From Chitinophagales bacterium (GTDB taxonomy: Bacteria > Bacteroidota > Bacteroidia > Chitinophagales > Chitinophagaceae): a stretch of DNA of 64,000 nucleotides. The notes under the pieces are model-generated. The model worked only from the letters and a program-made list of their open reading frames with translations, did not search any database and was not told where the DNA came from. Made by a program: the position numbers and the translations under genes. Positions 1 to 64,000 of this stretch are shown piece after piece. The number at the start of each line of letters is the position of its first letter. Positions within the stretch are counted from its first letter, which is position 1. The stretch covers positions 1 through 64,000 of the forward strand of contig JAAFIK010000012.1 of assembly GCA_013298665.1 (NCBI GenBank). Reading direction: 5' to 3'.

Positions 1-208
1 TGCTGCGCTGTACTTCCTCCACCGTACGCAGCGGGCTGGTTACCGCAGCCGTGCTGGTAAGGGGTACACGGGGTTCGTACACCCGTATATAGTTCAGCGG
101 TATATCCGGCGCATAGGGTGGGGGCAGGTAAGGGGTTTGGGCTGCGGTGGTGCCGCTGAGCAGCAGTAGTAACAGTACAAAAAGGGGGTTGCTGACAAGT
201 TTGTGCAT
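1..208 (-). CDS. DUF6443 / RHS-repeat secreted protein, N-terminal part only
   Basis: The gene starts with ATG at 206-208 and runs off the left edge, so only about 69 residues are visible. It opens with a signal peptide (MHKLVSN followed by a leucine-rich core ending SGTTAAQ). The next stretch reads PLNYIRVYEPRVPLTS and then SPLRTVEEVQRSA, which I recognise as the start of the DUF6443 domain that precedes YD/RHS repeats in Bacteroidota. Such proteins are exported and usually end in an RHS core with a variable tail; that part is outside the window. It lies 41 bp downstream of the YD-repeat gene at 250-4056 on the same strand, which suggests one transcription unit. The family call is inference from a short sequence. 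Confidence 0.6.
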   Translation of the reverse strand, partial: MHKLVSNPLFVLLLLLLSGTTAAQTPYLPPPYAPDIPLNYIRVYEPRVPLTSTAAVTSPLRTVEEVQRS

Positions 209-249
209 GGCTGCTGTATTAAAAAAAGGCATAAATAAAGGGGTTGGGG

Positions 250-3200
250 TTATTGATCGCATAGCTGGGGTTGGCCATTGTATTTGTAACAGATCGTTTT
301 CAGCACCCGCCCACGGTCGTCGGTAATGCTGCTGAGCCGGTTATATACATCATAGCGGTAGTACAGCAATGTATTGTCGGCATTGCACTGGCTCGTAATC
401 CCCACCAGCGGCTCGTGGGTATAGCTCACCAGCACCGCCCCTTCCGGATACAGCCGCAACTCGTCGATCTTCGCCGTACCGCTGATGGTAACGGCAGCGC
501 TGCCACTCACTGCATAGCGGTAAAAGGTATAGCCATTTACGGTACGGCCGGTATACACCGGTGCCGCACCATTAACGCTTACCACGGCCGCATCTGCCCA
601 CAGGCTCACCGTATAGGTCTCCGCCATATTCAATCCTGCTTTGGTAATGGCCGTGGCCGCACTGAGTGGGTATACCTTATTGCCGGTTACGCCGGTACCA
701 CTCACCGCTTGCCCCGTAAAACTCCAGCGGCCCTTGCCATCAGCCTCAAACGATGTAGCAGCCACCCCTGCCACCGGTGCCCGGCTCACAACTGCCGTCA
801 CCGCATACCCGCCATAATCGCAGATGATGCTCTGGTACCCCCCCTGGCGGGTACGGTATTGTACCAGCCGCCCGTTTTCGTACTGGCGCTCATCCACTTC
901 GGCATCATCAATAGTACTCACCAACTGACTGCCATTGAGCGCCGTGGAAAAACCGGCCGCCGTTACCAGGCTGTCGGGGTTCAGCCGGTAATTGACCGAC
1001 GGCAACCCACCCGCATAGGCCAGCGTCTCCCCATCCACCAGCCGGGTAATACCCTGCGCCGTTTTCCACTGCTGCCATTTTACCGGCCTGGCCACCTGGT
1101 TCAGCGCCACCAGTTGCTGCATAGATGCCTCAGCGGCATAATCGTAGGGATAGTACAGGTTAAGCGTGGTACTGTCGCCATTGCTGCCCTTTGCCGTAGC
1201 CTGCCGCAGTGCATAATACACCGTATCATACTGCTTGTTTTCGGTAGTGGTTACCAGTACCCCGTTTTCGTACTGCCGGCTCAGCACCTGCACCTGTTCG
1301 GCACGCCCCGCCATGGGGTAATAGGTGTTTACCGCATAGTATTCGGTTGGCGACGGACCACTGGCCGTAACACCCGTTTTTATATTCAGGTTACCGGCAT
1401 CGGCAAGGGAATAGACCCGCTTGTTATAGCCAAAGATCTTTTCGGTGCTTACCTGGCCCAGGCTGTCGCGCACCGTTTCCTGCGTGGGCAGACTGCTCAC
1501 AAAAGAAAGATCAGGAGTGGGTATAAAGGGAAATTTGCCGGTACCGTAATACATCGCTGCCAGCGTATCATACTGCCGCTCGGTACTGCCGCCGCCGGGC
1601 GTACTTTCTACCACACGGCTGTACAGCAGCGGCGCCCCGTTCAGGTATTCCAGGCTTTGGTTGGGCATACTGCTGCGTTTGTAAAAACGCGAGTAAAAAG
1701 GGCTCTCCAGCGTACCCCCACCCGACGAAGGCGGACCGGGTGGTGGCGGGTGGCAAACGGTATATTTGTAATAATCCATATTGGGCAGGCGGAACAGCGT
1801 AGCCGATGCACGCCCGTCTGCCCGCGTATATGCGTAGTTTTTAACCTGTGTCTGCCCCAGTCCGTCTGCCACGGTTACCTGTTTGATACGCAAACCACCC
1901 ACCAGTTTATCCTGCGGCGCAATACGCCAGGTACAACCCAGTTGCGCCGTAAATCCATACTGCAACTGGCAGGGGGTTGTATAGTCATAAAAAAAGGCTG
2001 CGGTATAGGTCTTGCCCAATGGCAGAGACACCCCCATCCAGAAACCCGCCAGAAAATTGCCATAAGTATTTTCGATGGTACGGCTTACCGTACCATCCGT
2101 ACTGGTCAGCACAAATCTTGCGGGTGTGGCATCCTGCTGTTCGGCAAGACAGCCATTATTGGTACCGGCGGGTCTTGGCACCCCTTCATCGGTTTTACAG
2201 AAAAACTCTACCAGCGTATCCACGCGGCCGGCAAAACTGATGGGACGTATGATTCCCCACTGGTTTTGGGTAAACACCTGCGGACTGCCCTGCAGCGTAT
2301 CTTCATAATAATTGGTAGCCGAAAAAGCCCGGTTGTTCTCGTAGGTAAAAGCCGTATGTCCCCCGGTGGGGTAATTGATACGCTCCAGTACCCCTGCCCG
2401 GCTCCAGGCACTGTCCGGCCGCCGGTCTGCCCCGCCGAGGTAATAACCCTGTGCGGCATAAAACGGGTAGTCTTGCTGCCGCAACTTCATATTGGGTACA
2501 AAAACCGTATTGCCCCTGGCCGGGTTTACATTGTACCCCCACAAATCGGTATTGCGCGAGTCGCGCCGGTTCAGCGCAGTACCATTGTACACAAAACCCG
2601 TGAGCGCGGCACTGCTGCTATCGGCAGCAAGTTCTGCCACACCATCCAGGCGTAGCCGTTTGCCGAAATCATTCCCTGAGCCATAGGCCGCTGAAAGCGG
2701 CGGCTCCCCCGCTGCGGTTGTAAAATAACTGTACTGCAGGGCAAACCGCTTCACCACCCGCCCGTTGGCATTGGTGAGCCGCACACTGCTCAGCGCATAG
2801 TCATTCACCAGATCGAGCCGGGGAAACCCGTATTGCAAATCCGCCACCGCTCCATCGGGAAAACGGATGGATTGCAGTTTACGCTGCCGGGTGAGCGTGG
2901 TGGTGGTATAATAAAAAATGCCTTCTTCCTCGGCCCAGCCACCCTGTGCAAGCAGTTTAAGCGTCTGGCTTTGCCCAAACCCGCCCTCATAACGCGGGGG
3001 CGTTGCCGAAGGATCGGTATAGCTGAGCAGGATCGTATCGGCCGTTACCGGTGCAACCATACGCGTAAGCAGCCAAGACGAGGTATAGACCGGTTGCTGG
3101 CTGTCGTTGAGCGTTTGCGAACCCGAAGCCGATGTTTCGGTCAACTGCCGCTCTTCGGCCTCAAAAATATATACCGTTCCATCATCATCCGTTATGGTAA

Positions 3201-4056
3201 AAGACCTGATGCGGCCACGCTGGTCAAGCCCGGGATCAGTAGCCGGGTAGGTCGTAAACTGTACCCGCGCACGGCTGTTTTCCAGCAATACCACCACACC
3301 CGATTTACTGATCACAAATTTTCCCGATTTACCGCCAAACGAAAAGTTGAAAATATCCTGCTCACCATCCAGCAGATTTTTATTAACCGCACTGATGGTG
3401 GGCGAAACCGGCGAATTGGTGGGCGTAATGGCAATATCGGCCGGGAAGGTAGCTACTACATATACAAACATGCTGCTGAATACAAAATCACCACCCGTTC
3501 CATTATAGGTACTTGTGGGCGTTGCGGGCAGGGGAGCCGTGTACATAAAACCCCGGGTAAAATCGTCATCCGGCAAGCCCCGGACGCTTCTCGATATCCG
3601 GGAAACACCCGTGCCTGTTAAAGACCAGCCAAGCCCCACATCAGCGGCCATATCCTCCACCTTATGCCCCCCGGCATGGTAAGACAGTCCGAGCGACAAC
3701 CCGAAACCATCCTTTTGCCAGCTCAGCAGCGGATAACCAATACCCGGTATCCCTGTTGAGTAGGTCACCGGGATCTCGCCAAACTTACCCAGCGCCGCCG
3801 CATTGGGCGATGGCGGCGCCACTTTGGGAATATCGGTCTTAAAATCCGGCGGGGTCGTGGCCTGGGCATATCCCCCTGCTGCACAGCACAATAGCAGTAC
3901 TGGCAGCAATAAGCCACGTATCCCCGCAAAGGAAAAAAACCGCGGGGCAGATAATCCATCCCCTGAAAAACGAACAAAGAAAAATGAAGGCATCCGGTAA
4001 GTACCGCGAAAAAGGGTGCCGCAGGTAACAGGTTTGCGAAAACGATTGTGTTGCAT
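250..4056 (-). CDS. Large secreted YD-repeat/RHS-like protein
   Basis: A 1268-residue exported protein. The first ATG gives a long leader; an ATG at codon 22 (MPSFFF) is a plausible alternative, with the hydrophobic core GLLLPVLLLCCAAGGYAQ as signal peptide in either case. After the signal comes a conserved head (PNAAALGKFGEIPVTYSTGIP, then LSYHAGGHKVEDMAADVGLGWSL) typical of the SpvB/TcaC-like N-terminal region of Bacteroidota YD proteins. The C-terminus ends in a clear YD unit (LLYYRYDVYNRLSSITDD) and a short tail. No toxin domain, kinase or protease motif was recognised. The following gene on the strand (1-208) is a DUF6443 protein, so the two probably form a surface or contact-dependent system. 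GC content is similar to the surrounding genes. The exact role is unknown. Confidence 0.7.
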   Translation of the reverse strand: MQHNRFRKPVTCGTLFRGTYRMPSFFFVRFSGDGLSAPRFFSFAGIRGLLLPVLLLCCAAGGYAQATTPPDFKTDIPKVAPPSPNAAALGKFGEIPVTYSTGIPGIGYPLLSWQKDGFGLSLGLSYHAGGHKVEDMAADVGLGWSLTGTGVSRISRSVRGLPDDDFTRGFMYTAPLPATPTSTYNGTGGDFVFSSMFVYVVATFPADIAITPTNSPVSPTISAVNKNLLDGEQDIFNFSFGGKSGKFVISKSGVVVLLENSRARVQFTTYPATDPGLDQRGRIRSFTITDDDGTVYIFEAEERQLTETSASGSQTLNDSQQPVYTSSWLLTRMVAPVTADTILLSYTDPSATPPRYEGGFGQSQTLKLLAQGGWAEEEGIFYYTTTTLTRQRKLQSIRFPDGAVADLQYGFPRLDLVNDYALSSVRLTNANGRVVKRFALQYSYFTTAAGEPPLSAAYGSGNDFGKRLRLDGVAELAADSSSAALTGFVYNGTALNRRDSRNTDLWGYNVNPARGNTVFVPNMKLRQQDYPFYAAQGYYLGGADRRPDSAWSRAGVLERINYPTGGHTAFTYENNRAFSATNYYEDTLQGSPQVFTQNQWGIIRPISFAGRVDTLVEFFCKTDEGVPRPAGTNNGCLAEQQDATPARFVLTSTDGTVSRTIENTYGNFLAGFWMGVSLPLGKTYTAAFFYDYTTPCQLQYGFTAQLGCTWRIAPQDKLVGGLRIKQVTVADGLGQTQVKNYAYTRADGRASATLFRLPNMDYYKYTVCHPPPPGPPSSGGGTLESPFYSRFYKRSSMPNQSLEYLNGAPLLYSRVVESTPGGGSTERQYDTLAAMYYGTGKFPFIPTPDLSFVSSLPTQETVRDSLGQVSTEKIFGYNKRVYSLADAGNLNIKTGVTASGPSPTEYYAVNTYYPMAGRAEQVQVLSRQYENGVLVTTTENKQYDTVYYALRQATAKGSNGDSTTLNLYYPYDYAAEASMQQLVALNQVARPVKWQQWKTAQGITRLVDGETLAYAGGLPSVNYRLNPDSLVTAAGFSTALNGSQLVSTIDDAEVDERQYENGRLVQYRTRQGGYQSIICDYGGYAVTAVVSRAPVAGVAATSFEADGKGRWSFTGQAVSGTGVTGNKVYPLSAATAITKAGLNMAETYTVSLWADAAVVSVNGAAPVYTGRTVNGYTFYRYAVSGSAAVTISGTAKIDELRLYPEGAVLVSYTHEPLVGITSQCNADNTLLYYRYDVYNRLSSITDDRGRVLKTICYKYNGQPQLCDQ

Positions 4057-4307
4057 GGTTGTTTGGTTTTAATCCATGGTTATCACGAACATTGGTGGTA
4101 CCCGGCATCAACGATCACCGGCAGTACAAATATGAAGGAAATATTTTATACCCGCAACCCGGAAAAACCCTGTTTCTTTACCCGGGAAAGCATGGTTTCG
4201 CAAAAAGAATACGGTAACCATTGATCATCAATGCGTTAAAAATGCGGTTTTCGCAAAAGGGGAATAATATGGCGGAATTTTTTTTACAGGAGGCTGAATA
4301 CAGAGTA
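4057..4307. other. Intergenic region between divergent genes, left of the repeat array
   Basis: This gap separates the minus-strand YD gene from the 43-bp repeat array. It should contain the YD gene promoter on the minus strand, but I could not place a convincing TTTG/TAnnTTTG pair. No ORF of note. Confidence 0.4.
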
Positions 4308-4838
4308 CCTAAACTTTTGATAGGTCGACCTATACCTACCCATAGGAGGACCTAAACTTTTGATAGGTCGTCCTATACCTACCCATAGGAGGACCTAAAC
4401 TTTTCATAGGTCGTCCTATACCTACCCATAGGAGGACCTAAACTTTTGATAGGTCGTCCTATACCTCCCTATAGGAGGACCTAAACTTTTGATAGGTCGT
4501 CCTATACCTCCCTATAGGCCGACCTAAACTTTTGATAGGTCGTCCTATACCTCCCTATAGGAGGACCTAAACTTTTGATAGGTTGACCTATACCTGCCTA
4601 TAGGAGGACCTAAACTTTTGATAGGTCGGCCTATACCTACCTATAGGCCGACCTAAACTTTTGATAGGTCGGCCTATACCTACCTATAGGCCGACCTAAA
4701 CTTTTGATAGGTCGTCCTATACCTACCCATAGGAGGACCTAAACTTTTAATAGGTTGACCTATACCCACCCATAGGCCGACCTAAACTTTTGATAGGTCG
4801 TCCTATACCTACCCATAGGAGGACCTAAACTTTTGATA
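4308..4838. repeat. Tandem array of 43-bp palindromic units (12 full + 15 bp)
   Basis: Units begin with CCTAAACTTTTGATA at 4308, 4351, 4394, 4437, 4480, 4523, 4566, 4609, 4652, 4695, 4738 and 4781, always exactly 43 bp apart; a thirteenth unit stops after 15 bp at 4838. The first 15 bases are almost invariant (one ttttCata, one ttttAata). The rest is an inverted repeat: left arm AGGTCGNCCTAT, a loop of about 8 nt, right arm ATAGGNSGACCT. The units at 4609 and 4652 pair perfectly (AGGTCGGCCTAT with ATAGGCCGACCT); most others have one mismatch. There are no unique spacers, and 43 is not a multiple of three, so it is neither CRISPR nor coding. It fills the divergent space between the YD gene and the Xre gene. 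Confidence 0.95.
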
Positions 4839-4941
4839 AAATCTGGGTAGTTCTTATGAACTGCCCTTTTTTATGCTCTTTTTTCTATATTCTAATCGGA
4901 CAATAGTGATATTTTATGTTTATTCTGAATAAAAGAAACTC

Positions 4942-5289
4942 GTGAAAACGCCTATGTTCACACATTATTTAAAAGAAATCAGGAAAGAAAGGCTTAATTT
5001 ATCTCAACAGGAAATGGCGGAAAAACTGCACCTCAGTCAAAGTGCATACAGCAGGTATGAAAGTGGTAACCAGGATATACCCAGTAATATACTTATTAAG
5101 ATGAAAGAAAAATTTGATGTTGATCCGCAGGAACTAATCCCTTTACCTCACCAGCACATCAATTGTGAGGCGGGAAGTAATAACGTAAATATAGCCATCA
5201 ACTCAGGCGTTATTTATGCCATTCCCAAAGAGTTACCGGATAAACTTATTGCGTTGGTTGAAAATGGCATGGCTAAAAAAAGCGATTGA
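4942..5289 (+). CDS. Small Xre-family (HTH_3) DNA-binding protein
   Basis: A 115-residue protein. Residues about 6-62 form a Cro/CI-type helix-turn-helix: YLKEIRKERLNLSQQEMAEKL, then LSQSAYSRYESGNQDIPSNIL, the usual S-Q-x-x-(A/V)-x-(K/R) recognition pattern. The C-terminal half (NNVNIAINSGVIYAIPKELPDKLIALVENGMAKK) is not a domain I recognise. The GTG at 4942 is the first possible start; the in-frame ATG at 4954 (MFTHYL) would remove four residues. It lies directly downstream of the 43-bp array and converges on the conflict cassette ending at 5384. It may regulate itself, possibly through the array, but no operator could be proven. Confidence 0.8.
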   Translation: MKTPMFTHYLKEIRKERLNLSQQEMAEKLHLSQSAYSRYESGNQDIPSNILIKMKEKFDVDPQELIPLPHQHINCEAGSNNVNIAINSGVIYAIPKELPDKLIALVENGMAKKSD

Positions 5290-5383
5290 TGATCTGGTAG
5301 CGCATACCTGTTTATCCCGGCTTTCGCTCTCTGTCTACGCAACTGTTTACCCGATCCTATAGTTGCCCTGTATGCAGTAATCC

Positions 5384-7321
5384 TCAATACTTCACCCGTT
5401 GCTCCGGCTTCATGTCGGGGAGGTTTTTTTCCAGGTAATCCACTTTTTCCCGGATGGTTTTATTGGGTGATTCCGGGAGGTCTTTCCTTATTTTTCGTGT
5501 TTCGGCATATACTTTATTGACCACCTGCTTAAACCGGAAATCTGAAGTGTCAGCGTTGCCGGTTTCTTTGATGATTTCGTATGCGGCGGTAATCTGCTCC
5601 TCATTGTTTTTAATAAAATCATCTGATGCGGGTGGCCTGTTGCCCTGATCAATAACGTTCTGCACGAGGCTGTCTGCTTTATTGAGGTTTTTATTGGTCA
5701 GGTCCTGTATCACCAACCTGAGCGAATCGGATTGGCGTGCCTGCTGCTGCTGCTCTATTTTTGCCTGCTGGCTTTTTAATTCTTTCTGCTGGCGTTCCAG
5801 TTTGCTCCGCTGCTGGATATTATACAACCAAACCCCGAAAATGGTGATGAGTAAGCCTGCAATCAGCAGCATAGCGGAGAGCCGGGCTACTTTTTTGCGT
5901 TGCCGGTCGGCTTCCTGTTTTTGCCGCTCTGCTTCTGCCCTGAGTGCGCGTTCTTCGGCAAGACGGTTGAGGTTGTCCTGGTTTTCTTTTGCATCGGCCA
6001 GGGCCCTGGCTTCGAGCCGCTCCTTTTCCTCCTGTAACCTTATACTTGCTTCTGCTTCTGCCCTGCGATCTTTTGATTTTTCGATGGGTGCAATAAGGGT
6101 ATCGTGGCTGACTTCATAGGTGAGGCCACGGTTGGTATTTTCTTCGCGGATCAGGCGGGCCTGCTGCAATAGTACCAGCAGGTCCCTTTTTCCTTTGAGT
6201 TCCTGTACCAATTGTGTCTCCAGCAAACTGGCCCGTTGTCCTTCAATCACCATCTCATCTTCCAGTACCCGGCGGGCAAGGGCGCGGTCGTCTTCGTTGG
6301 GTATCTTTTTCAACTGGTCTTCATAAAAATTGCTGCGGATGGCGATGATGTCATGTCTGGGGTTGATGATGCTGTCGTCCACCTCAATATCCTGTATGCC
6401 TTCTTCAGCATCCTGCCGCTTGCGTACCTGCTGTTCGATATAATTACATACCATCTGCAGTTGTGAGCTTTCAATTTCATTACTGCCCTGGTCGAGTTCG
6501 TTTACAATAGCGTTGAGGGTATCTTTATTAAACCAGAAAGCGGGCGTATAACCGTCTTCCATTGCTTTGAGGGCAGGCAGTTCAATGGCAGCAGCGGCCT
6601 GTTCGCGGTTGAGGGGTTTTAGTTCATAGCGGCAGCGCAATATCGTACTGATATAGGGGGTTACCGACTGCATCAGTGCCAGCTTGTCTGACCGCATGGC
6701 GAAGATGAGCTTTACCTGTGTTTGCCGGTACCATTGCAACTGTTCGGGTGTTCGGCTGGCGGCAGGGATACCCGTAATCCATTCCAGGATACGGCGTGGC
6801 GGCTGATCGTGTATGATTTCACTGAGCTGCCGCATAAATTCCTGCTGGTGGTGTACCGGGTGATAAAAAAATTCTTCAAACTGATCGAAGATAAATACGG
6901 GCACAACAGGGGTGCCATTTTTATCGGTAAAGGGGGTACACTTCACGTGTTCCCACAATTGCGGGTGCCCTTTTTCAAACTGGATATCCTCTTTATGGTC
7001 ATATCCGCCGAATGCGACAATACAATCGCGCAGCAGTAAATTGGCATCATCGCCCTTGCTGTTGTCTGCCCGGTTGCCGGGACTGAAGCGTATGCGTATG
7101 GGCAGGAAACCGTTTTCCTCAAGCAAGGGGCTGAGACCGGCATTGAGCAGCGAACTTTTGCCCAGCCCCGACTTGCCAAAGAACACGACCTTTTTCTCGA
7201 GGCTTACCAGGTTAAACAGCTCGTTGGTTTCGGCTTCACGCCCAAAGAAAATTGCATTTTGATTTTTTTCAAATGACCGGAGGCCGGGGTACCTGTCTTT
7301 GATGTATTGGGTTTGCTGCAT
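5384..7321 (-). CDS. nSTAND1-type NTPase with membrane anchor and coiled coils (conflict-system hub)
   Basis: A 645-residue STAND NTPase. It opens with the nSTAND1 signature YPGLRSFEK...IFFGREAE (11-31). Walker A is GKSGLGKSS (49-57), Walker B VFIFDQFEEFF (142-152), followed by the sensor strand LIFAMRSDKL (205-214). The AAA/winged-helix part ends at YEVSHDTLIAPI (402-413). Next come a charged coiled coil (about 415-480), one membrane segment (LSAMLLIAGLLITIFGVWLY, 481-500), a Gln-rich coiled coil (about 502-535) and a helical tail to 645. No WD or TPR sensor repeats are visible. In STAND systems such an NTPase switches on bound effectors; here the effectors would be the two EAD1 proteins encoded just upstream, with 59 bp between the SIR2 stop and this start. 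The membrane anchor suggests action at the inner membrane. Family recognition is firm; the trigger is unknown. Confidence 0.85.
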   Translation of the reverse strand: MQQTQYIKDRYPGLRSFEKNQNAIFFGREAETNELFNLVSLEKKVVFFGKSGLGKSSLLNAGLSPLLEENGFLPIRIRFSPGNRADNSKGDDANLLLRDCIVAFGGYDHKEDIQFEKGHPQLWEHVKCTPFTDKNGTPVVPVFIFDQFEEFFYHPVHHQQEFMRQLSEIIHDQPPRRILEWITGIPAASRTPEQLQWYRQTQVKLIFAMRSDKLALMQSVTPYISTILRCRYELKPLNREQAAAAIELPALKAMEDGYTPAFWFNKDTLNAIVNELDQGSNEIESSQLQMVCNYIEQQVRKRQDAEEGIQDIEVDDSIINPRHDIIAIRSNFYEDQLKKIPNEDDRALARRVLEDEMVIEGQRASLLETQLVQELKGKRDLLVLLQQARLIREENTNRGLTYEVSHDTLIAPIEKSKDRRAEAEASIRLQEEKERLEARALADAKENQDNLNRLAEERALRAEAERQKQEADRQRKKVARLSAMLLIAGLLITIFGVWLYNIQQRSKLERQQKELKSQQAKIEQQQQARQSDSLRLVIQDLTNKNLNKADSLVQNVIDQGNRPPASDDFIKNNEEQITAAYEIIKETGNADTSDFRFKQVVNKVYAETRKIRKDLPESPNKTIREKVDYLEKNLPDMKPEQRVKY

Positions 7322-7380
7322 GGCAATAATAGATGCGTTTGTATATTGAATAACGGTGGCAGCCCGCTGTCTGCAAGGCT

Positions 7381-8511
7381 TTACTTCAGTTCGTCATATT
7401 CTTTCTTTACCTGTGTCATAAACCGTTCAATGTCTTTTTCTATAAAATAAAACTTGTATTCCTTTTCAAAATATTCGTTGATGGACAGTCCGCTGCCACC
7501 GGGCGTAGCGGTAAGCGCAAAACTGCGGCCTTCATTCTTCGCCAGGCCAAGACAGTCGATCAGTATTTTCAGGTGCCACTCGCTGAAGTTGAAACCAAGA
7601 AACAGGTAGTACTTATTGGTCAGCATCTTCTTGATGAGCGGGGGTAGTGGCGGATCATTGCGCACCACATTTTTGGAAAACAGTACACGGTGCGTATCGG
7701 TAAAAAGTATGGATGCGGGGTTCTGGAAAGAACCGAATATTTTATAACTCACAATGGTATTGGGCTTCGAGAGGTCGGCATTGATGGGCGGACTGCCATC
7801 GCTGTCGTTGGTCATATCGTAGCAACCCTGTACGAGGTTAACGGGCTGCCCGTTAAAGTTCTTCTGCCGGTAAATCTCGTCGATGATGCTGTCGGGGTTG
7901 GTGTTGATGACTAAAGGGTAGGTAAAGTGGCTCAGCGATTCGTACACCTGTCTGTAAATGATGGCATCGTCAAAAGCAGCTTTGATCTTGGCACCCACTT
8001 CACCGATCACATAAGCAGGCATATCTTCAAAACGCTGGGCTACGTAAGGCAGTACATCTTTAAGGGTTTCATCGTAATATACCCCTTCATTCTGCAATTC
8101 TGCTGCGAGTTGGGTGGCGAAGCGTTTATTGAAAGAGGTTACCTGTCCTTCATGTACCGACTGCAGGAGATCGGGGCCGAGAAACAGCACGCACTGGTTC
8201 ATTTTGATGGCTTTGGCAATACGTTCCACCCGGCGGTCGAAGCCTTCCTTTACTTCATCGCAAAGCGTGTTCAGTTCGGTATTACCCGCATAATTACCAA
8301 GAATTTCCTGTAGTAGTGCGTGCAGCAACCCATCCTGGTTTTCTGCTGCGGTAATGATATTGTACCAGTCGGTATAGGCTGCATGGCCGAGGTCAATAGT
8401 GGTGGTGTCGATACCGGCAGCATCACAATAAGGTATGGCATTGGTGCCAACGCCTACCAGTTTTGCCAGCAGCTTAACGATATTGTGTTTCAGTTTTGGT
8501 TGTATGCTCAT
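7381..8511 (-). CDS. EAD1-SIR2-like effector protein
   Basis: A 376-residue two-domain protein. Residues 1-80 are an Effector-Associated Domain 1 (AIPYCDAAGIDTTTID, then YTDWYNIITAAENQDGLL), which closely matches the N-terminus of the protease encoded just upstream. Residues about 95-376 follow the SIR2-like fold: CVLFLGPDLL (107-116) at the usual G-A-G-A-S loop, VINTNPDSIIDEIY (201-214) at the T-N-x-D motif, YKIFGSFQNP (256-265) where active members have K-x-H-G, and YLFLGFNFSEWHL (302-314). The glycine loop is altered and the catalytic His position is Phe, so it may be a sensor or a changed enzyme rather than a normal NADase. Its ATG follows the protease stop codon with no gap (8514-8509), which indicates translational coupling. 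Confidence 0.8.
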   Translation of the reverse strand: MSIQPKLKHNIVKLLAKLVGVGTNAIPYCDAAGIDTTTIDLGHAAYTDWYNIITAAENQDGLLHALLQEILGNYAGNTELNTLCDEVKEGFDRRVERIAKAIKMNQCVLFLGPDLLQSVHEGQVTSFNKRFATQLAAELQNEGVYYDETLKDVLPYVAQRFEDMPAYVIGEVGAKIKAAFDDAIIYRQVYESLSHFTYPLVINTNPDSIIDEIYRQKNFNGQPVNLVQGCYDMTNDSDGSPPINADLSKPNTIVSYKIFGSFQNPASILFTDTHRVLFSKNVVRNDPPLPPLIKKMLTNKYYLFLGFNFSEWHLKILIDCLGLAKNEGRSFALTATPGGSGLSINEYFEKEYKFYFIEKDIERFMTQVKKEYDELK

Positions 8512-9513
8512 TTATATGAGTTTGTGTGTTTGCAAGCCCCGGGCCACCATATTGATATTGATGCCTTCATTGCGCAGCAGCCGTTTGGTCATGCCTGGTT
8601 CCCGCAGCATACCACCGCTGTGGTGCAGCGCCACCAGTTGCCAGTTGCTGTTGAATACAGGTGCGCCGGACGATCCTGGCTCTGTATCGGTAAGGTACTG
8701 TATAATTTTATCATTGCTGAAAGTAACAATATTGTGGTAAAGCGCAATCTGCTTGAATCCGCCACCGGGGTGCTGAATGATGTTTACAAAATCATCTTTC
8801 CGCACGCTGATGTCCGGAGTAAGTTCGATGGCGCCAAATTCCGCCACGGCGTTGCCTTTGAGTTTTACCGCGGCCCAGTCGTTTTCTGCTGAAGTGGCAT
8901 AGCCTGCTGCGGGGTCGGTTTCAAAGCTGGTCACTGCAACCGGGTTGCCGGTTTCGGATTCCTCGTAATCAAACTGTACCAGTGCTGCTGCTGCGGTGAG
9001 GGCGTCGGGTAAAACATGGTTGTTGGTGAGCAGTATATTGCCGGGCAGGAGGAAACCGGTACCCACTTCGGCCTTATTGCCCCGCCGGATGTAGATGCGG
9101 GCTACTGCCCTGGCGCGTTGCAACCCTATGCTGAGGAAGCGTATGGGGAGAAGGGTGCTGGCATTGCCCGTAATCTTTTCTACATTTTCCTTATCTATAT
9201 CGTCATTCCAGTCGGCATTTTTGATGTCGGGTCCCAGGCCATAATCTTCTTCCACAGGGGCTTTGTACGCCAGCAGGTGGGGGTTTTTGGGAAAATTGGC
9301 AAGCACGGCGTCAACAATGGCAACAACCATCTCATGGCCATTGTTGCTGGCATAACTGAGTATGTTGTGCCACATGGTAACAGGGTTGCCGCTCATGTCG
9401 ATCGCGATAAAACTGACCCCGGCAGCATCAAGATAGGGAACTGCATCGGGTCGGAAGGGTAATAATGCCGCGAGGGCGTCCCTCAACAGTGTGAGGCGTT
9501 TGTTCCATGCCAT
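8512..9513 (-). CDS. EAD1-trypsin-like serine protease
   Basis: 333 residues starting at MAWNKR (ATG at 9511-9513); a longer reading upstream gives an unrelated leader. Residues 1-80 form an EAD1 domain (AVPYLDAAGVSFIAIDMSG, then MWHNILSYASNNG). Residues about 125-325 are a trypsin-like protease (Trypsin_2 type). The triad is visible as LLTNNHVL (His166), ENDWAAVKL (Asp212) and TEPGSSGAPV (Ser282), with the oxyanion glycine just before. There is no signal peptide, so it acts in the cytoplasm. In EAD-linked conflict systems the EAD recruits the effector to an EAD-bearing or STAND partner, and proteolysis then activates or destroys a target. It is the first gene of a three-gene unit (protease, SIR2-like, nSTAND1). 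Confidence 0.85.
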   Translation of the reverse strand: MAWNKRLTLLRDALAALLPFRPDAVPYLDAAGVSFIAIDMSGNPVTMWHNILSYASNNGHEMVVAIVDAVLANFPKNPHLLAYKAPVEEDYGLGPDIKNADWNDDIDKENVEKITGNASTLLPIRFLSIGLQRARAVARIYIRRGNKAEVGTGFLLPGNILLTNNHVLPDALTAAAALVQFDYEESETGNPVAVTSFETDPAAGYATSAENDWAAVKLKGNAVAEFGAIELTPDISVRKDDFVNIIQHPGGGFKQIALYHNIVTFSNDKIIQYLTDTEPGSSGAPVFNSNWQLVALHHSGGMLREPGMTKRLLRNEGININMVARGLQTHKLI

Positions 9514-9685
9514 GGTAATGCGTTGCGTGTTGAGGCATAAATTTACGCAGGAACATGGAGAAGTAAAAGCGTATAAACACGGTTTTTGGAAGCGTGGAGT
9601 TACGGGTATGGTGTTTACCCCCCCAATATTTATGCGGATGTACATATCCGGGAGGGTACCGCCTTTGCTGTATTGCCGTAAAGGC

Positions 9686-10903
9686 TTATACCGCTACACT
9701 TTGCCCGCTCATTACTTTGCGGATCACCGCCGCCATTTGTTCGCCCCTGGTCTGCAATTGTTCGGGCGTCCAGAGCAGGCTGATGCTGGTAGACACGCAA
9801 CGGCCCATGATGGCGTCGCTGGCACTGAAGTCTTTATTGGCTTGTGCCATAATGGCTGCCTGGTGATCGGGGTGAAGGCGGTTGAGCGTGATGGAATGTT
9901 TGAGGTGATCCCATTTGCGGATATAGTGCCAGTTGTTGTCGAACCAGTAGAAACTCCCTGCCAGTATACCCTTTGCCTTCATTTCGGCTACTGCCGCCCG
10001 GGTAAGTTCTTCGGTGGGCAGGAACCAACTGAGGAAGGTACAACTATCCCCTTCGGGGTCGGGTATGCGGCGGAAGCTGATACCGGGGATATCGGCAAGG
10101 CATGCTTTCAGTGCAGCATGGTTGCGGCGTTGTATGCTGAGGAATTGGTTTAATTTGGCGATCTGTGCCAGGCCTACAGCAGCATTGAGTTCGCTGATGC
10201 GGAAATTGTAGCCGATAAACGGGTGGAGGTCTGCACCACGGTCGGCGCCTTTGTGGTCATGGCCATGATCGGTATAGCCATCACATTTTTCATATACTTC
10301 CTTGCTGTTGGTCATCACCACCCCGCCTTCAGCGCAGGTGATGGTTTTTACAAAGTCGAAGCTGAAAGTACCCGCGTGGCCAATGGTACCCAGCATTTTA
10401 CCCCTGTAAGAACCGCCGATGCTCTGACAGGCATCTTCAAGGAGTATGAGGTTGTGCGCTGCACAGATGTCCTGCAAAGCGCCAAGATCGGCCATGCTGC
10501 CGCACATGTGTACGGGCATGATACATTTGGTACGGGGGGTAATGGCGGCCCTTACCGCATCGGGTGCCAGGGTGAGCGTATCATCCACATCCACCATTAC
10601 GGGTACGGCACCCACGCTGATGATGGCCTCAAAGCTGGCTACAAAGGTAAAGGAGGGGATAATGACCTCGTCGCCATAACCGATGCCGAGCGCTGCCATG
10701 GCGGTGGTGAGGGCCGCGGTACCACTGCTGAGGAGCATTGCATGGGTACAGCCAAAAGTACTGCATACGGCTGCTTCCATCGCTGCGGCTTTCCAGATGC
10801 CTTTACGCGGCCCGTCAAAGCCATAGCGCATGAGGATACCGGTTTCCAATACGTCGTTTACTTCCTTACGCTCTTCGGCGCCAAATAATTCAAACCCGGG
10901 CAT
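9686..10903 (-). CDS. kdnA: DegT/DnrJ-family PLP aminotransferase, KdnA-like (8-amino-8-deoxy-Kdo synthesis)
   Basis: 405 residues. The DegT/DnrJ/EryC1/StrS fold is clear: LLSSGTAALTTAMAALGIG, GDEVIIPSFTFVASFEAI, VHMCGSMADL, LLEDACQSIGGSYRGKMLGT and the PLP-lysine segment FSFDFVKTITCAEGG. The opening MPGFELFGAEERKEVNDVLE and DHGHDHKGADRGADLHP match, from memory, Shewanella KdnA, which converts 8-oxo-Kdo to 8-amino-3,8-dideoxy-octulosonate for lipopolysaccharide core. The partner alcohol dehydrogenase KdnB is not next to it. It may therefore work with an unlinked oxidase or on another sugar. A TACCTTTG-type box lies on the minus strand at 10932-10939, just upstream of the start. The family is certain; the exact substrate is a homology inference. 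Confidence 0.75.
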   Translation of the reverse strand: MPGFELFGAEERKEVNDVLETGILMRYGFDGPRKGIWKAAAMEAAVCSTFGCTHAMLLSSGTAALTTAMAALGIGYGDEVIIPSFTFVASFEAIISVGAVPVMVDVDDTLTLAPDAVRAAITPRTKCIMPVHMCGSMADLGALQDICAAHNLILLEDACQSIGGSYRGKMLGTIGHAGTFSFDFVKTITCAEGGVVMTNSKEVYEKCDGYTDHGHDHKGADRGADLHPFIGYNFRISELNAAVGLAQIAKLNQFLSIQRRNHAALKACLADIPGISFRRIPDPEGDSCTFLSWFLPTEELTRAAVAEMKAKGILAGSFYWFDNNWHYIRKWDHLKHSITLNRLHPDHQAAIMAQANKDFSASDAIMGRCVSTSISLLWTPEQLQTRGEQMAAVIRKVMSGQSVAV

Positions 10904-10999
10904 AATCGATCAGAGTTGGTGAATGATGATGCAAAGGTAATGTGATTTGCGGCAAAATATGGCGGTCGTAAATATATGCCAAATACAAAATTGCCGGGG

Positions 11000-12199
11000 T
11001 TAACGGATGACGGGTAATGGTGCAGGATCTTTGAAGTAGTGGAGGCGGAGACTATCGTTCCAGCCATTGGGGTTCTTATCGAAAGACTTGCTGCTGAAGA
11101 AGATCATGCCGTTGATATTGGGTTTGCTGCGCAGGGCATCAATCTGCCGGGTAAGCTGGGTATTGTCTTTCCAGGCGCTGTTGCTGTTGGCGCGGTAAAT
11201 GCCCAGGCCGATATAACAGTTGCGGCCATAAGTATGCTCGTTCCACCAATCGATCAGTACTTCGTAAGGCGCTGCTTTGTGGCCAAACTCCCAGTACAAT
11301 TGCGGGGCTACATAATCGATCCAGCCATTTCTGAGCCAGAGCAGAATATCGGCATAGAGGTCGTCGTAATTGGTTTGCCCCGCCCGGGTATTACTGCCGT
11401 TTACCGGATCCTTATCTGCGTTGCGCCATACGCCAAAGGGGCTGATGCCAAACTGGCAACGGGGGTTGTTTTTTTTGATGGCTGCGGCGAGCATACGGAT
11501 CACCGAGTCCACATTGCTGCGGCGCCAATCTTCCTGGTTCATACCGTTGCCGTACAGGCTGAAACTGGCCATGTCGGGAAACACCTGTCCGGCAATGCGG
11601 TAGGGATAAAAGTAATCATCGAAATGAACCGCGTCTATGTCGTAACGTTTGACCACATCCGCTACAACGTATACCACATGCCTTTGTACGTCTTTGTTGC
11701 CGGGGTCGAAATACCGTTTATCCCCGTAGGTCAGGAACCAGTCGGGGTGAAGACGTGTAATATGCGTGGGGGCGAGGCTGGCTCCGCCGATTTTAAATTC
11801 TGCACGGTAGGGGTTCATCCAGGCATGAAATTCCATATGCCGCTTATGGGTTTCCGCTACCATAAATTCGAGCGGGTCGTAATAAGGAGCGGGTGGTTTG
11901 CCCTGGGTGCCGGTAAGCCATTGGCTCCAGGGTTCGTAGGGGGAGGGGTAAAAAGCATCGGTGGCCGGACGTACCTGTACCACTACTGCGTTCATGCCAT
12001 TGCGCTGGTGCATATCGAGCAACCGGGTAAACTCAGCCTTTTGTGAATCGCTGTTGTAATTGCCACGGGAAGGCCAGTCAATATTGTCAACTGTGGCCAC
12101 CCATACTGCACGGAGTTCGGGGCGGGGCTGTGCGTGCAGGGTTGGTAACATAAAAGGTGCAGGCAGTATGGCGGGCAGCAATAATATTGTTTTCAGCAT
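11000..12199 (-). CDS. GHL10 (DUF187/YngK-like) family glycosyl hydrolase, secreted
   Basis: 399 residues with an N-terminal signal peptide (MLKTILLLPAILPAP to LHAQ). The mature start PRPELRAVWVATVDNIDWPS is the hallmark of the glycosyl hydrolase-like 10 family, followed by NAVVVQVRPATDAFYPS, EFHAWMNPYRAEF, DIDAVHFDDYFYPY and DYVAPQLYWEFG in the expected order for a TIM barrel. These proteins are thought to act on cell-wall or polysaccharide material in the periplasm, but the substrate is not settled. The downstream MarR gene on the same strand (ending at 12206) leaves a gap of only 6 bp before this start, so the two are probably co-transcribed with MarR first. Confidence 0.85.
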   Translation of the reverse strand: MLKTILLLPAILPAPFMLPTLHAQPRPELRAVWVATVDNIDWPSRGNYNSDSQKAEFTRLLDMHQRNGMNAVVVQVRPATDAFYPSPYEPWSQWLTGTQGKPPAPYYDPLEFMVAETHKRHMEFHAWMNPYRAEFKIGGASLAPTHITRLHPDWFLTYGDKRYFDPGNKDVQRHVVYVVADVVKRYDIDAVHFDDYFYPYRIAGQVFPDMASFSLYGNGMNQEDWRRSNVDSVIRMLAAAIKKNNPRCQFGISPFGVWRNADKDPVNGSNTRAGQTNYDDLYADILLWLRNGWIDYVAPQLYWEFGHKAAPYEVLIDWWNEHTYGRNCYIGLGIYRANSNSAWKDNTQLTRQIDALRSKPNINGMIFFSSKSFDKNPNGWNDSLRLHYFKDPAPLPVIR

Positions 12200-12205
12200 A
12201 TAGGG

Positions 12206-12658
12206 TTATTGACTGTTGCGTATTTTATCGAGAAGTTTATTGAGCGTCCTGGCTTCCGTTTCGCTGAGTCCGCAGAACAGGTTGTCCATATCATTGTCGT
12301 ATTTATCCATTTCCCCCAGGGTTTTTCTGCCTTTTTCGGTAATGGTAATGTCTACCAGGCGTTTGTCTTTTTTGCAAACCACTTTCCTGGCCAGTCCTTT
12401 GAGGATGAGTCTGTCCACAATACGGCTGGTATCACTCATCTTGTCGAGCATACGCTCGCGGATTTCGAGGGTGGAAAGGGGTTCAGCACTGCCGCGGAGG
12501 ATGCGGAGGATGTTGAACTGCTGCATGGTGAGGTCGCTTTTGCTGAAGATGGCCTTCAACCGCTCTGTCATCCAGTTGTGGGTAAAGATGAGGTTGACGA
12601 TTCCCTTCTGGTATTCATTCCTGAATTTTCGCTGGTGAATGTCCTTGTCTATACTCAT
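12206..12658 (-). CDS. MarR-family transcriptional regulator
   Basis: 150 residues from MSIDKD (ATG at 12656-12658); the longer reading adds only a lysine-rich leader. The winged-helix core is visible as LTMQQFNILRILRG, LSTLEIRERMLDKMSDTSRIVDRL and a wing LARKVVCKKDKRLVDITITEKG, the standard MarR D-x-R-x-x-x-(I/V) pattern. A C-terminal dimerisation helix follows (ETEARTLNKLLDKIRN). It is transcribed toward the GHL10 hydrolase gene, and a terminator at 12684-12721 separates it from the NTF2-like gene upstream. Its ligand is unknown. Confidence 0.9.
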   Translation of the reverse strand: MSIDKDIHQRKFRNEYQKGIVNLIFTHNWMTERLKAIFSKSDLTMQQFNILRILRGSAEPLSTLEIRERMLDKMSDTSRIVDRLILKGLARKVVCKKDKRLVDITITEKGRKTLGEMDKYDNDMDNLFCGLSETEARTLNKLLDKIRNSQ

Positions 12659-12683
12659 GCCCTTTTTTTTACAAAAGAAGGAC

Positions 12684-12721
12684 AAAAAAAATGCCTGTCC
12701 AAATCGGGTTCAGACAGGCAT
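12684..12721 (-). terminator. Rho-independent terminator of the NTF2-like gene
   Basis: Read on the minus strand, ATGCCTGTC (12721-12713) pairs with GACAGGCAT (12699-12691) and is followed by a run of T (12690-12684). It sits just after the stop of the gene at 12740-13093. Confidence 0.8.
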
Positions 12722-12739
12722 GTCGCGGTAATGCGGGAC

Positions 12740-13093
12740 TCAGTTGTTGTAATAGAATTTCTCCTCCACGATTTTACCGTTTTTCCAGCGCTGTACCGAT
12801 ACCTGGGTATAGTTGCGGTCACCATAGTCTTTGTGGGTAAAATCCATCCACCATTCCACTACTGCAATGCCGTCGCTGATGATGGTGTTGATGACCCTGG
12901 CACCCCTGAATGCGGTAAGTCCGTTTACAAAGCCCTCTTCGTACTGGCGGTTAACCTCCTTGCCCACACGTGCGGGATAGTCATTGTCCTGCATCACTAC
13001 GTCTTCCGCATAGTATTCTTCAAACGCTTCAAGGATTTTTCCTTCGAGAATTTTCTGGTTGAGGGCGTCAACCAATGTTCTTAAGTCTTGCAT
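12740..13093 (-). CDS. SnoaL/NTF2-like small protein
   Basis: 117 residues, no signal peptide. The pattern LVDALNQKILEGKILEAFEEYYAEDVVMQDND, followed by INTIISDGIAVVEWWMDF and a final strand QVSVQRWKNGKIVEEKFYY, is the cone-shaped SnoaL-like/NTF2 fold. Members bind small molecules or act as isomerases; no catalytic residue set can be assigned here. It has its own terminator (12684-12721) and a TAACTTTG box at 13111-13118 on the minus strand, so it appears to be a single-gene unit. Confidence 0.8.
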   Translation of the reverse strand: MQDLRTLVDALNQKILEGKILEAFEEYYAEDVVMQDNDYPARVGKEVNRQYEEGFVNGLTAFRGARVINTIISDGIAVVEWWMDFTHKDYGDRNYTQVSVQRWKNGKIVEEKFYYNN

Positions 13094-13179
13094 AAATGAG
13101 TATTTTTATGCAAAGTTAATGTTTAAACATTAAATAGGCGGCAACGACAAATTTTTAGCGGAAGATTAACACTGCTGGA

Positions 13180-14202
13180 TTATCCGGGGTCGCGGGAAAC
13201 ACCGAATTCATTGATGTAAATGCGCACGAGGATGATGAAGTAGCTGAACAGGAGTGGCCCGAAGATAACGCCCCAGAAGCCAAAAAGCCCCACACCCACG
13301 ATAACGCCGAAGATGGTAATGAGGGGGTGTACGTTCATGAATTTTTTGAGGATGGTGAGGCGTGCCACATAATCGATATTGGTGATGAGTACCGCGGCAT
13401 AGACAAGGAGTCCGATGGCGTTGCCCGTTTTTCCGGTCGCATACATATAAAGACAGAGCGGCACCCAAATGATGGCTGTACCCACAATGGGTACCATAGA
13501 AAAAACACCTGTGATAAAGCCCCAGAGCAGAAAATCCTGCACGCCGAAAATCCAGTAACCAACAACAGCGATAATGCCCTGCAGTATGGCGAGTACGGGT
13601 ATGCCAATGGCATTGGCCTTGATCATATTTTTGGTTTCACTGCCCAGCATCTGTATGTTTTCTTCCCTGAGGGGGATAAACCGCCCAAGGAAACGTTCAG
13701 TTTCGCGACCGCTTTTGAGCAGGAAAAAGAGCAGGAAAAACATGATGGCAAAATTGCTGATGATGCTTGCCGAGCTGTTGAGCAGGGTGGGCACAATGGC
13801 AGCGGCTCTGGTCTGCATGCTTTTTACATTTTCATCAGACAGGATATGGATGCCTGTGCTTTCGAATATTTTCTGGTCAACAATTTTGGCATCTACGAGT
13901 AATTGCACCGGGTCGCTTACGATTTTACTCACCTGTGTACTCAGCAGTTCTATGGCGAAGTACACCGGCAGACCGATCACGATAAGGCTGCCCAGGATGA
14001 AGAGCAGGGCCGTGGGGGTTTTGCCCCATTTTCTTTTGATGGTGAGGTTGAAATAAGTTTCCCTGAGCAGTATATAGGCCGTAATAGCCCCCAGAAAACC
14101 GGGAAGGAATACATACAACTGCTTCAGCAGCAGCAGGGCAAGCAAAATGATCACCCCTAAAATAATAACCTGGCGGAGCCGGTTGTTGAAGGTTGATGGC
14201 AT
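13180..14202 (-). CDS. AI-2E family transporter (permease)
   Basis: 340 residues with about eight hydrophobic segments. A two-helix N-terminus (VIILGVIILLALLLLKQLYVF) is followed by a soluble loop (about 85-150) and further helices including FLLWGFITGVFSMVPIVGTAIIW, the conserved P-x-x-G-x-x-x-x-x-x-P region of the AI-2E/YdiK/TqsA family, and a terminal FWGVIFGPLLFSYFIILVRIY. Members of the family export autoinducer-2 or act as Na+/H+ antiporters, so the true substrate is open. The start is 42 bp downstream of the radical SAM gene stop, which suggests co-transcription. Confidence 0.9.
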   Translation of the reverse strand: MPSTFNNRLRQVIILGVIILLALLLLKQLYVFLPGFLGAITAYILLRETYFNLTIKRKWGKTPTALLFILGSLIVIGLPVYFAIELLSTQVSKIVSDPVQLLVDAKIVDQKIFESTGIHILSDENVKSMQTRAAAIVPTLLNSSASIISNFAIMFFLLFFLLKSGRETERFLGRFIPLREENIQMLGSETKNMIKANAIGIPVLAILQGIIAVVGYWIFGVQDFLLWGFITGVFSMVPIVGTAIIWVPLCLYMYATGKTGNAIGLLVYAAVLITNIDYVARLTILKKFMNVHPLITIFGVIVGVGLFGFWGVIFGPLLFSYFIILVRIYINEFGVSRDPG

Positions 14203-14244
14203 GGTATAAAGTTAAGGGTTTCGGTGATAAGCCTCCCTGGCAGG

Positions 14245-15276
14245 TCAATCTTTCCAGACACTTGCGCCCTCGCTGCAATTGGCGCAGATGTCGATATTTT
14301 TGCGGCTGTTCATCAGTTCGCGGCGGAATTGCCTGTAATTATCGTTGTGCCAGATGGCTTTGAAGGATTGTCCGCGGAGGTTGCCCAACTGGTGCATGGC
14401 ATCTTTATCAAAGCAGCAAGGCACTACAAGACCATCCCAGGTAATCACATTGGCATGCCATAACTTCCAGCAGCGGTTGGCCAGTTTGTTTTTGGGCGAA
14501 TAACTGCCGTCGTCGTTTTTTTTGTACCGGCTGAATTTGCTGATGGTTGGGATGAGCTGGTTGGGATCGTTTTCATAATCGTACACCTGTGCTGTTTTGA
14601 AACGCACTTCATCCACACCCACTTCTGTGGCGAGACGTTTGATGTCTTCGATCTGGTGTTCATTGGGTTTAACCACGAGAAACTGGAAAAAGATAAAGGG
14701 GGTTTTGCTGTTGAGTGCTTTTTTCCAGCGTACAATATTCCTGGCACCTTCAATCACTTTGCCGATATGGCCACCCACGCGGTATTGCTGATAAACCTCC
14801 TGTGTAGTGCCGTCAATGGAAATGATGAGCCTGTCTAACCCGCTCTCTACGGTTTTGCGGGCATTTTCGTCATTGAGGTAGTGGGCATTGGTGCTGGTAG
14901 CGGTATAGATGCCTTTGCCGCCGGCATATTTTACCATGTCGAGAAAGGCCGGGTTGAGGTAGGGCTCACCCTGGAAATAAAAGATCAGGTACAGCAGTTC
15001 TTTGTGTATTTCGTCGATTGTTTGCCGGAAAAAATCGGGCTGGAGCATACCGGTGGGGCGGGTAAAGGCACGCAGACCGCTGGGGCATTCGGGGCAACGC
15101 AGGTTGCAGCTTGTGGTGGGCTCGAAGGAGATGGACACCGGGTATCCCCACTGTATGGGCTTATTGAGCAGCCGGCTGAGGTAAAAACTGCTGAGCACCT
15201 TTAGACCATTCCAGACCTTGCGGAAAGTAAGTTTGCGGAATAAATTGGTACTGTCGTTCCAGTTGAATTGCGGCAT
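14245..15276 (-). CDS. Radical SAM protein with SPASM domain
   Basis: 343 residues starting at MPQFNW (ATG 15274-15276). The radical SAM cluster is CNLRCPEC in SFEPTTSCNLRCPECPSG, followed by IFYFQGEPYLNP (the G-E-P motif) and LDRLIISIDGTTQEVYQQYR. The C-terminal SPASM region has auxiliary cluster cysteines at CWKLWHANVITWDGLVVPCCFD and ICANCSEG. Such enzymes often modify peptides or other macromolecules; no precursor peptide is visible nearby. A perfect TACCTTTG box (15288-15281 on the minus strand) ends only 4 bp before the ATG, so this start would give a nearly leaderless mRNA, or the box is fortuitous. Confidence 0.85.
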   Translation of the reverse strand: MPQFNWNDSTNLFRKLTFRKVWNGLKVLSSFYLSRLLNKPIQWGYPVSISFEPTTSCNLRCPECPSGLRAFTRPTGMLQPDFFRQTIDEIHKELLYLIFYFQGEPYLNPAFLDMVKYAGGKGIYTATSTNAHYLNDENARKTVESGLDRLIISIDGTTQEVYQQYRVGGHIGKVIEGARNIVRWKKALNSKTPFIFFQFLVVKPNEHQIEDIKRLATEVGVDEVRFKTAQVYDYENDPNQLIPTISKFSRYKKNDDGSYSPKNKLANRCWKLWHANVITWDGLVVPCCFDKDAMHQLGNLRGQSFKAIWHNDNYRQFRRELMNSRKNIDICANCSEGASVWKD

Positions 15277-15536
15277 GGTGCAAAGGTAGTATTTAGAAGT
15301 TATACCCGTTGGGCTTTGAAAACCGGCTCCGGTCGGCCGGACGGTAAACCAGTATGTGCGGCCGAAATGCAATAGCACTCCTGTATACCTGAGCAAACCG
15401 GTAGTGCATGTCCTGTATCGTGGCGGGCAGGAATGGTGACCGGAGATCCGGTGGCAGGGCTGCTGTTGCTTTTTTTGATGTGGCTATACGGCAATGGTGC
15501 TTTTCGCTTAACTTGCAACCCTAAAAATACTCACTC

Positions 15537-16067
15537 ATGGAATATAATAAGATTGTATCGGTAACAGGATTGGGCGGATTATTCGAGATGCTGTCTTCAA
15601 AGGCAGATGGCGCTGTGGTGCGTTCGCTCGAAGACAACAGTTCCAGGTTTGTAAGCAGCCGTATCCATAACTTTTCGCACCTGGAAAGTATTGAGGTATA
15701 TACCGTAAAGGATAATGTAAACCTGGTGGATATATTTACTGCCATGAAAGCAAGCGGCGAACCCCAGCCCGATGGCAAGGCGGAACAGGCAGCGATCAAG
15801 GCTTATTTTGGCAGGATATATCCTGAAATTGATCTGGAAAGGGTATATGTAAGCGATATGAAAAAGATGCTGCGCTGGTTTACCATCCTGGAAAAAAACG
15901 GCGTGGAAATCAAACTGTCGGCGGCATCGGCTGATGCAGAAAACCACGCACCGGTTGCCGAAGAAGCAAAGCCGGAAAAACCTAAAACTACCCGCGCTAA
16001 ATCATCTGCAGGCAAGCAGACTTCAGCACCTGCCAAGAAGATCAACGCGCCGCGTAAGATGGCCTAG
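15537..16067 (+). CDS. DUF5606 domain protein
   Basis: 176 residues. The N-terminal 120 residues (MEYNKIVSVTGLGGLFEMLS, SSRFVSSRIHNFSHLESIEVY, LVDIFTAMKASGE, VYVSDMKKMLRWFTILEKNG) are the DUF5606 domain, common and conserved in Bacteroidota with no known function. The tail from about 125 is low-complexity, rich in Lys, Ala and Pro (for example KPEKPKTTRAKSSAGKQTS), like a disordered nucleic-acid-binding extension. It precedes the M3 peptidase gene by 63 bp on the same strand. Confidence 0.85.
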   Translation: MEYNKIVSVTGLGGLFEMLSSKADGAVVRSLEDNSSRFVSSRIHNFSHLESIEVYTVKDNVNLVDIFTAMKASGEPQPDGKAEQAAIKAYFGRIYPEIDLERVYVSDMKKMLRWFTILEKNGVEIKLSAASADAENHAPVAEEAKPEKPKTTRAKSSAGKQTSAPAKKINAPRKMA

Positions 16068-16130
16068 GCCTGTTACCCTGTTATTGTTGGATTGTAAACC
16101 ATTTTTTCCCACCCGGGGAACCATAGAGAT

Positions 16131-17849
16131 ATGAATTATACAGCAGCCATTCAGAAAGCGGAGCGCAGTTTCCTGCCCGCCCGTTTTGTTATTACAGACT
16201 GGGCATCGTTGGAGCCTTATTACACAGCACTGGCCGACCGGCCAATCGGCAGTCTTGCTGAACTGGAGCAGTGGCTGGCTGACTGCAGTGAGCTGGAAGC
16301 CATGGTAAGCGAAGATATGTGCTGGCGGCAGATCCGTATGACCTGCGATACGGAGAACAAAGCGCTGGAAGAGGCGTTCAATTATTTTTGTACGGAGATC
16401 CAGCCAAAGATCCAGCCGTACAACGACCAGCAGAACAGGAAGCTGATGGCAAGTGCTTATACAGCACAGTTAGATCCTGTTCAATACGCTGCATTTCTGC
16501 GCAATATCCGTAAGAACATCGAGCTCTTTCGCGAAGAGAATATCCCCTTACAATCAGAACTGGCCGTTCAGCAACAGCAATATGGTATGATTACCGGTAA
16601 AATGACAGTAACGGTGAATGGCGGGGAATACACCCTGCAACAGGCATCGCGCTTTTTGCAGAGTAACGACCGCAACCTCCGTGAAGAAGTGTATCGTAAG
16701 GTACAGGAGCGGCGTTTGGCAGACAAGGCCGTACTGGATGAACTGTACAGCAGCCTGATTGCCAGGCGGCACCAGGAGGCGCGGCAGGCGGGTTTTGATA
16801 ACTTCCGCGATTACCGGTTTAAGGAACTGGGCCGGTTTGACTATACGAAGGAAGCCTGCTTCCAGTTTCACGAAGCCGTGAAGCAGCATATACTGCCCTT
16901 AGTGAATAGGTTGCTGGAACAAAAAAAGAAAAAACTGGGATTGGCTGTACTGCGTCCGTGGGACCTGGATGCCGAACCGGAAGGTATAACACCCCTGCGG
17001 CCTTTTCAGCAGGGGGATGAACTGATTGAGAAAACGATTGCCTGCTTTGACCGCATCAGGCCTTTCTTTGGCGATTGTCTGCGCAAAATGCGGGAGATGC
17101 AGCATTTAGACGTGGAGAGCCGTAAGGGTAAATCGCCCGGGGGCTATAACTGTCCGCTCGCTGAGAGTGGTGCACCATTTATTTTTATGAATGCTGCGGG
17201 GCAGATGCAGGATGTAACCACGATGGTGCACGAGGGTGGTCATGCCGTACACTCATTCCTGGCACATCCGCTGCGGCTGACAGGTTTTAAAGAATACACC
17301 ATGGAGATTGCTGAGGTGGCGAGCATGGCCATGGAGTTGTTCAGTATGGACTATTGGGATACTTTTTTCAGCAACGGGGAAGAGCTTCGCCGGGCAAAAG
17401 AACAGCAACTGGAGCGTGTAATCACTATTTTTCCGTGGATCGCCACGATTGATAAGTTCCAGCACTGGATCTATGAACATCCTTTGCATACGCCTGAAGA
17501 AAGAACGGCTGCCTGGGTATCTATCCTCAACGAGTTTACCGACAGCGTGGTGGATTACAGCGGACTGGAAGCCTATCGCCAGAATGGCTGGCAGCGTCAA
17601 CTGCATCTTTTTGAAGTGCCTTTTTATTATATCGAATACGGTATTGCGCAATTGGGTGCCATCGGTATGTGGATGCAGTACAAACAGGATAAGGAGCAGG
17701 CGCTTGATCATTACTGTCAGGCACTGGCGCTGGGCGGCACACGCGCCCTGCCGGAGTTGTATGGCGCTGCCGGTCTGCCCTTCGATTTTTCGCCTGATCG
17801 CATCGCGGTACTGATGGCTTTTGTGCAGGACGAAATGCAGCAATTGTAA
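16131..17849 (+). CDS. M3-family oligoendopeptidase
   Basis: 572 residues, no signal peptide, so cytoplasmic. The zinc site MVHEGGHAVHSFLAHP (His367, Glu368, His371) is the H-E-x-x-H of the thimet oligopeptidase/PepF clan, with the third ligand in the helix YTMEIAEVASMAMELFSMD. The length fits the compact bacterial PepF-like group. It hydrolyses short peptides. The stop at 17849 is 4 bp before the Rieske gene, so the two are co-transcribed. Confidence 0.93.
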   Translation: MNYTAAIQKAERSFLPARFVITDWASLEPYYTALADRPIGSLAELEQWLADCSELEAMVSEDMCWRQIRMTCDTENKALEEAFNYFCTEIQPKIQPYNDQQNRKLMASAYTAQLDPVQYAAFLRNIRKNIELFREENIPLQSELAVQQQQYGMITGKMTVTVNGGEYTLQQASRFLQSNDRNLREEVYRKVQERRLADKAVLDELYSSLIARRHQEARQAGFDNFRDYRFKELGRFDYTKEACFQFHEAVKQHILPLVNRLLEQKKKKLGLAVLRPWDLDAEPEGITPLRPFQQGDELIEKTIACFDRIRPFFGDCLRKMREMQHLDVESRKGKSPGGYNCPLAESGAPFIFMNAAGQMQDVTTMVHEGGHAVHSFLAHPLRLTGFKEYTMEIAEVASMAMELFSMDYWDTFFSNGEELRRAKEQQLERVITIFPWIATIDKFQHWIYEHPLHTPEERTAAWVSILNEFTDSVVDYSGLEAYRQNGWQRQLHLFEVPFYYIEYGIAQLGAIGMWMQYKQDKEQALDHYCQALALGGTRALPELYGAAGLPFDFSPDRIAVLMAFVQDEMQQL

Positions 17850-17853
17850 ATTC

Positions 17854-18207
17854 ATGGCAACGAGGCAATACGAATGGCATAAAGTGGCCGGGGATCCCGG
17901 TGCACTGGAACTGGGCAGCAATGGACTGGCTGAGGTAGTGGTGAATGGTAAAACGATCTGCCTGGCGTTGCACAACAATGTATTGTATGGCTGCGCGGCC
18001 AAATGTCCGCACGCCGGCGGAGTGATGGCAGCCGGCTTTACAGATGCGCTGGGTAACGTGGTTTGTCCGCTGCACCGCTATAAGTTCAGCCTGCAGAACG
18101 GACGCAATACCAGCGGGGAGGGGTATTACCTCAAAACCTATCCGGTACGGGTGGAGGAAAGCGGGGTTTATATCGGCATTGAAGTGCAGAGGGGGCTTTT
18201 TGGATAG
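17854..18207 (+). CDS. Rieske 2Fe-2S ferredoxin-like protein
   Basis: 117 residues starting at MATRQYEWHKVAG (ATG 17854). The cluster ligands are CAAKCPHAGG (Cys and His) and CPLHRYKF (Cys and His), the C-x-H ... C-x-x-H arrangement of a Rieske [2Fe-2S] domain. It is small and lacks a catalytic domain, like NirD-type or dioxygenase ferredoxin components. It is translationally close to the M3 peptidase, but I see no functional link. Confidence 0.9.
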   Translation: MATRQYEWHKVAGDPGALELGSNGLAEVVVNGKTICLALHNNVLYGCAAKCPHAGGVMAAGFTDALGNVVCPLHRYKFSLQNGRNTSGEGYYLKTYPVRVEESGVYIGIEVQRGLFG

Positions 18208-18308
18208 TCAGGTAATAATGGCTTTACTTTTTAATAATGCTATGTTGATCTGCAGTTAAACAAGGCGTAATAACTGAAGACTACCTTGCCCCTTATTAAA
18301 CATCGGGC

Positions 18309-18917
18309 ATGGTAATTTTTGAATGGTTAGACAAAGTGGATAAGGCTGTATTCACGGCCATACAATTGCACGCAACGGCTGACTGGCTGGATCAAATTAT
18401 GCTTCTGCTGCGCAATGCCGCCACCTGGATACCACTTTATCTTTTTATGGGGATCTGGATATGGAAAAACCATCCCCGCCGTGCCTTTACCTTTATCCTG
18501 CTTACGGTAGTTGGTTTTGCACTCTGCGATTTTACGAGCGCCAGTATTTTCAAACCCCTGTTTGCCCGGCTCCGTCCCTGTTATGATGCGGATACGCAGG
18601 TATTCGTCCGTGGGGTCATCACCTGTGGCGGACGATTTTCATTCCCTTCTTCACATGCTGCCAATCATTTTGGCCTTGCTGCTTTCTGGTATAATGCCAT
18701 CCGCCAACTGACAGGCCAACGCTGGCGCTGGCTTTGGTATTGGGCCGGGCTGATCTGCTTTGCACAAGTATATGTGGGCAAGCATTTCCCGCTTGATGTT
18801 GCGGCTGGCGCCCTGCTTGGCACCGCGATTGGCATACTGACAGCAGGTCTTTTCAGGCGCTGGCAACCCAGGTGGTACAGTATGAAAAGGCATAACCCGG
18901 TTGTACAAACCTCCTGA
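18309..18917 (+). CDS. PAP2-family membrane phosphatase
   Basis: 202 residues with five to six hydrophobic segments. The three PAP2 motifs are present: KPLFARLRP (K-x6-R-P), FPSSHAANHFG (P-S-x-H) and VYVGKHFPLDV (H-x3-D); the arginine usually found in the third motif is Gln here (FAQVYVG). These enzymes dephosphorylate undecaprenyl-PP or lipid A phosphates at the membrane. The next gene, 14 bp downstream, is an ArnT-like glycosyltransferase that uses undecaprenyl-linked sugars, so both may serve envelope lipid metabolism. Confidence 0.9.
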   Translation: MVIFEWLDKVDKAVFTAIQLHATADWLDQIMLLLRNAATWIPLYLFMGIWIWKNHPRRAFTFILLTVVGFALCDFTSASIFKPLFARLRPCYDADTQVFVRGVITCGGRFSFPSSHAANHFGLAAFWYNAIRQLTGQRWRWLWYWAGLICFAQVYVGKHFPLDVAAGALLGTAIGILTAGLFRRWQPRWYSMKRHNPVVQTS

Positions 18918-18931
18918 TCTTTGTATCCTTT

Positions 18932-20614
18932 ATGCAAACAAACCCCAATGTTGCTTTAACAGCCTGGCTGAGGCGCTGGTTTCCCCTGCTCGCAGTGGCA
19001 GGTGTGGTGGTGAATGGACTGGGGTTGCTGAATGAGGTTATGGAACCCGACGGAGCCTTGTATGCGTCCATTGCCCGGCGTATGGCGCTGCACAACGATT
19101 GTATCAACCTTATTGGCGATGGTGGCGATTGGTTGGATAAACCCCATTTCCCTTTCTGGATAACGGCGCTCAGTTTTAAGTGTTTTGGTATCAATGCCTT
19201 TGCATATAAGCTCCCGGCTTTTTTGTGCTGGGCTATGGGTGCTTATTATACCTGGCTTTTTGCAAGAACCGTTTATGGTTCTGCCGTGGCTCAACTGGCG
19301 GTGCTGCTGTATATGTATGCCCTGCACCTGCTGCTGTCTAATTTCGACGTGCGTGCAGAACCCTATCTCACAGGACTGATTATTGGTGCGGTGTACCATT
19401 TTTACCGGCTCAGCCAAAAAACAAGCTGGAAGCACCTGCTGGCAGGAGCACTTTACTGTGCCTGCGCAGTAATGACCAAGGGTATTTTCGTGGGGATTAC
19501 GGTGGGCAGCGGGCTGGTGGTGCAATGGGTGGTGCTGCGCGACTGGCGTCAGTTTATCCGTTGGGTATGGTGGGTAGGGGTATTGCTTGTCCTGCTATTC
19601 ATTACCCCCGAGTTGTACGCGCTTTACGAGCAGTTTGACCGTCACCCTGAGAAACTGGTCTTTGGTCACAAAGGAGTATCGGGCATCCGGTTTTTTTTCT
19701 GGGACAGCCAGTTTGGCCGTTTTTTCAATACCGGTCCTATCCGGGGTAGCGGCGATCCCTTTTTTTACCTCCATACACTGCTTTGGGCCTTTTTGCCCTG
19801 GGCTTTTTTGCTCTATACATCGTTGTATTGGAGTATCCAGCGTGCTGTACGGGCAAGGCAGGCGCTGCCGGAGTACCTCAGCCTTGGCTGCGGGCTTACC
19901 ACGCTGGTTATGTTTTCACTCTCCAAATTCCAGTTGCCGCACTACCTCAATATTGTATTTCCGTTTTATGCCATTATTACTGCTTACTACCTCAGTAACA
20001 CCAGCGCGTTTACGTTGAAACGACTGGCGCTGGTACAGGATGTTGTAGGAGTATTGGTGTTGGTGGCGGTATTGGCGATTGCACTGGTGTACCGTCCGCC
20101 ACTGCTGTGGCTATGCCTGCTGCTTATCGTGTTGCTGGCCTGTGCTGGTCTGCTGCTTTTTACCGGTAAGGGTTTTGGGCAGGTGGTGGGGCGTAGTTGC
20201 TGGGTGATGGCGATACTGGCTGTATTCCTGAACCTGTTTTTCTTTCCGTCTGTATTGCACTACCAGTCGGGTATGGCGGCAGGCCGCTGGCTGAAGGAGC
20301 GGGATTACAGGCTGCCCCTGGTGATGACGGGCTGTCATTCCTATTCGCTGGAGTTTTATGCACCTGCTGAGGCGGGGCTTTGCAGTCCTGCGCAATTGGG
20401 CGTACTGGCAGGCGAGAAAGGCCGGGTGCTGGTGTTTACGCCGCTGGATTCGGTGGGGGTGTTGCGTAAGCAGTGGTCGGTGGAAGTAGTGCAGACATTT
20501 CCCCATTTTCCCGTGAGCCGGCTGGATATGGGCTTTGTGTATGCGGCCACACGCAGCAGCCGTTTAAGGATGCAGGTATTGGCGATCGTGACCCGTTTGG
20601 GGGCGGTTCCATAA
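18932..20614 (+). CDS. ArnT/PMT-like (GT39 family) membrane glycosyltransferase
   Basis: 560 residues with roughly twelve membrane segments. After the first helix comes the family's periplasmic acidic loop (EVMEPDGALYASIARRMALH), then WLDKPHFPFWITALSFKCFG, the D-K-P-P-L-like motif of ArnT/dolichyl-phosphate-mannose transferases, and ALHLLLSNFDVRAEPYLTG. The C-terminal 130 residues are periplasmic. The predicted job is transfer of a sugar from a polyprenyl phosphate to lipid A or a protein. It follows the PAP2 gene closely and ends before the tRNA-Asn promoter. Confidence 0.88.
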   Translation: MQTNPNVALTAWLRRWFPLLAVAGVVVNGLGLLNEVMEPDGALYASIARRMALHNDCINLIGDGGDWLDKPHFPFWITALSFKCFGINAFAYKLPAFLCWAMGAYYTWLFARTVYGSAVAQLAVLLYMYALHLLLSNFDVRAEPYLTGLIIGAVYHFYRLSQKTSWKHLLAGALYCACAVMTKGIFVGITVGSGLVVQWVVLRDWRQFIRWVWWVGVLLVLLFITPELYALYEQFDRHPEKLVFGHKGVSGIRFFFWDSQFGRFFNTGPIRGSGDPFFYLHTLLWAFLPWAFLLYTSLYWSIQRAVRARQALPEYLSLGCGLTTLVMFSLSKFQLPHYLNIVFPFYAIITAYYLSNTSAFTLKRLALVQDVVGVLVLVAVLAIALVYRPPLLWLCLLLIVLLACAGLLLFTGKGFGQVVGRSCWVMAILAVFLNLFFFPSVLHYQSGMAAGRWLKERDYRLPLVMTGCHSYSLEFYAPAEAGLCSPAQLGVLAGEKGRVLVFTPLDSVGVLRKQWSVEVVQTFPHFPVSRLDMGFVYAATRSSRLRMQVLAIVTRLGAVP

Positions 20615-20630
20615 AATTCTTTAATTTTTT

Positions 20631-20660
20631 TTTGCCAACTTTTAAAAACGCTTACCTTTG
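20631..20660 (+). promoter_or_regulatory. Promoter of the tRNA-Asn gene (Bacteroidota type)
   Basis: TTTG at 20631-20634 and TACCTTTG at 20653-20660 with 18 bp between them fit the -33/-7 consensus of Bacteroidota. Transcription would start near 20667, leaving a leader of about 95 nt before the tRNA. Confidence 0.65.
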
Positions 20661-20762
20661 CCATCCCTTAAACGGGAAGTTTCGCTTCAGTTCAGCCGAT
20701 GATTCTCTATGGCACCTCAAGGTCTCAGGAGAATCAGGTTGGAGAAACGTAAAAAATAATAT

Positions 20763-20836
20763 TCCTCCTTAGCTCAGTTGGTTAGAGCATCTGACTGTTA
20801 ATCAGAGGGTCTCAGGTTCAAGTCCTGAAGGGGGAG
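20763..20836 (+). tRNA. tRNA-Asn (anticodon GTT)
   Basis: A 74-nt cloverleaf. The acceptor stem TCCTCCT (20763-20769) pairs with AGGGGGA (20829-20835), with one G-U pair; the discriminator base is G (20836). The D arm is GCTCAGTTGGTTAGAGC. The anticodon stem-loop TCTGA-CTGTTAA-TCAGA gives anticodon GTT. The T arm is TCAGG-TTCAAGT-CCTGA. The CCA end is not encoded. A strong terminator follows at once. The region beyond is AT-rich and carries accessory genes, consistent with tRNA-Asn serving as an integration site. Confidence 0.97.
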
Positions 20837-20847
20837 CCGAAAAATGA

Positions 20848-20885
20848 AGCCTTGTAAATCAAATCTTTACAAGGCTTTTTTATTT
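20848..20885 (+). terminator. Terminator downstream of tRNA-Asn
   Basis: AGCCTTGTAAA (20848-20858) and TTTACAAGGCT (20866-20876) pair perfectly around a 7-nt loop and are followed by a T-rich tract. Confidence 0.9.
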
Positions 20886-20919
20886 TAACCTAACCGGATA
20901 ATTGAACCGGCGTGTTTAG

Positions 20920-21276
20920 TTACGCTAAAAGAACTTCAGCCGGAATACTCAGCTCTCTGTGAAACAATTTTGCCAATTCCAATGTAAGGGGTTTGCGCTT
21001 ATTCAGTAATGCAGACACATATCCTTTGCTGCCGAATTTTCCAACCAAATCTTTATTTTTTAAACCCAGATCCTGCATCTTGAGTTTAATTACTTCAATC
21101 GGGTCGGGTACAGGAACCGGATAATGAACATCTTCATATTGCTTTATCAGTAAAAGGGCCACCTGTACTTTTTCTCCAGCCGGACTACCAGGCTTAACAT
21201 GATTATCAAATTGCTTGTCAACCCAATCAAGATATTCCTGGTATTGTTTTTTAGTTTTTATTATTTGAAGTTCCAT
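20920..21276 (-). CDS. higA: HigA-type antitoxin (Xre family)
   Basis: 118 residues. The N-terminal half is helical (LQIIKTKKQYQEYLDWVDKQ), and the C-terminal half is a helix-turn-helix of the HigA/COG5499 type (VIKLKMQDLGLKNKDLVGKF, SKGYVSALLNKRKPLTLELA). The gene starts 2 bp after the HigB stop, so the pair is translationally coupled with the toxin first, the order typical of higBA. The protein should neutralise HigB and repress the shared promoter. Confidence 0.85.
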   Translation of the reverse strand: MELQIIKTKKQYQEYLDWVDKQFDNHVKPGSPAGEKVQVALLLIKQYEDVHYPVPVPDPIEVIKLKMQDLGLKNKDLVGKFGSKGYVSALLNKRKPLTLELAKLFHRELSIPAEVLLA

Positions 21277-21278
21277 AA

Positions 21279-21590
21279 TTATTTCTTTTTATTTTGAACG
21301 GTTGTTACATCAATTTTATCATATTCAGCATGCGTACCAAACCATTTTATCTGGATGGCTTTAAACCCGAAAACAATTCTTACAACCAATCTGTATTTAT
21401 TTCCCATGGTATTAAAAACCACCCTGTCATCTGAAACAAAGCTGGCATTTCCGTACACTTTTTTTAATTCATTAAAGTTTTTAAAATCAGCCTTCACCAG
21501 TTCATGGTACCACTCCTGCAATGCCGTTGCAGCTGCCGGATACTTCTTACAATATTCCAGCAACGCCTTTCTGGTTATGGTATTAAACAC
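21279..21590 (-). CDS. higB: HigB-type mRNA interferase toxin
   Basis: 103 residues. The sequence matches the HigB_toxin family: ALQEWYHELVKADFKNFNELK, DDRVVFNTMGNKYRLVVRIVF, KAIQIKWFGTHAEYDKID. Such toxins cut mRNA, usually on the ribosome. The start is GTG at 21588-21590 (MFNTITRK); no ATG is available nearby. The antitoxin gene follows after 2 bp. A small remnant of what appears to be another HigB lies at 25396-25485. Confidence 0.88.
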   Translation of the reverse strand: MFNTITRKALLEYCKKYPAAATALQEWYHELVKADFKNFNELKKVYGNASFVSDDRVVFNTMGNKYRLVVRIVFGFKAIQIKWFGTHAEYDKIDVTTVQNKKK

Positions 21591-21727
21591 GATGCGAAGA
21601 TAATGAAAGTTTTCTATTAGTAAACTTATTTTACGCCTTTTATCAAAACGGTAAGCTTATAAATAACCCTCAGATCCTCAATAAACTGGTTCAAGTTAAT
21701 TTCACTCGGGGGAGCAAGGCAAGACGA

Positions 21728-21760
21728 GGGTTTCAAACGATTCAGTTTGGAACCCTTTTT
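21728..21760 (+). terminator. Hairpin with T tract (orphan terminator)
   Basis: GGGTTTCAAAC (21728-21738) pairs with GTTTGGAACCC (21745-21755) with one mismatch, loop of 6 nt, then TTTTT. Nothing is transcribed toward it in the window except possible read-through from the tRNA. Confidence 0.55.
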
Positions 21761-21867
21761 CATTTGCACTGGATTTGCACAAATGTTTTTCACATAAACG
21801 ACTAAAAGAAGCTTTTACAGTTGGTGTAAGTTACAATACCATCATTTATAGTTTTCTATATAACACG

Positions 21868-21890
21868 AAAGGGGCATTTCGCCCCTTTTT
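21868..21890 (+). terminator. Hairpin with T tract (orphan terminator)
   Basis: AAAGGGGC (21868-21875) and GCCCCTTT (21881-21888) pair around ATTTC and are followed by more T. It lies beside the 3' end of the small minus-strand ORF at 21907, but the T tract favours the plus strand. Confidence 0.5.
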
Positions 21891-21906
21891 TCAAGCCTGA
21901 CCTCAC

Positions 21907-22104
21907 TCACCCCCCTTTATTGTGGTTGTTCAATTCCGGGAAAAGATAGCCCTCTTTTAACTGGTACACCCTCGCAATCGCCTGCTTTTCCGCGATGCTC
22001 AGGAACTTGTCCGGCTCCTTTATTTTACAGTAAAAAGCACTCTGGGAAACACCCTGTACCTTTTCTATTTCAGTTTTATACTTTTTTGGAATATCATCGG
22101 CCAA
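21907..22104 (-). pseudogene. Small conserved-looking ORF, probably 5'-truncated
   Basis: The frame encodes VQGVSQSAFYCKIKEPDKFL followed by a helical end (IARVYQLKEGYLFPEL), which looks like a small helix-turn-helix protein. There is no ATG: the only start is TTG at 22102-22104, and an in-frame TAA lies thirteen codons further upstream with coherent protein sequence in between (RWKDYHDS). This suggests that the true 5' end has been lost. Function not recognised. Confidence 0.35.
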
Positions 22105-22187
22105 GCTGTCGTGATAATCTTTCCAGCGGTTGTTGTCTTCCGGTTACCGGGAAAAATTGAAGATTAATTAATCGATTAGGTATTCTA

Positions 22188-23657
22188 TTATTTGATAAGA
22201 TTTAAATTCCAACTTAAACTAAAATAGCCACCAACTCTGCTAGCTTTTTCAGTTGGTATTGTTTGAGGTGCGAGTGATCTTTTAAAAATTTGACCTTCCG
22301 AATATTGTCCATCAAGAGTTGTAGCTTGAGCAACGGACATGCCAAATCCAATTATTAAGCGATCAGATTTTCCGATAAGTAAGCATCCTCCAACATTGTA
22401 ATATAGTCTTTGATCTGTTCCAAGAGAAGCACCAAGCATCCCTCCAATATTTATATGTGAAGTGAACCTAGAATAAACATGAAAGAATGCGCCCAAAGAT
22501 GGAAGTAAAATATTATTATTCCTGTTTCTTGTTATCGTAACACTATCTGCAAGAGTAGCCCCATTTCGATATACTGAATCGTAATGATACTTCTGATCAA
22601 AGAACTTGTGATTACCAATATTAAAAACCAAGCCAGTGCTAAAATCAATCTTAACCCCACCAGTCACAATTCCGTTGACGGGAAAAGAATTTATTTCTTG
22701 TTTGCAATAAATATCCTTCTTTTTCTTTACAGTGACGTTTAATAAAACTTCGTCAGTATTGTACCTTGTCAATTTTATTACTCTTTTCTCAATTCTGGAA
22801 GTCAACACTTTATTATATGCCTCTTCAATTGCCAACCCTACCTTTCCATCATCAAAAGCAGTAAGTTTGCCTGTTAGTTTTTTACAATTTTCCAAAACCT
22901 TATCTATTATAGCAATTTTTTCTCTAATGTTTTTTTCAATGCTTTTATAATCAGCAACGTTCGTAATGTTAGAAGCCTCGAGAATATTGCTGAATTCTTT
23001 CTTTAAAGCCTCTCCGGTTGAAATATATTGTTCTATATCCCTTCTAGCAGACGAGGAGTTGTTGTTTATCTCTGCCTGTATGCCTAAAGGCAAAGTATTT
23101 GCCTGAACAGAAATTTTATCTGTGATGAAGTCTTGTGCTTTAGAAATTAACTGAGGCATTGTTGAATAACAATCATTAAGTAGTTTATTTAAATCATCGG
23201 ATATTGTTGAATATTTTAAAACATCTCTAACATTATTCTCTTTCCCAGAATAACCAGAAACAAATGCTTCAAGCTTATCTTGAAGAGAAGCTTCTTTATC
23301 CTTAGCAATCTTAGAAGCACTTCCTGCAACTGGCATAGCTCCATTAACGCTAGGTGTAGATGGTGGGGCTGTTGCGGGCACTGAATTCAGTTCTGGCATC
23401 TTAAAACGTTCCGTGAAAGATGCAGGTTGGTTGTTTCCATAAACAACCAGAGAATCATTTATTGTAACATCATATAAATATGGATTAATATTCTGAAGAA
23501 CCAACTCAACTGATTGTCTGGGTTTAATTTTGAAAGGGGCAGGGTATATAGGTGTTGAAAAATCGAATGTAACTGTTTTGTTAGGTTTAAGGGTTTTCTG
23601 AGAATAACATACAAAGCACCCCAAGATGATATGTAAAAACAAGACTAACTTTTTCAT
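22188..23657 (-). CDS. Secreted protein of unknown function, co-transcribed with a metalloprotease
   Basis: 489 residues from the ATG at 23655-23657 (MKKLVLFLHIILGCFVCYSQ signal peptide). Residues about 20-80 look like a beta-rich domain; a Ser/Pro/Ala-rich linker (PATAPPSTPSVNGAMPVAG) follows, then a long helical region (about 110-290). The last 180 residues are rich in Gly and aromatic residues (LGAFFHVYSRFTSHINIGGML, YYNVGGCLLIGKSDRLIIGFG) and end in the strand GGYFSLSWNLNLIK, reminiscent of an outer-membrane barrel. It starts 17 bp after the stop of the astacin-like protease gene, so the two form an operon. Clearly more AT-rich than the window average. I do not recognise the family. Confidence 0.7.
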   Translation of the reverse strand: MKKLVLFLHIILGCFVCYSQKTLKPNKTVTFDFSTPIYPAPFKIKPRQSVELVLQNINPYLYDVTINDSLVVYGNNQPASFTERFKMPELNSVPATAPPSTPSVNGAMPVAGSASKIAKDKEASLQDKLEAFVSGYSGKENNVRDVLKYSTISDDLNKLLNDCYSTMPQLISKAQDFITDKISVQANTLPLGIQAEINNNSSSARRDIEQYISTGEALKKEFSNILEASNITNVADYKSIEKNIREKIAIIDKVLENCKKLTGKLTAFDDGKVGLAIEEAYNKVLTSRIEKRVIKLTRYNTDEVLLNVTVKKKKDIYCKQEINSFPVNGIVTGGVKIDFSTGLVFNIGNHKFFDQKYHYDSVYRNGATLADSVTITRNRNNNILLPSLGAFFHVYSRFTSHINIGGMLGASLGTDQRLYYNVGGCLLIGKSDRLIIGFGMSVAQATTLDGQYSEGQIFKRSLAPQTIPTEKASRVGGYFSLSWNLNLIK

Positions 23658-23674
23658 GGTTCTCAATTTTAGAT

Positions 23675-24433
23675 TTAGTTACAAGATTTATTAGTGTACA
23701 TATAATGAATGTATTTTTTATCTAATGGCGATAGTTCCAATGGTTCAGGAACAACAAGACCATCAGTAGTTAAGCCAGATGGAATTGCATAAATCATGAT
23801 TGAGCTTTTATCCGGCTCACAATAAATTCCTGTATTGCTTTTGTATTTTTCAAGAATGTTAGATTTTACCCATTCAGAATCTACTTTATAAACATTTTTA
23901 TAGTACCTATACAGACTATCTAAATTCCATTTTATTTCTAAAAAAGGATGTTGATGCTCATGTAATAAACCAAGGCTATGCCCAAATTCGTGTAGTACTA
24001 CACTTTTAAACATCTCGGGGCTATACAAGTATAAACTGTCAAGCGATAATGTAGCTGAGTCTTTACCTATCTGTGAAGTAGTAGTGCCAATATAAGACCA
24101 CCAACCATTTGTTCTAAAAGAAACTCGAATGTCTGAAGCGTTTTGGTTAAAGGACTTTACAAACTGAATTCCTGAAAACGGCTGCCATTCATTTGCAATT
24201 TTCAAGACCTTATCTCTTACATTTCCGTCATCATCCATAAAATATACCTGCACTTTCTTCTTCTTCCAGAGCAAAGTACTTTCCCCAACAAGACGATGAT
24301 CTGACTCGAGATTACCTAACATTGTACATAATTGTACATTATCTCGATATTTTGGTGTACTTTTTTTCTGCCCGTTACACGATAGAAATACTACAGTGAG
24401 TAAAGCCACAAAAGCTACGCTAAGGAATTTCAT
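23675..24433 (-). CDS. Astacin/matrixin-like zinc metalloprotease lipoprotein
   Basis: 252 residues. The N-terminus MKFLSVAFVALLTVVFLSCNG is a lipoprotein signal with the lipobox cysteine at residue 19. The active site is VVLHEFGHSLGLLHEHQHP, the H-E-x-x-H-x-x-G-x-x-H-E signature of metzincins, in the astacin form with Glu after the third His. A Met-turn is plausible at SSIMIYAIPSG, and the edge strand DIRVSFRTNGWWSYIG fits. It should be exposed on the cell surface or in the periplasm. The downstream gene 22188-23657 is in the same operon. The AT-rich composition and the position after the tRNA suggest acquisition by transfer. Confidence 0.88.
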   Translation of the reverse strand: MKFLSVAFVALLTVVFLSCNGQKKSTPKYRDNVQLCTMLGNLESDHRLVGESTLLWKKKKVQVYFMDDDGNVRDKVLKIANEWQPFSGIQFVKSFNQNASDIRVSFRTNGWWSYIGTTTSQIGKDSATLSLDSLYLYSPEMFKSVVLHEFGHSLGLLHEHQHPFLEIKWNLDSLYRYYKNVYKVDSEWVKSNILEKYKSNTGIYCEPDKSSIMIYAIPSGLTTDGLVVPEPLELSPLDKKYIHYMYTNKSCN

Positions 24434-24484
24434 ATTTCTTAATTTAAACCACCCCGAAATTGCAAGAAAAATAAAATTAATTAC

Positions 24485-24507
24485 AGGGTGTTTTCACCCT
24501 TTTTTTC
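24485..24507 (+). terminator. Hairpin with T tract
   Basis: AGGGTG (24485-24490), loop TTTT, CACCCT (24495-24500), then TTTTTTT. It points right and has no plus-strand gene before it. Confidence 0.5.
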
Positions 24508-24743
24508 TGGAGTTTTAACAAAGGATCAGGGAATTTGAGTGGTATTAACCAAAAACAGATTAATTAAAACATGTTGTGCAATTCGCAATAAGCCAAAGAA
24601 ATATAATGAAAATTCTGGCCGTTCCACGGAAAACTTTCACACGACATTACAGGGCAATACGAGCCTGAACTTACAACTTCTCACAACTTCTTTCAATAAC
24701 TGTTACAAACTTGCTCGAACGGATACCTTAGGGGAGCAAAAAA
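24508..24743. other. AT-rich stretch without a supported gene
   Basis: Only a weak GTG-started frame crosses it. No family resemblance and no start signal. It belongs to the AT-rich accessory zone. Confidence 0.4.
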
Positions 24744-25121
24744 TGAAAGATTTCAAGCAATTGAAGCCTTTTTATTTGGATACAAAATGTACCCTTAATC
24801 GAGCCAGTCATTACCGTTGTTGCGAGGCTTAACAGTAGTGGCTATCCTGTTGTATTGCATACCATAGTCCATATCAAAGGTCCATATGGTCAAGCTGAGT
24901 TTATCTATGAGAATGAAGAGAATATAGAAATCAAACCTGAATCTCAGCCTTTAAATGCGGATGAATTGATAATGGAGGTAAGGAACTCTGTACACAGACG
25001 CTTCAAAGATGCTTATGATTATTGTGTAGAAAATTTCTTAGCATTTCCTTTTGCCAGGGTTGCTCCGGATGTTGATCTGCAAGATATACACCGCCAAATT
25101 CAGAGTGAATTAGAACGATAA
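24744..25121 (+). pseudogene. Small gene, apparently frameshifted near its 5' end
   Basis: An ATG at 24744 with a purine-rich GGGGAGC upstream opens a frame (MKDFKQLKPFYLDTK) that stops at 24832. The next frame is open from about 24760 and reads PLIEPVITVVARLNSSGYPV, then HTIVHIKGPYGQAEFIYENE, and ends at 25121 (IQSELER). The second part has no ATG; TTG at 24855 is the only start in the later portion. The simplest reading is one gene of about 125 residues with a single frameshift near 24790. The product is not recognised. Confidence 0.35.
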
Positions 25122-25395
25122 TTATAATGATCCGGCAACAATACCAGCAAGGAGACTACGGTCTTTTTTGAAACCTCTTAACCACAGTTTGGTAACTGCT
25201 TTTCTATTAGACAATTAGAGCGTAACCGTTCGTTTTATGGCATTTCCCCAATTGTGAACGCACTGCGTTCGCAATTCAGTTGTACATACTATAAGGACTT
25301 ATAAGTATTGATAATCAGAAGAAAGGGGCTTTTTACATAGCCGAAACCGAAAAGAAACTGGACAACAAGTTTCAATAATACTGCCTTATTTACGC
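25122..25395. other. Gene-free AT-rich stretch
   Basis: No ORF with coding character and no clear hairpin. It lies between the frameshifted small gene and the HigB remnant. Confidence 0.4.
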
Positions 25396-25485
25396 TCATG
25401 CTTCCCAATGTACATCAATTTTTCGCATGCCAAACCATTGTATCCGGATAGCGTTACAGTCAGGAACAATCTTCACCACCGGCAT
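25396..25485 (-). pseudogene. Remnant of a HigB-like toxin gene (C-terminal end)
   Basis: Read on the minus strand this gives VVKIVPDCNAIRIQWFGMRK and IDVHWEA before the TGA at 25398-25396. AIRIQWFG followed by KIDV resembles AIQIKWFG...KIDV near the C-terminus of the intact HigB at 21279-21590. The motif H-A-E-Y-D is deleted, and no start or N-terminal part remains. It is probably the leftover of a second toxin gene. The match is short, so confidence is limited. Confidence 0.4.
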
Positions 25486-25553
25486 ACCGGCAGGTGACGC
25501 TGAAGGCGATCAAATGGGTGCACCATGCACCAATAGCCATCTTTCTTTTGATG

Positions 25554-26411
25554 TTAACGTGCTGAACCCTTTAAAAACCGGATACTCACCTCCAGTACTT
25601 CTTCCATGGCTTCAGGCAGGACCTCTTCAGGCCACGGGTGTTTGCGGCCAAAAACATGATCGGTTGGCAGGGTAAACAGTTCGGCAGCAGGTTGCCATGC
25701 TTTCAACTGGTATGCTTTTTCTATGGGTACGGCCGCGTCGTTGCTGCCATGACAAATGAGTATAGGTATATGGAGGCTGCTGATGGCCTGTTGTATATTG
25801 AGCCGGACTTCATTTTGTACATAATCTGCGTACAACTGGTAATACAGGGGCATTTGCTGACGGGTGCGGCTGTTGGCATAATACTGTATGCCTGTTTGCT
25901 GCCATTCAGCCATTTTTTGGGGAGGCCAGTTGCCCCAGGGCGTTTTACATTCGCTGATGGCAGCCCAGGTAATGAGTTTTTTTATGCGGCTGTCGGTAGC
26001 TGCATGCAGTATGGCCATACCACCACCCATGCTATGGCCGATAAGGCTGGTGTTATGGGTGGCCATATGCAGCGCATAAGGGTTTTGCGGGTCAGCCACC
26101 CAATCCATTACCCGCTGCAGATCCACCAGTTGGATGGAGCAGTTATTATGGCCAAAGGCTTCCAGGTCAGTAAAGTCTTCAGGTGTTTGTGGCGTGGTAC
26201 CGTTGTGCGAAAAGTTAAACTTCACCATGGCAAAACCTTGCTGCACAAAGCGCCGGGCAATACTGTCAAAATTGCCCCAGTCTTTAAAACCGTTAAAGCC
26301 ATGGGCATACACCACCACGGGCTGCGCCTGGTGATTAGCGGTATAAAAAATATCCAGCGCAACGGGCTTGCCGGCAGCGCCCGCAATGATGATGTTTTTT
26401 ACCTGCGGCAT
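25554..26411 (-). CDS. Alpha/beta hydrolase
   Basis: 285 residues, cytoplasmic. The oxyanion region is VVYAHGFNGFKDWGNFD, and the nucleophile elbow is SLIGHSMGGGMAIL (G-x-S-x-G). The acid and base are expected at ICHGSNDAAVPIEKAYQL (Asp) and LPTDHVFGRKHPW (His). The H-G-F/S-M-G-G layout resembles dipeptidyl peptidase/acyl esterase-like serine hydrolases such as the dienelactone hydrolase group. The substrate is unknown. It is a single gene; the hairpin at 26561-26592 lies upstream of it. Confidence 0.88.
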   Translation of the reverse strand: MPQVKNIIIAGAAGKPVALDIFYTANHQAQPVVVYAHGFNGFKDWGNFDSIARRFVQQGFAMVKFNFSHNGTTPQTPEDFTDLEAFGHNNCSIQLVDLQRVMDWVADPQNPYALHMATHNTSLIGHSMGGGMAILHAATDSRIKKLITWAAISECKTPWGNWPPQKMAEWQQTGIQYYANSRTRQQMPLYYQLYADYVQNEVRLNIQQAISSLHIPILICHGSNDAAVPIEKAYQLKAWQPAAELFTLPTDHVFGRKHPWPEEVLPEAMEEVLEVSIRFLKGSAR

Positions 26412-26560
26412 ATTTTACTGTTTAACCATACTTATACCCGATACCTGCCCGGTACCTGCTGTGGCGGTAACCGGCCAATAACCCCGCATCGGTAAATGTT
26501 TGCGCAAAAATACAATCCTGTTCCGATACATTCAGGGCGCCGGGCGTGGTTTTATCAGCA

Positions 26561-26600
26561 AGAGGCTGTCCCTTGGTTTTGAGACAGCCTCTTTGCTTTT
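26561..26600 (+). terminator. Hairpin in the gap between two minus-strand genes
   Basis: AGAGGCTGTC (26561-26570) and GACAGCCTCT (26583-26592) pair perfectly around a 12-nt loop. The T-richer side is on the plus strand, but the structure may also end transcription of the minus-strand gene at 26662-28422, whose stop is 69 bp away. Confidence 0.6.
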
Positions 26601-26661
26601 AATACCCGTTATTAAAAACCTGTGTGTATGACCATGCCCTGCGGGCTTAAGACAGGCGTTG

Positions 26662-28422
26662 CTATACCCCCCACCAATATCCTTTCCATCCGCTTATCCA
26701 ACCCAGGGTCTGCCAAAAATGGTTGATGCGGCGGGTGCTGCTGAAGTCATCCGTCTCCCCATCTTTTTGTGGCAGGATATAGTTTTCTGTTTTATACAAG
26801 TTGCCATAGTTGTTGTAATGCTTCCATATCCCTATCCTTTCGTTGGCACGGTTGTACTGGCCGGTTGCCATAATGATGGGTGGCTGTGTACGCCGGTGCC
26901 TTGTGATGCGGTATGGTAATTCCGGCGGCATCCCTTTTGTTCGCGGCTGGTGGTAGCGCATGTATAAACGGGTATAGTCCGCAGCCCCGTACCCATAGAA
27001 ATCCTGCAGCATATCATCTTCAAATACCAGGTGTACAGAGTCGTACCCATGCATCACTTTTGCATCGGGAAAATACCGGAGGGCGGCATAAACATTATGG
27101 CCTATGTGCGGGTAATAAGTATGCAACAGATCGGTCAGTGCCACCTGCGATACGCTGTATGCCGGTATGGGCTTATCGTTTTTATAGTAAAACCAGTGGC
27201 CTTCTTTTTTGTATTCCACCAACGGAGGGGTATTGTACAGACCGCCCCCGCCAAACAGGTACAGGGGCTGTATGGCATTGGCATTACCCGGGCCATTGGA
27301 TACGGACAGCGTCCTTGACGTGATTGCGGCAGCGTTGAGTGCCGTGAGCTCTATATTCTGGAACCACAACAGGTTGCCGGGGTTATACACTTTTTCATGT
27401 CCCCTGGCCAGCAGGCGGCCATTAGAGGTGAATACTTTTGTATAAACAAGGGTTGAATCTAATGGGGTACGCACCCATACCAGCCCCTGTTCAGCATCAT
27501 AATTGGTTTTTGTAATGGCATTGCCCTCCTGAAACATAATCTCTTCGATAAGGTTTCCCGAGCGGTCGAACCGCTTGCGTACACCATTCAGTTTATCATC
27601 GCGCCAGTTTTCGGTGCGGCAAAGTGTATGGGTACCCTGGTAATACTCCATCCATTGCCCGGTACGTTTGCCCTGGTCAAAATAGCCCGCAATCCAGGGA
27701 ATACCGATCGCATAGTTTTGCTCCCACCGGCCATGCAATACGCCATTATTGCCATCGCCATGACACCAGATATAGCCGGTTTGCTGTGGCTTTCTTTTGC
27801 CCGGCACGGTCTGCTCAAAAAATGCCGTGATACAGGCAGGCTTCTGGGGAATTTCATATTTGTTGGGCAGGATAAATGCATTGGGCATATAATGATCATA
27901 AGCACCCTGTATCAGTTTGAGCTCGTCTGACGAAAGTCCGGACCACTGCTGCCATTCGGGCAGTTCCGCATCATGGATATCTTTGACCCATGCATAATTG
28001 CCGGCGGCAGCAATGCGGCGTGCGGCATCCTCATGCCCGGTTTGCTGAAGCAGGTAACCCACTGCACAATGTGTTTGGTGGGGGTCAATAAAAACGGGGA
28101 TGCGCTCATGGCGGTCGTAATTGATGGGAAAATGCCCCGCCACGCGGTAACCATCCAGCAGGGCGATCAGGTGCAGCCTGGAATGGTACCGTGCTTCGCT
28201 GAGCTGGCTGGTGGGGTTGGATCGGAGAATGTCGAGTACCTGACTCAGGTGGGCCTGTATATACTCGCGGTCGGTTGTAAAGGCGCGGGCTGGTGCCAGT
28301 GGCACACGGTTGGCATAGTTGCGCCAGTTGGGGTTGAATGCACAAAGCTGGTCGAATAAGGTAAATGCGGAGGCTTGCTGTACCAGCAGCAGTAAAGCAA
28401 TAATGGTTACATACTTTTTCAT
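26662..28422 (-). CDS. Secreted protein with YwqK/MORN-like repeats
   Basis: 586 residues from the ATG at 28420-28422 (MKKYVTIIALLLLVQQASA signal peptide). Residues about 30-200 are a conserved head with VFIDPHQTHCAVGYLLQQTG and WSGLSSDELKLIQ, which I have met in secreted proteins without function. From about 215 come MORN-like units of the YwqK type: NNGVLHGRWEQNYAIG, GKRTGQWMEYYQG, DDKLNGVRKRFDRSGNLIEE and, near the end, RIGIWKHYNNYGNLYKTENY. Such repeats are seen in antitoxins of the YwqK group and in surface proteins. The protein probably sits in the periplasm or on the surface. Role unknown. Confidence 0.7.
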   Translation of the reverse strand: MKKYVTIIALLLLVQQASAFTLFDQLCAFNPNWRNYANRVPLAPARAFTTDREYIQAHLSQVLDILRSNPTSQLSEARYHSRLHLIALLDGYRVAGHFPINYDRHERIPVFIDPHQTHCAVGYLLQQTGHEDAARRIAAAGNYAWVKDIHDAELPEWQQWSGLSSDELKLIQGAYDHYMPNAFILPNKYEIPQKPACITAFFEQTVPGKRKPQQTGYIWCHGDGNNGVLHGRWEQNYAIGIPWIAGYFDQGKRTGQWMEYYQGTHTLCRTENWRDDKLNGVRKRFDRSGNLIEEIMFQEGNAITKTNYDAEQGLVWVRTPLDSTLVYTKVFTSNGRLLARGHEKVYNPGNLLWFQNIELTALNAAAITSRTLSVSNGPGNANAIQPLYLFGGGGLYNTPPLVEYKKEGHWFYYKNDKPIPAYSVSQVALTDLLHTYYPHIGHNVYAALRYFPDAKVMHGYDSVHLVFEDDMLQDFYGYGAADYTRLYMRYHQPRTKGMPPELPYRITRHRRTQPPIIMATGQYNRANERIGIWKHYNNYGNLYKTENYILPQKDGETDDFSSTRRINHFWQTLGWISGWKGYWWGV

Positions 28423-28645
28423 GTTTATTTGTTTTTTACAGGCCTGCCATTGCGCAGCGAAAGATGTTGCAAAATGATTTCCGGAGTACAGCCGCCCGTT
28501 CTGGTCAATAGCCCTTTGCCGGGAGGATGATTGCAAACGGGGAATTACATAATTGCCTGGTTAAATTTTATGGAGGAGGGTGCCTGTAATCGGTTTTTGA
28601 GTGGAACGGGCGGGGTTGGCTCTTTGTAATACCGTGTTTTAACCC

Positions 28646-28677
28646 CTTGCAATAACGAAACCTGGTGCTTACTTTTG
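28646..28677 (+). promoter_or_regulatory. Promoter candidate for the two-lipoprotein operon
   Basis: CTTG (28646-28649, one mismatch to TTTG) and TACTTTTG (28670-28677), 20 bp apart, fit the Bacteroidota -33/-7 pattern. The ATG of the first gene is at 28702. Confidence 0.5.
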
Positions 28678-28701
28678 TTGCAAAACCTTTACCGGTAATA
28701 T

Positions 28702-29697
28702 ATGCCTACACCCATTATAATCAGGCTCATCATTGTTGTATTGTGCTTTGCCGGTTGCCGGACTTTGCGCAGCAGCCAGATACAGTCAGTTGCCGAATTT
28801 GCAGCGGCTGCCCGTGCAGTGGTGCAAACGCCGCCGAAGATTTACAAGGAGTTTTATGCGCTTAAAGATGAACCCCGCATCTTAAAAAACTCGGTAACCT
28901 TTGCCACAGACACCGATTCCACCCTCAAATACCCGCTGAAGGAACTGCACAGCGTTTACACACAGATGCAGGCCAATGCTGCTGCCATACAGGGTTATGG
29001 AGCCACATTGGGCATTCTGGAAAGCTTCGGCACATTGCTGCAAACCCTTGCCGACACCCGCTACCTGGATGCCTTTGCCAAACAACAGGGGGAATTTGCC
29101 ATACGGTTAGACTCGCTGGTACGCAAGCACAATTACCTGCAACCCGACCATCCGGTTGCTCCCTCCCTCACGAAGGTCATTACCGGCGTACTCGATGCCC
29201 TGGCCAACCGCGCCATTAAATCGGCACAGCGCAAATACATTGCTGCGTTGCTGGTTGCGGGAGAATCTTCTGTAAAAGCGCTTTGTACCCTGTATACCGA
29301 AACCATAGGCCCGGCAACCACCGCCAATATCCAGCGCCTGGAAGGAGAGCTGCAAAATGATTTTAAAGAGTATGTGATGAACCTGAAAGCCAGTAATAAA
29401 AATATATACAGCGACCCTGTGGTGTTTCAGGAAAAAGTAATACCCATATACCTCGACTGGGCCGCCCGGCAGAAAAGATTACTGCAATTGCAGACCGCAT
29501 CTGTTGCCGGTATGAAAAGCATGGTCACCGTTTATGAGGTGTTGCTGCATAAGATAAAAGCAAAGGCCTCATTGAAGGAAACCATTGCAGAGATGAAAAC
29601 CCTTCAGCAGTCGGTATCGGCCATTAAAGATGCCTATGATACCTATGCGGAAGAAAAGGAAAAATTAAAAGTGCTTACAAGCACGCCCAAAAACTAA
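28702..29697 (+). CDS. Lipoprotein of unknown function, helical
   Basis: 331 residues. The N-terminus MPTPIIIRLIIVVLCFAGC is a lipoprotein signal with the lipobox ending at Cys19. The rest is almost entirely helical, with heptad-like stretches (LKELHSVYTQMQANAAAIQG, AEMKTLQQSVSAIKDAYDTY) and no enzyme motif. It resembles helical periplasmic scaffold proteins in general terms only. The next lipoprotein gene starts 3 bp after the stop, so they form an operon. I do not recognise the family. Confidence 0.7.
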   Translation: MPTPIIIRLIIVVLCFAGCRTLRSSQIQSVAEFAAAARAVVQTPPKIYKEFYALKDEPRILKNSVTFATDTDSTLKYPLKELHSVYTQMQANAAAIQGYGATLGILESFGTLLQTLADTRYLDAFAKQQGEFAIRLDSLVRKHNYLQPDHPVAPSLTKVITGVLDALANRAIKSAQRKYIAALLVAGESSVKALCTLYTETIGPATTANIQRLEGELQNDFKEYVMNLKASNKNIYSDPVVFQEKVIPIYLDWAARQKRLLQLQTASVAGMKSMVTVYEVLLHKIKAKASLKETIAEMKTLQQSVSAIKDAYDTYAEEKEKLKVLTSTPKN

Positions 29698-29700
29698 AAT

Positions 29701-30636
29701 ATGCACCGTATTTACGCCCTCGTCATCCTGTTCCTCACCTTTGGTTGCGCTTCCAACAAAAAAGAAAAGCCTGCACCCCAACCGGCAGAACGCACGGTTG
29801 ATACAGTCAACAGCCTTATCCAACCCTCTCTTGCCGACAGCGCCAAAGTCCTTCGCCCCGAACCTGATAGCCTCCGTCAGGCAACGGTCAGCAACGATCC
29901 ACCCCCGCCTGCAACTTTAAACGCACCGCCCGTGCAAACGGAAACGGTGCAGGAAGAAGCATTGCCGGCTGCAGATATGGCAAAGAAGGATCTGCCCAAA
30001 GCCATGCCCCCCGGTGTACGGGAATCTTTTGATAAGGACCTGCCCCTCCCGGAAAAACCGGCCGCTACTGTGCGCGACTACAGCAACAAAGTGATGACTG
30101 ACGCCAGTAAACAGCGGCTGGAACGTTCAGAGAAGCGCCGCATGGTGATACTACCGCAGGCACCCCGGCCGGCTATTTACAACAACAACGGCAATACCGG
30201 CAGCCAATCCGGGAACCCGGGCGCTGCCAACCCCGAAAGCGCAGCCATAGCAGCAGCCGTAGCTACCCTCAATACGGCAAGAAAAGCCGCTTATGATTCC
30301 ATCCGCCTGATCAGGGATGCACTACCCGACTCGCTGGCCAGGGTAAGAACAACCGATGAGCGGACATACTACAACCGGCATTCTTTTCACCTCAGTAGCC
30401 TGCAACTGCAGTTACTGAACCAGATGGACGGTGCCAATATTGCCGCACTCAGGCTTGAGGCAAGTGAAATCGGGAGCGTGATTGCCGAATTTGAACCGAG
30501 GGTGCTTCGCCTCCAGCGGTTCACCCAAACCCTCCGGCAGATAACCGATGTTACAGACCGCATGCTGCAGGCCGCTACCTTTTTAATCGGCCAGGGCATT
30601 ATTGTGCCATCGAAAAAGCCGGCAGAGCTGAACTGA
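29701..30636 (+). CDS. Proline-rich lipoprotein of unknown function
   Basis: 311 residues. Signal and lipobox: MHRIYALVILFLTFGCAS (Cys16). Residues about 20-190 are rich in Pro, Ala and charged residues and look disordered (PPPPATLNAPPVQTETVQEE). The last 120 residues are helical (AAVATLNTARKAAYDSIRLI, LHLSSLQL-type repeats). Second gene of the two-lipoprotein operon, 3 bp downstream of the first. It may span the periplasm, with the proline-rich part acting as a tether. No known family. Confidence 0.7.
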   Translation: MHRIYALVILFLTFGCASNKKEKPAPQPAERTVDTVNSLIQPSLADSAKVLRPEPDSLRQATVSNDPPPPATLNAPPVQTETVQEEALPAADMAKKDLPKAMPPGVRESFDKDLPLPEKPAATVRDYSNKVMTDASKQRLERSEKRRMVILPQAPRPAIYNNNGNTGSQSGNPGAANPESAAIAAAVATLNTARKAAYDSIRLIRDALPDSLARVRTTDERTYYNRHSFHLSSLQLQLLNQMDGANIAALRLEASEIGSVIAEFEPRVLRLQRFTQTLRQITDVTDRMLQAATFLIGQGIIVPSKKPAELN

Positions 30637-30679
30637 ATACCCGTACTTAGCAGGAGCAGTACTTAGCACCAGGTACTGA

Positions 30680-33600
30680 CTAATAAACCTGATACCGCTT
30701 CAACTGTTGGGTAACGCCGATACCAAAGGGGTCTGCTGATTGAAAATAGACCATGCCAACCCCCGGTACAAACCACCGCTCTTCGCGGTACACGAATACC
30801 GGTGCAGCAGGGTTGCCCATATCGTAATAATTGTATTTTACCTTTATCGCATTGAGGAAGGCCAGTCCGGTGAGCAAGGTAACAGGCACACCCTTTTCCG
30901 TAATGGTTGCCTGCATCTGTACTGGTGTTGAAGTGGTGGAACCACCGTTGACCCACCCCGTGATATTGTTGCTCCAGGTGCTGCCGGCCGGCAGACTGTC
31001 GTTCAATTGCCTGATTTCACCATTCAATTGCAGTAACAAAAGGCTGTGGGTATTTTCATACTGGTCGTAATACAGGTAAAAATTGCGGCCATTGTTGCGG
31101 TAGCCGATATGCCGGTCCACCAACGCCTCATTGGTTTCCAGAAAATCGCTGTACACCTGCCCGTTGGCACTCAGTGTAGCGGGAAGGCTTACCATGCGTA
31201 CCGAATCGGTTGGTGTTGGTGTACTGGGTATCGTGTATGCCCAGTTGGAGTTTACCGTAAGCGGGAAGTAACTGCCTGAAGTGGCGATCACATTACCCAC
31301 CCCCAGCGAAAAACTACAGGCACTGGCATTCCAGCTTATGGTATAGGTGAAGTTGCCTGCCGCCGCCGGTACGCCTGTACCCGGAAGGACAAGGGTCTGC
31401 ACACCGGTGCTGTTGAAACTGCCCGAGCCGGCAAATCTTATACCGTTAACCGTATTTGTGGAAATGAGGTAGCAACCGGGTGTGGTTACATTTACCTGTA
31501 CCAGTATGCTGTTGGCCGGTACCAATGCGGTACCTTGTGCATATACGCCATTGGCGGTAACGTTGGCACAGGCACCCGGTGCACCTGCAAGGCTGCCCGC
31601 TGCCACACTGCCCCCGCAGGAAGTCAGGGTATAACCCTGCTCTACCGTAAAGTTTACCCCGGGGTTTACCGTAAGGCTTCTTACAACGGCATGTGTATTG
31701 AGTACCACCGGCCCCTGGTTGATCACCACATCCGTATGCTGGTCGGGCATGGTGCCGCAACTCCAGTTGGCCGCTGTACCCCACAAACCATTGACATTGC
31801 CCGTCCAGGTGTTTGCAAACCGGAGGATAAATGTCCGGCTCATACTCCCCGCCACCATACACCGGTATTTGTAATTATAAAAAGCAGAAGGAATATTATT
31901 GAGCTGCAGGTTGGCGGTTTGGGTACCCGAATAATTGGCGTTATTGCTGATATTGGTAAAGCCGTTTCCGGCGTCCAATTGCCATTGGTAAGCTGCACCG
32001 GTAATGTCGGAGGTGAAGACAGTGCTGCCATTGGGGCAGATCTGTACCACAGGCGAGGTATAAGTAAACCCGGGAAGGGCTGTTATGCCTCCGGGCTGGA
32101 TCACCGTAACATCTCCCGAAGCACCCACGCCCGGCACAGCCGTAATGGTGGTGGGCGATACCAGGGTAAAGGATGCCGCAGGTACCCCTCCAAACAATAC
32201 GCCTGTTGTACCGGTGAAATTGGCGCCTGTTATGGTAACCACTTGTCCCATGGTAGCAGTGGCGGGTGAAAAAGATTGTATAACAGGGTTATTTACGGTA
32301 TTCCGCATCACCGACATGATATTGGAGTAGGCATTGGCGATGGTCAGATCGGGCTTGCCATCATTGTCGAGATCTGCGGCTGCCATCGACCACGGTCCCT
32401 GTGTGGTGGGATAGCTGACAAAGGGGGCAAAAGAAAGTGCATCCCCGGTACCGGTATTTTTAAATACCAATGCTGCCGTATTTGAGCCATTATTGGTTTC
32501 GGCAATATCCGGCTTACCATCTCCGTCCAGATCGCATACAATCGCATCTGTCGGAAATCCCGCTCCTGTGGAGATAATGGTTTGCGCATCAAAGGATACT
32601 GTTCCGGGGCTACCGGTGTTTTTAAACAGGGAGATGGATTGCCCGTTGTTGTTGGCTACTACCAGATCGGGCTTATCATCCGCATTGAGGTCGCCGGCAC
32701 TGATGCTGAAAGGCTCACTGCCTGCAGCATATACAAGCTTCGGCGCAAAGGAAATATTACCGGGTGTACTGGTATTGCGCAATACTGAAATGGTTGCCGT
32801 TGTATTGTTTACGGCAGCAATATCGCGCAGGCCATCGCCGTCGAGATCGGCTGCTGCCAGTTTTTTTGGTTTGCTGCCAATATCAAATGTAACCGGTGCC
32901 GCAAAGGAAACGATGTTGTTCTGGCTGGTATTCCTCAACACAATGATCCTTCCATTCCACATATCGCAAACAAAAATATCCGGCCGCCCATCCCTGTCAA
33001 TATCCGTCACCAGGTTTCCGCCAAACTGGATGGATGAACTGTTCAGGGATATATCCAGCCTGGGTTCAAAAGTAATATTGCCCGGGGTACTGCTGTTTTT
33101 ATACACGGCAACTTCGCTGGTACTGGCAATAACATCGGGTTTACCATCCCCGCTCACATCGGCAATAAGCATGTTCTGCGGGTACACACCCGTAATATAA
33201 GGGTACAGGACGGGGTCAGCAAAACTGACGCCACCCGGCGTACTCTGGTTTCGGAAAATATGAAAAGAGTGGGTTGGCCCCCAGCCGTATGATATCACAA
33301 TGTCCGATTTACCATCCCCATCAAGATCGCCCGCTGCCAGGGTTTCCGGATTAAAAGAGACGAGGTACAGTGGTGTTGCAAAAGAGTTGGCATCAAACGA
33401 CGGAGTACCCTGAAAAGTAGTGATAAAGGGTTTGGCAGAATAGCCTATGAGGCCATTTACCGTAACGGTGATGGGCTGGTAGGTTGCCCCCGGCGGAACG
33501 GTAACCGTTAACATATTGGTTGCAGCAGCTATTACTGTTGCCCGCACTGCGCCAAAAAATACAATGTTTTCCGCAGCAGTGGTGCCGAAGCCCGATCCCG

Positions 33601-33845
33601 TGATGCTGACGCTGGTACCGGTAGCACCAGTGGCCGGACTGAAATTGCTGATGACCGGTTGTGCATACAGTGCCGCAGAAAGTAGCATACATGTTTTCCG
33701 CAGCAGTGGTGCCGAAGCCCGATCCCGTGATGCTGACGCTGGTACCGGTAGCACCAGTGGCCGGACTGAAATTGCTGATGACCGGTTGTGCATACAGTGC
33801 CGCAGAAAGTAGCATACATACAATAAAGCCGGATATCTGTTTCAT
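30680..33845 (-). CDS. FG-GAP/VCBS and IPT/TIG surface protein, frameshifted by a 127-bp duplication
   Basis: The intact product would start MKQISGFIVCMLLSAALYAQ (ATG 33843-33845) and be about 1012 residues after removal of one duplicate. It has an IPT/TIG domain (PVISNFSPATGATGTSVSIT), about seven FG-GAP repeats with calcium-type loops (AAGDLDGDGKSDIV, AADLDGDGLRDIA, VCDLDGDGKPDIA, AADLDNDGKPDLT), a second IPT domain, an Ig-like region (AAYQWQLDAGNGF) and a beta-rich tail. A perfect tandem duplication at 33564-33819 adds 127 bp, one base more than 42 codons, so the signal peptide frame is no longer joined to the rest. In the present sequence only the ATG at 33686-33688 (MLLSAALYAQPVISN) gives the long frame, with a shortened signal core. 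It is either a switched-off form, a recent mutation or an assembly error. Confidence 0.8.
33564..33819. repeat. Perfect 127-bp tandem duplication inside a coding region
   Basis: Bases 33564-33692 equal 33691-33819 without mismatch, offset 127. The unit covers the end of the signal peptide and the start of the first IPT domain. 127 is not a multiple of three, so each added or lost copy changes the frame. The junction overlaps by two bases (AT). Confidence 0.97.
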
Positions 33846-34301
33846 AAAAACGGTTTCGTACTGGTGGATAAAATAACTATAGACAAAAGTATCATTTATC
33901 AGTGATAGTTTGCTGCAGGATAAGCAGTACCTGGTACTCAGTACTTAGTCGCAAGCCATGGGTGTTTTAAATCTGGGATAGTCGCAGGATAAGAAGCATC
34001 CTGTAGCGAGACGGGTTCTGTCCTGATACTCACGTCTCATATCTTAGTGTCAAACCATTGCAAAAGGCAGGATGCGCCACTGATGCGTCACTGATGCGCC
34101 ACTGATATCCCACTGTAAAAAGAAGTGGGATATCTATGGGGGAAGAGTATCGCAAGACTGTTAAAATGCTGTGAATACCCTCACCCGCTGATCCTTTTCC
34201 CCAAATCCGGGGGTAACTTTAAACAGCTGAATATACCCGCTATGGCTACATTAAACCAGCCCCTCGGCGTACTACGTACTCCATTATCTTTCCCTTAACA
34301 C
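33846..34301. other. Intergenic region with short direct repeats and a hairpin
   Basis: No gene supported. At 33924-33958 a sequence built from CAGTACTTAG and GTCGCAAGCC occurs; related pieces are found at 30651-30680, 36292-36310 and 36688-36697. At 34071-34102 the 12-mer ACTGATGCGYCC is repeated nearly three times, and a perfect 11-bp inverted repeat (GATATCCCACT, 34104-34114; AGTGGGATATC, 34124-34134) follows. These look like small dispersed elements. Confidence 0.5.
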
Positions 34302-34332
34302 CTTGCCATCCCGCTGAATTGACGTACCTTTG
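34302..34332 (+). promoter_or_regulatory. typA promoter candidate
   Basis: CTTG (34302-34305) and TACCTTTG (34325-34332) with 19 bp between them match the Bacteroidota promoter. The start codon is at 34391, leaving a leader of about 50 nt. Confidence 0.6.
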
Positions 34333-34390
34333 CCGCCATTTTGGTGGAAGAATGGCCTCCGGGAAGACTTTCACCCACAAAACTCCGATT

Positions 34391-36202
34391 ATGAACATAC
34401 GCAACATAGCCATCATCGCCCACGTAGATCATGGTAAAACAACTCTGGTGGACAAGATCCTCCACGCCACCAAGGTTTTCCGGGAAAACCAGGAAACCGG
34501 CGACCTGATTATGGACAGCAACGACCTCGAAAGGGAACGCGGCATCACCATTTTCAGTAAAAACGCCTCCGTTACCTACAATGGCGTTAAAATTAACGTG
34601 ATTGACACCCCTGGTCACGCCGACTTTGGTGGTGAAGTGGAAAGGGTACTCAAAATGGCCGATGGGGTAATCCTCCTCGTAGATGCCTTTGAAGGTCCCA
34701 TGCCCCAAACACGTTTTGTACTCCAGAAAGCCCTCCAGCTCAACCTGAAGCCCATTGTGGTTATCAACAAGGTGGACAAACCCAACTGCCGCCCCGATGA
34801 AGTACACGATGCGGTATTTGAACTTTTTTTCAACCTCGATGCCACCGAAGAGCAACTCGATTTCCCCACTTTCTATGGTTCGGGTAAAAACGGCTGGTTC
34901 AACAATTCCCTCACCGAAATCGACAATATCACCCCGTTACTGGATGGTATTCTCCAATATGTACCCGAGCCCAAAATATCCGAAGGCGCCCTGCAGATGC
35001 AGATCACTTCACTGGATTACTCTTCCTTCCTCGGCCGTATAGCCGTAGGTAAGGTAGGCCGTGGTGTGGTAAAAGAAAACCTGCCCATCGTTCTTATGCA
35101 GGCCGATGGCAGCATCAAAAAACAGCGCATTAAAGAATTGTATGTTTTTGAAGGCATGGGCAAAAAGAAAGTAACCGAAGTGAAAGCCGGTGATCTTTGC
35201 GCCGTGGTAGGTCTCGAAGATTTTAACATCGGCGATACCATTGCTGATGCTGAAAACCCCGAAGCATTACCCGTGATCAGCGTGGATGAACCCACGATGA
35301 ACATGCTCTTCAGCATCAACAACTCTCCCTTCTTTGGCCGCGATGGTAAATTTGTAACCAGCCGCCACCTGCGCGACAGGCTGATGAAAGAAACGGAAAA
35401 AAACCTCGCCCTGCGTGTAATGGACAGTGATGAAGGTGATAGTTTTGTGGTATATGGCCGCGGTATCCTCCACCTCGGTATCCTCATCGAAACCATGCGG
35501 CGTGAGGGCTACGAACTCACCGTAGGACAGCCCCAGGTAATTGTAAAAGAGGTAAACGGTACCAAATGCGAGCCGTATGAAATACTGGTGGTGGACGTAC
35601 CACAGGAGTTTGCCAGCAAGGTAATCGACCTCGTGAGCCGCCGCAAGGGCGAAATGCTGGTGATGGAAACCAAGGGCGAAATGCAGCACCTCGAATTTGA
35701 GATTCCCAGCCGGGGTCTTATCGGACTGCGTACCCAGATGCTCACCGCCACTACGGGTGAAGCTGTAATGGCGCACCGCTTCAGCGAATACAAACCCTGG
35801 AAAGGCCCCATCCCCGGCAGAAACAACGGGGTACTGATCTCCAAAAACCAGGAAAAAACAACGGGTTACTCCATCGACAAACTGCAGGACAGGGGTACTT
35901 TCTTTGTTGATCCGGGCGAAGACGTTTATGCAGGCCAGATCATCGCCGAAAACATCAAACCCGGCGACCTGGTGGTAAATGCTACAGAAGGCAAAAAGCT
36001 CACCAACCACCGCGCCAGTGGCAGTGATGATGCTACCCGCATCGCCCCCAAAACACTGCTTACACTCGAAGAGTGTATGGAATACATCCAGCAGGACGAG
36101 TGCATTGAGGTAACGCCCAACTTTATCCGGATGCGGAAAGTAACCCTCGATGAGGAAGAACGTAAAAAAGAAAGCAAACGCATGAGCGTTGAAGCGGTTT
36201 AA
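34391..36202 (+). CDS. typA: GTPase TypA/BipA
   Basis: 603 residues from the ATG at 34391 (MNIRNIAIIAHVDHGKTTLV); the longer frame adds a leader of no similarity. G1 is AHVDHGKT, the switch I region RERGITIFSKN, G3 DTPGHADF and G4 NKVDKP. The EF-G-like domains II, III and V and the TypA-specific C-terminus (YEPYEILVVDVP, EIPSRGLIGLRTQMLT, RASGSDDATRIAPK) are all present. It is a ribosome-associated GTPase involved in 50S assembly and stress adaptation. Single gene with its own promoter and terminator. Confidence 0.97.
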   Translation: MNIRNIAIIAHVDHGKTTLVDKILHATKVFRENQETGDLIMDSNDLERERGITIFSKNASVTYNGVKINVIDTPGHADFGGEVERVLKMADGVILLVDAFEGPMPQTRFVLQKALQLNLKPIVVINKVDKPNCRPDEVHDAVFELFFNLDATEEQLDFPTFYGSGKNGWFNNSLTEIDNITPLLDGILQYVPEPKISEGALQMQITSLDYSSFLGRIAVGKVGRGVVKENLPIVLMQADGSIKKQRIKELYVFEGMGKKKVTEVKAGDLCAVVGLEDFNIGDTIADAENPEALPVISVDEPTMNMLFSINNSPFFGRDGKFVTSRHLRDRLMKETEKNLALRVMDSDEGDSFVVYGRGILHLGILIETMRREGYELTVGQPQVIVKEVNGTKCEPYEILVVDVPQEFASKVIDLVSRRKGEMLVMETKGEMQHLEFEIPSRGLIGLRTQMLTATTGEAVMAHRFSEYKPWKGPIPGRNNGVLISKNQEKTTGYSIDKLQDRGTFFVDPGEDVYAGQIIAENIKPGDLVVNATEGKKLTNHRASGSDDATRIAPKTLLTLEECMEYIQQDECIEVTPNFIRMRKVTLDEEERKKESKRMSVEAV

Positions 36203-36222
36203 CCACTGCTGAAGTATATTGA

Positions 36223-36250
36223 CAAAAGCCATCCTCCGGGGTGGCTTTTG
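36223..36250 (+). terminator. Terminator after typA
   Basis: CAAAAGCCATCC (36223-36234) pairs with GGGTGGCTTTTG (36239-36250), one mismatch. It lies 21 bp past the stop. Confidence 0.7.
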
Positions 36251-36427
36251 CTATAGTAGCAGGACAGGAAGCAGCAAGTAGCAGGAGGGGGGAGCAGTAC
36301 TTAGTACTGATAAGGCATACCATTAGCAGGGGACGTAAAAGTTTGCGTAACCGCAGCAGTCGCAAATGACATATACACCAAACTTATTTTCCCTGTGATG
36401 GATATTCGGCGTAATTTTGCCATGCAC

Positions 36428-36649
36428 ATGAAAAAATTATTGCTCATATCTGCCATTGTTGTTATTGCTGTCTGTACCGCAGGCACTGCAAACGCACAAT
36501 GCGCCATGTGTACCAAAACGGCCCAGCAATTGGGCGAAAAACCCGCCGCCGGTCTCAACAGCGGTATTCTTTACCTCATGCTCACCCCCTTTGCCATCGT
36601 AGGTGTTATCGGTTACCGCTGGTGGAGGGGAAACCGGAATGGAGGGTAA
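36428..36649 (+). CDS. Small membrane protein with CAMC motif
   Basis: 73 residues from MKKLLLIS; an ATG at 36422 is also possible. A signal sequence (MKKLLLISAIVVIAVCTAGT to ANA) is followed by QCAMCTKTAQQLGEKPAAGL and a C-terminal membrane helix (ILYLMLTPFAIVGVIGYRWW). The C-x-x-C pair right after the signal cleavage resembles small Bacteroidota proteins found near respiratory genes. Cysteines may bind metal or be redox active; this is inference. A TAATTTTG box at 36412-36419 lies too close for a leader, unless translation is leaderless. Confidence 0.75.
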   Translation: MKKLLLISAIVVIAVCTAGTANAQCAMCTKTAQQLGEKPAAGLNSGILYLMLTPFAIVGVIGYRWWRGNRNGG

Positions 36650-36728
36650 ATAGATCAAATATTTTAGATAGGGCGCATTTTAAATTGTCGCAAGCCGTTG
36701 CGTTGGTCTTCGCTAAGCAGTAGTATTA

Positions 36729-36746
36729 CTCCGATAGCTATCGGAG
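36729..36746. repeat. 18-bp perfect palindrome
   Basis: CTCCGATAGCTATCGGAG is its own reverse complement. It may be a protein-binding site or part of a dispersed element; no gene is adjacent. Confidence 0.7.
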
Positions 36747-36784
36747 GTGAGTTTACAGTAGCACAAATGCTACATCAATGCTGC

Positions 36785-36825
36785 CCCGAAACCGGCGGTA
36801 ATGGGTTTCGGGTCTCTTTTTTGTT
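36785..36825 (+). terminator. Hairpin with T-rich tail
   Basis: CCCGAAACC (36785-36793) pairs with GGTTTCGGG (36804-36812), followed by TCTCTTTTTTG. It may end transcription of the small gene at 36428-36649. Confidence 0.65.
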
Positions 36826-36982
36826 TCTTTTTGGAGAAGCAAAAAGAAAAAGAAAGAGTGATGAGGATCATCATCATAACTACCTGCATTCAACAGTAAA
36901 AGCGACAATTTGAAATGCACCTTTTGGATATTTAAGATAAATAGCTATATTTAACATAGTTAACTAATAAATATCCCCTACA

Positions 36983-39793
36983 ATGCCGAGACACACCAGT
37001 AAAAACATTACTGCCGACAATGAGAGCGTCCTTAAAGAACTATCGGTTCAATTTGCTACAAACTACTGCACAGTTTCATTTGGCGAAAAAGAGAAAAAGC
37101 ATGTCAAACTCACTGAAATTTTTAAACCAGAAAGCGAAACGATTAAAAAATACGGCTCTGGTGAAGCTAATGTTGAGTTACTTGGGCAGCACAGAAATAT
37201 TGTAGTCATCGGTGCCGGCGCATCATACGACTCATTTAAGGATATTGCATTAGGCAAAGAGGTAGTGGAAAATTTGAAGAAAAAATATGAAGAGAGGCTT
37301 TTTGCTATACCAGCCCTAAAGGAGAAGTATGATACAGCTTTATATGAACTCAAACTTCAGGGACGTGATCTTGACTTCGAGAACTATTTATCAATACTAT
37401 CAGAGTTAATGTTAACGCCTGATGGCATTAGGCAAGAAATACATGAATTTACCGATTTCAGGCATTCACCAAGTCTTTTTTATGAAATAATTGCACACTT
37501 ATTTAAACACTCATTTATTGATGTTATCATCAATTTCAATTTTGATGAGCTTTTGGACAACGCTATTGAGGAAGAATTGGGACGAGATAACTACTACCAC
37601 ATTCTTTCAGATGGAGATTGTATTGACATTGAAGAAATAATGGTTGACGGCAGACTGAAAGTGCCTATTTATATCAAACCTCATGGAACAGTGAGTCATA
37701 AGTCTACACTTAGATTTACAAAACGTCATTACCTTGACGTTCCTGACCAGATCAAGAAAATACTAATTGATCTTGTAAAAGGCAAAAGGGGCGAAGGAAA
37801 AATACCCATAACTAGTGTAAACCTGATCGCAATTGGGTATAATATGCAGAGTATTGAGTTTACTGCAATTCTCAATGAGCACTTACCTCCAGATTCAAGA
37901 ATATACCATTTCATGTATGAAAAAATGGAGCCTGGTGAAAATGGAAAATACATCCAGACTATTTTAGCTGACTTTTATGAACGTGCATTAAAGTATGTGA
38001 TTGAAAAAAACAATAGTTCCCTGGAACCAATAAATATAGAAGCATTCAATGATAAACTATATAAAAGAATTGCGATCGAAGGCTTTAACACTATTGATAA
38101 GGAGTCGCAAAGGAACGAACTTACTTCTCCCTATGCAGAATTGTTCTCCTATATCTGGAGGGAGACCTTTTATCAGTTTGTGGAAACCTATAGACCCAGA
38201 AGTATAGGAAGGCATGAAATAATTGCTTATCTGTTTTATCATACGGATTTTGCAAACGCAAGAGTAACTAATCGAAAAAGATTAAGGGATTACTACCAGG
38301 ACAGGGTAAACTATTTCAGAGACAAAGTTTTGGTCGAAATAGCAATTGCCATCAATCGTAATAATGGCATGATTGACATTACAGAAATCCTCAAGGACAG
38401 AGTTGGAGTTTATTATGATTTATATATAAAAGCTTGTAAAAGGTTTGAAACGTCACAGGTCACAAAAATATATACCCTTTATGAGTTGATTGACGAGTTT
38501 AGTGCTGACATAGAAAAAGATTTTTCGTACTCCCGGCATTTTTTCAGGTTATCCCCGATTACAAATGAAATATTAGATAAATGTAAAAAAGAAATAGACA
38601 AGACTGAATCCCATTTCCGGAAATGGATTATAATCAAACGGGATGATAAAGGTAGTATAACAAAAGACAATTCGTTAATTGATCAAGTATTCCATTTGCT
38701 ATCAGCGCAAAACACTAATTTAATAAGCCGCTCTGTGTTATACTTTCTTTTTAAAAGCGATCTCTTGTCTGCCAGGTTTATTCAAAATTTAAAGGAAAAC
38801 CATGATAAGCATGTTTATAATGCCAGGATTCCTGACAACGATAACGAAGAAGTCTTGAAGCTTATTTCAGAGATTGGGCGACTATTCAGGAAATCTGTGA
38901 ATAGCCATTACTACCAAATCAGGCCAAGGTTTAAAGACAGACTGAACTATCTTGTTGAAAGTTTTTCCAGAAGAAAAATCCAGCACACTAATCTGGCATT
39001 AGAGTATAATTTCAGACATATGCTTCTGAAAAAGGATTGGGACAGACTACTGATTATTTCAGAGACAGGAAGTCTCCTGGACTTCCTGAATAAAACGGAG
39101 ACTCAAGCTGATACCAATGCTACCAACAGCTTTTTATTAGGCGATAAAAAGATCATCATCATCAATGCCTATGAGGCTATCCAGCAACTTTTTCCAATTC
39201 AGGGTACAGAAGGCGCGGCAAGAGAGCAAAAAGACAGGCTGCTAAAAAACAGAGAAAGAATAGCAGACAATTTTAAAAAGATCATGCTTAATGTCAAACC
39301 AGCTAATAGTTTTGTAACCCCTTTAACAATTCCTGCGGCTCAACACAATCAACACATCATCTTATTTCTAAAGAAAGTTGAAAGCGGTATGCTTAATCAT
39401 GTCGCACAAGAATACCCGATTTACAAGTTAGCTGCTGGTGGTGAATCAAGGGCATTTTCAATGGTTGGTTCTTTTTATATGCACCGTCCCGGGTTCTCCA
39501 ATTGTATAAACCCGATTTTTGTTGGAAATGACCCGTATGGGAAAGATAAAAGCGTCATTGAAAACGATCTTAAGAAAATAATCCGGGTATTTGCCATTTA
39601 TTTTTGCAGGGCAATAAACTTCGAGAATATTGACAAATCGAAACTGAAAGGTATTAAACAAGATACAAGTAATTTTCTTCGGTGGAGCTGGGAGGAAGAA
39701 AAACAGTATATTGAAGAGTTTTTAAATTATATGTATGATCTGGACAAGGATGATACAGATTTATTAGAAGCGATCATTCTTCCTGAGGAATAG
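36983..39793 (+). CDS. Large SIR2-domain protein, candidate antiphage NADase
   Basis: 936 residues, no signal peptide. The SIR2 domain (about 60-345) has NIVVIGAGASYDSF (GAGAS at 77-81), FIDVIINFNFDELLDNAI (Asn186, Asp188), YIKPHGTVSHKS (His234) and VNLIAIGYNMQSIEF, so the NAD-binding and catalytic residues appear intact. The following 590 residues are helical and charged, with no recognised domain, as in DSR2-type and other SIR2 defence proteins in which the C-terminus senses phage proteins. It is markedly more AT-rich than typA before it and the ATP-grasp gene after it, and no partner gene is attached. This composition and isolation suggest horizontal acquisition as a one-gene defence module. 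The defence role is inference. Confidence 0.8.
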   Translation: MPRHTSKNITADNESVLKELSVQFATNYCTVSFGEKEKKHVKLTEIFKPESETIKKYGSGEANVELLGQHRNIVVIGAGASYDSFKDIALGKEVVENLKKKYEERLFAIPALKEKYDTALYELKLQGRDLDFENYLSILSELMLTPDGIRQEIHEFTDFRHSPSLFYEIIAHLFKHSFIDVIINFNFDELLDNAIEEELGRDNYYHILSDGDCIDIEEIMVDGRLKVPIYIKPHGTVSHKSTLRFTKRHYLDVPDQIKKILIDLVKGKRGEGKIPITSVNLIAIGYNMQSIEFTAILNEHLPPDSRIYHFMYEKMEPGENGKYIQTILADFYERALKYVIEKNNSSLEPINIEAFNDKLYKRIAIEGFNTIDKESQRNELTSPYAELFSYIWRETFYQFVETYRPRSIGRHEIIAYLFYHTDFANARVTNRKRLRDYYQDRVNYFRDKVLVEIAIAINRNNGMIDITEILKDRVGVYYDLYIKACKRFETSQVTKIYTLYELIDEFSADIEKDFSYSRHFFRLSPITNEILDKCKKEIDKTESHFRKWIIIKRDDKGSITKDNSLIDQVFHLLSAQNTNLISRSVLYFLFKSDLLSARFIQNLKENHDKHVYNARIPDNDNEEVLKLISEIGRLFRKSVNSHYYQIRPRFKDRLNYLVESFSRRKIQHTNLALEYNFRHMLLKKDWDRLLIISETGSLLDFLNKTETQADTNATNSFLLGDKKIIIINAYEAIQQLFPIQGTEGAAREQKDRLLKNRERIADNFKKIMLNVKPANSFVTPLTIPAAQHNQHIILFLKKVESGMLNHVAQEYPIYKLAAGGESRAFSMVGSFYMHRPGFSNCINPIFVGNDPYGKDKSVIENDLKKIIRVFAIYFCRAINFENIDKSKLKGIKQDTSNFLRWSWEEEKQYIEEFLNYMYDLDKDDTDLLEAIILPEE

Positions 39794-40012
39794 TAATAGA
39801 CAAATGAACCTATACATTTTATTGCTAATCCAATTAGAAAAGATGCAATTTAGATATTTGCAAGCTATCGTACTGATTTTCATTTAGTTGTGGTATTACT
39901 ACAATTGAGTAAGACGATCTTATTTCGGAACTGATCATTCGTCTTTTTTCGATCTGTTTTATAGAAAAGTATTTTTTACGCCACATATCCCCCGCCCTCC
40001 ATATCTTGCAGG

Positions 40013-41092
40013 ATGCCCGATAATATTTTTGTGTGGGTACTCGCCCCGCACCTGCAAACAAGCGACCCCAACCTGGATTATTACTACGATTTTTCCCAAA
40101 GCATCGAAGAATATACCCGTGCTTTTGCCGTATTGGAACAGCCCTGGCAGTGGCAACCCGTTACCATGGAGAATTTCAAAGCCATTATTGATGGTATTGT
40201 GGCCCGCAAGGATGGATACACGCCACTGTTTTTCAACCTCTGCGATGGCGATGAGGTCAACGGCACACCCGGTATTTCGGTAGTACGGTACCTGCGTGCA
40301 CAAAAACTGTGGTTTACCGGTGCCGAAGTGCTTTATTACGAACTTACCACCTCCAAGATCGTTATGAAAGCAGCTTTTGAAAAAGCAGGCGTGGCTACAG
40401 CACCCTGGCTGGCCATTACCCGCCCCGATCAGCCCCTCACCGGCACCTGTACCCAACTCGGTACACCCGTCATTGCCAAACCCGCAGTAAGTGGCGGGAG
40501 CCTTGGTCTCGGCATTAAAAATGTGGTGTACAACGATACTGCACTGGGTGAAGTGGTGCAGGACATCTACAAAGGCTATCATGGCTGGGATCTTGCCTTT
40601 GGCGGTATCGTGGCCGAAGCATTTATAGCAGGGTCGGAATACACCACCCTGATTGTTGGCGATTGGCAGCAACCCGGCAAAGCCATCATTTATCCGCCCG
40701 TAGAAAGGGTATTCAACAAGACCCTGAAAGAAGAAGAAAAATTCCTCAGCTTCGACCGGCTCTGGGAAACCTATGATGAGGAAAAACCCATCGGTGCTTA
40801 CGAAGACTTTTACAATTATTTTCCACCCCAAAACGAAGCCATCAGCCAGGCCATCAACACCCTGAGCTGGCAAGCCTATTGCGCCGTGGAAGGCACAGGT
40901 TATGGCCGGGTAGACCTGCGTATGGACAGGGCTGCAAACAAGCTCTATGTTCTCGAAGTCAATGCACAATGCGGGCTCAGTGAAGACGAGAACTATACCT
41001 CCATCGGTGCCATCCTCCGCCTCAGCAACAACAGCTTTGCCGGCCTGGTACAGCAGGTGATTCAGGAAGGTATTGCACGCACGGCAAAATAA
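40013..41092 (+). CDS. ATP-grasp ligase (D-Ala-D-Ala ligase-like)
   Basis: 359 residues. The ATP-grasp fold shows PVIAKPAVSGGSLGLGIKNV (lysine and glycine-rich loop), GGIVAEAFIAGSEYTTLIVG, and the metal-binding end GRVDLRMDRAANKLYVLEVN followed by QCGLSED, similar to D-alanine-D-alanine ligase but with an altered active-site tail. The N-terminal 100 residues include FFNLCDGDEVNGTPGISVV, like the substrate domain of Ddl. It should join two carboxylate/amine substrates with ATP. It is the first gene of the ATP-grasp/SET cluster (40013-44357), 110 bp before the fusion gene. Substrates are unknown. Confidence 0.82.
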   Translation: MPDNIFVWVLAPHLQTSDPNLDYYYDFSQSIEEYTRAFAVLEQPWQWQPVTMENFKAIIDGIVARKDGYTPLFFNLCDGDEVNGTPGISVVRYLRAQKLWFTGAEVLYYELTTSKIVMKAAFEKAGVATAPWLAITRPDQPLTGTCTQLGTPVIAKPAVSGGSLGLGIKNVVYNDTALGEVVQDIYKGYHGWDLAFGGIVAEAFIAGSEYTTLIVGDWQQPGKAIIYPPVERVFNKTLKEEEKFLSFDRLWETYDEEKPIGAYEDFYNYFPPQNEAISQAINTLSWQAYCAVEGTGYGRVDLRMDRAANKLYVLEVNAQCGLSEDENYTSIGAILRLSNNSFAGLVQQVIQEGIARTAK

Positions 41093-41136
41093 AAACAAAC
41101 CCCTGTCGTTACAGCCATAAAAACATTGTGGTATTA

Positions 41137-41167
41137 TTTTCTATATACCGATTAAACTTTAGCTTTG
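41137..41167 (+). promoter_or_regulatory. Promoter candidate for the ATP-grasp-SET fusion gene
   Basis: TTTT (41137-41140, one mismatch to TTTG), 19 bp, TAGCTTTG (41160-41167). The ATG is at 41203. Confidence 0.45.
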
Positions 41168-41202
41168 AAAAAACAGTCCAACCAGCTTCTTAGTAATACT
41201 GC

Positions 41203-42651
41203 ATGAAAATTTGTGTACTTCAACCCGACTATTCCACGTCTTCGGTCGATTATCAATACTACGATCCGGCGCGTAACCTCGCACCCCTGCTGCCCGGTGT
41301 ACAGGTCGATCATATTTTACTCAATAAACTGACTACCTACCGCCAGTTGCACAGCCTGAAAAACAAGGGCTACGATTGTTTTGTAAATCTCTGCGAGGGC
41401 TACCTGGAATGGGAAGTACCTTCTGTTGACGTGATTTATACACTCGAATTACTGGAACTCCCCTTTACCGGCCCCACCACCCAGCTCTATGACCCCCCAA
41501 AAGAACTGATGAAATATGTGGCTTATACCGAAGGCATCAATACACCCGCATACGCACTCATCCGCAACAGCAATAATATTGCAGCACAATGCCATCACCT
41601 CCGCTTCCCCCTGTTTGTAAAGCCCGCCAAAGCAGGCGACAGCCTGGGGATAGACGATAAATCGCTCGTACACCACGCCACTGGTCTGGAGAGCCAGGTA
41701 ACGCATTTGCTGGAAACCTACGAGGAGGTACTGGTGGAAGAATATATACCCGGCCGGGAGTTTACCGTACTGGTGGCCGCCAATGCTGATGACCATAAAA
41801 GCAGCACGGCATTTACCCCGGTAGAATTTATCTTCCCCGAGGGCCGTACATACAAAACCTACGCACTCAAAACATCCGAGTTGCATCCCGAGGCCAATAT
41901 CCCGGTTTCAGACAAGGTGCTGGACAAGCAATTGCGCGAAGCTGCCCGGCGTATATTCCGGAGTTTTGGCGGACAAGGCTATGCCCGCATGGATTTCCGG
42001 ATGGATGAGAAAGGCAATCTCTATTTTCTGGAAGTCAATTTTACCTGCTCGGTTTTTTACAGCGACGGCTATGAAGGCAGTGCCGATTATATCCTCAAAT
42101 ACGATGGTATCGGGCAGGCAGGCTTTTTACGGCACATCATTGCCGAGGGTATTGCCCGTCACCGGCGGCGCCAGAAAAAGTATGTGATGCAGGGTAATGC
42201 CATCGCCGGTTTTGGGATTTATGCTAAAACCAACCTCATTGCCGGAGACATCCTGTTTAAAGGGGAGGAAAAACCCCAGCGCATCGTTACCCGCAGTTTT
42301 GTGGAACAACACTGGAACGATGACGAAAAAAAGCTCTTCCGCCATTATGCCTACCCCATCAGCAGCGAAGTTTATATCCTGTGGGACCATACCCCGTCTG
42401 AATGGGCACCGCAAAACCATAGTTGCGACCCCAATACGGGTTACGTGGGGCTGAATGTAGTGGCACTGAGGGATATTGCGAAGGGAGAAGAGCTTACCCT
42501 CGATTATGCAACCCTGCTCGACGATTCCGCAGAACCCTTTGACTGTCAATGTGGTACGGGCAATTGTCGCGGAGTCATCCAGGGTATTCCCGGCAACTCG
42601 GTCACCCTGCGTGAAGAAAACCTGCTTCTGCAGCAGTCACCCCGCGAATAA
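41203..42651 (+). CDS. ATP-grasp ligase fused to a SET-domain methyltransferase
   Basis: 482 residues with two enzymatic modules. Residues 1-320 are an ATP-grasp ligase, paralogous to the preceding gene: FVNLCEGYLEWEVPSVDVIY, FPLFVKPAKAGDSLGIDD (Lys140), VEEYIPGREFTVLVAA and ARMDFRMDEKGNLYFLEVNF. Residues about 325-465 are a SET domain with GFGIYAK (336-342), NHSCDPN (405-411), GEELTLDYA (428-436) and a post-SET cysteine set CQCGTGNC (448-455). SET domains transfer a methyl group from SAM, usually to lysine. The fusion implies that ligation and methylation act on one product or one carrier. Bacterial SET proteins exist, but this pairing is rare in my experience. The substrate is unknown. Confidence 0.88.
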   Translation: MKICVLQPDYSTSSVDYQYYDPARNLAPLLPGVQVDHILLNKLTTYRQLHSLKNKGYDCFVNLCEGYLEWEVPSVDVIYTLELLELPFTGPTTQLYDPPKELMKYVAYTEGINTPAYALIRNSNNIAAQCHHLRFPLFVKPAKAGDSLGIDDKSLVHHATGLESQVTHLLETYEEVLVEEYIPGREFTVLVAANADDHKSSTAFTPVEFIFPEGRTYKTYALKTSELHPEANIPVSDKVLDKQLREAARRIFRSFGGQGYARMDFRMDEKGNLYFLEVNFTCSVFYSDGYEGSADYILKYDGIGQAGFLRHIIAEGIARHRRRQKKYVMQGNAIAGFGIYAKTNLIAGDILFKGEEKPQRIVTRSFVEQHWNDDEKKLFRHYAYPISSEVYILWDHTPSEWAPQNHSCDPNTGYVGLNVVALRDIAKGEELTLDYATLLDDSAEPFDCQCGTGNCRGVIQGIPGNSVTLREENLLLQQSPRE

Positions 42652-42655
42652 CCTT

Positions 42656-42687
42656 TTTGGGCGGCGACCTGCTTTTTTTTACCTTTG
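42656..42687 (+). promoter_or_regulatory. Promoter candidate for the ABC-like and SET genes
   Basis: TTTG (42656-42659), 20 bp, TACCTTTG (42680-42687). It lies just past the fusion gene stop and about 190 bp before the next start, so the second half of the cluster may be transcribed separately with a long leader. Confidence 0.6.
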
Positions 42688-42878
42688 CATTAAACCTCTG
42701 AGAGGCTGCGGCGTCCAAAAGGCAATTAACCCCGCGAACTTTGATACATAAAGTTTTTCTGCAGGCACTACCAAACTTGCAGAACATACGGGACGCTCAC
42801 GAATAAACATTACGATCCATTAAATGTGTATGGAGGGTATACAACCCTGCTGGAAGGCTATTGATTAAAAAAAATGAT

Positions 42879-43826
42879 ATGTCCAGGCTGTTTGTCATAA
42901 AAAATATCTTTCTGAAGCACAAGTACCAACTGCTGCTTACCTACCTGCTCTTCGGGGCGGAGATGCTGGGCTTACTGTTACGTCCTTTTTTCCTCGGTGA
43001 AGCGATCAACGACCTGATGAAGGGCAGTTACCGCGGATTGATTTACCTGGCCTCTTCCCATGCCATCTGGCTGGTCATCGGTACCATACGCCACATGTAC
43101 GATACCCGTACTTACTCTGCCATTTATACCTCCCTCGTCACCCGTCTGCTCACCCGCAGGTTTTCGGTAACCGAAGTATCAAAGCTGAGTGCGCACTCTA
43201 CCCTCGCCCGTGAATTTGTTGATTTTCTCGAATACGACCTCAACTTCGTCATCGAAGCGGGTTACAATATACTCGGCTCCCTCGTACTCCTTTACTATTA
43301 CGATGCCAATGTAATGATGCTCTGCCTCACCATACTGATACCCGTGATGGTACTGAGCCACTTTTACGGCAAGCGGATGAAACGGTACAACAAATTGAAA
43401 AATGATGAACTGGAGAACCAGGTGGATATTATTGGTACGCGCGACCGGAAAAAAATCCTCCACCACTACAGCAATCTCCGCCGCTGGCAGATCCGTATTT
43501 CGGATATGGAGGCCTGGAATTTCGGCATTATGGAAATTATGGCTGCTGCGGTACTCACCATTTCCTTACTCATTACCGTAAAAGTATCGCCCGGTAATGC
43601 CATAATGGCCGGCAGTCTTATCGGCATTTACAATTACATCCTCAAATTTGTAACAGGGCTCGATACCATACCGTATATGGTACAAAGGATCACGTCCCTG
43701 CGCGACATTATGCAACGCATCGAAGTACAGGCAGAAGAAACAGATATACCCGGGAAGCCCGAACAGGTCAGGCTGATTACAGTCAAAGAGAAGGCCGCCG
43801 GTAAGAAACGGGAGGCCAATATATAG
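42879..43826 (+). CDS. ABC-type six-helix membrane domain without an ATPase
   Basis: 315 residues from MSRLFVIKN (ATG 42879; a TTG at 42861 is less likely). About six membrane segments are visible, for example YQLLLTYLLFGAEMLGLLLRP, GYNILGSLVLLYYYD, VMMLCLTILIPVMVLSHFYG and MEIMAAAVLTISLLITVKV. The layout and the cytoplasmic loop between helices match the exporter-type ABC transmembrane domain (ABC_membrane_3-like). The sequence ends shortly after the last helix; no Walker A or signature motif follows. It could use an ATPase encoded elsewhere or serve as a membrane scaffold. Its place inside the ATP-grasp/SET cluster suggests handling of the product at the membrane. Confidence 0.75.
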   Translation: MSRLFVIKNIFLKHKYQLLLTYLLFGAEMLGLLLRPFFLGEAINDLMKGSYRGLIYLASSHAIWLVIGTIRHMYDTRTYSAIYTSLVTRLLTRRFSVTEVSKLSAHSTLAREFVDFLEYDLNFVIEAGYNILGSLVLLYYYDANVMMLCLTILIPVMVLSHFYGKRMKRYNKLKNDELENQVDIIGTRDRKKILHHYSNLRRWQIRISDMEAWNFGIMEIMAAAVLTISLLITVKVSPGNAIMAGSLIGIYNYILKFVTGLDTIPYMVQRITSLRDIMQRIEVQAEETDIPGKPEQVRLITVKEKAAGKKREANI

Positions 43827-43862
43827 CTGCAATTTTCTTATAAACCCATTAAATTTCTATTC

Positions 43863-44357
43863 ATGATTACCGAAGCCCGGCGCACCCTCATCAGCAGGTA
43901 TACTATTGCTGAAGTTTGGCAGGACACCAGTAATGGCCATCATTCGCTGCACAGTACCGGCGCTTATCAGCCGGGAGAAGTGATCAGTGCTTTTACCGCA
44001 GCCAGTATATGGGCAACCCCCAGTTACCTTACCGTACAAATCAGCAACGACAAACACATTATGCTTGCACCACAATTCCTGGAGTACATCAACCACAGTT
44101 GCGACCCCAATGCTTTTTTTGATACCACCAGCTTTCAGCTCGTTTGCCTGAAGCCCATCTTTCCCGGCGACCAGTTTACTTTTTTTTATCCCTCTGCGGA
44201 ATGGAATATGGCACAGCCTTTCGCCTGCCGGTGCGGATCTGCCAACTGTATTGGTGAAATTACCGGTGCTTCACAATTACCCGAAGCATTGCTTTACAGG
44301 TACCGGTTTACGGATTTTATCCGCAGCAAGCTGGATGCAGCACAGCAGCAGGATTAG
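43863..44357 (+). CDS. Small SET-domain protein
   Basis: 164 residues, mostly a single SET domain. NHSCDPNAFF (77-86) is the SET core, and CRCGSANCIG (122-131) with Cys122, Cys124 and Cys129 forms a post-SET zinc site. The usual D-Y near the end of the domain is replaced by FTFFYPSAEW (105-114), keeping the tyrosine. The N-terminal part STGAYQPGEVISAF fits the first SET strands. It should methylate a lysine or another amine with SAM, unless it is a non-catalytic partner of the fused SET domain at 42180-42600. The last gene of the cluster, 36 bp after the ABC-like gene; its TAG overlaps the SNF2 stop codon of the opposite strand. Confidence 0.85.
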   Translation: MITEARRTLISRYTIAEVWQDTSNGHHSLHSTGAYQPGEVISAFTAASIWATPSYLTVQISNDKHIMLAPQFLEYINHSCDPNAFFDTTSFQLVCLKPIFPGDQFTFFYPSAEWNMAQPFACRCGSANCIGEITGASQLPEALLYRYRFTDFIRSKLDAAQQQD

Positions 44358-47300
44358 CTGAACAGGTACTCCACATCCGATTTGCTGAGGCTCTTTACAA
44401 AGCCACTGTCGTCGGTAATGAGTTCCTTAGCTAAGACGCGTTTACGTTCCTGCAGTTGCAATATTTTATCTTCAATGGTATCCACACAAATCATGCGGTA
44501 CGCAAAAATATTTTTGGTTTGACCGATGCGGTGCGTCCTGTCAATGGCCTGTTGCTCAACCGCGGGATTCCACCATGGATCAACGATATAGACATAGTCT
44601 GCAGCCGTAAGGTTGAGCCCCACGCCACCCGCTTTGAGCGATATAAGAAAGACCCTGCATTCGTCATTGTTCTGGAAGTTCTGTATAGCCCGCTCGCGCT
44701 CAACTGATGAGGTGCTGCCATCAAAGTATTCAAATACAATATTGGCCTCCTTCAGTTTTTCGCGGATAAGCCCGAGCATCCCCAGAAACTGTGAGAACAC
44801 AAGCGCTTTATGATCGCCGATATTTTCTGCGATCTCGCGGGTCAGTTCATCCAGTTTGATGGAATGGTTCGGATATTTTTCCTCCTCATTCAGTATCGCC
44901 GGACTGTCGCAGATCTGCCGAAGCTTCATCAATCCCTGCAGGATGGTAAGCTGGCTTTTATCAATACCCTGTTCATCAATAACACCCAGAATCCTGTCGC
45001 GGTAACTGTTGCGGTAAGCCTCGTATATTTTCCGCTGCTCGTCCTCCATTTCGCAAAAGAGAATCGTTTCTGTTTTTTCCGGGAGGTCTTTAGCCACCTG
45101 CTCTTTTGTACGGCGGAGGATAAAAGGATATAATAATTTGCGCAGGTGTTCCTTCTGGTCTTTCTCCCCAAACTTATCGATGGGCGTGGCAAACTCATTG
45201 CGAAAAAATTCCATACTGCCCAGCAAACCCGGATTGAGAAAATTCATCTGGGCAAATATGTCGAAAGTATTATTCTGTAAAGGCGTACCACTCATGCACA
45301 AACGATTTCTGGCATTGAGCAGACAGGCCGCTTTGGTTACCTTGGAAGCCGGGTTTTTGATGGCCTGGCTCTCGTCGAGGATAACATAATCAAGTTCGAT
45401 TTTGAGCAGGAGTTGTATATCACTGCGCAGTGTACCATAAGTGGTGATCACCACATCAAACGACTGGAGTTCATCCACGCTGCGGGTACGCATACTGCCA
45501 TGGTGAATGGTATGGGTAAGCAGGGGTGTAAACTTCCGGATTTCATTGGCCCAGTTGTAGATCAGTGTGGTGGGGCAAACCACCAGCGCTTTCAGGCGGC
45601 CATTAACCTCACGGTAATGACGAAGCATACTCAGCGCCTGAAGCGTTTTGCCCAAACCCATATCATCGGCAAGGATCCCTCCCCAACTTACATCATTGAG
45701 GTAATTAAGCCACTGAAAGCCCGAAGTCTGGTAAGGCCGCAATACCGCTTCCAGTTCTGCCGGGGGCGGGGTTTCGGGTATGCTCTTAAACGTACGCAGT
45801 TTCTCAAACTTTGCATCAAGTGCAAAAGACAATTCCTGTTCTTCCCGGTTTTCATAAAGCTCATCAATAACACTCAGGTGGTATTTGCTCAGCCGCAATT
45901 CATTGCTGCGGCCTTCACCCACTTTAAACAACAGCGCATAACGCTTCAGCCATTCTTCCGGCAGTATACCCAATGTGCCATCGCCGAGGTGTACAAACGA
46001 TTGCTTATTTCCCAGCGCCTTCTTGATATCGGCAATGCCCACCCGCTGCCCGTCGAAATCGATCTCCACTTTAGCATCAAACCAGTCTAAGCCACTGCTC
46101 ACATGAATATGCGTGGATGGTCGTGAGGTATTGAACCGGAAATTATTTAACGACTCGAAACCATATACGGGTATCTTCATGTCCTTCATCGCATCAACAA
46201 ACAGGAAGAACCAGTTGTTGCGCAGTACGTCGGCGCCTTTAAGCACAAGGCTGTTGGTATCTGTACGATGAATAAACTGTGAGTGCAGGGCCTCAAGCCT
46301 GGTAACAAATGCCTGCTCTGCATTTTTGTTGCGCTGCACGATCAGTATTTTATCCCCCTCGGGTATCGTGATCGTTTCTTTATCGGTATGCCTTACTTTG
46401 TATCCCTTATAAGCAAACACCGGCTGGAATACCAGAAAATCACCTTTCTCCTGGAGCAGCAGTTCTACTTCCGGCTCTCCTTTCTTCACTTCCCTGATGA
46501 GCGATTTATCGAACTCCACATGATATTCCCTGGTAAGCGGCAACACAACCTTTTGCATCTGTTCTGCCCAGTTGTCCTTACCGAGGTGAATGCTGCCGGT
46601 AAGCAAAAAACGTTCTACCTGCATCACGTCTTCCGGCCGCTCCCAGGTATAAAAGGTATGTTCATGCAAAAAAAGCATAGGGCTGGCACAGGCATTATCA
46701 CTTACCGGCAACAGCACACCGTTGATCTTCACCATACATTGCAGCTCAAAGCCCCGCGGCGCAGCAATAATCTTAAACACGGGCAGCAGAAAATTGCTGC
46801 TCAGGTCAGCCGGCACCAGTGCATCCGTTTTAAACGCCTTTTTCTCCGGCAGGTAAAAGGTAAAAGCGCCGCCAGCCAGGTCGGTAAACAGTTTCTTTAT
46901 TTTGGGATGCAGGTATTCCGCAATCAGCGAGCGGGTTTCTTCCGGTAGTTCATCACCCTCATTATGGATAATGTTTTCCCAGATGCCGCTGAAGGGGGAG
47001 TTGCGGTTGAGGTATTTGTTTACTTCACTGCCCTGCAGTTTGCGCAACTGCTGCAATGTCATTTTATCCTCCTCATTAAATACTTCGGTATTCACAAAGC
47101 GGGCCAGGTCGATGCGTTCCACCTTACCCGCAAAGCCATCCAGGCCCTCCCTGGGGTCACCCTGAACGGCATCGAGCGTGATAAACGGATAATTGGCCGG
47201 GTTGGCATTGAGCACAATACCCAGCTTCTTCGCTGCCATATCCTGTGCAGGCAGGGTCTCATCACCATTAACGGGAACCTCGGGCATAACCACCACTTCG

Positions 47301-48124
47301 GTCTTTACCGGTGCAACAGCTACCCCGGTTGCAGCTACGCGTTTAATCGAAGGATCAAGTACTTTCAGAAAAGGTTTACCTTCTTTATACGTAAACTCGA
47401 ATTTACCGGCCAGGTCATCGTCCAAACTGTACCCGTAAATCTGCAGGAGTTTATTTTTCTCTTTATCCCAGTTGCGGATGGTATCGAAATAATAAGGTCC
47501 GTAGGCATTGAGCAATTGCAGGAAAAGTGTCGTCTTATGTTCACAAAGCGGATGCTCCGTTTCGGCACAGGAGCAGGACGTATCAAAATTCCGCTCGTCA
47601 TTCTTCTGGATAACCAGCGGGAAACTGTCGCTGCCAAGTTCAAGGGTAGCTTCCACCCTTTCGTCAACTGCCTTCTGGATATTTGCCTTTGTCGTTCTGA
47701 GGATCTGCTCAGCAGCCGTATAAATGGCCGGCGACGACAGCAGTTTGATCATTTTCAGGTCGATATGCTTCATCTTGGCTACCGTATGCCGCTGGCTGTA
47801 CTTGATGGCACTGCTGCCCAGCATATTCTTGTCGAGCATTTCCTGCAGGTGAAAAAGTGCAGCAGTTTCGTGGCGGCAGATATCACCAAGGTTGTACGGA
47901 CAGGTACAGCGCAGGGACAGTGTTTTAGGATCGGTATATTTCTGGATATATACTTTGTAATACGTTGTATACCCATCATCTTTTACCCGGAACGTAACCG
48001 CACCCATCAGCTCGTCGTGCTCAATCAACTCCACAAAACCAGACGTGTGAATTTTTTTACCCCGGCGCACGACTTCGTCCGTACCGTTGTTGTAAATATG
48101 CTTGATCAGATGTGATAATGCCAA
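44354..48124 (-). CDS. SNF2-family helicase with SWIM zinc fingers
   Basis: 1256 residues. The N-terminus carries a SWIM finger (LRCTCPYNLGDICRHETAA) and a second Cys/His set (CSCAETEHPLCEHKT). The ATPase core is in the last 500 residues: ADDMGLGKTLQAL (Walker A), VILDESQAIKN (a D-E-x-x box with Ser-Gln), SGTPLQNNTFDIF, and the helicase C motifs LVFSQFLGMLGL, SLKAGGVGLNLTAADYVYI and QAIDRTHRIGQT. This is the bacterial SNF2/SWIM type thought to remodel protein-DNA or RNA polymerase complexes. No ATG is available: TTG at 48122-48124 starts MALSHLIKHIYNNGTDEVV, and a TAA lies five codons upstream. Its 3' end overlaps the SET gene by 3 bp. Confidence 0.92.
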   Translation of the reverse strand: MALSHLIKHIYNNGTDEVVRRGKKIHTSGFVELIEHDELMGAVTFRVKDDGYTTYYKVYIQKYTDPKTLSLRCTCPYNLGDICRHETAALFHLQEMLDKNMLGSSAIKYSQRHTVAKMKHIDLKMIKLLSSPAIYTAAEQILRTTKANIQKAVDERVEATLELGSDSFPLVIQKNDERNFDTSCSCAETEHPLCEHKTTLFLQLLNAYGPYYFDTIRNWDKEKNKLLQIYGYSLDDDLAGKFEFTYKEGKPFLKVLDPSIKRVAATGVAVAPVKTEVVVMPEVPVNGDETLPAQDMAAKKLGIVLNANPANYPFITLDAVQGDPREGLDGFAGKVERIDLARFVNTEVFNEEDKMTLQQLRKLQGSEVNKYLNRNSPFSGIWENIIHNEGDELPEETRSLIAEYLHPKIKKLFTDLAGGAFTFYLPEKKAFKTDALVPADLSSNFLLPVFKIIAAPRGFELQCMVKINGVLLPVSDNACASPMLFLHEHTFYTWERPEDVMQVERFLLTGSIHLGKDNWAEQMQKVVLPLTREYHVEFDKSLIREVKKGEPEVELLLQEKGDFLVFQPVFAYKGYKVRHTDKETITIPEGDKILIVQRNKNAEQAFVTRLEALHSQFIHRTDTNSLVLKGADVLRNNWFFLFVDAMKDMKIPVYGFESLNNFRFNTSRPSTHIHVSSGLDWFDAKVEIDFDGQRVGIADIKKALGNKQSFVHLGDGTLGILPEEWLKRYALLFKVGEGRSNELRLSKYHLSVIDELYENREEQELSFALDAKFEKLRTFKSIPETPPPAELEAVLRPYQTSGFQWLNYLNDVSWGGILADDMGLGKTLQALSMLRHYREVNGRLKALVVCPTTLIYNWANEIRKFTPLLTHTIHHGSMRTRSVDELQSFDVVITTYGTLRSDIQLLLKIELDYVILDESQAIKNPASKVTKAACLLNARNRLCMSGTPLQNNTFDIFAQMNFLNPGLLGSMEFFRNEFATPIDKFGEKDQKEHLRKLLYPFILRRTKEQVAKDLPEKTETILFCEMEDEQRKIYEAYRNSYRDRILGVIDEQGIDKSQLTILQGLMKLRQICDSPAILNEEEKYPNHSIKLDELTREIAENIGDHKALVFSQFLGMLGLIREKLKEANIVFEYFDGSTSSVERERAIQNFQNNDECRVFLISLKAGGVGLNLTAADYVYIVDPWWNPAVEQQAIDRTHRIGQTKNIFAYRMICVDTIEDKILQLQERKRVLAKELITDDSGFVKSLSKSDVEYLFS

Positions 48125-48374
48125 ACTGCTATGGTTTTAATGTTTCGCCCGTTTCCCTGAAACAGGCTCCTGAATATTTTGCCCCCGGATTAACCCCTTA
48201 CCATGCGAAAAGGGCAATTTGCAAAAGTAAAGGAAAACGGGGGAGATTTAGCGCGAAAAAGTAATGTATTTAGGTGCAGTCATTTAATTAACCGGTATTT
48301 TACAAGACCCCATACCCGGCAAACACTCCGCAAGTGTATTGATTTGTATTATTTTTGCACCCAAAAGGATGCTG

Positions 48375-49064
48375 ATGAAACAAATATGTACTACTGCCAT
48401 ACTCCTGCTGACGATGGCCACTGCAATTGCCCAACCCAAACCCGGTGGTAAAAAAACAGCCGGTCTGGCCAATGCCAAAGATTCGCTCAGCTATGCCCTT
48501 GGTGTAAGCATTATGCAAAACCTGAAAAAACAAGGACTGGACGACATAAACCCGACGGTACTGGCCAATGCTATCCGTAACGAGCAACTCAAAAAACCAC
48601 ACTTAATTGCACCGGAAACCTGCGGACCCGTGATCGGCCAGTCTATGCAGCGGCAGCAGGCAAAAAAAATAAGCCTTAATAAAGCGGCAGGAGTAGCATT
48701 CTTACAAGCCAATGCTAAAAAGGAGGGCGTAATGAGTTTGCCCAGTGGCTTACAATACCAGGTGATGAAGCAGGGAGAGGGACCTAAGCCTGTACCCACC
48801 GACAGGGTTAAATGCCACTACCACGGCACCCTTACTGATGGTACCGTTTTTGAAAGTTCTGTCAATCGTGGCGAGCCGGTTACCTTTGCTGTCAATGGCG
48901 TGATCAGTGGCTGGATGGAGGCACTTCAGCTTATGCCCGTGGGCAGCAAATGGAAGTTGTTTATTCCGAGTAACCTGGCTTATGGGGATAATCCTTCGGG
49001 GCCGTTGATCGGTCCGGGCAGTACACTTGTTTTTGAAGTAGAATTATTGGAAATCGTTAAATAA
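48375..49064 (+). CDS. FKBP-type peptidyl-prolyl cis-trans isomerase, exported
   Basis: 229 residues from MKQICTTAILLLTMATAIAQ; AAAAGG at 48363-48368 is a fair Shine-Dalgarno, which supports this start over the ATG at 48369. After the signal peptide comes an FkpA-like N-terminal dimerisation region (DSLSYALGVSIMQNLKKQGL). Residues about 130-229 form the FKBP domain (VKCHYHGTLTDGTVFESSVN, WMEALQLMPVGSKWKLFIPS, LAYGDNPSGPLIGPGSTLVF). It assists protein folding in the periplasm. Confidence 0.93.
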   Translation: MKQICTTAILLLTMATAIAQPKPGGKKTAGLANAKDSLSYALGVSIMQNLKKQGLDDINPTVLANAIRNEQLKKPHLIAPETCGPVIGQSMQRQQAKKISLNKAAGVAFLQANAKKEGVMSLPSGLQYQVMKQGEGPKPVPTDRVKCHYHGTLTDGTVFESSVNRGEPVTFAVNGVISGWMEALQLMPVGSKWKLFIPSNLAYGDNPSGPLIGPGSTLVFEVELLEIVK

Positions 49065-49151
49065 GCATACCCCTTACCCCGGGTGGTGTACACAAACACT
49101 ACCGCAATACCGCGGAAGCTTTCAGAAAGACATGAAGGAGATGTTGTCCTT

Positions 49152-51017
49152 TTATTCCACGCCATTGGGTGGATGCAGCGGAACCCTGATGCTGAGTACA
49201 CAACCGTTACCTGGCGAAGAAGAAATATCTGCTTTTCCGCCAATGGTTTCAGCACGTGTAAAGATATTAGCCAGCCCCAGTCCCTTACGAACCCTGGCCA
49301 GGTCAAACCCTTTTCCATTGTCCTTGACCGTAAGTAGTAATATTCCCGCCTCGATGGTGAGGCCAATGGTTACTTTGTCGGCTCCGGCGTGTTTGAGGAT
49401 ATTATTCACCTCTTCCTGCACCATTCTGAAAAGTGTCAGCCTCGTATGATCCGACAGCAGGTTTTCGTCAAACGCCTCCCCGATTTTAACCTCCATCGCC
49501 AGGCTGCCCGGAATACTCAACCGGTCAGCAAGGTCTTTGAGTGCTGCTGCAAATCCGTTGACGGATAATGAACCGGGATTGAGGTTATGGCTGATGTTGC
49601 GTATTTCGTCGATGGCTTTCTGCAGGTAGTCCAATCCCTGGCCGATGAGTTGGGCAGGTGCCTGGGGTTGCTTCTGTGCTGTTTTCAAAAATAATATGGT
49701 AGCGGCAAGCAATTGGTTGACATTGTCGTGCAGTTCATTGGATATTTCGCGACGCTCTTTTTCCTGGGCATCTATAACCGCTGCCACTACTTCCTGCTTT
49801 TTCTTTTGTTCTGTTTCAAGTATCTGCTGCTGGAGTTTCCGTTCCTCGCTGATGTCCTGCATAGATCCGATCATCCGTATGGCGTTTCCCTGTTCGTCGC
49901 GGATGATACAGGCCTGGTCAATGACCGGCTTATAAGAACCATCTGCACAGCGGTAGCGAAACTCATGCTGCCAGCGCGTACTCCCGTTGCTTAATGCCTC
50001 CTGCCAGCTTTTCGTGGCAGCCATGGCATCGTCCGGATGAATATTAACAGAATTGAATTCGATCAGATCCTCATCAAGTTCATGCCCAAAAAGGGTTTTG
50101 AAGCCCCCGATGCGCCGGATGGTATTTTCTTTCAGGTCCCAATCCCAGATAACGTCACGCGTTGCCTGTCCGGCATTTTCATACAACTGGTTGTTTTTGA
50201 GCAATGCATTACTTGTTGTCATATGTGCCGTAATATCAATCGCCATGCCCCCGATCAACCGTTCGCTATCCCGGCTTTCCACCGGAAATTTGAATACCTG
50301 GTAGTAAACGGGGTTACCCGCGCTGTCTTTACCCTCTTCCTGAACGGTGATCCGGCTGTTGCCGTCCAGTACACGGGCATCACTTTCCATACAGGTTTTC
50401 CGCATATCATCCGGGTAATAAGCATATACATTTTTCCCAACGGCATCTGCGGGAAGCCCGAAACTGTCCCGGAAAAGTGAATTCATATAAACCAGTACAC
50501 CGTTCTCGTCATTAATCCATGCAAGGGAAGAGGTATTCTCCATAAAAGAAATAAACCGCTGTTGTTTGAACAGTGATTCCTCAAGCACCTTTTTTTCGTT
50601 GGTGATGTTGTGGCCAACGCCAATATAGCCAATATGTTCCCCATTGGCATCCCTGATGGCATTGATGGTGGCCTGTACATATACAGGTGCCTGATTATTA
50701 CGGGTGATGCAAAGCTCTCCGCTCCAGGTACGCGCGGTTATGATCTCGGCCCTGATCTGCTCCAGGGTAAATCCTTTGGCTTCAAACTGGAAAATCTCGC
50801 GGTAAAAATGGTTGAATACTTCTTCGTAACGGAAGCCTAAATACCTTTCAGTGGCCCTGTTCCAGCCTTTAATATTGAAATCAAGATCTGTGGTGATAAT
50901 GCCATCGGAAATCTGATCAATGAGCGGGGATGCTGTCCACCATTTGCTGTTGGGGATATTGCAAAGTAATCCCGGTGCAACGATAAACTGATCAATGGTT
51001 GTAGAAATCTGGTTCAT
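49152..51017 (-). CDS. PAS-domain sensor histidine kinase (NarL-type, cytoplasmic)
   Basis: 621 residues without a membrane segment. Three PAS/PAC units are visible (about 25-140, 150-270 and 285-400), with PAC-type segments such as VYVQATINAIRDANGEHIGY and FRYRCADGSYKPVIDQACII. The dimerisation/phosphoacceptor segment is EKERREISNELHDNVNQLLA (HisKA_3, His in ELHDN), followed by LTLFRMVQEEVNNILKHAGA and an HATPase with LTVKDNGKGFDL and KGLGLANIFTRAE. The kinase type usually acts on LuxR/NarL regulators; no response regulator lies next to it. The signal is unknown and presumably intracellular. Confidence 0.92.
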   Translation of the reverse strand: MNQISTTIDQFIVAPGLLCNIPNSKWWTASPLIDQISDGIITTDLDFNIKGWNRATERYLGFRYEEVFNHFYREIFQFEAKGFTLEQIRAEIITARTWSGELCITRNNQAPVYVQATINAIRDANGEHIGYIGVGHNITNEKKVLEESLFKQQRFISFMENTSSLAWINDENGVLVYMNSLFRDSFGLPADAVGKNVYAYYPDDMRKTCMESDARVLDGNSRITVQEEGKDSAGNPVYYQVFKFPVESRDSERLIGGMAIDITAHMTTSNALLKNNQLYENAGQATRDVIWDWDLKENTIRRIGGFKTLFGHELDEDLIEFNSVNIHPDDAMAATKSWQEALSNGSTRWQHEFRYRCADGSYKPVIDQACIIRDEQGNAIRMIGSMQDISEERKLQQQILETEQKKKQEVVAAVIDAQEKERREISNELHDNVNQLLAATILFLKTAQKQPQAPAQLIGQGLDYLQKAIDEIRNISHNLNPGSLSVNGFAAALKDLADRLSIPGSLAMEVKIGEAFDENLLSDHTRLTLFRMVQEEVNNILKHAGADKVTIGLTIEAGILLLTVKDNGKGFDLARVRKGLGLANIFTRAETIGGKADISSSPGNGCVLSIRVPLHPPNGVE

Positions 51018-51381
51018 TCAGGATATTAAGTTTGTCCGCTTCCGCCCGCAGCATCATGTACACTACAGGTGAAATCAGTAAATTGGAATTGGATGTTGTA
51101 CCTAAATAGCTCCTAATGTCTTGCAATGGGTAAGAAATCAGACATTCCATATGTTAACAACACACTAAATTAATAAATGTTTTGAATATGGTGTATGCTA
51201 TTTCGCATATTAATTAAAACCTAATATCAGGGACAGGATACAATAATGGTTCAGCAGCCCGCGGAAGTAACAGGCATTTTCCCTTACATTTGCCGGCAAT
51301 AATCAGTAGTAACGTACCATAACAGTTAAAAACAGGTCAATTTATCCTCAACAACACTTTCATTTATCAAACAAATTCAGC
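51018..51381. other. Divergent promoter region
   Basis: No gene. It lies between the kinase (minus) and the propeller protein (plus). TACATTTG at 51285-51292 is a possible -7 box for the plus-strand gene; no good -33 element pairs with it. Confidence 0.4.
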
Positions 51382-53259
51382 ATGAAAAAATTTCTTTGCC
51401 TTTGCATTATCCTTATGACAGCAGCAAGCGTACAGGCACAAAGCACAGCGCCTGAATGGACCGTTGATGTAGGCAGCATGGTTATGCAGGCCAATTTTAT
51501 GGAGCAGACCGACGCAGGTATTTTGGTGGTATGCACACCCAACAAAACCATTGGTATCAATCCCAAAACCAAAAAAATGGCTTGGGAAACCACAGAAATC
51601 CGTGACATCAAACAGGAAGAATACAAACCGATTGCAGGCACCCAATACTTCATGGTAGAGTTTCAGAAACTGACAAGCCTGAAGAAAAACAAAACGGTTG
51701 CGATCTTCGACAGCTATACGGGTAAAATCGTTTACAACAGCCGGGAAGAAGATATTAAAGTACGCAACACCCGCATCATGCCCGAAATGAAAGGGTTGTT
51801 GCTGGAGGCGGAAAAAGACGGCAAATACCTTGTCGCATTTCTCGACTTTATGTCGTCGCAGGTATTGTGGACAAAAGAGCTCGGGGAAGTAAAAAAGGGC
51901 GGGTTTGGTATTGGTGCACTCGTACGTGCAGTAAAGTCGCAGATCGAAACCATTTTTAAGGTGGCACCGGTGGTTGATGATAATGGCAACCTGGTTATGG
52001 CCAGTAAGGACAATGTGTATTGTGTTAACGGCAAAACAGGCGCAGCATTATGGCAGAAAGAATTTAAAGATAACATTACCGATTTTATCTTCACCACCGA
52101 TAAAAAAGAGCTCTTCGTGGTCTATGACGACCGGATGGATAAAGTAGAAGTGGCCACGGGTAAACTGGCATATGAGAAACCGCTCAGGTTAGACGGAAAA
52201 GTAAACGGCCTGCTGCCTTATAATGAGGAATACATCCTGATGCACAGTGATGGCTTTAATATCCTGAATAATGCCGGGCAGTTCCGCTGGAAAAAAGACG
52301 CTTCCGTAGGGAATATTTCATACGTATGGCCGGTTGCAGACGGGTTTATTGCGGTTGAACAGGAGGAAGATAAAGGCAAAATTTTTAAGGTAAGTGCCGA
52401 GGGTAAAAAGCTCTGGGATGAAAAACTCAGCGATGCCATTTATACCGTAGAACCCATCGGCAATGGTGTATTATACATTACTGCCAAAAAGGCCAATATC
52501 CTCAACTATGAAAAGGGTAAGGATGTATGGCCCAAAGACATCAAGATTAAGGGCAAACCTGCTTTTGGTGCAGATATCGCTAAAAAAACAGTATATGTTT
52601 TTTCGAACAAAACACTGAGTGCATTCAATATGAATGACGGCACGTACAAGGTGGTTGCTGAAGACCTTAAGCTGAAAGAATATGACGACGATAAGGAGAC
52701 GGCAAAAGTAGAAGCACGCGCAGAGGGCATTTTTATACAAACCAACCAGAGTGTGGCATTGGTTAAAGAAGATGGTACCGTATTGTACAACAAATATTTT
52801 ACCGAAGCCGGACTGTCGAAAGGCATGCGGAACCTGCTTGGTGCACTCGGTACGGCTGCATCAATTGCGGGTACTGCCACTTCTGTTGCAGGAGCCATGA
52901 AGCCGCAGGACTGGCAGGTTAAAAATGTACGCCAGGATCCCAAAACCAATGCTACGGTGATAGAGGTTACCAGCAGACAGATGGAAACGGGAGCCGCTAT
53001 TACCGGTGGGGGCGATGCCTTATACACATTTGCCCAGGATCGCTATTTTGCAACCAAATCAGCAAAAAATACGGTGTATATACTAAGCAGGTGGGATGAG
53101 GGAACAGGCATTGTGGTGGTGGATAAAGCCACGGGTAATGAAATCAAACGTATCGTGTTCAACGATAAAACGCCGCAGTATGTAGTAGACGAAACAGACT
53201 ATAAAGTCTATGTGATTGTGGGAGGTAAGGAATTACGGGCGTACGACCTGAAAAAATAA
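51382..53259 (+). CDS. Secreted PQQ-like beta-propeller protein
   Basis: 625 residues with the signal peptide MKKFLCLCIILMTAASVQAQ. Repeats of the PQQ/outer-membrane-protein B type follow, for example GILVVCTPNKTIGINPKTKK, GKIVYNSREEDIKV, GNLVMASKDNVYCVNGKTGA, ALWQKEF and TVYVFSNKTLSAFNMNDGT, giving about seven blades. A helical insertion with small residues (LLGALGTAASIAGTATSVAG, about 485-510) interrupts the propeller. No cofactor-binding residues are evident, so it is probably a structural or assembly protein rather than a dehydrogenase. The strong terminator at 53263-53312 follows. Confidence 0.82.
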   Translation: MKKFLCLCIILMTAASVQAQSTAPEWTVDVGSMVMQANFMEQTDAGILVVCTPNKTIGINPKTKKMAWETTEIRDIKQEEYKPIAGTQYFMVEFQKLTSLKKNKTVAIFDSYTGKIVYNSREEDIKVRNTRIMPEMKGLLLEAEKDGKYLVAFLDFMSSQVLWTKELGEVKKGGFGIGALVRAVKSQIETIFKVAPVVDDNGNLVMASKDNVYCVNGKTGAALWQKEFKDNITDFIFTTDKKELFVVYDDRMDKVEVATGKLAYEKPLRLDGKVNGLLPYNEEYILMHSDGFNILNNAGQFRWKKDASVGNISYVWPVADGFIAVEQEEDKGKIFKVSAEGKKLWDEKLSDAIYTVEPIGNGVLYITAKKANILNYEKGKDVWPKDIKIKGKPAFGADIAKKTVYVFSNKTLSAFNMNDGTYKVVAEDLKLKEYDDDKETAKVEARAEGIFIQTNQSVALVKEDGTVLYNKYFTEAGLSKGMRNLLGALGTAASIAGTATSVAGAMKPQDWQVKNVRQDPKTNATVIEVTSRQMETGAAITGGGDALYTFAQDRYFATKSAKNTVYILSRWDEGTGIVVVDKATGNEIKRIVFNDKTPQYVVDETDYKVYVIVGGKELRAYDLKK

Positions 53260-53262
53260 TCA

Positions 53263-53312
53263 GTTTACTAAAAAAAATGCCGGGCAGATGCCCGGCATTT
53301 TTTTTAGTAAAC
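53263..53312. terminator. Bidirectional terminator, perfect 24-bp inverted repeat
   Basis: Arms 53263-53286 and 53289-53312 are perfectly complementary around GA. The GC core (GCCGGGCA/TGCCCGGC) is flanked by eight A on the left and eight T on the right, so the hairpin works on both strands, between the convergent propeller and amylase genes. Confidence 0.95.
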
Positions 53313-53320
53313 CCGCTGCA

Positions 53321-55978
53321 TTATTGCCTGATCAATTTGAACTGGCTGTTGAAGCGGGTTGTACCTGCCCGCATGAAATACACGCCCGGCTGCAATTGCC
53401 GCAAACGATTATTGAGGTTTTGCTGCACCTGCTGCAATGTACCCTGCGTTGTAAACACTTCTTCTCCGCCAACCTTACTGGCTTTAACAGTAAGGATATC
53501 CGTTGCAGCAACACCCTTTGCAAGAATAGTTACCTGGCTGCTCGAGGGATTGGGGTATATGGTAAATGACGGAGTGGCTGGTACCGGTAATACCTGTGGA
53601 GCAACACGCAGATTGGCCGGAGAGGTTCTGGTATTTATACTGGCAGGTGCGGTATACGTTACATTTACCCATACCCGCTGCCCGGCCTGTGTAGCGGTGC
53701 TGTTATTAACCTTAATGGTGATCCAGCCGGTAGCCGTAACTGTATAAGTACCCGTTAATGGCGCTGTATTGGAAGCCGCACCGCTTACATTCGACAACAG
53801 GGTGCCCGAAGTGTTGTAAAGGGCTATATTCAGGCTGCGTCCGTTTACTTCCGGTGATACCTTATACGTAACTGTAGTACCAGACGCCGCATAAATCCTG
53901 CCTGCGGTGCGGTCAGCAGTAGAATTATCGGGAAGCCGGCCGCCTTGTCTCAATGATTTGGGGTGACTGTCGCCAAGATCGTCTGCCATTTCCCACTCCT
54001 GTACGGTTTGGGTACTGCGTGCAGGGGTATAGCCGGCCAGGTAATTGTAGATATCCGTTACGGTAGTAAAGGTAACACCAGAGGGTTTTGGCGCCCATAC
54101 AGAGTAGCCATGTCCCCGGGCACCGCTGATGGTATGCCCTACCGGAGCTGTCTTGATGAGGACACGCCCATCAGCCTGAACCCGGCTTGTGGTAACACCA
54201 TGTGCTCCGGAATAATCGTAGAGGTCAACATTACGCCAGGCCGGATCTCCCGCATTAACCCAAACTTCTTCATCGGTGGTATTATTGGCTACAGCACTGA
54301 ATTTATCTGTAACACCAATCAGCGCACGACCGTAGCGTTCAAAAACGATATGATCGCCACTGCCCCCTTTTTGGTAAAAAGGTGCCTGAGCGCCGCCAAG
54401 ACTGGTTGGCACACCATAGTCGCCATTCTTGAACTGGAGACGCTGGTGCGCCTGAAGTATATTGACCAGGTCTTCCCGTACAGGCAGGTCGGTGGTACTC
54501 GAGGGCAGGTGAGAATAACGTTTACCTGTAGTACCGACATCAAAAAGATCTTCAAAAAAAACAACGGGATTGCCATCCATTGCAAAAGTGGTGGCATAAG
54601 CCGAAGCTAAACGGGGTTCACGCGGATCAATGTGTTTGCCATTGCCGCCGAGTTCCTGGCTCTGGTCCCAACCCGTAGCATCACCCAATGGCTTGAGGAA
54701 GTCGCCGGCGGTGGTCAGGTACGGCCTGTACGTATCGTGGCTGTTTACAAAAGGGCAGGTACGATGTACACGCTGGGTGGAATAGTTGTAAAAACGCTTA
54801 TCCTGCTGCTCGCCAGGCAGGTTTTGCATATTGTATCCGCCCATACCGAGTACCATACTGTAAAGCCCGCCATTGGGGCCATAGCCACGCAGGCTGAAGT
54901 CGAAGGTGCCGGTATGTTCTTCGGAACCGCTGCGAACATTGGTTACATAAGCATCGAGTTCAGACTTATTGCCGATCCACTCCCCAATACACATCATGGC
55001 TTCACCGCCCTGTGCAAAAGCCGGGAGCAGGTATTTGGTATTATAGATCAGGTCTTCCTGAACATAGATAGGAAAATGCTTGATGGCATCCCAACGCCAG
55101 CCATCCACGCCCGTTTGCTTTTTAAGCCACATGAGCCAGTTGCGGGCATTATCGCGCATATAATTGCTCCCCTGGCCGGGGTTGACATATGGCCGGGTAA
55201 CCGAACTAATGGTCGCCGACCCCGATGTGGGGATATTTGAACTTTGACCGTAAGCAGACGCTTCATAGGAGATATCCGGGCCAAAAAAGGCCGTGCAAAT
55301 ATCTCCGGTTGTACAGTTATTGTTCAGGTTGGGGTAGAAGTTGGGGTAGTTTTTCGGCCACCGCCCGTTTCTTGTCCAGTAATCATTTTGTGAGTCGTCA
55401 ATCAACGGGGTACTGTACGACACATACCGGAAGTTTTTGTAACCATCGGCATTTTTAACAGAGTAATTGACCTCAGGATCTTTACCACCAAGGCCACCGT
55501 TGCTGCCGGCGTTGTCCACATGATTCAATACAACATCCTGAATCACTTCGATACCGTTGGCATGCATAACTGCAATAAGCCTGAGCAGCTCGTCTTTATT
55601 ACCCATCCGGGTACGTACATTCAAAGAGTCTCCACCACCTTTTTGGTATTTGTCGCCAAGGTCATATTGATCGAAAGGGCTGTAACCAACGGATCCCGGA
55701 GAACCGTTTTTGTAGGAAGGAGGGATCCAGATAGCGTCAAAACCCATCGACTTGAGGCGTGGTGCCAGTTCGACAAGATAGTTCGACCATGCATTGGGAA
55801 AATTGCTGTTCCAGTTGTTCCACCAAAAGGCCTGAAAAACGGCTTTTTTTACCCTCGTCTGGGCATAGCTGTTTGTGGTGAGGAGGGATAAGCAGGCAGT
55901 AAAAGCAATCAATACATACAGGGATAGTAAATCCATCCATCGGGCGCCACCTTGCAGGCGCATGGTTTTTTGTTTCAT
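53321..55978 (-). CDS. Secreted GH13 alpha-amylase with T9SS sorting domain
   Basis: 885 residues from MKQKTMRLQGG (ATG 55976-55978); the signal core is LSLYVLIAFTACLSLLTTNS. The GH13 barrel shows IEVIQDVVLNHVDNAG (region I), VDGWRWDAIKHFP (region II, nucleophile Asp), MCIGEWIGNK (region III, acid Glu) and CPFVNSHDTYRP (region IV). It resembles calcium-dependent liquefying amylases. A beta-sandwich linker follows, and the last 80 residues (SFTIYPNPSSSQVTIL, then LQPGVYFMRAGTTRFNSQFK) are a type A T9SS C-terminal domain, so the enzyme is delivered to the cell surface or outside to digest starch or glycogen. Confidence 0.95.
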   Translation of the reverse strand: MKQKTMRLQGGARWMDLLSLYVLIAFTACLSLLTTNSYAQTRVKKAVFQAFWWNNWNSNFPNAWSNYLVELAPRLKSMGFDAIWIPPSYKNGSPGSVGYSPFDQYDLGDKYQKGGGDSLNVRTRMGNKDELLRLIAVMHANGIEVIQDVVLNHVDNAGSNGGLGGKDPEVNYSVKNADGYKNFRYVSYSTPLIDDSQNDYWTRNGRWPKNYPNFYPNLNNNCTTGDICTAFFGPDISYEASAYGQSSNIPTSGSATISSVTRPYVNPGQGSNYMRDNARNWLMWLKKQTGVDGWRWDAIKHFPIYVQEDLIYNTKYLLPAFAQGGEAMMCIGEWIGNKSELDAYVTNVRSGSEEHTGTFDFSLRGYGPNGGLYSMVLGMGGYNMQNLPGEQQDKRFYNYSTQRVHRTCPFVNSHDTYRPYLTTAGDFLKPLGDATGWDQSQELGGNGKHIDPREPRLASAYATTFAMDGNPVVFFEDLFDVGTTGKRYSHLPSSTTDLPVREDLVNILQAHQRLQFKNGDYGVPTSLGGAQAPFYQKGGSGDHIVFERYGRALIGVTDKFSAVANNTTDEEVWVNAGDPAWRNVDLYDYSGAHGVTTSRVQADGRVLIKTAPVGHTISGARGHGYSVWAPKPSGVTFTTVTDIYNYLAGYTPARSTQTVQEWEMADDLGDSHPKSLRQGGRLPDNSTADRTAGRIYAASGTTVTYKVSPEVNGRSLNIALYNTSGTLLSNVSGAASNTAPLTGTYTVTATGWITIKVNNSTATQAGQRVWVNVTYTAPASINTRTSPANLRVAPQVLPVPATPSFTIYPNPSSSQVTILAKGVAATDILTVKASKVGGEEVFTTQGTLQQVQQNLNNRLRQLQPGVYFMRAGTTRFNSQFKLIRQ

Positions 55979-56230
55979 AACAGTTAACTTAAAAGTGTTT
56001 AAAAAATGAGACCCAATATGGCGTGTAGTGTCCACATACAGCAAAGCATAGTTTAATGTGTACAAATTACACAATACAAATATAAGGGTTTGTCTGCATG
56101 TAATCAACTTTTGTTTACGGGTGCTTATGCGCCTTAGCATGGCTTATGAGCCGTACCGGGAATACGGCAACGCGACCGGCTAACCAGGCTTTCTGTGCAG
56201 TACAAAGCAGCAGGCATACACGGGTAAGCA

Positions 56231-56258
56231 CAAAAAAGCAGGGCACGGGTACCCTGCT
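56231..56258 (-). terminator. Terminator of the lipoprotein gene 56281-57420
   Basis: On the minus strand AGCAGGG (56258-56252) pairs with CCCTGCT (56243-56237), followed by a run of T. The stem is short but the T tract is good. Confidence 0.7.
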
Positions 56259-56280
56259 TACAGACGTTCTCCTGATCAGC

Positions 56281-57420
56281 TTACCACTCTACAGCATAGC
56301 TGATCCTGCTTTTGATCCTGGGGTAAAGCTTCCGGTACAATTCATTAATGACCTGCTCCCGGCTGGGCGTATTGCGGAATCCTGCGTTGTTCACGAGATC
56401 CCAGTCACTGTTGCCAAGCGCCCTTCTGTCGCCACTGTAGGTGGCATATTCTTCCTGCCACTGGTAATCTTCATCATAGTTGTTGAAGGCAATACTTTTC
56501 CTTGTCCGGATATCGGTTATCGATACTTCCATTGTTGCCCTTGCCGAAAAAGACTGGCGGTAAATGGTTAGTGTGGCTGTAACGGTCTGATAGAGTTGTT
56601 TTCCCGTACTGTCTTTACCGGCTTCAATCTCACGGCTCAGGTTTCGGGCAGACTGCGTGGTCGCCGGGCCGGGCATATCAATCCGGCGCAATACCAGGTC
56701 TACAAGCCAATCGGGTTGTATGTTGCGGGCCAGGGCATCCCGGTCGGTATAAAAACGGGCTTGAGATGGCCGGTTGTGGTTGTAGCCAAGCTCGCGTACA
56801 AGCGTTTGCTGAAAATACTCGTTGTTGTAATTATAGGCAAAGCCCGTGTTGAAAGCAGCGTGCCGTTGCTGGACAGGGTTGATGACCACATCAACAATGG
56901 TTTGCTCGTAAACGGCATCTATCCTTGTTCGCGTGTCTTTATACCCCGGTATGTACTGCGCTGCTTTACGATAGGCTTTATAAGCCAGGATAGCCTGTTC
57001 CCTTGAAGGATTGGCTTCGAGGCTGAGCGCATACTGGTAATAAGCCTCTGCGGCATTTTCCCTGCAACGCCCGATCGAATCCCTGTAATCGGCTGGTCGT
57101 ACCATTTTGAGTGCAGATGGGTTGGCGATGATGACATCATACATATTTTGCAGTATGGTGTATGCCGAAAGGATATTGTCCCAACGACCAATCGCTGATG
57201 ATTGTGTATACTTGCTGATCTTACCGGTATGGTACTGCTGTGCCCTGTCGTACAGCAGCGGCAGTGCCCTGAGTGCTTCTTCGTCTGAAGGTTTTTTATT
57301 GAGTTTCTTAACCGCATCAAAAAGCGCTTTGTCGCCATCTGATCTTGACAGATAATCTTTACTGCTTTTGCAGGCAGAAAACAGGGCGATCAGGGTGATG
57401 GTGTAAAAAATTGATTTCAT
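56281..57420 (-). CDS. Lipoprotein of unknown function (paralogue A)
   Basis: 379 residues from the ATG at 57418-57420. Signal and lipobox: MKSIFYTITLIALFSACKSS (Cys17). Residues about 20-160 are helical and TPR-like (AAEAYYQYALSLEANPSREQ, AILAYKAYRKAAQYIPGYKD). The C-terminal half is beta-rich: QPDWLVDLVLRRIDM, GKDSTGKQLYQTVTATLTIY. The same order of features occurs in the gene at 57591-58697, so the two are diverged paralogues 170 bp apart. They probably act together at the outer or inner membrane face. No known family. Confidence 0.7.
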   Translation of the reverse strand: MKSIFYTITLIALFSACKSSKDYLSRSDGDKALFDAVKKLNKKPSDEEALRALPLLYDRAQQYHTGKISKYTQSSAIGRWDNILSAYTILQNMYDVIIANPSALKMVRPADYRDSIGRCRENAAEAYYQYALSLEANPSREQAILAYKAYRKAAQYIPGYKDTRTRIDAVYEQTIVDVVINPVQQRHAAFNTGFAYNYNNEYFQQTLVRELGYNHNRPSQARFYTDRDALARNIQPDWLVDLVLRRIDMPGPATTQSARNLSREIEAGKDSTGKQLYQTVTATLTIYRQSFSARATMEVSITDIRTRKSIAFNNYDEDYQWQEEYATYSGDRRALGNSDWDLVNNAGFRNTPSREQVINELYRKLYPRIKSRISYAVEW

Positions 57421-57590
57421 GATTTGATTCCTCCTGTGCAACAGGTTTCAAAGGATGTACCAGTTATGACAAATATCTCTTGTTGTACAAACTTTAACAT
57501 TTACTGTCCGGAACCACAATCAACCGGATATCTCCGGATCTGCCCCGATTGTGCTGTTTTAACAGCGATCAATATCCTGAAACAGGAAAC

Positions 57591-58697
57591 TTACTGCTCC
57601 AGCACATAACGCATCAGGTGGCTGTATTCTTTATAGATATCCCGGCACAATTCGCGTACAACAGCCTCACGAACAGGAAGGATTTTATTGCTTTCGGAAA
57701 TCGGGTTGAAGCCCCGCTGCTGATCAGGCCTGTACGTCTTTTCAATAATTCTGCTCATCACCGGGAAGTTCGTAGCCGGGTTGGTAATTGTCAGTTCCAA
57801 TACAACCTGCGCATCATTCACGCGATCAAAGGTGGTGATATCTTCAACCGTCCGGTAGCTGTAAACAGGCCGCCCGCTTGAATCCTGGCCTATTTCCATT
57901 CGTTCCGTTCTGCGTTCTGTCCTGGTTTCAACACCAGCGGTTGCCCTGAACGCGGGCAGTTGAATATTAACGATCCAATCGGGCACCCTGCTGGCAGCAC
58001 CACCATCCTGGTAACGGGTCAGGTGCAGAAAAGGGATTTTGCTTTTATTGGTATCTATCTCCCGTATCATATCATTTATAAACAAGGTATTGGTGAACCC
58101 ATATAAACGGCCGGGAAAGTTTTTTTCTGTAAAAAACAGGCTGTCTTCTACAGGGTGGAATGCAACCACAAAAACATTGTCATCGTATAGTTGTGTTTGC
58201 TGGCGAAGTGCATCTCTGTAACCCGGAAGACAAGCTTCCGCAAATCCAAAATCGGCATAAGCATTTCGTATGGAAGTCACTGAAGTATCCGCTGATAACT
58301 CTTCGGCCAGTTTATAATACCAGGCAGCCCCGGTTTCCCTGGCAGCCGATAACATGGCATCATAGTTGACTGCAGCAATAGCGGCACTGCAACAGGAGGC
58401 TTGTGCAGCAGCCGTATATAGCTTTTGTAAGGCTGTGTATTCCTGTACGATGGACAGAAAGCGGGTATGCTGATTGCTGTTTTGCAGCCGGATGATGTTG
58501 TTGAGATGCTGTTGCTGAAGAACCTTATACTGCTCAGGCAATTTTTGGGTACTGCCTTTCGGTACAGTACCCCCGGCAAGTTTCGCCAGTTCTGTTAAAA
58601 AGCCCTCATCCTTTTCAGGTGAAATAGTTGTTCGCTGACTGGAAGAACAGCCCGTCATAATCAACAGGATAAATAATAAGCGGGTAAAAATCGGCAT
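57591..58697 (-). CDS. Lipoprotein of unknown function (paralogue B)
   Basis: 368 residues. Signal and lipobox: MPIFTRLLFILLIMTGCSSS (Cys17). The N-terminal half is helical (KVLQQQHLNNIIRLQNSNQH); the C-terminal half has VPDWIVNIQLPAFRA, EIGQDSSGRPVYSYRT and QVVLELTITNPATNFPVM, matching the corresponding segments of paralogue A. It lies directly downstream of the beta-lactamase start-side gap on the same strand order (lactamase stop at 58742 is upstream in neither sense; the two genes are separated by 44 bp with this gene transcribed after it), so co-transcription with the lactamase is possible. Confidence 0.68.
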   Translation of the reverse strand: MPIFTRLLFILLIMTGCSSSQRTTISPEKDEGFLTELAKLAGGTVPKGSTQKLPEQYKVLQQQHLNNIIRLQNSNQHTRFLSIVQEYTALQKLYTAAAQASCCSAAIAAVNYDAMLSAARETGAAWYYKLAEELSADTSVTSIRNAYADFGFAEACLPGYRDALRQQTQLYDDNVFVVAFHPVEDSLFFTEKNFPGRLYGFTNTLFINDMIREIDTNKSKIPFLHLTRYQDGGAASRVPDWIVNIQLPAFRATAGVETRTERRTERMEIGQDSSGRPVYSYRTVEDITTFDRVNDAQVVLELTITNPATNFPVMSRIIEKTYRPDQQRGFNPISESNKILPVREAVVRELCRDIYKEYSHLMRYVLEQ

Positions 58698-58741
58698 ACA
58701 GCAAGAATAAAAACTATATTTTAAGTTAGTTGGTGAAAACT

Positions 58742-59614
58742 TTATGGCTTGTTAAAATGCTGCCAGGCAATTTTGCTTAACTGTCTTGCAAGCACCCACG
58801 CCTCGTTGCTGATATCCCAGCTTTTATCGACAATATTTTTGGTAAATATGCTCAGGATATAGGGATTTCCGGGTGCCATCACAAGCAGGACTTCACTACG
58901 GCTGGCATCTACCGCGCCGTTCTTGGAGGCCACAAATATATGTGCCGGCACCTGCGAAAGGGCTTCTTCATCCCAGTAGTTTCGACCCAACAGACGAAGC
59001 ATTGCCTGAGCCGTGCTGTCATTAAAAAATCCTCCCCGGTATATTTTTTCCATGAGCAAACCCATGTTGGCCGGGGTGGTTTGCCCCCACCCGTATTGCG
59101 ACCGGTCAGCCTCCCGGCCCGGGGTACGTGAATTGACGCGGGTAGCCGAAAAACCAAAACTGTCGAGCAACTGGTTGATACGTGTCCCTCCGTCTGCCAG
59201 GCTTTGCAGCCAAAGGCTGGCCGTATTATCGCTGGTAGTAAGCATGAGCATGATCAGTTTGCTGAGTTCAACGGGCTCGTTGTTTTTAAAAGAGCCGAGT
59301 ATATCCGATCCTGCATACAATAAAGAGTCTTTATACACCATAGATTGGTGATAGGTATATACCCCCTGCCGGATCTTATCCATGATGCCGATCAGGATAG
59401 GTATTTTAACAATACTGGCAGTGGGGAAAAGTGTATCGGCATTAATGGCAACCGTTTTACCCGTCCGCAGGTTTTTAATATACAGACCTGCCTCTCCATG
59501 AAACGCCTGTAAAAGGGGTTGTACCGCTTTGAGCAGTTTTTTGTCAGTAGCCTGGGCCATTGTACCCGGCAGTAAAGCAAACAAACAGATCAGGAAAAGC
59601 AGTACTTTTTGCAT
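58742..59614 (-). CDS. Class A beta-lactamase-like serine hydrolase
   Basis: 290 residues with signal peptide MQKVLLFLICLFALLPGTMAQ. Motifs: Ser67-x-x-Lys70 in PTASIVKIPI, SDN at 128-130 (LTTSDNTASLWL), and KNG at 231-233 (FVASKNGAVDASRSE) where most class A enzymes have K-T/S-G. The omega loop reads SRTPGREADRSQYGWGQTTP and lacks the canonical E-x-x-L-N, with Glu168 a candidate general base. It is periplasmic. It may hydrolyse beta-lactams poorly or serve another cell-wall task; resistance cannot be concluded. Gap to the following lipoprotein gene is 44 bp. Confidence 0.85.
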   Translation of the reverse strand: MQKVLLFLICLFALLPGTMAQATDKKLLKAVQPLLQAFHGEAGLYIKNLRTGKTVAINADTLFPTASIVKIPILIGIMDKIRQGVYTYHQSMVYKDSLLYAGSDILGSFKNNEPVELSKLIMLMLTTSDNTASLWLQSLADGGTRINQLLDSFGFSATRVNSRTPGREADRSQYGWGQTTPANMGLLMEKIYRGGFFNDSTAQAMLRLLGRNYWDEEALSQVPAHIFVASKNGAVDASRSEVLLVMAPGNPYILSIFTKNIVDKSWDISNEAWVLARQLSKIAWQHFNKP

Positions 59615-59698
59615 GTGCTAAAAATACAAAAAAAGGGGCATATGAACAGGGTTAACCGGGGGATTGTATCCATTGGCGAAACCCATAAAAGCTTTTGG

Positions 59699-61369
59699 TT
59701 AGTGTACCCCTTTTTCTTTCATGATGCGGTTGAGCCAGCGCAGCAATATAAAACAGGCGGCGGCGGCAATCATCAGGAGTACAAAATTGAGCCAGAAATA
59801 ATCCGTCTTATCAGTATAAGTATCCCACATGGAGGCCAGTACCCCCGATAGTTTGTTACCGATGGAGGTAGCGAGAAACCAGCCACCCATCATCAGTGAT
59901 GTAATCCTTACCGGGCTCAACTTGGATACAAGGGACAACCCCATAGGACTTAACAGCAATTCTCCTACCGTAATCACCCCATAGCTGGCAAACAGCCACC
60001 AGAAACTGGCCTTCTCAGCCCCATTACTGCTGGCTTTTACCGCTGCCACCATCACGAGGGCTGAAAGACCGGAGATAAACAGGCCAAAGGCGATCTTGGT
60101 TGCCGTTGAAGGCTCTTTGTTCCTGCGTTTGAGAAAAGTAAAGAATGCGATCACCAGCGGGGTTAGCAGGATCACCCAGCCTGGATTAATACTCTGGCTG
60201 AGGCTGGTTGCCCACAGACTGATTTTTGTGCCTTCTGCCGGTTGCTGCCGGGCAGCAATATTTTTAAAATAAACAGGATAGTTGTACTCCTTCAGCACTT
60301 TACCATCCTGTTTCTGCAGACGGAACTGGTTGTCATAAAGAGCAATTGAATCTTTTTTATACGTAAGCGTCTGAGAAAATTTAAGACTGGCAAAAGCGGT
60401 CTGCGCCGGGCCGGTAACTGTACGGTCGGTATAGCGGTCGGCCCAGGTGGTGAGGGCAGAACCGTTTTGCTTGAATACAGCCCAGAAAAGCACCACTACT
60501 GCAAAAATGGCCAGAAGTGCAGCAACGGGCCGTTTGTCTTCTTTGTCGGCTTTAAAATAAAGCGATGTATAGAAAATCACTACAGGTATGCAGGCGAAAA
60601 TAAAGGCATCTGTACTGTCGCTGCCAAAAAGGTTACCATCAGGATTATCAGCGCCGGTTACCCCTTTTACAAGCCAGCCGAGTACACCAGCCAGCACAGA
60701 AGGCACAAGAATGAGCAGCAATATCCTGCTGATGGACATATCACCGGGTTTCATCCCTTTTTTAACATCGGCTGCTGCATAGTGCTTTGTACCGGTAAGG
60801 AAAATGACAACGCCGATAAACATACCTATACCTGCTGCAAAAAATGCATACCCCCAGCCATAAGTAATGTAAAGCGCGGCGCCAAAAAAATTGCAGATGA
60901 AGGCACCTGTATTGATGCCCATATAAAAAATATTATACCCTTCATCTTTGCGATGCTGGTATTCAGGTGTTGAGTATACATTACCGAGCAGCGTGGAGAT
61001 ATTTGGTTTAAAAAAGCCATTGCCGGCAATCACCAATGTCATAGCGATATAAAGCATGGGGAGGCTATGTATGGCCATCAGGCAATACCCTATACCCATG
61101 AGGATGCCCCCAAAGATGATGGAACGGCGATAACCCAGATACCGGTCGGCAAGCAATCCACCAAGAAAGGGCGTGAGGAAAACAAGGGCGATAAAGGTGC
61201 CGTAAAGGTCTGCTGATTCAGCCTCTTTCATCGCAAAGCCTTCCTTTACATCTTTGAGATAGAGGGTAAAAATCCCGATCATGAGGTAGTAACCAAAGCG
61301 TTCCCACATTTCGCTGAAAAACAAAAAGGGCAATGCCCGGGGGTGTTGCTTACCGGTTTTCGTTGGCAT
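59699..61369 (-). CDS. POT-family proton-dependent oligopeptide transporter
   Basis: 556 residues from MPTKTGK (ATG 61367-61369). The POT signature is present: FFSEMWERFGYYLMIGIFTL (E-x-x-E-R-F/G-x-Y), FLGGLLADRYLGYRRSIIFG and GNGFFKPNISTLLGNVY, plus the second half EPST...FGLFISGLSALV and GELLLSPMGLSLVSKLSP. About 14 membrane segments. It imports di- and tripeptides with protons. A paralogue lies immediately upstream (61444-63252) behind a terminator, so the two are transcribed separately. Confidence 0.95.
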   Translation of the reverse strand: MPTKTGKQHPRALPFLFFSEMWERFGYYLMIGIFTLYLKDVKEGFAMKEAESADLYGTFIALVFLTPFLGGLLADRYLGYRRSIIFGGILMGIGYCLMAIHSLPMLYIAMTLVIAGNGFFKPNISTLLGNVYSTPEYQHRKDEGYNIFYMGINTGAFICNFFGAALYITYGWGYAFFAAGIGMFIGVVIFLTGTKHYAAADVKKGMKPGDMSISRILLLILVPSVLAGVLGWLVKGVTGADNPDGNLFGSDSTDAFIFACIPVVIFYTSLYFKADKEDKRPVAALLAIFAVVVLFWAVFKQNGSALTTWADRYTDRTVTGPAQTAFASLKFSQTLTYKKDSIALYDNQFRLQKQDGKVLKEYNYPVYFKNIAARQQPAEGTKISLWATSLSQSINPGWVILLTPLVIAFFTFLKRRNKEPSTATKIAFGLFISGLSALVMVAAVKASSNGAEKASFWWLFASYGVITVGELLLSPMGLSLVSKLSPVRITSLMMGGWFLATSIGNKLSGVLASMWDTYTDKTDYFWLNFVLLMIAAAACFILLRWLNRIMKEKGVH

Positions 61370-61397
61370 AAATGACGTTTTGGTTCGAAAGATAAAT

Positions 61398-61425
61398 AAA
61401 AAGGCGGTCATAAGACCGCCTTTTT
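61398..61425 (-). terminator. Terminator between the two POT genes
   Basis: AAAAAGGCGGTC (61398-61409) and GACCGCCTTTTT (61414-61425) form a perfect 12-bp stem with a 4-nt loop. T tracts on both strands; it ends the 61444-63252 transcript. Confidence 0.92.
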
Positions 61426-61443
61426 ACAAAAAATGACCTGGCT

Positions 61444-63252
61444 TTACCGCACGCCGTGCATGAGTTTTTTGATCAGGGGCGTAAGCCCGTATAGCAACAA
61501 TGCTGCAACGCCGCAAAGCACCACAAAGAGCATAAAGAAGTCGTACAAAGATTTAAGGGTGAAGCCCATAAACTTGGGATACCCAACAGCGATAAGTTTT
61601 TCCGACTGTATTGTACTGAGCTGTGCAGTCGTGAGTACAGAATCTTTTTTCTCAAAAATTTTCACAAAGTCGAATCCGTTCTTTTTTCCTTTATCATAGT
61701 CGATATCCGCTGATATTTTCATTTTCGCCAGTGTGTACAACTCATTTCCGTCCGGCTCTTTCCTGCCGTCCAGAATTCCCTGCAGGTCAATATTTTTCTT
61801 CTGTGCATCAATATATTTATCCGTGGTGGGTGGCAGGAGTGCCCCCAATGTACCTGTAAGGGCATAACCAGCGGCATTCCCCAGAAACCATACCCCCATC
61901 AGTAATGAGGCAAACCGTTTTGGCGCAAGCTTGGCTACCAGCGACAGCCCTATCGGAGAAAGACAAAGTTCGCCCCAGGTATGGAGCAGATAGAGGATGA
62001 TCATCCAGATCACACCTACTTTACCATTTATGCCCAGGTCTTTTACCTGCGTAGCGATGATATAATAACCAAGGGCTATCAGTCCCAGGCCAAGTGCTTG
62101 CTTTACTGTGGAAATGGGTTCCATTTTTCGCTTTTGCATCCAAAGCCATAGTGCACTGAAGGGTAAGGCGAAAATGATCACAAAAATACCGTTGAAATTC
62201 TGCACCATTGTGGGCGGCATTTGCCAGCCGAGGATATTGGTATCGGTTTGTTTATCGGCAATAAAGGTGAGGGAAGATCCGGCTTGCTCAAAGGCAGCCC
62301 AGAAGAAAATCACAAAGAAGCACACGATGTACAGTACAAATATGCGGTCTTTTTCAATTTTCGTGATTGTTTTGTCGGACACAATCAGGAAAGCGAGACT
62401 GATACCCGAACCATAAATAAAAGGATATAGCCAGGCCTTGATGGGCGAAACACCCGGACCATCAAGGAAATAATGAAAAAACAGGGTAAGACCCACCAGC
62501 ATAGCACCTGCCAGCAGGATATTGGGCAATGTGAATTTTGCCTGTGCCGATTCGTCATCAGGCGTATCAGCTTTATTAGGCTTGCCGCCAAGCGGAGCGC
62601 CATCGGGAGAAACAACATATTTATTTTTCAGGAAAAAGAAAACAACCGTACCAAGAATCATGGCGATGCCTGCTGCCAGAAACCCCCATTTGAATGCCCC
62701 GAGGTTACGGATACCATCGTGCTTGTCATCACCAAAGAAAGGACAGATAAACTGGCCAAGAGTGGCGCCAACATTTATGCCCATGTAAAATATGGTGAAG
62801 GCAGAATCCAGTTTGCTCTTTTGTTCTTTGGGATAGAGCGAGCCCACCATGGAGGAAATATTAGGTTTGAAGAAGCCGTTACCGAAAATGATTGTAAGCA
62901 GCGCCACCCACATTACACTTTTGGCTAAGGGCAGGTTGGAGGCGAATGTACTGGCGCTTAAAAAGAGCATTAATTGCCCGATGGCCATGGCTGTTCCCCC
63001 AAGGATGATACAATTCCGGTTACCGAGGTATTTGTCTGAGATATACCCACCCAGCATAGGTGTCAGGTAACACAATCCGAGAAAGCCACCATAAATAATA
63101 GAAGCGTCTTTATCACCCATCATAAGCGCTTCGGCGATAAACAGGGAAAGCAGTGCCCGCATGCCATAAAAGTTAAATCGCTCCCACATCTCGGTTCCGA
63201 ACAATACCCATAGGCCTTTGGGGTGTCCTTTCTGTGTTGTTACTTCAGTCAT
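61444..63252 (-). CDS. POT-family proton-dependent oligopeptide transporter
   Basis: 602 residues starting MTEVTTQKGHPKGLWVLFGT. The same signatures as its neighbour: GTEMWERFNFYGMRALLSLF, GGYISDKYLGNRNCIILGG and GNGFFKPNISSMVGSLYP, with GELCLSPIGLSLVAKLAP in the C-terminal half. A loop of about 70 residues near the end (TDKYIDAQKKNIDLQGILDG) is inserted before the last helix and is absent in the paralogue. It should import peptides. Own terminator at 61398-61425. Confidence 0.95.
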   Translation of the reverse strand: MTEVTTQKGHPKGLWVLFGTEMWERFNFYGMRALLSLFIAEALMMGDKDASIIYGGFLGLCYLTPMLGGYISDKYLGNRNCIILGGTAMAIGQLMLFLSASTFASNLPLAKSVMWVALLTIIFGNGFFKPNISSMVGSLYPKEQKSKLDSAFTIFYMGINVGATLGQFICPFFGDDKHDGIRNLGAFKWGFLAAGIAMILGTVVFFFLKNKYVVSPDGAPLGGKPNKADTPDDESAQAKFTLPNILLAGAMLVGLTLFFHYFLDGPGVSPIKAWLYPFIYGSGISLAFLIVSDKTITKIEKDRIFVLYIVCFFVIFFWAAFEQAGSSLTFIADKQTDTNILGWQMPPTMVQNFNGIFVIIFALPFSALWLWMQKRKMEPISTVKQALGLGLIALGYYIIATQVKDLGINGKVGVIWMIILYLLHTWGELCLSPIGLSLVAKLAPKRFASLLMGVWFLGNAAGYALTGTLGALLPPTTDKYIDAQKKNIDLQGILDGRKEPDGNELYTLAKMKISADIDYDKGKKNGFDFVKIFEKKDSVLTTAQLSTIQSEKLIAVGYPKFMGFTLKSLYDFFMLFVVLCGVAALLLYGLTPLIKKLMHGVR

Positions 63253-63451
63253 ATTCAGTTGGTTTTTGTGCAGAAAAAAATGATTGTACTGGCCGTAAAA
63301 TACACAAATTCTCCTTTGTTCATCCTAAATTGCTCCTCTTTTAACAAAAACCTGCCATTTTTTTTTACCACTGGCAAAATAATTGTGCTGTCTATATCAA
63401 TGCGGCTTAAATTGCATTATCAAAGCAATTGGTCAAACCGATTCTTATTTC

Positions 63452-64000
63452 ATGAATATACTTCTCATTGGCGCTGGCGGCCGGGAACATACCCTCGCCT
63501 GGAAATTGATCCAGAGCCCTCACTGCAGCAAACTTTTTATTGCCCCCGGCAATCCGGGTACTGCGCAATGTGGTACGAATGTACCTATTGGAATCAACGA
63601 TTTTGCAGCACAGGAACAGTTGTGCCGCGATGAGAATATAAGTATCGTTTTTGTAGGCCCTGAAGAACCCCTTGTACTGGGTATTCATGATTATTTTGCG
63701 GCTGCACACAGCAGAACACCCATAGGAACAGACTGGAAGGGCCTGATCGGCCCTTCAAAACAGGCTGCCGCACTGGAAGGCAGCAAGGCATTTGCCAAAA
63801 TGTTTATGCAACGGCATGGCATTCCTACAGCCGCTTACCACGAATTTGATGCTTCCAATTATACCATGGGAATGGAGTATATCCAAAAACAACCCCTTCC
63901 GATCGTACTCAAGGCCGATGGACTGGCTGCAGGCAAGGGAGTGGTGATCTGCCAGAATCATGTAGAAGCCCTGGCTGAATTTGAACTCATGATCCGCCAG
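63452..64000 (+). CDS. purD: Phosphoribosylamine-glycine ligase, N-terminal part
   Basis: Begins at ATG 63452 and continues beyond the window; 183 residues are visible. MNILLIGAGGREHTLAWKLI is the PurD start, followed by FIAPGNPGTAQCGTNV, IVFVGPEEPLVLGI, GPSKQAAALEGSKAFAKMFM and the ATP-grasp lysine region PLPIVLKADGLAAGKGVVI. It makes GAR in purine synthesis. It is transcribed away from the POT gene, with 199 bp between the two starts. Confidence 0.97.
   Translation, partial: MNILLIGAGGREHTLAWKLIQSPHCSKLFIAPGNPGTAQCGTNVPIGINDFAAQEQLCRDENISIVFVGPEEPLVLGIHDYFAAAHSRTPIGTDWKGLIGPSKQAAALEGSKAFAKMFMQRHGIPTAAYHEFDASNYTMGMEYIQKQPLPIVLKADGLAAGKGVVICQNHVEALAEFELMIRQ

Follow-up and report, generated by a model that had tools for sequence, protein, structure and literature searches.

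A conserved four-gene cassette of ATP-grasp ligases, SET methyltransferases and an ATPase-less ABC-type membrane protein in Chitinophagaceae, with a possible role in making a methylated short peptide

The window analysed in this study is a 64,000-nucleotide stretch of DNA from a Chitinophagales bacterium of the family Chitinophagaceae. The initial annotation described four adjacent genes on its plus strand, and all four ORFs were found on that strand:

40013..41092, plus strand: AG1, a Ddl-like ATP-grasp ligase of 359 aa (PF07478, 2e-14)
41203..42651, plus strand: AGSET, 482 aa, an ATP-grasp ligase (about residues 1-325; PF07478, 2.5e-24) followed by a SET methyltransferase (about residues 330-470; PF00856, 8.5e-10)
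42657..42687, plus strand: a weak candidate promoter motif of Bacteroidota type before ABC3 (TTG-N20-TACCTTTG, no shuffle control)
42879..43826, plus strand: ABC3, a six-helix membrane protein of ABC exporter type without a nucleotide-binding domain (NBD) (PF13748, ABC_membrane_3, 7.5e-44)
43863..44357, plus strand: a small BurB-like SET methyltransferase of 164 aa (PF00856, 8.2e-7)

The ABC3 ORF as listed begins at a TTG (42861-43826, 321 aa); the ATG at 42879 is the more likely start because at least 97% of 32 family members retain Met7. A longer ORF lies antisense to AG1 on the minus strand (39959-41098), and it is regarded as spurious since every one of the 37 relatives has kept the plus-strand AG1.

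Promoters had been proposed before the second and third genes, with the genes seen as a cluster rather than one operon. A sigma-70 scan gave 7 sites against 6.7 expected, which leaves this part of the proposal weak. Before ABC3, one copy of TTG-N20-TAnnTTTG, a promoter motif of Bacteroidota type, was found at 42657. A lone TAGCTTTG is located at 41160, before AGSET; neither motif was set against a shuffle control. In the 37 relatives, the median gaps are 16 nt between the small SET gene and AG1 (n = 29), 15 nt between AG1 and AGSET (n = 37), and 105 nt between AGSET and ABC3 (n = 28). These short gaps suggest that at least the three enzyme genes form an operon, and a cluster of separate units is therefore not favoured.

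The four genes behave as one functional unit. Each of the 37 related loci has AG1 ahead of AGSET on the same strand, with the two genes next to each other in 36, and the small SET gene and ABC3 adjoin in 29 and 28 of the 37, respectively. The commonest order is SET-AG1-AGSET-ABC3 (22 of 37 loci); the window departs from it in having the small SET gene at the far end, and genome G091 has the order of the window. Locus L034, from the cultured Lacibacter cauensis, carries the full set of four in the commonest order. Among 36 genomes of the genus, which overlap in organisms with the 37 loci, AGSET was found in 22, of which 20 have the small SET and 20 have PF13748; the 14 genomes lacking AGSET have neither. 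Among 395 Bacteroidota genomes, AGSET (E <= 1e-100) was found in 17, and these include every one of the 15 genomes that have the small SET (E <= 1e-20); the Fisher tests applied to co-occurrence ignore phylogeny. AG1 (E <= 1e-100) was found in exactly the six of these genomes that have the close AGSET type. Two of the 15 small-SET genomes keep the parts at unlinked sites: the parts lie at three sites (L163, L097 and L164) in G269, and the small SET lies 1.7 Mb from the ligases in G349. The genes are also fused in pairs, AG1 with AGSET in the single proteins P0017, P0021, P0022 and P0068, and AGSET with the small SET in P0321, P0347 and P0354, whose C-terminal SET domains score 151-160 bits. 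The initial annotation had judged that two ligases and two SET methyltransferases were unlikely to be together by chance, and that a lack of joint conservation in relatives would speak against the set. The genes are conserved together in relatives, and this conservation, the co-occurrence and the fusions bear the judgement out.

The four-gene set is not obligate. AGSET occurs without the small SET in the type-II genomes G268 and G397 and in the genus genomes G015 and G019, the latter being 67% complete with AG1 at a contig start. At the looser E <= 1e-8, the small SET has matches in three AGSET-less genomes (G074, G260 and G316). ABC3 is absent from 9 of the 37 loci, of which five (L040, L045, L061, L065 and L066) end in or soon after AGSET and four do not. 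AGSET occurs without PF13748 in G148 (a further genome of the genus, present in the phylum sample only), G349, G008 and G027, where the contig ends in AGSET.

AG1 and the N-terminal part of AGSET belong to the ATP-grasp superfamily (PF07478, Ddl-like) by Pfam gathering score and by conserved ATP and Mg residues. K156, R299, D301, E315 and N317 of AG1 are each retained by at least 97% of 43 sequences, and K140, R262, D264, E277 and N279 of AGSET by at least 97% of 54; their roles are presumably those of the corresponding Ddl residues. In the Pfam family and the catalytic residues both proteins resemble Ddl and related ATP-grasp peptide ligases. They differ from Ddl in scoring far below the NCBIfam Ddl cut-offs (77 versus 243 bits for AG1 and 95 versus 245.65 bits for AGSET), so neither is assigned as Ddl, and AGSET differs also in its fusion to a SET domain. 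The motif after the catalytic Asn is NTxPGMT in Ddl; the segment at this place in AG1 and AGSET is conserved but unlike it. In a tree, which carries a long-branch warning, AG1 and AGSET group together (96/79), apart from cousin tandem ligases linked to KamA and GNAT genes, and Ddl-like genes from four other genomes form their own branch. The tree left out the AG1 of the window because ORF calling preferred the antisense ORF. A separate Ddl-like frame of 335 aa is located in the same genome at C12:46934.

Beside the cousin Ddl-like tandem ligases are GNAT and/or KamA-family genes, an arrangement that, as we assume, recalls the N-acetyl-beta-lysine osmolyte genes. Descent of AG1 and AGSET from these ligases is not claimed, given the tree and its long-branch warning. 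In the L057 cassette, a GNAT gene overlaps AGSET by 4 nt; with 26% identity to the one cousin GNAT compared, it is not taken as an orthologue.

SET methyltransferases are best known from eukaryotes, in which they mark DNA-packaging proteins, and are chiefly protein lysine methyltransferases. Both SET domains of the cassette have the NHSCxPN motif, the catalytic-site Tyr and the post-SET cysteines of this class: N405, H406, C408, Y435, C448, C450 and C455 of AGSET recur in at least 97% of 54 sequences, and N77, H78, C80, Y109, C122, C124 and C129 of the small SET in at least 97% of 45. The best PDB match of the small SET is BurB (4.2e-13), compared with 3.7e-5 for the best histone methyltransferase. 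BurB is the SET-domain methionine S-methyltransferase of Burkholderia thailandensis (PDB 9l4t/9l4v), and its substrate is a small molecule: it methylates the sulfur of free methionine and leads to DMSP. The small SET and BurB-type SETs have (T/S)-x-Q-x5-H and Y-x-x-(T/A)-E in common, two motifs that we read from 18 aligned rows and that are absent from the AGSET SET and from the two generic SETs aligned. The Eleftheria orthologue of BurB has both motifs together with HSCxPN, the catalytic-site Tyr and the post-SET cysteines. The small SET is typed as BurB-like by its closest solved relative and these motifs; typing by tree was dropped, as small SETs and BurB-like rows meet in an unresolved fork. 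Methylation of an amine, as the initial annotation had it, is not borne out by this relationship to a sulfur methyltransferase. Because identity to BurB is about 37% over 92 aligned residues and BurB holds Met via main-chain atoms, the substrate of the small SET is not readable from its sequence. The SET domain of AGSET scores about equally against human KMT2A (38.4 bits) and against BurB (39.1 bits).

The partners of BurB differ from those of the small SET: the bur pathway names a decarboxylase, a transaminase, a dehydrogenase and an NRPS-PKS, with no ATP-grasp enzyme among these in the accessible text (PMC7496086). Of four plasmid loci opened, two have amino-acid enzymes beside the BurB-type SET, namely an aminotransferase and an aldehyde dehydrogenase in Eleftheria and a diaminopimelate-decarboxylase-like gene in Sphingomonas; beside the related SETs of the Streptomyces and Rhizobium plasmid loci no comparable amino-acid pathway was found. 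Like AGSET, TTLL12 joins SET-like and ligase-like domains in one protein, the latter being tubulin-ligase-like; it is eukaryotic, catalyses no histone methylation according to its abstract, and no kinship with AGSET is implied (PMC3520985). A review of bacterial SET proteins (PMC3980110) gave no match for Bacteroidetes, Chitinophaga, ligase, ATP or fusion, and no description of such a four-gene pathway was found in the open-access literature searched.

Overlapping hydropathy windows of ABC3 fit, in our reading, about six membrane segments. No ABC ATPase domain was found in ABC3 by Pfam, and among the ORFs of 150 aa or more in the window none has both Walker A and LSGG. In the 37 loci, 2 of 410 ORFs of this size have both, each about 1150 aa long and more than 3 kb from ABC3, so that an own or adjacent NBD was found neither in the window nor in these loci. 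The conserved acidic residues E34, E132 and E225 lie inside predicted membrane helices. SbmA/BacA proteins are proton-driven peptide transporters. Like ABC3, these SLiPT proteins have an ABC-type transmembrane domain without ATPase, a likeness to which the acidic residues in the predicted helices of ABC3 add; they belong to another Pfam family than PF13748, and SbmA has eight helices per protomer in the accessible text (PMC13316013) versus the six or so predicted for ABC3, which is not assigned to the SLiPT family. In g80, a genus in another class of the phylum, AGSET is followed by an ABC protein with Walker A and LSGG and by a second small SET, which has the BurB-type motifs only in part, in 4 of 4 loci examined. 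Pfam for one of these ABC proteins and NCBIfam for another gave best matches of exporter type, below the cut-offs. A predicted complete export-type ABC transporter thus fills the membrane slot in g80. The initial annotation had the product either moved or anchored at the membrane; anchoring gained no support, and transport is favoured because of this transporter.

No fifth gene within 6 kb is common to more than 7 of the 38 loci. The commonest neighbour is a PIF1-like helicase (7 loci; three members scanned), followed by an upstream gene in 6 loci, thioredoxin-like as we assume from its WCGPC motif, and by downstream genes in six Lacibacter-like loci. In L039, two ORFs lie between AG1 and AGSET and were probably inserted; one resembles a DNA methylase and the other a BglII-type endonuclease, as in a restriction-modification system. 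The carrier proposed earlier was found neither among the four genes nor, given this range, among their neighbours. A precursor peptide was searched for among ORFs of 20-110 aa in the 700 nt on either side and in the AGSET-ABC3 gap (blastp, E 1e-3), a search that a short or fast-changing precursor could escape; no short plus-strand ORF family occurs in more than 9 of the 38 loci, and none of the groups shown includes the window. As no widely conserved precursor ORF lies beside the ATP-grasp genes, a ribosomal peptide substrate is less likely, and the cassette is not classed as a graspetide or other RiPP cluster. Of the four proteins, ABC3 alone has a PADLOC match, a weak one (0.0052) that does not indicate a defence system. 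Plasmid or viral origin was likewise rejected: 72,556 plasmid records have no match to AGSET (E <= 1e-15) or to the type-II fusion P0321 (E <= 1e-20), and none of the exact patterns of P0321 occurs in viral contigs.

Ligation, methylation and transport, as first suggested, remain the best reading of the cassette, and we lean slightly towards the view that the four genes make and export a methylated short peptide of non-ribosomal origin, similar to a di- or tripeptide. With SAM as methyl donor, the BurB-like small SET would first methylate a free amino acid or the growing product. Each of the two Ddl-like ATP-grasp domains would turn a carboxylate into an acyl phosphate and couple it with an amine, so that one or two amide bonds result, and the SET domain of AGSET would methylate the substrate or product of the ligase on the same polypeptide. 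The methylated atom may be the methionine sulfur or an amine, for example lysine N6. ABC3, with no ATPase of its own, would then carry the product over the inner membrane, perhaps by the proton gradient as in SbmA.

It is rather unlikely that the cassette instead modifies a protein, with the ATP-grasp enzymes adding amino acids in the manner of RimK or tubulin ligases, the SET domains methylating its lysines, and the membrane protein being the target or anchor. The classical action of SET domains on protein lysine, the near-equal KMT2A and BurB scores of AGSET and the domain pairing of TTLL12 would fit this. However, the ligase domains are Ddl-like, which is a small-molecule class, and the small SET is BurB-like; in addition, the flanks of the cassette have no other widely common gene or short ORF, although an unlinked target would escape, and a complete exporter is predicted in the membrane slot of g80. 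Equally improbable is a product kept inside the cell as a compatible solute or protectant, namely a methylated zwitterionic dipeptide comparable to osmolytes of the acetylated-dipeptide or DMSP type, whose leaked molecules the ABC-type protein would recover. It would agree with the route from BurB to DMSP, with the GNAT and/or KamA genes beside the cousin ligases and with the GNAT overlap in L057, but the best family matches of the g80 transporter are export-type, the tree, with its long-branch warning, parts the cousins from AG1 and AGSET, and the L057 GNAT is distant from that of the cousin. A role of AG1 and AGSET as alternative Ddl enzymes that modify peptidoglycan termini, in the cell wall or in antibiotic resistance, is very improbable: their best family matches are D-alanine--D-alanine ligases, but their scores are far below the Ddl cut-offs, the genome has its separate Ddl-like frame, the Ddl-like genes of four genomes branch apart, and the stretch after the catalytic Asn is unlike that of Ddl. 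Chance neighbours from unrelated pathways, which the uncommon gene order of the window with its distal small SET might suggest, are ruled out by the distribution of the genes, their retention though unlinked, their fusions and the shared order in G091.

The methylated short peptide may, though we hold this with less confidence than the pathway itself, belong to a class of bacterial peptide metabolites that is widespread and as yet undescribed, built by ATP-grasp ligases and SET methyltransferases and exported by a secondary, ATPase-less transporter of ABC fold. Such a class would be a case of SET-based natural-product tailoring outside the bur/DMSP pathway; for natural-product methyltransferases before BurB, the accessible text of PMC7496086 has only other structural classes. 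Two MAG proteins with Caldilineaceae and Pyrinomonadaceae names are type-II ATP-grasp-SET proteins among the matches listed (best 120 of 3727; the other ranking lists hold the best 120 of 3631 and of 1485 proteins), and they would extend the SET-based system beyond Bacteroidota. If the reading is true, this second SET-based pathway, tied to ligases by fusion, would make SET domains recurrent in bacterial small-molecule chemistry, and several database entries in these families called protein-lysine N-methyltransferase, among the matches listed, would be misnamed. ABC3 would be a candidate new secondary transporter, and the four genes provide a concrete set open to testing.

The cassette consists of a Ddl-like ATP-grasp ligase (AG1), an ATP-grasp-SET fusion (AGSET), a PF13748 ABC-type membrane protein (ABC3) and a 164-aa BurB-like SET protein (small SET). 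It is carried by a 4.83-Mb genome (G000; the window is on contig C13) between the following flanks.

Cassette genes and flanking genes in the window
36983-39793, plus strand: SIR2-like gene (936 aa, PF13289), directly upstream of the cassette
between the two flanking genes, plus strand: AG1, ATP-grasp
between the two flanking genes, plus strand: AGSET, ATP-grasp and SET
between the two flanking genes, plus strand: ABC3, PF13748 without ATPase domain
between the two flanking genes, plus strand: small SET, SET
44354-48124, minus strand: SNF2 helicase gene, downstream flank, convergent with the cassette

The SIR2-like gene has a G+C content of 0.36 versus 0.478 for the window and its PADLOC matches are weak; it is possibly a horizontally acquired defence gene.

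The four cassette genes form a unit. Scanning genome contigs for AGSET gave 37 related loci, labelled mostly as Chitinophagaceae, Lacibacter, Ferruginibacter or unclassified Bacteroidota MAGs; one Saprospiraceae and one Beijerinckiaceae label are among a few that may reflect errors in binning. Cassette genes were called there by profile searches of six-frame ORFs, accepting matches from 40 bits upwards. Every one of the 37 loci has AG1 upstream of AGSET and on its strand; 29 have the small SET and 28 have ABC3. The commonest arrangement is SET-AG1-AGSET-ABC3 (22 loci), followed by SET-AG1-AGSET (7), AG1-AGSET-ABC3 (6) and AG1-AGSET only (2); five of the nine loci lacking ABC3 (L040, L045, L061, L065, L066) stop in or shortly past AGSET. 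The order AG1-AGSET-ABC3-SET occurs in the window and in genome G091 (L113). Median gaps are 16 nt for SET-AG1 (n=29), 15 nt for AG1-AGSET (n=37) and 105 nt for AGSET-ABC3 (n=28). AG1 and AGSET adjoin directly in 36 of 37 loci, the exception being L039, where a DNA methylase gene and a BglII-type restriction endonuclease gene (L039:5437-7037) stand between them; this restriction-modification pair is apparently an insertion into the cassette. No further gene family within 6 kb of the cassette was found in more than 7 of 38 loci (the 37 plus the window), and therefore the cassette is constant while its surroundings vary. A thioredoxin-like gene (105-134 aa) lies directly upstream of the small SET in 6 of the 38 (L031, L033, L034, L036, L038, L067), and in 3 of 38 (L048, L049, L058) small conserved peptides lie downstream of the cassette, with an FT(A/T)A(D/E)LW-type motif and then a basic tail at the end.

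Distribution of the cassette is near all-or-none. Among 36 genomes of the genus, including G000, AGSET was found in 22, of which 20 have the small SET and 20 have PF13748; neither was found in the 14 genomes without AGSET (Fisher 3e-8 each, phylogeny being ignored). Across 395 Bacteroidota genomes, AGSET is present in 17 (E ≤ 1e-100) and the small SET in 15 (E ≤ 1e-20), every one of them within those 17 (p 2.6e-25). Relaxing the threshold to E ≤ 1e-8 gives small-SET matches in 20 genomes; the additional matches in G268 and G397 are AGSET's own SET, and those in G074, G260 and G316 are in genomes without AGSET. Full AG1 (E ≤ 1e-100) occurs in exactly the six genomes carrying the close AGSET type. 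PF13748 overall, with 25 of 395 genomes, is tied to AGSET only loosely; four of these six genomes have it (p 2e-4). The ABC3 proteins of those four score 463-498 bits against the cassette profile, versus 113-151 bits for the other PF13748 loci examined (n=14). Genome G269 has the four genes spread over three sites, namely SET plus AG1 (L163), AGSET (L097) and ABC3 (L164), and G349 has its small SET (C1:1219313) apart from its ligases (C1:2930477). Thus, cassette genes can be retained jointly without being neighbours. The G260 locus (L179:6989-10318) encodes two large adjacent proteins (483 aa, 617 aa) that score weakly against the SET profile and have very long branches in both the ligase and SET trees. 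Gamma-glutamyltranspeptidase genes were seen near the type-II AGSET of G268 (L098:10294-12099) and near the lone small SET of G316 (L181:6237-7952).

Fusions also join the components. Four protein clusters of 831-844 aa combine AG1 with AGSET (P0017, P0021, P0022, P0068), and three of 647-653 aa combine type-II AGSET with a C-terminal small SET (P0321, P0347, P0354), the latter SET scoring 151-160 bits against the small-SET profile. Since G268 and G397 have type-II AGSET without a small SET, a ligase-SET protein seems able to act alone. The residues expected to serve in ATP-grasp catalysis are conserved in at least 97% of the sequences of the assembled AG1 (n=43) and AGSET (n=54) families. The same holds in AGSET (n=54) and the small SET (n=45) for the Asn-His-Cys and Tyr residues of SET and for the post-SET Cys residues. 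Because these expected residues are conserved, AG1, AGSET and the small SET all look active. Conserved residues of ABC3 were defined in 32 sequences, likewise at 97% or more.

Tandem Ddl-like ligases of other Bacteroidota share about 30-37% identity with AGSET over its ligase part, and the tree did not place the cassette ligases within them. They adjoin GNAT and/or KamA-family aminomutase genes: both at L109 and L111, KamA-family at L103 and GNAT at L107; a single ligase at L108 adjoins a KamA-type gene. The one KamA scored fell below the lysine-2,3-aminomutase cut-off. A possible role of these clusters, L108 included, is an acylated beta-amino-acid peptide pathway with the KamA-family protein as radical SAM enzyme. 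One cassette, L057, has a GNAT gene that shares 4 nt with the end of AGSET. As these loci pair ligases with genes of modifying enzymes, they hint at a logic shared with the cassette.

The best solved relative of the small SET is BurB, the SET-domain methionine S-methyltransferase of Burkholderia thailandensis (4.2e-13, versus 3.7e-5 for the best histone methyltransferase). The small SET and BurB-type SETs share (T/S)-x-Q-x5-H before the HSCxPN motif and Y-x-x-(T/A)-E after the catalytic-site Tyr, both absent from AGSET SETs and from two generic SETs aligned. BurB converts free methionine to S-methylmethionine and binds Met through main-chain contacts (PMC12542666). The likeness should not be over-read, because of those main-chain contacts, because identity is about 37% to BurB over 92 aligned residues and 34.5% to the SET of an Eleftheria plasmid, and because the SET tree leaves BurB-like rows in an unresolved fork, whereas in it the cassette small SETs, including those of g80 (a genus of another class), form one group (98/94). 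The Eleftheria SET, a close BurB homologue (1.7e-73), is beside aminotransferase and aldehyde dehydrogenase genes, and a Sphingomonas plasmid SET (2.2e-32 to BurB) overlaps a diaminopimelate-decarboxylase-like gene; therefore, amino-acid metabolism is the setting of some relatives of the small SET. The opened loci of Streptomyces and Rhizobium plasmid SETs had no amino-acid-metabolism setting. The Eleftheria terrae locus (L182:1-16411), which also has PKS/thioester-reductase genes, is a bur-like cluster; the Sphingomonas paeninsulae overlap (L183:7863-9601) recalls BurB plus BurI, and a DMSP or sulfonium pathway is possible there.

For ABC3, some six membrane segments are predicted, inside which acidic residues E34, E132 and E225 are conserved. 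No protein of at least 150 aa with Walker A and LSGG is encoded in the window; in the 37 loci, only 2 of 410 ORFs of that size have both motifs, and these two (about 1150 aa each) lie over 3 kb away from ABC3. The genus g80, labelled as the same phylum but not the same class, has the order small SET-AGSET-ABC protein (Walker A, LSGG)-second small SET. All four g80 loci examined have the ABC protein and the second small SET; three of their ORF lists (L101, L102, L116) include the first small SET, and in the fourth genome, G282, a protein search located it immediately upstream. One g80 ABC protein has PF00664 and PF00005 (Pfam), and another has MsbA-type and peptide exporters as its best NCBIfam matches, although these stay under the family cut-offs. 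Since a protein with such matches occupies the transport slot in g80, we infer that the cassette product is exported. A precedent for export by an ABC-type protein lacking an ATPase is SbmA, a proton-driven peptide transporter of ABC fold (PMC13316013); ABC3, however, is outside the SbmA family.

The single parts are of known kinds, but their combination and fusions appear undescribed in the literature searched. The neighbourhoods of ATP-grasp genes were reportedly surveyed in 2009, and that survey may touch on the combination. No description of the combination or of the fusions was found among 5.39 million open-access papers; the few matches for ATP-grasp plus SET domain concern, by their listings, TTLL12 and drug side effects, and among the 15 of 60 papers listed that pair any two of Ddl, SET domain and biosynthetic gene cluster, none has both Ddl and SET domain. 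Two rival readings, protein modification and synthesis of an intracellular osmolyte, are in our estimation equally improbable. The most likely reading, with moderate confidence, is that the cassette encodes a pathway by which a short, methylated peptide is made and exported. In such a pathway, the small SET would methylate a free amino acid or the product, two ATP-grasp steps would form amide bonds, the fused SET of AGSET would methylate at the second ligase, and ABC3 would export the product.
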